DNA from: a bacterium
GTDB taxonomy: Bacteria > JAMCPX01
Length of the DNA: 16,429 nt
Reading direction: 5' to 3'
Assembly (NCBI GenBank): GCA_021789095.1
Contig: JAJYJX010000036.1
Span: 1 to 16,429, forward strand
Shown: in pieces, positions 1-16,429 of the stretch
Layout of the letters: the number at the start of each line of letters is the position of its first letter
Numbering within the stretch: the stretch's first letter is position 1
Translations under genes and position numbers: made by a program
The notes under the pieces: model-generated
The model's input: the letters and a program-made list of their open reading frames with translations, nothing else
The model's database searches: none
Told to the model about the DNA's origin: nothing

Positions 1-2
1 TG

Positions 3-62
3 CTCGTTGTTTTCTCTTTTATAGGGGTTAATTTTATATTCCAGGGTTATCATAATTTTTAA
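3..62 (+). CDS. C-terminal tail of a probable cytochrome c assembly protein (CcsA/HemX/ResC type), partial
   Basis: Only the last 19 codons and a TAA stop (60-62) are present, and the gene runs off the left edge. The visible end reads LVVFSFIGVN followed by FIFQGYHNF. This hydrophobic helix with a GVN turn and a final G-aromatic-H motif resembles the end of CcsA/HemX-family membrane proteins, which often close with a GVN...GLHSY-like sequence. CcsA handles haem in system II cytochrome c maturation, and related HemX proteins often precede hemA. The stop is 3 bases before the hemA ATG, so the two are very probably co-transcribed and translationally coupled. The other two + strand frames stop at once or end without a family-like pattern. 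The call rests on 19 residues and gene order only. Confidence 0.5.
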   Translation, partial: LVVFSFIGVNFIFQGYHNF

Positions 63-65
63 GCC

Positions 66-1325
66 ATGAAGCTTCTTGTTGTAGGTTTGAACCATAAAAC
101 AGCACCTGTAGAGTTGAGGGAAAAACTCAGCTTTACAGAGGAACAGCTTCCTCCCATCCTTAAAAAATTGGTGCTCTTTGACGGGATAACAGAGGCCATT
201 GTTCTTTCGACCTGCAACCGCATAGAGTTTTACGTTGTTTGCGAGGATGCGGATAAAGCCATTGATACAATAAAGACGGTCATGAGCGATGCAGGCAAGG
301 TTCATTCAAGATCCATTTCTTTCCATCTGTACATCCATACAGAGAGGGACGCCGTAACTCATATATTCAGGGTCGCAAGCAGCCTTGATTCCATGGTCAT
401 AGGCGAGGCCCAGATACTCGGACAGACCAAGGATGCTTATAGGATTGCATCGAATAACTCTGTAACCGGGCCCATATTGAACAGACTTATGCACAGAGCG
501 TTCAGCGTTGCCAAAAAGGTAAGGTCGTCCACAAACATCGGCATGTACACCGTTTCTGTAAGCTCTGTTGCCGTGGAACTTTCGGAAAAGATCTTCGGCA
601 GACTGGAGGGTAAGAGTGTGATGCTTATGGGCGCAGGTGAAATGGCCGAGGACGCTGCAAAGTATCTAAGGGATGCAGGCGCATCAAGACTAATCATCCT
701 CAGCAGGACGTTTTCACACGCTTCTCAGCTTGCAGAAAGGCTGAACGGCACTGCAGTCGAATTCGACGAGCTGTACGACGAGCTCATGGATGTTGATATT
801 ACCATATGTTCAACATCAGCGGATCATTATCTCATAACCAATGACAGGATGGAGAAGGTCGTCAAGGCGCGCCAACACAAGCCTTTATTCTTTATTGATA
901 TATCCGTACCAAGGAACATAGAGCCGTCCATATCGGAACTGGAAGGCGTGTTCCTGTTCGATATAGATGATTTAAAGGGTGTCACAAATCAGAACCTGAA
1001 AGAGCGGGAGAAGTCCGCGCATGAAGCGGAAAAATTTATCAGGGAAGAGGTCGATAAATTCCTGAACTGGCTCGGAGAGCTTTCACTGGTGCCTACGATT
1101 GTTTCGCTGAAGGAAAAATTCGAAGCTGTAAGGCAGCAGGAATTAAAAGAAGCAATATCAAAGCTGTCAAACCCGACCCCCAAAGAGGTGGACGTCCTCG
1201 ACGCCATGTCAAAAGGCATAATTAATAAACTTCTTCATGAACCGATAACAGAGATAAAGAATGACCATGCCAGGGGCGAAGTCCTTAAAGACATAGCACT
1301 GCTGAAAAGGATATTTAAGATATGA
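66..1325 (+). CDS. hemA: Glutamyl-tRNA reductase
   Basis: This enzyme reduces glutamyl-tRNA(Glu) with NADPH to glutamate-1-semialdehyde, the first committed step of the five-carbon route to tetrapyrroles, in the cytoplasm. The 419-residue length is normal. The N-terminal catalytic domain has the STCNR motif with the thioester-forming cysteine at residue 50, and a conserved IFRVASSLDSMVIGEAQILGQ-type helix around 100-120. A Rossmann NADPH domain has a GAGEMAE motif near 191-197, and a helical dimerisation domain ends the protein. The start is the ATG 3 bases after the upstream stop. No good Shine-Dalgarno sequence is visible, which fits coupling to the gene before it. The last four bases overlap the hemC start as ATGA. 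The product should feed GsaM (hemL), encoded elsewhere in the window on the other strand. Confidence 0.97.
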   Translation: MKLLVVGLNHKTAPVELREKLSFTEEQLPPILKKLVLFDGITEAIVLSTCNRIEFYVVCEDADKAIDTIKTVMSDAGKVHSRSISFHLYIHTERDAVTHIFRVASSLDSMVIGEAQILGQTKDAYRIASNNSVTGPILNRLMHRAFSVAKKVRSSTNIGMYTVSVSSVAVELSEKIFGRLEGKSVMLMGAGEMAEDAAKYLRDAGASRLIILSRTFSHASQLAERLNGTAVEFDELYDELMDVDITICSTSADHYLITNDRMEKVVKARQHKPLFFIDISVPRNIEPSISELEGVFLFDIDDLKGVTNQNLKEREKSAHEAEKFIREEVDKFLNWLGELSLVPTIVSLKEKFEAVRQQELKEAISKLSNPTPKEVDVLDAMSKGIINKLLHEPITEIKNDHARGEVLKDIALLKRIFKI

Positions 1326-2221
1326 AGATACTGATAGGCACAAGGGGAAGCAAGCTTGCCCTGTGGCAGGCAAATTATATAAAATCACTTATTGAAAGTG
1401 CTGACAGGAAAATTACAACGGAACTTGTTGTAATCAAGACTTCCGGTGACGCAATACAGGACACATCATTAACGCAGATAGGCGGTAAGGGTTTATTTGT
1501 AAAGGAGATAGAAAAGGCCCTTTTATCGGGAGAGATCGATATTGCTGTTCACAGCATGAAAGACATGCCGGCAGAAATACCCGAAGGGCTCTCTATAGCA
1601 GCGACTCCGCCCGCCGAGAAGCCATGGGACGCTGCAATTTTCAACAGACAGACGACACTGTCGGCACTGAAGCACAATGCGGTCATTGGTACTACAAGCT
1701 TGAGGAGGATGGTACAGCTAAAAAGGATAAAACCGGGGCTCAGATTTGACATGCTCAGGGGTAATGTGGATACGAGGATAAGAAAATTGGAATCCGGGTC
1801 CTTCGATGCCATTGTTATTGCGTTTGCAGGCATCAACAGGCTTGGGATAAAGCCGGAATTTATGGAAAGGCTCGATATAATTCCAGCTGCGGGCCAGGGC
1901 ATCATAGCAATAGAGGCACGCATGGATGACGGACACATAAAACCAGTTTTAGAAGGGATAAACCACCCGCTCACCTTCATAAGGGCCCAGGCGGAGAGAG
2001 GATTCGTCACACGTCTCGGCGGTAACTGTCAGGTCCCTGCGGGTGCTTATGCGGAAATAGTCAACAATGAAGTCGAGATAAAAGGTTTTGTGGCAGATCC
2101 TGAAGGCGAATCTTTTTATCAGTCGGGCATAACGGACAAAAGAGATCGGGCTTACCGTGCTGGCGTAAAACTTGCGGAAGCATTGCTCGATCTCGGAGCG
2201 GCGAAAATATTGAATCTATAA
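1322..2221 (+). CDS. hemC: Porphobilinogen deaminase (hydroxymethylbilane synthase)
   Basis: This enzyme joins four porphobilinogen units into hydroxymethylbilane. The 299-residue length is close to the usual ~310. It opens with the family signature IGTRGSKLALWQ (residues 5-16). The catalytic aspartate is at about residue 81, in HSMKDMP. The arginine-rich cofactor and substrate-binding segments TTSLRR (around 124-129) and LRGNVDTR (around 145-152) are present. The dipyrromethane-anchoring cysteine is residue 236, in LGGNCQVP; most relatives have glycine where this has asparagine, just before the cysteine. The start overlaps the hemA stop as ATGA, with AAAAGG upstream as a plausible ribosome site. 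It is the second step visible in this haem operon. Its substrate-supplying enzyme HemB is not encoded in the window. Confidence 0.97.
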   Translation: MKILIGTRGSKLALWQANYIKSLIESADRKITTELVVIKTSGDAIQDTSLTQIGGKGLFVKEIEKALLSGEIDIAVHSMKDMPAEIPEGLSIAATPPAEKPWDAAIFNRQTTLSALKHNAVIGTTSLRRMVQLKRIKPGLRFDMLRGNVDTRIRKLESGSFDAIVIAFAGINRLGIKPEFMERLDIIPAAGQGIIAIEARMDDGHIKPVLEGINHPLTFIRAQAERGFVTRLGGNCQVPAGAYAEIVNNEVEIKGFVADPEGESFYQSGITDKRDRAYRAGVKLAEALLDLGAAKILNL

Positions 2222-2223
2222 AC

Positions 2224-3732
2224 ATGAATAAAGGCAAAGTCTACATTGCAGGAGCAGGTCCCGGTGACCCCGAGCTTTTAACTCTTAAGGTCATGAACCG
2301 CATAAAGACCGCGGATGTGATCGTGTATGATCACCTGATCAACAGGGACGTCCTGAAGTACGCGAAACCTTCGGCAGAGCTTATATATGCGGGCAAGATG
2401 CCGGGTGAGCACCTGAAATCACAGGATGAAATCAACGGCATATTGGTAGAAAAGGCCAGGGCAGGATTAAATGTACTCAGACTTAAAGGCGGCGACCCGT
2501 TCCTTTTTGGAAGGGGTGCAGAGGAGGCAGTAGCACTTGCTGATGAAGGTATAGACTTTGAGATTATACCCGGCGTATCCTCCATAAATGCCGTTCCGCT
2601 GTACGCGGGAATACCCCTGACCCACAGGGGCTTATCATCGTCCGTAGTTGTAATAACAGGGCACAAGCATACCTCTGAGGGCATTGATGAACAGAGCTGG
2701 GATGCCATTGCAAAACTTGATACGATTGTTGTGCTTATGGGTGTTGCACAGATAAAACAGATAGCCCGGAAACTCGTTGACCATGGAAGAGACGCAAATG
2801 ATCCAATCTGCGTTATAAGGTGGGGCACAACACCTGTTCAGTCCGCGCACACGTATACATTGAAAGATATCTTGGAAGAGCGGCACAGGCCTTTTATGCC
2901 ACCAGCACTCATAATCATTGGAAGTGTTGTAAACCTCAGGAATAAACTGAACTGGTTTGAACATCTGCCGCTGTTCGGGAAAAAGGTGCTCATCACAAGG
3001 GTTGAAAAGGACAATGCATTCCTGAAGCAGTCGCTTGAGGAGCTCGGTGCGTTTGTCATTGAACAACCCACTATACAGTTCGTCGATCCCGATGACCGCG
3101 GTCCGCTGGACACGGCGCTCAAAAACCTGAAAACATACGATACCGTAATTTTTACCAGTGCCAATGCGGTAAGACGCTTTATTGATAGATTGTGGATGCT
3201 CGGCAAGGATATACGGGACATTGGCGGTACAGCAGTTTTTGCAATAGGACCAAAGACTGCAAGGGCAATAGAGGAGTTGAGGATAAGGGTAGACGAAATA
3301 CCGGAAGAATTTAAGGCGGAAGGCCTGGTTGCCATGTTGGGAAACAGGGTAAAGGGCAGGAAGATACTTATACCAAGGGCGCAGGAGGCAAGGACGGTAC
3401 TGGTTGATGAACTTAAGAAGATGGGTGCAGAGGTCGATGTTGTGCCTGTCTATAAAACAGTCAATGCAGGGGTAAGGGACGATGTGCTTCCCTATCTTAA
3501 GGAAGGCGTGGATCTGGCTATTTTCACCAGTTCTTCAACAGTGAAGAATTTTTTCGATATGTTTGGTGAAAATGCGCTGAACATGCTTAAAGATGCTGAC
3601 ATTGCCTGCATAGGGCCCATAACAGCCAAAACGGTCAATGAAATGGGGCTTGAAGTAACAATCCAGCCTTCATCGTATACCATAGAGGCGCTGCTGAAAG
3701 CGGTCGTCCTAAATTATACAAAAGAGTTTTGA
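2224..3732 (+). CDS. cobA-hemD: Fused uroporphyrinogen-III C-methyltransferase / uroporphyrinogen-III synthase
   Basis: This is a two-domain fusion of 502 residues. Residues 1 to about 245 form the SAM-dependent uroporphyrinogen-III methyltransferase (SUMT), with GAGPGDPELLTLK (10-22), a DHLI motif and LRLKGGDPFLFGRG (85-98). Residues from about 250 onward are uroporphyrinogen-III synthase, starting at GKKVLITR and carrying the weakly conserved HemD two-lobed pattern, including FTSANAVRRF and FTSSSTVKNFF. The protein closes the ring to uroporphyrinogen III and methylates it to precorrin-2, the branch to sirohaem, cobalamin and the sirohaem-dependent haem route. Fusions of this type are known in Desulfobacterota and some Firmicutes. 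It starts two bases after the hemC stop and has no strong Shine-Dalgarno, so coupling is likely. It is the last gene of the haem operon, and a 60-base palindrome begins 5 bases after its stop. Confidence 0.95.
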   Translation: MNKGKVYIAGAGPGDPELLTLKVMNRIKTADVIVYDHLINRDVLKYAKPSAELIYAGKMPGEHLKSQDEINGILVEKARAGLNVLRLKGGDPFLFGRGAEEAVALADEGIDFEIIPGVSSINAVPLYAGIPLTHRGLSSSVVVITGHKHTSEGIDEQSWDAIAKLDTIVVLMGVAQIKQIARKLVDHGRDANDPICVIRWGTTPVQSAHTYTLKDILEERHRPFMPPALIIIGSVVNLRNKLNWFEHLPLFGKKVLITRVEKDNAFLKQSLEELGAFVIEQPTIQFVDPDDRGPLDTALKNLKTYDTVIFTSANAVRRFIDRLWMLGKDIRDIGGTAVFAIGPKTARAIEELRIRVDEIPEEFKAEGLVAMLGNRVKGRKILIPRAQEARTVLVDELKKMGAEVDVVPVYKTVNAGVRDDVLPYLKEGVDLAIFTSSSTVKNFFDMFGENALNMLKDADIACIGPITAKTVNEMGLEVTIQPSSYTIEALLKAVVLNYTKEF

Positions 3733-3736
3733 ATGT

Positions 3737-3796
3737 TAACTCAAAAAATGCATTTAAAAATAAGGAGCAAACTTTCTTATTGCATTTTTTGAGTTA
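3737..3796. repeat. 60-base palindromic element with perfect 16-base arms
   Basis: The arms TAACTCAAAAAATGCA (3737-3752) and TGCATTTTTTGAGTTA (3781-3796) are exact reverse complements around a 28-base centre. Inside the centre, TAAG (3761-3764) can also pair with CTTA (3776-3779). It starts 5 bases after the hemD stop. The stem is A+T-rich and has no T-run beyond the arm, so it is not a classic intrinsic terminator, although it could block transcript ends from either side. Its right half recurs at 7456-7488, so it belongs to a repeat family and is not just a local hairpin. Confidence 0.85.
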
Positions 3797-3797
3797 G
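3765..3797 (+). repeat. Direct repeat copy 1 (part of the palindromic element)
   Basis: These 33 bases, with core CAAACTTTCTTATTGCATTT, match 7456-7488 at about 27 of 33 positions without gaps (counted by eye). This copy makes up the inner loop and right arm of the 3737-3796 palindrome. Both copies lie in the same orientation and outside coding sequence. Confidence 0.75.
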
Positions 3798-3806
3798 CCA
3801 ATCTGG

Positions 3807-3835
3807 TTGATCATTCTATGAAAAAAAACTAAAGT
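3807..3835 (+). promoter_or_regulatory. Candidate sigma-70 promoter for the ArsA-like operon
   Basis: A -35-like TTGATC (3807-3812) is followed by a 17-base spacer and a -10-like TAAAGT (3830-3835). The predicted start point falls at about 3841-3843, on the ATG at 3842. There is no Shine-Dalgarno sequence before that ATG, so the transcript may be leaderless. The two hexamers match consensus at about 4 of 6 positions each, so this remains a candidate. Confidence 0.4.
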
Positions 3836-3841
3836 TATTTT

Positions 3842-5002
3842 ATGCACGTGATATTGTATACAGGCAAAGGGGGAGTCGGTAAGACCACGGTATCAGCAGC
3901 CACTGCACTCAGGGCTGCTGAACTGGGGTATAAGACGATCGTGTTAAGCACCGACCCGGCCCACAGTCTTTCAGATGCATTTGCCGTGCAGATAGGCGGC
4001 GAAGCGCAGAAACTGAGAAATGATCTCTACGGCCAGGAGATCGATGTGCGCAAGGAGATAACCGAGAACTGGGGCAAAATAGAATCCTACGTAAAAGTAC
4101 TGCTTGAAAGCCAGGGGCTTGATGAGCTTATGGCAGAGGAACTTGCAACGCTCCCCGGCATGGACGAACTGTTCAGTCTGCTTAAACTGCTTGAGTTTAA
4201 GAAGACCAATAATTATGATGTCGTTGTCATAGATTGTGCCCCAACAGCCAGTACGATAAGACTTCTGAGCTTTCCCGAGATATTCCAGTGGTACATGGAT
4301 AAGTTTTTCAACATTGGCAGGAAGATAGCAAAGATTGTAAGGCCTGCTGCTGAAAAACTTACCAGGATACCTTTCCCGAAGGACGAGGTTTACGGCTCAA
4401 TCGAACAACTCTATACGAGGATGATCAAGATCAAGGAATTGCTCATGGACAACAATGTTACGACCATACGGCTTGTTATCAACCCGGAAAAGATGGTTAT
4501 CAGTGAGTCCCAGCGTGCATACACCTACCTGAACATGTTCGGTTTTACCGTAGATGCTCTTATAGTGAACAAGGTCTATCCGCAGGAAATAGACAATTCA
4601 TACCTTTCCAACTGGCTTGAAATACAGGACAAGCATATGAAGCATATAGCAAGGGTCTTCCATGGTACGCCTATTTTCAAGTCAATCCTGTATGACAGGG
4701 AGATGGTCGGCATGCCTGCCCTGTCAAAGTTTGCGGAGGCACTGTTCGGAAAAGATGATCCTGCAAAATGTTTCAGTCAGGAGTCACCGGTCAGAATAAA
4801 CAAGAAGGGCGATAATTTTACCCTTATGATAAAACTGCCGGGCGTGAAAAAAGAGGAGATCGGATTGCTTACCAGCGGCGACGAACTTATAATAAAGGTA
4901 CAGAACTTTCAGAGAAACCTTACGCTGCCAAGGGCGCTGCAGACGCGTAAGATAAAAGAGGCAACAACAGAAGGTAGCTGGCTGAAGGTAATTTTTGTAT
5001 GA
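3842..5002 (+). CDS. ArsA/Get3-like ATPase with C-terminal alpha-crystallin (ArsA_HSP20) domain
   Basis: This is a cytosolic deviant-Walker ATPase of the ArsA/TRC40/Get3 family, 386 residues, with one ATPase domain. GKGGVGKT is at residues 8-15, the switch I-like STDPAHS at 36-42, and the switch II-like DCAPT at 131-135 followed by STIRLLSFPE. An INPEKM...SQRAYTYL region and IVNKVYP (around 241-247) match the ArsA core. From about residue 315 to the end there is a small beta domain (KLPGVKKEEI, LIIKVQNFQRNLTLP, WLKVIFV) like the HSP20/alpha-crystallin fold appended to such ATPases in the Get3d group of cyanobacteria and plants. No Get3-type CxxC zinc pair is seen. Arsenite pumping is therefore unlikely, and no arsB or arsR lies nearby; a role in binding or targeting proteins is more plausible. 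The P-loop so close to the N-terminus fixes this ATG as start. It overlaps the next gene by 4 bases. Confidence 0.88.
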   Translation: MHVILYTGKGGVGKTTVSAATALRAAELGYKTIVLSTDPAHSLSDAFAVQIGGEAQKLRNDLYGQEIDVRKEITENWGKIESYVKVLLESQGLDELMAEELATLPGMDELFSLLKLLEFKKTNNYDVVVIDCAPTASTIRLLSFPEIFQWYMDKFFNIGRKIAKIVRPAAEKLTRIPFPKDEVYGSIEQLYTRMIKIKELLMDNNVTTIRLVINPEKMVISESQRAYTYLNMFGFTVDALIVNKVYPQEIDNSYLSNWLEIQDKHMKHIARVFHGTPIFKSILYDREMVGMPALSKFAEALFGKDDPAKCFSQESPVRINKKGDNFTLMIKLPGVKKEEIGLLTSGDELIIKVQNFQRNLTLPRALQTRKIKEATTEGSWLKVIFV

Positions 5003-5439
5003 GGACCAAAAAGACCGGGGGCACGTTAAATCCCGAAGCGGTAAAATCCCTGAAATTGGCCAAACAGCATTTTTTGACAGCCAACAGGGAGGATATCCTT
5101 GCCCTGAACGACATTATAGAATTTATAAAACATGTGGTTGAAGGGTATAACGACGTGCCGGCTGCTGCATCGCTGGTATCGCTGCTTACGATGATGCAGT
5201 TGATATTGAATGTAATAATCAAGAAGATTATCGATCCTTTGCGTATGGGGGAAATGCCTGCCGACGCAGGGGAGATAGTATATATGATTAACGGCATGGT
5301 GGATGATGAACTGTCTAAACTGGAGAAAGGCGATCCTTCTGACCCTCGCATTCAGGTGCTCTGGGGAATAAAAGAGATCCTTTCCGGCAAAAAAAGATAT
5401 AAATCGGGCAAGAAAGTAAAAAGAATTAAGGTTGAATAG
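4999..5439 (+). CDS. Unrecognised 146-residue protein in the ArsA-PATAN-deformylase operon
   Basis: I do not recognise this family. The protein has a basic N-terminus, then a mainly helical middle (residues about 17-105) with many L, I, V and M residues in amphipathic spacing, including a run around 60-80 that could be a buried helix. It ends in a strongly basic tail (GKKRYKSGKKVKRIKVE). No signal peptide, cysteine or known motif is visible. Its ATG overlaps the ArsA-like stop as ATGA, with GAAGG about 10 bases upstream, so it is surely co-translated with the ATPase. The basic tail suggests contact with nucleic acid, ribosome or acidic protein surfaces, but that is inference. An adaptor or partner of the ATPase is the simplest guess. 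Confidence 0.75.
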   Translation: MRTKKTGGTLNPEAVKSLKLAKQHFLTANREDILALNDIIEFIKHVVEGYNDVPAAASLVSLLTMMQLILNVIIKKIIDPLRMGEMPADAGEIVYMINGMVDDELSKLEKGDPSDPRIQVLWGIKEILSGKKRYKSGKKVKRIKVE

Positions 5440-5469
5440 ATTTAAGAGCTGTGCTTATTAATATACAAT

Positions 5470-6870
5470 ATGCTTACCAAGGGTAGATTAAAAGACATGC
5501 CATTTTTGAGACTTCTTATGAATTTCTATAACAGTAGGGTAACAGGTATACTCAGACTGACGAATGATTCCGAAGTGAAGATTATATACCTGTCCAAGGG
5601 CAAACCTATATTTGCAGCGTCCAATTCGCCGGCAGACAGAATGGGGACAATGGTATTGAGACTGAACCTCGTTACGGAGGAACAACTCGAATCAGCACTG
5701 CAGGAAGTCATGAAAACGGGAAACAGGCTTGGCACTGTGCTTGTTGACAACGGTATTATAACTGCCGAACAATTGTTTGATCTTGTTTTAAAACAGGTTT
5801 CTGAGATTATTTATTCGGTATTTGAACTCGAAGACGCCGAGTATAATTTCATTGATGAAGTACACTTCAGCAATGAAGTTATCACGCTCGACCTCAGTAT
5901 GTGGACACTCATGATGGAAGGCGTAAAAAGAAAGTTCAGCCCTGACAAGTTAAAGGAACTTATCGGCTCGCCCGGCACCATTTTGCAGAAACCTGCACAG
6001 GTCTCCGATGATTTAAGTATCATAAACGGTACCGAGGGAGAAAAGGTGTACAGCATGATCGACAATAACAAGACGTTAAATTCGGTTATATCGGGCACGG
6101 GCATGGGTGAATTAAAGACCATACAGGTACTCGGCCTGCTCAGGCTGCTCGGTTTTATATACCCGGGTTCAGAGAAGAAAGAGCCTGCTCCTACGGGGGA
6201 ACTCGGTATGGACATGGAAGAGAAACTTGAGCAGTTCCATGCAATGAACCTCTTTGAAAAACTCGGTCTTGATAAAGACGCCAACAAAGAACAAATCCTG
6301 TCAGCATTTACACTGTTATCCAAAAAGTACCATCCGGACAGGTTTGCCGACCAGCAGTATAAGGATGTAAGGCCGCTGGCACTCCAGATCTACAACCAGA
6401 TACTCGAGGCCTTCACGGTCCTTTACAAGGATTCTACGAGGGGAAAATACCTCAGGGAGATAAGCGAAGATAAGAGCACGTTGTTCCAGGAAACAGACCC
6501 TATGCTTGCAAGGCAGAACTTCGAAAAAGGAAAATCATTTGTAAATGAAAAAAAATATTCCGATGCATATAAGATGTTCAGCACGGCTATAAATAATGAT
6601 CCGAATATTTCTGAATATTACACCGCCATAGCTATCCTTGAGACCATGAATTTCCCGAACCATCCAGTAAACGTTGATGCTGCAGAAAAGGCGTTCTCAA
6701 GGGCTGTAGAGCTTAACCCGGATGAAGCGCGCAACTATTATTATCTGGGCGTTCTTTACAAGAACAAACAGGATTATAAAGCAGCAAGGGGATATTTTTT
6801 AAAAGCTCTTGTCCATAATCCAAACCACAGAGAATCGAAAAAACAGCTGGAACTGCTTGATAAGGTCTGA
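5470..6870 (+). CDS. PATAN (DUF4388) - J-domain - TPR protein
   Basis: This is a 466-residue, three-part cytosolic protein. Residues 1 to about 135 are a PATAN/DUF4388 module: LKDMPFLRLLMNFYNSRVTG, then IIYLSKGKPIFAAS, and a helical GTVLVDNGIITAEQL region. A linker follows. Residues about 260-328 are a J domain: NLFEKLGLDKDANKEQI, with the diagnostic HPD at 288-290 in KKYHPDRFA, then QILEAFTVL. Residues about 345-460 form two to three TPR-like repeats, for example YYYLGVLYKNKQDYKAARGYF. J domains stimulate Hsp70 ATPases through HPD; TPRs hold partner peptides; PATAN proteins are common in Desulfobacterota, with roles tied to signalling or motility in a few cases. No signal peptide is seen. 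It lies 30 bases after the previous gene with no clear Shine-Dalgarno, and 2 bases before def. The exact job is unknown. Confidence 0.88.
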   Translation: MLTKGRLKDMPFLRLLMNFYNSRVTGILRLTNDSEVKIIYLSKGKPIFAASNSPADRMGTMVLRLNLVTEEQLESALQEVMKTGNRLGTVLVDNGIITAEQLFDLVLKQVSEIIYSVFELEDAEYNFIDEVHFSNEVITLDLSMWTLMMEGVKRKFSPDKLKELIGSPGTILQKPAQVSDDLSIINGTEGEKVYSMIDNNKTLNSVISGTGMGELKTIQVLGLLRLLGFIYPGSEKKEPAPTGELGMDMEEKLEQFHAMNLFEKLGLDKDANKEQILSAFTLLSKKYHPDRFADQQYKDVRPLALQIYNQILEAFTVLYKDSTRGKYLREISEDKSTLFQETDPMLARQNFEKGKSFVNEKKYSDAYKMFSTAINNDPNISEYYTAIAILETMNFPNHPVNVDAAEKAFSRAVELNPDEARNYYYLGVLYKNKQDYKAARGYFLKALVHNPNHRESKKQLELLDKV

Positions 6871-6872
6871 TA

Positions 6873-7376
6873 ATGCCGGTTTACAAAATATATACCTATC
6901 CTGAAAGCATTCTGAAGCACAAGGCAAAACCGGTACACGATATAAATGATGAAATCCAGAAGCTTGTAGACGGTATGTATGAAACAATGCATTTTGCGTC
7001 CGGTGTAGGGCTTGCTGCCACACAGGTAGGGAATGAGAATGCAGTGTTTGTGGTGGATGTTCCGGCTGAAAACGAGCAAAGGTATATGTTTACCGTGATA
7101 AACCCTGTTCTGGTAGAATCAAGTGGTGAGTCTTCCAGGGAAGAAGGGTGCCTCAGCCTGCCCGGGTTCCGTGTGGACGTAAAAAGGGCAGAGAGGATTG
7201 TAATAAAGGGTTTTGACCGGAACGGTAAGGACCTGGTTATAGAGGCGCAAGGACTGCTCGCTGTTGCCATACAACACGAGATGGATCATCTGAACGGTAT
7301 TACGCTTATTGACAAGGCCTCCCTCCTGAAAAGGGAAGCGTATATCAAGTCGCTTAAAAAAGGATCCAGAGAATAA
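6873..7376 (+). CDS. def: Peptide deformylase
   Basis: This metalloenzyme removes the formyl group from the N-terminal methionine of nascent chains at the ribosome exit. The 167-residue length is typical. All three family motifs are present: GVGLAATQVG (motif 1), EEGCLSLPG (motif 2, with the metal-binding cysteine) and QHEMDHLNG (motif 3, HExDH with two metal histidines and the catalytic glutamate). The start is 2 bases after the PATAN-J-TPR stop, with AAGG about 7 bases upstream. In many bacteria def pairs with fmt (methionyl-tRNA formyltransferase); here fmt does not follow, and def instead ends an operon with an ArsA/Get3-like ATPase and a J-domain protein. It is followed by a convergent gene after 108 bases. 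Confidence 0.96.
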   Translation: MPVYKIYTYPESILKHKAKPVHDINDEIQKLVDGMYETMHFASGVGLAATQVGNENAVFVVDVPAENEQRYMFTVINPVLVESSGESSREEGCLSLPGFRVDVKRAERIVIKGFDRNGKDLVIEAQGLLAVAIQHEMDHLNGITLIDKASLLKREAYIKSLKKGSRE

Positions 7377-7423
7377 AGCAAGACGCAGTGACGGATATCA
7401 ATGTATCTTAGGTGGATCGCACG

Positions 7424-7442
7424 ACCCATGCCCCGCATGGGT
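7424..7442. other. Short GC-rich hairpin between convergent genes
   Basis: ACCCATGC (7424-7431) pairs perfectly with GCATGGGT (7435-7442) around a 3-base loop. It lies between def and the convergent activase partner gene. No T-run follows on either strand, so it is not a standard intrinsic terminator. It may still mark the end of both transcripts, since nothing else in the 108-base gap could. Confidence 0.4.
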
Positions 7443-7455
7443 ACCCCGAGCGAAT

Positions 7456-7488
7456 GAACAAACTTTCCTATTGCATTTTGGGGGTTAA
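7456..7488 (+). repeat. Direct repeat copy 2, overlapping the stop of the COG3581-like gene
   Basis: This is the second copy of the 3765-3797 repeat (core CAAACTTTCCTATTGCATTT), about 27 of 33 bases the same. Here the matching left palindrome arm is missing, so it is a half element. Its last bases include the TAA stop of the - strand gene (complement of 7485-7487). It lies 80 bases after def, in the same orientation as copy 1. Confidence 0.75.
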
Positions 7489-8855
7489 TGGAGGAACGCG
7501 TTCTTATGTTCCCTGACTCTCTTCGCCTGCACTGACATCGTTTCGAGCAGCCTGCGCTGGTTTGCAGATATGCTCGGTCCCTCGCAGTCTATTGCGGTAT
7601 ACGGCACCTCGAACTTGTTGGCCAATGATCTCAGGATAGCCTGGGAATTCATTGCAGGCTGGCAGTTGAATGAACCTACGTTTATCATGCCGTCATACAC
7701 GTTTGTTTTCAATGAGGTAACGAATCTTCCGACCGTGACAGGCGTTTCGTTGAACCCGCTTATGCTTACGTACTTATGCCCCTCGCATAGAATGTCAAGA
7801 AACGGTATATGCCTGTCGAACACAAGCCCGGACCCTTCGGCTATCTTCCTTATATTTCTCTGTATGCGGTCGATTATGGTCATGTGCATCCTCATCCTCA
7901 GGGTAGTGTAGGCCTCTTTAAGGTTGTTCTTCGGACTGAAAAAAGACCTCAGGATGGAAGAAGTTTTAAATTGTTCTTTGGGATCAGTAATGCCCCTCTT
8001 TACCCCGTATCTGATCAAGTCTTCCGATTCAAGAAACAGCACACCTTCGGCAAAATCTACAATCTTTGGTATAATACCCTCCCCGATAAAATATTCCGAT
8101 ATGGGATAGTGAACAAACATAACATTCAGACCGCCGAAAAGCAGCACCCTGGGTGTCTTTCTTATGTCCGCCTTTAATGAAATTTTCTTAAGATTTACCG
8201 CCCATTTTCTGAGGCAGGATTTTACCGCGGATCGACCATTCCTTGCAGCATCCACCACCCTGTCTGTCTCATTTTTGAATATCTCCATTGCATGCTCTTT
8301 ATCCTTCGCAAGGCACAACAGAGAAGCCTCGGCCTCATCCATTATATCCCCGGTTATGACTGCGGTCATGAGCTCCATGGCGATTGAATCACCCTTGCTT
8401 ATGTAATTATTTCTGATGCCGGGATTTGCCAGAAAAACTATATTTTCTTTTTTAAGCCTGCGGGCAAATGTGTCCCATACAATCGGCCATGCACCGTTCT
8501 GGCACGGTCCTTCCTGATCAAGGTTATAATAGAGCGAGATCTCATTGTTACCCCTGTTCTCGACAATATCGCGGTATGTTGCCCCTATCATTGAAACACA
8601 CGGCAGGCACTCCCTGCCTGAGCACAGGTTTTTTGCATACTGCAGAACCTCCTGTGTCGTTCTGCCTGTAATCCTGGTCTTCCATCCCAGCTTGTGAAAA
8701 ACATTTGTCATAAGCCTGCTGGTGTACGGGCTCGTATCTATTGCCCATACGTGGACCACACTGGGATCATCGAGACTTACCTTACGCCCGTTGCTGTCAA
8801 CGATGTATTTATAGTCTTCGGAAAACCTGGCTACCCTGAACCCGGTGTCTGTCAC
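7485..8855 (-). CDS. COG3581-like partner of a CoA-dehydratase-type activase
   Basis: This 456-residue protein resembles the C-terminal third of large 2-hydroxyacyl-CoA dehydratase activase fusions (COG3581, distantly like HgdB-type FeS subunits). Visible motifs are a cysteine cluster CSGRECLPC (C78, C83, C86), LDQEGPCQNG (C118), a middle FGGLNVMFVHYP segment, and late cysteines C398 (SFNCQP) and C424 (DCEGPS). These cysteines are likely ligands for one or more iron-sulfur clusters, but no cluster can be proven here. The start codon is GTG, overlapping the upstream TGA as GTGA, with AAAAAGGA about 10 bases before it, so it is coupled to the activase gene. The protein is cytosolic, with no signal peptide. 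The true substrate of this family is not established. Confidence 0.85.
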   Translation of the reverse strand: MTDTGFRVARFSEDYKYIVDSNGRKVSLDDPSVVHVWAIDTSPYTSRLMTNVFHKLGWKTRITGRTTQEVLQYAKNLCSGRECLPCVSMIGATYRDIVENRGNNEISLYYNLDQEGPCQNGAWPIVWDTFARRLKKENIVFLANPGIRNNYISKGDSIAMELMTAVITGDIMDEAEASLLCLAKDKEHAMEIFKNETDRVVDAARNGRSAVKSCLRKWAVNLKKISLKADIRKTPRVLLFGGLNVMFVHYPISEYFIGEGIIPKIVDFAEGVLFLESEDLIRYGVKRGITDPKEQFKTSSILRSFFSPKNNLKEAYTTLRMRMHMTIIDRIQRNIRKIAEGSGLVFDRHIPFLDILCEGHKYVSISGFNETPVTVGRFVTSLKTNVYDGMINVGSFNCQPAMNSQAILRSLANKFEVPYTAIDCEGPSISANQRRLLETMSVQAKRVREHKNAFLH

Positions 8856-11788
8856 AGCACTGCCGTCCTTTTTCCCTGTTTGGGATTTGAAATATCTGTA
8901 CCTCTCCTGTGTCTTTCTTCTATTATGTCAAGGAATGCGCCGACGCGCGTATCGAAGCCTGCGTGAGCGGTGTGTGAGTCTATCTCGAGATAACAAAAGA
9001 TGTGTCCTGCAAGCTCCTCACGAATCAGGTGATAGATGCTCGCATCGGGCCCGCATGAAAAGCACGATACAAGGCAAATATACATGTTTGGATATTTCTT
9101 CACGTAAGAGACCGCATTGAGGATCTGCTGGGTAAAGTGCCATACATTCCTTTTATGGGGGCTTTTCCCGGTGACAGGCAGCATGTCTGCAGGCACTGCA
9201 TGATACCCTCTGCTGGAGATCTTTCTGGGAAGGGCGAGGTTCGTCTCTGAATAGCATGTTACGTAAGGCCGTCCGGCGATAATGACTGTAGGTTCACGCG
9301 AGGTTTTTCTTATAACCTCCATGCCGTACTCATGGTACCTCTTCCTGAAAGCAGTATAATAGGCAAATGCTTTACCGGCAGCCCTCTCGGCATCGATCCT
9401 TTTTATGTTGAGCTTCCCGGCTAAATTGCCTATTTCCTTTACGGTGACATCGACAAGATGATCAGAAAATCCTATGTGGGGAGAAAGCAATCTTCCGGCA
9501 GTATGCTCAAAGGTATTTTTAATTATGCCCGGCATTATGACCGTGGTGGGGCACAGGTAACCGTGTGCGCTGCCGCTGCCGATCTCTCCTTCGATCATGT
9601 ACGGCAGGAGTATAAAGTCGGTATTCCTGAAGCTTAAATCGTAAACCGCTCCGTGTGCAATCTCGCACGGATAACACATGGCAGCCTTTGTCATTTCATT
9701 GCCTTTTCTGGAGAACTCCGACAGCACCGCGTTGTAGCCGAGTTCGTTTATCAGTTTTGCATAAAACGGGAAATACTCGAATGTTGTAAGCGCCATAGGC
9801 AGGCCGATCGTGCCGAGGGGGGCTTTAATCTTTTCCGGAGAGAATTCATCGAACATTATCCTTGTTCTTTCAGCAACGTAATCCGTGCCCTCTTGAACGG
9901 ATTTTCCCCTGTGCCTCCTTATTTCATATTTCGAGCAAAGCCCTCCGAACGGATACTTCCTGTCCCTGACGGATATTATCTGGACCTCGCATTTACTGTC
10001 GCACGCCGGGCATCTGAATGTATTCCTGACTTCGATGCCGCCTTTTACAAGTTCATCGAGCCTGTAGTCCTTTTCTTCGGCATGACCGTTTTTGAGCAGA
10101 TCCATGGTCATGAGTACAGTACCGACACATCCCATAAGCTCAGGGCGGGGAGGCACAATGACCTTCCTTCCTGTCCTTGCTGCCATGGCGAGCGCCACAA
10201 GGTTGTTTAATGCCACACCCCCCTGGAAAAGGATGTGGTTGCCGATTGTGCGCACGCCTACGATGCGGGATATGTAATTATCGGCAATGGAATAGACCAG
10301 GCCCGCTATCACATCATTCTGTCCTGCTCCCTGCTGCAGGGCATTGCGCAGGTCCGTATTGATGAACGCAGCGCACCTTTCTCCAAAGGCGATCGGGGAT
10401 TCGCTTTCTCCGGCCCTCCGGCTTATCTCGTAAACAGGAATGCCCATGTCAACGGAAACGGACTCTTCGAGGAAGCTTCCTGTACCTGCGGAGCAGCCCT
10501 CGTTCATGGCATAATCTATCGGTACGCCTTTCAGGAACGATATAAATTTGGAGTCCTGACCGCCGATCTCGAATACTGTGTCGACCTCGGGCACTTCCTC
10601 AGCGGCAGCCCTTGCGTGAGCAAGTATCTCATTAAAGCTGAGGCAGCTTCCGAGATATACCGAAACCATCTCCCTGCCCGAACCTGTCACAGCGGCCTGT
10701 AGTATCCGTATATAGGTATTGTCCACCTGCTTTATAATCTCCCTCAGGCATCTTTGAGTTGCGGCCACGGGGTTGCCGTGGGTGCGCAGGTAACAGCTTG
10801 CACCTATTGAACCGTCGGATATGTTGTAAAGCACTGCCTTTGTTGTTGTCGAACCAGCATCAACACCCAGTATATATGAGGCTCCTGCCGAAGGTTTCCT
10901 TACCTCATCCGTCCTTGCCCTGTAATCAAGGAGATCTGCAGACTCTTTCAAAGGCTTGAGTCTGTCAAAGGATACGTCCGATGATTTTTTTATGGTGCTG
11001 CCGGGAATGTTCATAGCGGTATCGTGCGGTACATCCCCAGCAAGAAGAGAAGCTCCGAAAGCCTCAAGGTACCGGCTTTCCTCGATAATCCTTATATCCG
11101 AATCAGGAAGTTCTTTTTTCAGGTTTTCGATGAAAGGCTTGTTAAGGACAACACCGCCGGAGATTAAGATCGTACGCTTTGACCACTGTGACAGCTCTAT
11201 CATCTTGCAAACCTTTTTTGCCAGGTCTGCAATAAGCGTTTTGGATATATCACCCGGTGTGCATTCTCCCTTGTTCAGCCTGTGCGTTGCGTCAGACTTG
11301 CAATGGACAGAGCATCTGGTTGCTAAAGGTACTATTTTACCGCTGTAGCTTGCTTTAATGCCTTCTTCCAGGTTAAATCCCATCCTTTGAAGCTGCTGAA
11401 CGATAAACTCTCCTGTACCTGCAGCGCATTTTGACGAAGATATGATGTTGCTTATCCTCCCGTCCTTGATCGTATAAACAATGAAGGTTTCTCCTCCCAG
11501 CGACAGTATTATATCAGGTTTAAGGCGGTAATGTGCCAGTACCTTTTCAAGGCACTCTGTCTCCGAACGGTATGGCAGATCAAGAAGAGCCCTTGCCGCC
11601 TGCCCGGTAACAACAATGTTAGAACCTTTACCATCGGCGTGTTTTTCCAGAATTTCCAGAACCTTTTTCCGTGGGTTGCCCTCGTGGCGGACGACCTCTG
11701 CAACCTGATGCCCGCTAACGGTCCTTCTGACCCACTTTACAGAAACGGCACCGATTTCCAGTCCTTCTAATAACTCTGTTTTGTCCAT
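8852..11788 (-). CDS. Double BadF/HgdC-type activase with DUF2229 region
   Basis: This 978-residue cytosolic protein has three parts. Residues 1 to about 255 are an ASKHA activase module with KCAAGTGEF (C121) and CSVHC (C159, C163); its first phosphate loop is weak (LEIGAVSVKWV). Residues about 304-565 are a second, canonical module: YILGVDAGSTTTKAVLYN, FEIGGQDSKF, EGCSAGTGSF (C432), ERCAAF (C472) and FQGGVALN. Residues about 590-960 are DUF2229/COG3580-like, with CPACDSKC (C593, C596, C600) plus C618, MCYPCE (C705, C708), C746 and CFSCG (C909, C912). Known HgdC/BadF activases couple ATP hydrolysis to low-potential electron transfer from a [4Fe-4S] cluster shared between two subunits. Here two activase modules on one chain could make the dimer internally. 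No hgdAB- or bcr-type dehydratase is adjacent, so the electron acceptor is unknown. It is followed by the 4-base-overlapping COG3581-like gene. Confidence 0.9.
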   Translation of the reverse strand: MDKTELLEGLEIGAVSVKWVRRTVSGHQVAEVVRHEGNPRKKVLEILEKHADGKGSNIVVTGQAARALLDLPYRSETECLEKVLAHYRLKPDIILSLGGETFIVYTIKDGRISNIISSSKCAAGTGEFIVQQLQRMGFNLEEGIKASYSGKIVPLATRCSVHCKSDATHRLNKGECTPGDISKTLIADLAKKVCKMIELSQWSKRTILISGGVVLNKPFIENLKKELPDSDIRIIEESRYLEAFGASLLAGDVPHDTAMNIPGSTIKKSSDVSFDRLKPLKESADLLDYRARTDEVRKPSAGASYILGVDAGSTTTKAVLYNISDGSIGASCYLRTHGNPVAATQRCLREIIKQVDNTYIRILQAAVTGSGREMVSVYLGSCLSFNEILAHARAAAEEVPEVDTVFEIGGQDSKFISFLKGVPIDYAMNEGCSAGTGSFLEESVSVDMGIPVYEISRRAGESESPIAFGERCAAFINTDLRNALQQGAGQNDVIAGLVYSIADNYISRIVGVRTIGNHILFQGGVALNNLVALAMAARTGRKVIVPPRPELMGCVGTVLMTMDLLKNGHAEEKDYRLDELVKGGIEVRNTFRCPACDSKCEVQIISVRDRKYPFGGLCSKYEIRRHRGKSVQEGTDYVAERTRIMFDEFSPEKIKAPLGTIGLPMALTTFEYFPFYAKLINELGYNAVLSEFSRKGNEMTKAAMCYPCEIAHGAVYDLSFRNTDFILLPYMIEGEIGSGSAHGYLCPTTVIMPGIIKNTFEHTAGRLLSPHIGFSDHLVDVTVKEIGNLAGKLNIKRIDAERAAGKAFAYYTAFRKRYHEYGMEVIRKTSREPTVIIAGRPYVTCYSETNLALPRKISSRGYHAVPADMLPVTGKSPHKRNVWHFTQQILNAVSYVKKYPNMYICLVSCFSCGPDASIYHLIREELAGHIFCYLEIDSHTAHAGFDTRVGAFLDIIEERHRRGTDISNPKQGKRTAVL

Positions 11789-11810
11789 TTTATCTGCTCT
11801 TAATTTTTAT

Positions 11811-11870
11811 ACAAAAAAGTCTATTTGAAAAGGAGGGAACAAGCAACCCTCGCTATTAAACTTTTTTTGT
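11811..11870 (-). terminator. Probable terminator hairpin after hemL
   Basis: Reading the - strand from the hemL stop, an outer arm ACAAAAAAAGT (11870-11860) pairs with ACTTTTTTGT (11820-11811), with one bulged A. An inner GAGGG (11851-11847) pairs with CCCTC (11837-11833). The outer 3' arm supplies a T-run, as in bidirectional A-tract/T-tract terminators. It begins directly after the hemL stop and ends 22 bases before the activase start. Partial read-through to the activase gene is possible. Confidence 0.5.
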
Positions 11871-13157
11871 TTATATCTTTCTGAATGCATCATATGCGTG
11901 TCTGATTGTCCTGTCTATGTCACTGGGAGTGTGCGCCATCGAAACAAAATGTGCTTCAAACTGTGACGGAGGCAGGTATATACCCTTTTCAAACATCAGC
12001 CGGAAAAACTGTGCATACTGCTTTGTGTCGGATGTCATGGCCGATTGCAGGTCTTTTACGGGTCTGTTCGTAAAGAAGGGCGTGAACATGGATGCAATGG
12101 AGTTTATGGTCACCCTTTTGCCTGCAAGCCTTGCAGCATCCTTTAGTCCGTCTACCAGGTGTCCCGTTTTCTTTTCCATCTCACTGTAAAATCCAGGTCT
12201 TGACTTTATCTCTTTTATGGTTGCTATGCCTGCTGCCATTGCAACAGGGTTGCCGGAAAGTGTGCCTGCCTGGTAAACGGGTCCGTCCGGAGATATAAGC
12301 TTCATGATGTCCTTTTTGCCGCCGTAAGCTCCTACAGGCATTCCTCCTCCTATGATCTTGCCGATCGTTGTCATATCAGGCACCGCATTGAATACACCCT
12401 GTGCTCCTGAGAAAGAGATCCTGAATCCCGTGATTACCTCGTCGAATACCAGGACCGTACCGTACTTTGAAGCGAGTTCCCTGAGTGTTTCAAGGAACCC
12501 GGGCTCGGGCAGCACTACACCCATATTACCTGCGACAGGTTCTACGATGACAGACGCTATGTCATGACCATGCTCACCCATGAGTTTCGCTAATGCCCCG
12601 ATGTTGTTGTAAGGAAGTGTTAAGGTATTTTCCGCAAATGCTCTTGGTATGCCCGGACTGGACGGTGTGCCCAGCGTTGTAAGCCCCGAGCCTGCCTTGA
12701 TGAGAAATTGGTCTGAATGACCGTGGTACCCGCCCTCAAATTTTACAATCTTGTCCCTTTTTGTATATGCCCTTGCAACGCGCACAGCGCTCATGGTAGC
12801 CTCGGTGCCCGAACTTACCATCCTTACGAGTTCTATGGACGGGTATGCCTCTTGAACGAGCTCTGCCAGCCTTATCTCATTCGGGCAGAGTGTGCCGAAG
12901 CTTGTCCCGTTCCTTATCGCCCTCCTTATGGCGTTCAGCACCTTTATATTGCCATGACCCAGGATCATCGGCCCCCAGGACATACAGTAGTCGATATACC
13001 TGTTGCCGTCTGCATCGTAAAGCCTGTCCCCTTTCGCCCTTGTCACAACGATCGGATCGTCGCCGACCGCATGAAATGCCCTTACAGGGCTATTTACGCC
13101 GCCTGGCATAAGCGTATTAGCTTTTATAAAGTAATTATTTGAATGCGGCCGTTTCAT
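11871..13157 (-). CDS. hemL: Glutamate-1-semialdehyde 2,1-aminomutase
   Basis: This PLP enzyme converts glutamate-1-semialdehyde, the HemA product, to 5-aminolevulinate. The sequence has MPGGVNSPVRAF near the start, SSGTEATMSAVRVARA, GGYHGHSD, FDEVITGFR and the PLP-lysine motif TTIGKIIGGGMP (lysine about residue 267 of the 428-residue form). I chose the ATG at 13157 over the longer ATG at 13184. AAAGGAG (13167-13173) sits 9 bases before it; relatives start near this point; and the best -35 (TTGACA) places the transcript start near or after the upper ATG. The 428-residue length matches the E. coli enzyme (426). It lies downstream of a DUF2378-like gene on the same strand and apart from hemACD, so its expression is probably set separately. 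Confidence 0.96.
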   Translation of the reverse strand: MKRPHSNNYFIKANTLMPGGVNSPVRAFHAVGDDPIVVTRAKGDRLYDADGNRYIDYCMSWGPMILGHGNIKVLNAIRRAIRNGTSFGTLCPNEIRLAELVQEAYPSIELVRMVSSGTEATMSAVRVARAYTKRDKIVKFEGGYHGHSDQFLIKAGSGLTTLGTPSSPGIPRAFAENTLTLPYNNIGALAKLMGEHGHDIASVIVEPVAGNMGVVLPEPGFLETLRELASKYGTVLVFDEVITGFRISFSGAQGVFNAVPDMTTIGKIIGGGMPVGAYGGKKDIMKLISPDGPVYQAGTLSGNPVAMAAGIATIKEIKSRPGFYSEMEKKTGHLVDGLKDAARLAGKRVTINSIASMFTPFFTNRPVKDLQSAMTSDTKQYAQFFRLMFEKGIYLPPSQFEAHFVSMAHTPSDIDRTIRHAYDAFRKI

Positions 13158-13187
13158 AGGATATTGCTCCTTTGGAATTTCCATAAC

Positions 13188-13216
13188 TTTAACATAAACG
13201 CATAATGATTTGTCAA
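13188..13216 (-). promoter_or_regulatory. Candidate promoter of hemL
   Basis: On the - strand, a perfect -35 TTGACA (13216-13211) is followed after 17 bases by GTTAAA (13193-13188), a poor -10 with about 3 of 6 consensus bases. The predicted transcript start, near 13181, would exclude the first in-frame ATG (13184) and keep the well-placed ribosome site for the ATG at 13157. The weak -10 could mean activator dependence, or that hemL is only transcribed from the upstream gene. Confidence 0.35.
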
Positions 13217-13245
13217 GGGAGAAAATGGAGCGAATAACTTGGAAG

Positions 13246-13806
13246 CTATTGTTTCCTGAATGTAAATTGAAGCTCAGTTATCTGATCTCCATAGCACTGG
13301 CATTTTGTGATTTTGGATTCTACGTCGGTATAGTTGCATGTTAGCAGGAATTGCTCCAGCCATCCCTGTACGCTTTTAACATGCGCTATGTCGATATCCG
13401 GGAAATCCGTTATTGTAAAGAGAGCCTCTGTATCGGAAGGTATGCTTACCTCGGCATGCCCGCTGTCGAAATAACTGTTCCACGCGCTCATGGCTCTTGT
13501 AATCCAAATCTTGGGCCCGGCAAAAGTCAGAAAGATCCTGTATATTGTAGAAAGATCATGTTTTGCGGACAATCTGCCCTGCTGTATGCAGTAAGATAGA
13601 TCACCGTTGCCGACGATTTTATCCAGGGTCTTCAGCAGGTCGGTATACAGCTTGTATGGATACCATGCTGTAAGGGCAATGTGTTTGTCCATGTAATCCC
13701 TTGTATCAGGAGGAAGTGAGTCTAATACCTTTGGGAGTACATCTTTCATGTCCTTTTTTATAAACTTTATTAATCCCAGGATTGGGACACCCTTTACCTG
13801 TGCCAT
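13246..13806 (-). CDS. DUF2378/TIGR02265-like protein
   Basis: This 186-residue protein resembles the family first named from Myxococcus paralogues (TIGR02265, Pfam DUF2378), which is related to haem-NO-binding-type folds. The match is by pattern: an N-terminal VKG followed by a helix and a LPPDTRDY segment, then TAWYPYKLYTDLLKTLDKI, GNGDLSYCIQQGRLSAKHDL, IYRIFLTFAGPKIWI and AWNSYFDSG, with a beta-rich C-terminal half. No biochemical function is known, and there is no obvious haem ligand to claim. The open frame extends to an ATG at 13833, but a promoter -10 (13825-13830) lies just downstream of that codon, so I take the ATG at 13806, which has AAAAGGA just upstream. hemL follows on the same strand after 88 bases, so the two may be co-transcribed. 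Confidence 0.7.
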   Translation of the reverse strand: MAQVKGVPILGLIKFIKKDMKDVLPKVLDSLPPDTRDYMDKHIALTAWYPYKLYTDLLKTLDKIVGNGDLSYCIQQGRLSAKHDLSTIYRIFLTFAGPKIWITRAMSAWNSYFDSGHAEVSIPSDTEALFTITDFPDIDIAHVKSVQGWLEQFLLTCNYTDVESKITKCQCYGDQITELQFTFRKQ

Positions 13807-13824
13807 GATTCCTTTTAAAAACAT

Positions 13825-13853
13825 ATTATACATAAGTCAACAAGTGGAGGCAA
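13825..13853 (-). promoter_or_regulatory. Sigma-70-type promoter of the DUF2378-like gene
   Basis: On the - strand, the -35 TTGCCT (13853-13848) and a perfect -10 TATAAT (13830-13825) are separated by exactly 17 bases. Transcription should start near 13818, about 12 bases before the ATG at 13806. The ATG at 13833, which opens the longer frame, lies inside the spacer and would not be transcribed from here. This is the best promoter match I found in the window. Confidence 0.6.
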
Positions 13854-13944
13854 TCACCATGGATGTTTATTTCATGGGTAAGCTCGTTAATTCTACATAG
13901 GTGGTGACGTGTACCCATTGTACAGGGATTGGTTTGCTTGAAAA

Positions 13945-13980
13945 ATATCCTTTATCGGGTATGTTCATATCAAAGGATAT
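13945..13980 (+). promoter_or_regulatory. Hairpin covering the Shine-Dalgarno of the GT-C-like gene
   Basis: ATATCCTTT (13945-13953) and AAAGGATAT (13972-13980) are perfect 9-base inverted repeats with an 18-base loop. The right arm contains AAAGGA (13972-13977), the ribosome site for the TTG start at 13987, 9 bases further on. In an mRNA starting upstream of 13945 the site would be paired and translation lowered. The same palindrome could instead be a protein-binding operator. Confidence 0.45.
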
Positions 13981-13986
13981 AAATTA

Positions 13987-15630
13987 TTGAAAAAATGGGG
14001 CCTATTTTTAATTGTTGCTGTACATGCTCTGGTATTCTGGATATTCTTTCATAAGATATTTCTATTATACACTAATTTGGATGAAGGCATCCTGCTGGAT
14101 GGTGCAAAAAGGATTTTATCCGGTCAGGTCCCGCTGAAGGATTTTTTCTATTTTCATATTCCCGGAGACATCTATCTCTTTGCTCTTTTTTTCAAGGCAT
14201 TCGGAGAAAGCTATGTTACCGCAAAATTCGTGATGCTGTTCTTTACTTTGATGAGCGATCTGTGCATTCTCTCTCTTGTGCATTCCTTTTCCAAGGAATG
14301 GATACTTCCGGGCATATCTTCCCTGTTTTACCTTACGATTGTATTTCCGCTGATGAGCATATCACACGACTGGCTGAGTGTGTTTTTCGTGTTCCTTACA
14401 ACCTGGTTGTTGTTTGAGTCTGTAGAAAAACAGGATAACCCATTCCTATTTAAACCATTGCTGTTCATGGCCGGCATGTTTTGTGGATTTACAGGCCTTA
14501 TCCATGAATCAAGGGGTATATACCTGCTGCCGTTATCCTCTTTTTACATATTAGCGGGTGTGCATCAAACCGGAGACCACCATTTCCAACTTAAAAAGAG
14601 ATTGCGAGCTGTATTGATCTTTCTGGCAGGAACCGGGATTGTTCTTATCACGTTTTTTTATTTCTCTGTGTATACCGGTTCATTCCCGTATTATATGAAT
14701 ACGATAAAATGGCTGCTTACGAATTATAAAGCATTTAACCGCTATCCTTTTCTGTACACACAGTTTGCACTTATCAAACGGAGCTTTTCGGTCTTAGACA
14801 TTAAAGATATATGGCATGGTATAAATGTAGTTATTATCATTATAGCAATAATCTTTATCCCTTTGATTGTGGTGACAGGTACGATACTCAGGTATATGTA
14901 CAGGATGTACAAACGGAAGGCTACACAGCAGGACAGGATCTTATTATTGCTAGCGATCTCCTATCTTGTCCTTTTCCTTTCAACCTTGTACAAACCTGAA
15001 GCATGGAGGATACATGATTTTACAACGCCCGCTTTTTTAATCCTGCTGTTTTGTCTTATTTGGCTTTTGACAGCGGAAATTCTGAAGAGCATCCAATACA
15101 AAAAAATAATACCGCCTGTGTATGTTATCATTATAACATTCACAATCTTTCTATCTTTGTATAACCTGAAAAGTTTTGCAGATATTGCGACACGAGCGGA
15201 GTGTAATATACAGACGGGAGACAATAAGGTTAAAATGATTTCTGATGCCTATTGCAAAGATATAAACGAGTTGTACGGCGTTATCTCTCAGGCACCAAGT
15301 GGTCCTATGTTTGTTTACCATTGGACACCTATCCTTTATTTTTTGTTTGACAGAAACAATGCGACATCCTTTGACTCTTATATGCCTTTGTATAATACGC
15401 CGGAACAGATGGACCAGATAATAAAAGAGCTGCAGGCAAACAGGCCTCTTTATATTGTAATGGACAGTTATGATATTAATCTCTTGGATCCTTCTACGGG
15501 ACTCTATTGGTTGTTTCCTTTATTGGATAGAAGATGGTTGTTTCATGACCCTGTGCATAAGTACATCTATGGTCATTACAGGGTTGATAGGTATCTTAGA
15601 GTATTTACACTCTTAAAGAGGATGGAATAA
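13987..15630 (+). CDS. GT-C-like membrane glycosyltransferase (GT39/ArnT-like)
   Basis: This is a 547-residue multi-pass membrane protein. The first membrane helix spans about residues 5-27. It is followed by an outside loop with LDEGILLDGAKRILSGQVPL (acidic pair D32, E33) and then FFYFHIPGDIYLFALFFKAFG. This layout (a DE pair in the first loop, then G-x-P, a PG motif and a long hydrophobic array) is typical of GT-C enzymes that use polyprenyl-phosphate sugars. Many further hydrophobic segments run to about residue 400, and a soluble C-terminal part follows. The start is TTG, supported by AAAGGA 9 bases upstream and by the need to include the first helix; no ATG is near. It is A+T-richer than the left part of the window. 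The donor and acceptor cannot be told; glycosylation of envelope lipids or polysaccharide is the likely field. Confidence 0.7.
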   Translation: MKKWGLFLIVAVHALVFWIFFHKIFLLYTNLDEGILLDGAKRILSGQVPLKDFFYFHIPGDIYLFALFFKAFGESYVTAKFVMLFFTLMSDLCILSLVHSFSKEWILPGISSLFYLTIVFPLMSISHDWLSVFFVFLTTWLLFESVEKQDNPFLFKPLLFMAGMFCGFTGLIHESRGIYLLPLSSFYILAGVHQTGDHHFQLKKRLRAVLIFLAGTGIVLITFFYFSVYTGSFPYYMNTIKWLLTNYKAFNRYPFLYTQFALIKRSFSVLDIKDIWHGINVVIIIIAIIFIPLIVVTGTILRYMYRMYKRKATQQDRILLLLAISYLVLFLSTLYKPEAWRIHDFTTPAFLILLFCLIWLLTAEILKSIQYKKIIPPVYVIIITFTIFLSLYNLKSFADIATRAECNIQTGDNKVKMISDAYCKDINELYGVISQAPSGPMFVYHWTPILYFLFDRNNATSFDSYMPLYNTPEQMDQIIKELQANRPLYIVMDSYDINLLDPSTGLYWLFPLLDRRWLFHDPVHKYIYGHYRVDRYLRVFTLLKRME

Positions 15631-15680
15631 CACTTCGTTACGCATTTCTACTGCTGTAATTCGTTCAATCTTTTCCGCGA

Positions 15681-16429
15681 TTATGGATTTCCCGTTACAT
15701 TGATCACCGATTCCCAGATTATTGTATCGTTTTGCGTAAGCTTCATGTCGTAAAGTCCTGGTTTCAGTTTTGTAGTAGAGGGATTGAAGAATTCTGTAAA
15801 TAATGTAGCTTCCCCTGGAAGTAAAAAGGGATCGGTATACAATGATGGAGTAAATTGCAATTTTACCTTTTTTACAAGTACACCATTATAATAATCGAAT
15901 ATATTCAAGAGCAAATTATTATTGTATAGAAATACTGCTGGTTTATCACCTGTATTTTGAAGGACTGCGACTATTGTTTGTAAGCCTGTAGCAGTTAACA
16001 TCTTTTCAAAATAGATTCTAAAACTGTAGTCTTTGAGATACGTGTGCTGCGGATTAAATCCCTTCTTAGTGTCAAGTATCTCATACACAGATGTTGTAGG
16101 CGAATTATATACCTGCTTAATCTTTTTATCATTGTATAAGAAGTATTCAAGCTGTGAATGTATTTCATTATTTACATATTCATCTTTATGAACAACGACG
16201 TATTTTATACCAATTGTTTTAAATAGCGTTATCAGTTTTTCGGCAGAGTATTTTAAAGAACTAAGATAAAGGGTAGAGAAATTTCCACTGTAGCCGTTAA
16301 ATAGCTGTTTTCGGTTATATAAGCTGTAATATTCCCTCTCATTTTCCTTTAATCCTGAAAAGATAAACCCGAGGGATAATGGCTGTCTGAATAAGCATGT
16401 ATAGTCATGTTTCTTGTAAAGAGACTCCC
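15681..16429 (-). CDS. C-terminal part of a second GT-C-like membrane protein, cut by the window edge
   Basis: The - strand frame is open from its TAA (15681-15683) to the last base of the window: I read 248 codons with no stop. A GTG at 16088 could be taken as the start of a 135-residue protein, but it is internal. The upstream part reads ...LFNGYSGNFS..., then a run of residues, then IGIKYVVVHKDEY and KQVYNSPTTSVYEI. The NGYSG motif followed by GIKYVVVH is typical of the C-terminal region of GT-C membrane mannosyltransferase-like proteins. The last ~130 residues look like a beta-rich domain with NTGDKP and LLPGEATLFTEFF. The membrane part lies outside the window. It converges on the previous gene with a 50-base gap that holds no clear terminator. 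The segment is strongly A+T-rich. Confidence 0.6.
   Translation of the reverse strand, partial: ESLYKKHDYTCLFRQPLSLGFIFSGLKENEREYYSLYNRKQLFNGYSGNFSTLYLSSLKYSAEKLITLFKTIGIKYVVVHKDEYVNNEIHSQLEYFLYNDKKIKQVYNSPTTSVYEILDTKKGFNPQHTYLKDYSFRIYFEKMLTATGLQTIVAVLQNTGDKPAVFLYNNNLLLNIFDYYNGVLVKKVKLQFTPSLYTDPFLLPGEATLFTEFFNPSTTKLKPGLYDMKLTQNDTIIWESVINVTGNP

Follow-up and report, generated by a model that had tools for sequence, protein, structure and literature searches.

A candidate bacterial Get3 machine: a tailless alpha-crystallin-like domain and the small tailed protein encoded beside it

Four consecutive genes of a bacterial contig, encoding a Get3-type ATPase, a small protein of 146 residues, a PATAN-J-TPR protein, and a peptide deformylase, raise the question of which of their products act together and what the small protein does beside the ATPase. 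The contig, 16,429 nucleotides long and taken in full as the window of this analysis, comes from a 2.15-Mb metagenome assembly, and the near relatives of its genome belong to one family only (n = 9 genomes). An initial annotation had described four ORFs separated by −4, +30, and +2 bases; their lengths and gaps agree with the ORF coordinates on the + strand (the strand of all features given here), and the domain calls for the ATPase, the 146-residue protein, the PATAN-J-TPR protein, and the peptide deformylase were borne out by Pfam and NCBIfam. An AT-rich hairpin (positions 3737 to 3796; 24-nt arms, 88% complementary; dG = −27.9, z = −3.9) lies between hemD and the ATPase gene, get3. It is likely the boundary of the upstream hem unit and is consistent with a separate get3 transcription unit.

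The order get3–u146–patanJ–pdf, with nearly the same gaps, was found in every relative whose contig spans the region, and these relatives represent four genera (g1, to which the window belongs, through g4). The flanks of the cassette, which in other genomes were annotated from translations and, where cited, from Pfam, vary. There are three different surroundings across the four genera. In g1 and g2, hemA-hemC-hemD precede the cassette and hemL follows it; g3 has a transporter-binding-protein-like and a kinase-like gene at these flanks, and g4 has ispG-like and fmt-like genes (the g3 and g4 genes were named from translations). Recurrence of the block in four genera and in differing contexts contradicts the possibility that the genes are neighbors in this genome only. 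The four-gene linkage is not due to chance, and because the cassette stays intact amid changed surroundings, we regard it as being under selection. The suggestion that the four parts make up one broad module fared less well: outside the lineage of the window, only Get3 and u146 recur widely together. The genes patanJ and pdf were found together once more outside the lineage, one base apart, in genome G051, on a contig (L089) without Get3. Because the two genes adjoin there apart from Get3, the cassette looks like two pairs joined in the lineage of the window, a broad Get3-u146 pair and a narrow patanJ-pdf pair.

The first gene, get3 (positions 3842 to 5002), encodes a Get3/ArsA-type ATPase of 386 amino acids, as judged from Pfam, NCBIfam, and alignments (ArsA_ATPase, 322 bits, cut-off 24.3; TIGR00345, 282.6 bits, cut-off 135). 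Its P-loop, GKGGVGKT with the signature lysine, is invariant, and the switch regions are kept. The CxxC zinc motif of cytosolic Get3 was not found in the window protein or in 50 aligned relatives, and the corresponding region reads SYLSNW. The C terminus (residues 317 to 385, positions 4790 to 4996) is an alpha-crystallin-like domain, recognized by ArsA_HSP20 (67.5 bits, cut-off 22.5) and by a structure model that, with a mean pLDDT of 47, is usable for this domain alone. In the model, the domain has seven strands, among them beta4 (residues 340 to 345) and beta8 (residues 371 to 377), and the chain ends at beta9 without a C-terminal extension of its own. No Get3 of the compared set carries its own IXI motif after beta9.

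The window protein shares the Get3 fold, a C-terminal alpha-crystallin-like domain, and the lack of a CxxC zinc motif with the Get3d proteins of Arabidopsis and Nostoc (PMC10248533), and the initial annotation had called it Get3d-like. An identity as Get3d proper did not hold. The protein is nearer in sequence to an archaeal Get3 (3zq6; E = 2e−52, residues 5 to 307), with an alignment that continues through the C-terminal adenine-loop region, which is missing from Get3d. Its match to Nostoc Get3d (3igf) is weaker (E = 4e−19) and covers residues 3 to 240 only, and it scores 145.6 bits against the NosAFP model NF050088, well below the cut-off of 325. The mycobacterial BagA/BagB pair are likewise bacterial Get3-like ATPases, but the window protein reaches only 45.4 and 59.7 bits against their models (cut-offs of 400 and 521).

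Comparison of the product of the second gene, u146 (positions 4999 to 5439), with Pfam, NCBIfam, and PDB sequences gave no match to Get4, phasin, or any other known family, and a fold search with its model, a weak query with a mean pLDDT of 62, returned nothing at an E value of ≤0.001. The model is helical, with hydrophobic helices at residues 54 to 82 and a disordered tail. In plain and profile scans, close homologues were confined to the family of the window, and a profile match was obtained in G131 (contig L029; E = 2e−4). We considered u146 as a lineage orphan and rejected this view, since distant homologues emerged via gene neighborhoods. To this end, Get3s with the same C-terminal domain were gathered from ~480 other genomes, and the ORF directly downstream of each was read. 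A small ORF (63 to 163 amino acids) follows Get3 in 36 of the 50 loci of the Get3 tree, usually −4 to +44 nt from the stop codon, and the ORFs behind Get3s with the crystallin domain fall into 19 families from at least six phyla. Separate searches by phylum identified as carriers the phylum of the window and those of G051, G094, G064, G321, and G361; in the phylum of G321, all 7 of 7 genomes carry such a Get3. On the Get3 tree, a partner accompanies 21/22 rows in one large group and 11/11 in another, while cyanobacterial-type and several other loci have none, a further difference from Get3d; the distribution requires six changes.

The profile of the u146 family matches that of the long partners (140 to 163 amino acids) of other phyla with a probability of 97.7% (hhalign, E = 2e−12, 133 columns), and the match persists after removal of the tails (E = 4e−10); reversed-sequence controls reach at most 1.4%. 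Long and short partners (62 to 87 amino acids) are joined through the first helix at 95%, and u146 compared directly with these shortest partners gives only 50 to 57%. By these profile and neighborhood comparisons, u146 and its homologues make up a family of small, helical, Get3-linked proteins that had no name before. A survey of ArsA proteins described links with gas-vesicle and cst genes (PMC2963123), and in the literature on PATAN-DnaJ-TPR and ArsA/HSP20 operons we found no description of the Get3-partner gene pair.

The partners differ in their bodies and agree at the C terminus. The tail of u146 (residues 132 to 146, KRYKSGKKVKRIKVE; positions 5392 to 5436) is predicted to be disordered and has an IXI-like I-K-V end. 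The C terminus fits the pattern [VI]x[VI]x0-2 in 18 of the 19 partner families (for example, KVKRIKVE, RITKVEIE, TIKKVEIK, and KAQKVKVE) and in 18 of 358 other C termini from the same loci (5%), the strict pattern having been fixed after inspection of the data. In small heat shock proteins, an IXI tail binds the beta4-beta8 groove of the alpha-crystallin domain, and BAG3 uses this groove in trans (PMC6212398). Both the V/I-x-V/I tail and hydrophobic positions in beta4 and beta8 are shared with these proteins, and the tail of u146 would act in trans as the IPV motifs of BAG3 do. Unlike in small heat shock proteins, the tail belongs to a helical protein of its own, the product of the adjacent gene, and the crystallin domain is fused to an ATPase.

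A matching signal was found in the ATPase when partner-bearing and partner-less Get3s were compared at all columns, with no positions selected beforehand. Residue 343 in beta4, often Trp and in the window Leu343 (codon at positions 4868 to 4870), a predicted contact of the tail, shows the greatest hydrophobic difference of any Get3 position: it is hydrophobic in 32/36 partner-bearing and 1/14 partner-less Get3s, or, by family, in 15/18 and 0/12. The second-largest hydrophobic difference inside the crystallin domain is at residue 371 in beta8 (in the window Ile371, codon at positions 4952 to 4954), the second position of the putative groove. The families with atypical tails (f85, f98, and f151) are exactly those without both groove residues (15/0 versus 0/3), and f85 shares its phylum with f191, f261, and f262, which retain tail and groove. 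Because the tail pattern is post hoc and partner presence and residue 371 yield 3 phylogenetically independent pairs, too few for a test, we take the match between tail and groove as a strong correlation and not as proof.

We propose that Get3 and u146 probably form one machine, in which the tail of u146 docks on the crystallin domain and u146 serves as a Get4-like regulator or client presenter. This best explains the observed gene linkage, the homology among the partners, the tail motif, and the groove residues that match it; from these we infer the docking, the type of client, the regulation, and the roles of patanJ and pdf. Members of the Get3 family are dimeric, nucleotide-switched, and carry hydrophobic helical clients. 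The window Get3 would be such a carrier, and its crystallin domain, which lacks a tail that could fill the outer beta4-beta8 groove, would leave that groove to a partner. The u146 protein, translated from an overlapping frame, would put its disordered V/I-x-V/I tail into this groove in trans, and its helical body, thus kept close to the sites for nucleotide and client, would regulate the ATPase or present clients in a Get4-like role. The crystallin domain of Get3d occupies the Get4 site, its role is unclear, and its partners are unknown (PMC10248533); given that position, a tail-tethered u146 would sit beside the nucleotide and client sites. Because the domain packs against Get3 in structures of Get3d, the groove is perhaps not free.

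An adaptor role, toward the ribosome or clients, had also been suggested in the initial annotation for the 146-residue protein, which it described as basic. The adaptor role toward the ATPase fits the evidence from tail and groove, and the site would be the crystallin domain of Get3 instead of the ribosome. The core of u146 (residues 1 to 130) has 15 K/R versus 18 D/E, only the tail KKRYKSGKKVKRIKVE is basic, and the pI of the homologues ranges from 4.9 to 9.9; basicity is therefore not conserved, and on this charge comparison we rejected the reading of a basic ribosome adaptor. Alternatively, u146 could be a dedicated client of Get3, an aggregation-prone amphipathic helical protein with the tail as recognition tag. 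Its hydrophobic helices and the strict pairing of the two genes would suit a client, as would the location of the pair next to phasin-like and PHB_acc_N proteins, which are surface-coating helical proteins, in two other phyla. However, the body of the partner ranges from ~60 to 160 amino acids while tail and gene position stay, which an adaptor fits better than one fixed client does, and we consider the client role unlikely.

The other two genes could tie this pair to nascent chains. The product of patanJ (positions 5470 to 6870, 466 amino acids) combines a PATAN (DUF4388)/MshEN region, a J domain, and TPR in Pfam and NCBIfam (DUF4388/PATAN, 76 bits; DnaJ, 32 bits, cut-off 27.8). An MshEN-type c-di-GMP motif lies within the PATAN region (residues 57 to 106, positions 5638 to 5787; NF053729, 48.1 bits, curated cut-off 38), and on the strength of this motif patanJ may be a signal-responsive, c-di-GMP-type scaffold. 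The J domain (residues 261 to 327, positions 6250 to 6450; from Pfam and an orthologue alignment) has an intact HPD motif in the window genus g1 and in g2. The motif reads NPD in g3 and RPD in g4, and the two orthologues from another phylum (G051 and G196) no longer have it. Since HPD is degenerate among orthologues, canonical stimulation of DnaK is probably not a conserved function of patanJ. The product of pdf (positions 6873 to 7376, 167 amino acids) is a peptide deformylase (Pep_deformylase, 172 bits; TIGR00079, 168.5 bits, cut-off 103.95) with all three motifs, GVGLAATQ, EGCLS, and QHEMDHL, conserved. Its link with nascent chains is the sole hint at a co-translational setting.

The initial annotation went further and proposed a co-translational system in which clients pass from the J-TPR protein to Get3. 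In the full form of this model, the clients are nascent and deformylated, and u146 is the adaptor to the ribosome. We judge this complete scheme improbable, and by a wider margin than the client role of u146. The four genes do remain one block in four genera despite differing flanks, patanJ and pdf adjoin in one genome of another phylum (on L089), and an fmt-like gene follows pdf in G003. Yet the hand-off of clients by the J domain is weakened by the altered HPD motif in two of four genera and its loss in G051 and G196, the basicity expected of a ribosome adaptor varies among homologues, and Get3 and u146 occur elsewhere with no patanJ or pdf adjoining. The same wide occurrence of the pair would suit a simpler reading, in which only Get3 and u146 interact, and patanJ, a c-di-GMP-type scaffold of its own, and pdf are co-transcribed with them for expression reasons. 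An MshEN motif that exceeds its curated cut-off and the several PATAN paralogues per genome also favor this reading, but the block survives three rearranged contexts within the lineage, and we see it as a serious possibility, somewhat below an even chance. In the proposed Get3-u146 machine, putative co-transcription with patanJ and pdf may couple client loading to nascent-chain processing in the lineage of the window.

The proposed arrangement resembles the eukaryotic GET pathway (Get4/Get5 and Sgt2) in having a putative helical partner beside the nucleotide site of Get3 and a TPR protein nearby, here in the operon. It differs in that no solved structure shows detectable homology with u146, whose proposed binding goes through the crystallin domain, and in that PATAN and J domains are part of the TPR protein. 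We conjecture, with a chance only just short of even, that there is a widespread bacterial Get3 pathway beyond cyanobacteria and plants, in which a separately encoded helical co-chaperone docks in trans, through an IXI-type tail, on a tailless crystallin domain and, as the bacterial partner hitherto missing, replaces Get4/5.

The partner family is conserved across six or more phyla, and its docking site is predicted down to two residues; what partners Get3d has and what its crystallin domain does thereby become questions for short bench tests. The u146 family may be to bacterial Get3 what the partners driving the GET pathway are to Get3 in eukaryotes. If true, the proposal would reveal how a domain of the small-heat-shock type came to be joined with an ATP-driven carrier and what form a minimal GET system takes.

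The cassette of get3, u146, patanJ and pdf has one copy of a 29-bp repeat, CAAACTTTCNTATTGCATTTTNNGRGTTA, on each side (window 3768-3796 and 7459-7487). The first copy forms the 3′ arm of the hairpin that precedes get3, and the repeat was not found outside the window among the loci compared. Between pdf and hemL, two overlapping genes are encoded on the reverse strand (window 7485-11788), the larger of which specifies an acyl-CoA dehydratase activase-like protein (TIGR00241). This gene pair is absent between pdf and hemL in relatives from genus g2 of the same lineage.

Among the small helical partner proteins encoded directly behind Get3, only that of locus L174 (genome G475) lacks a terminal V/I-x-V/I tail; it carries an internal RIPVT segment, similar to the IPV motif of Hsp27. 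In locus L146, an additional divergent Get3-like ATPase gene (3555-4721, reverse strand) lies immediately upstream of the gene for Get3 with an alpha-crystallin-like domain, an arrangement reminiscent of the mycobacterial BagA/BagB pairs.

In two families, the Get3-partner pair is flanked by a recurrent cluster of genes for an epimerase, a ParA-like ATPase and an acyltransferase (L090 3764-6539, L142 1072-4263 and L143 5537-8590; genes assigned with Pfam in L090 and L142 and by reading in L143). In two phyla other than that of the window, the pair is adjoined by PHB_acc_N (PhaR-like) and phasin-like proteins (L090 6523-7572 and L146 853-2141). These latter neighbors hint that the Get3-partner pair may act in the setting of storage-granule or lipid surfaces.
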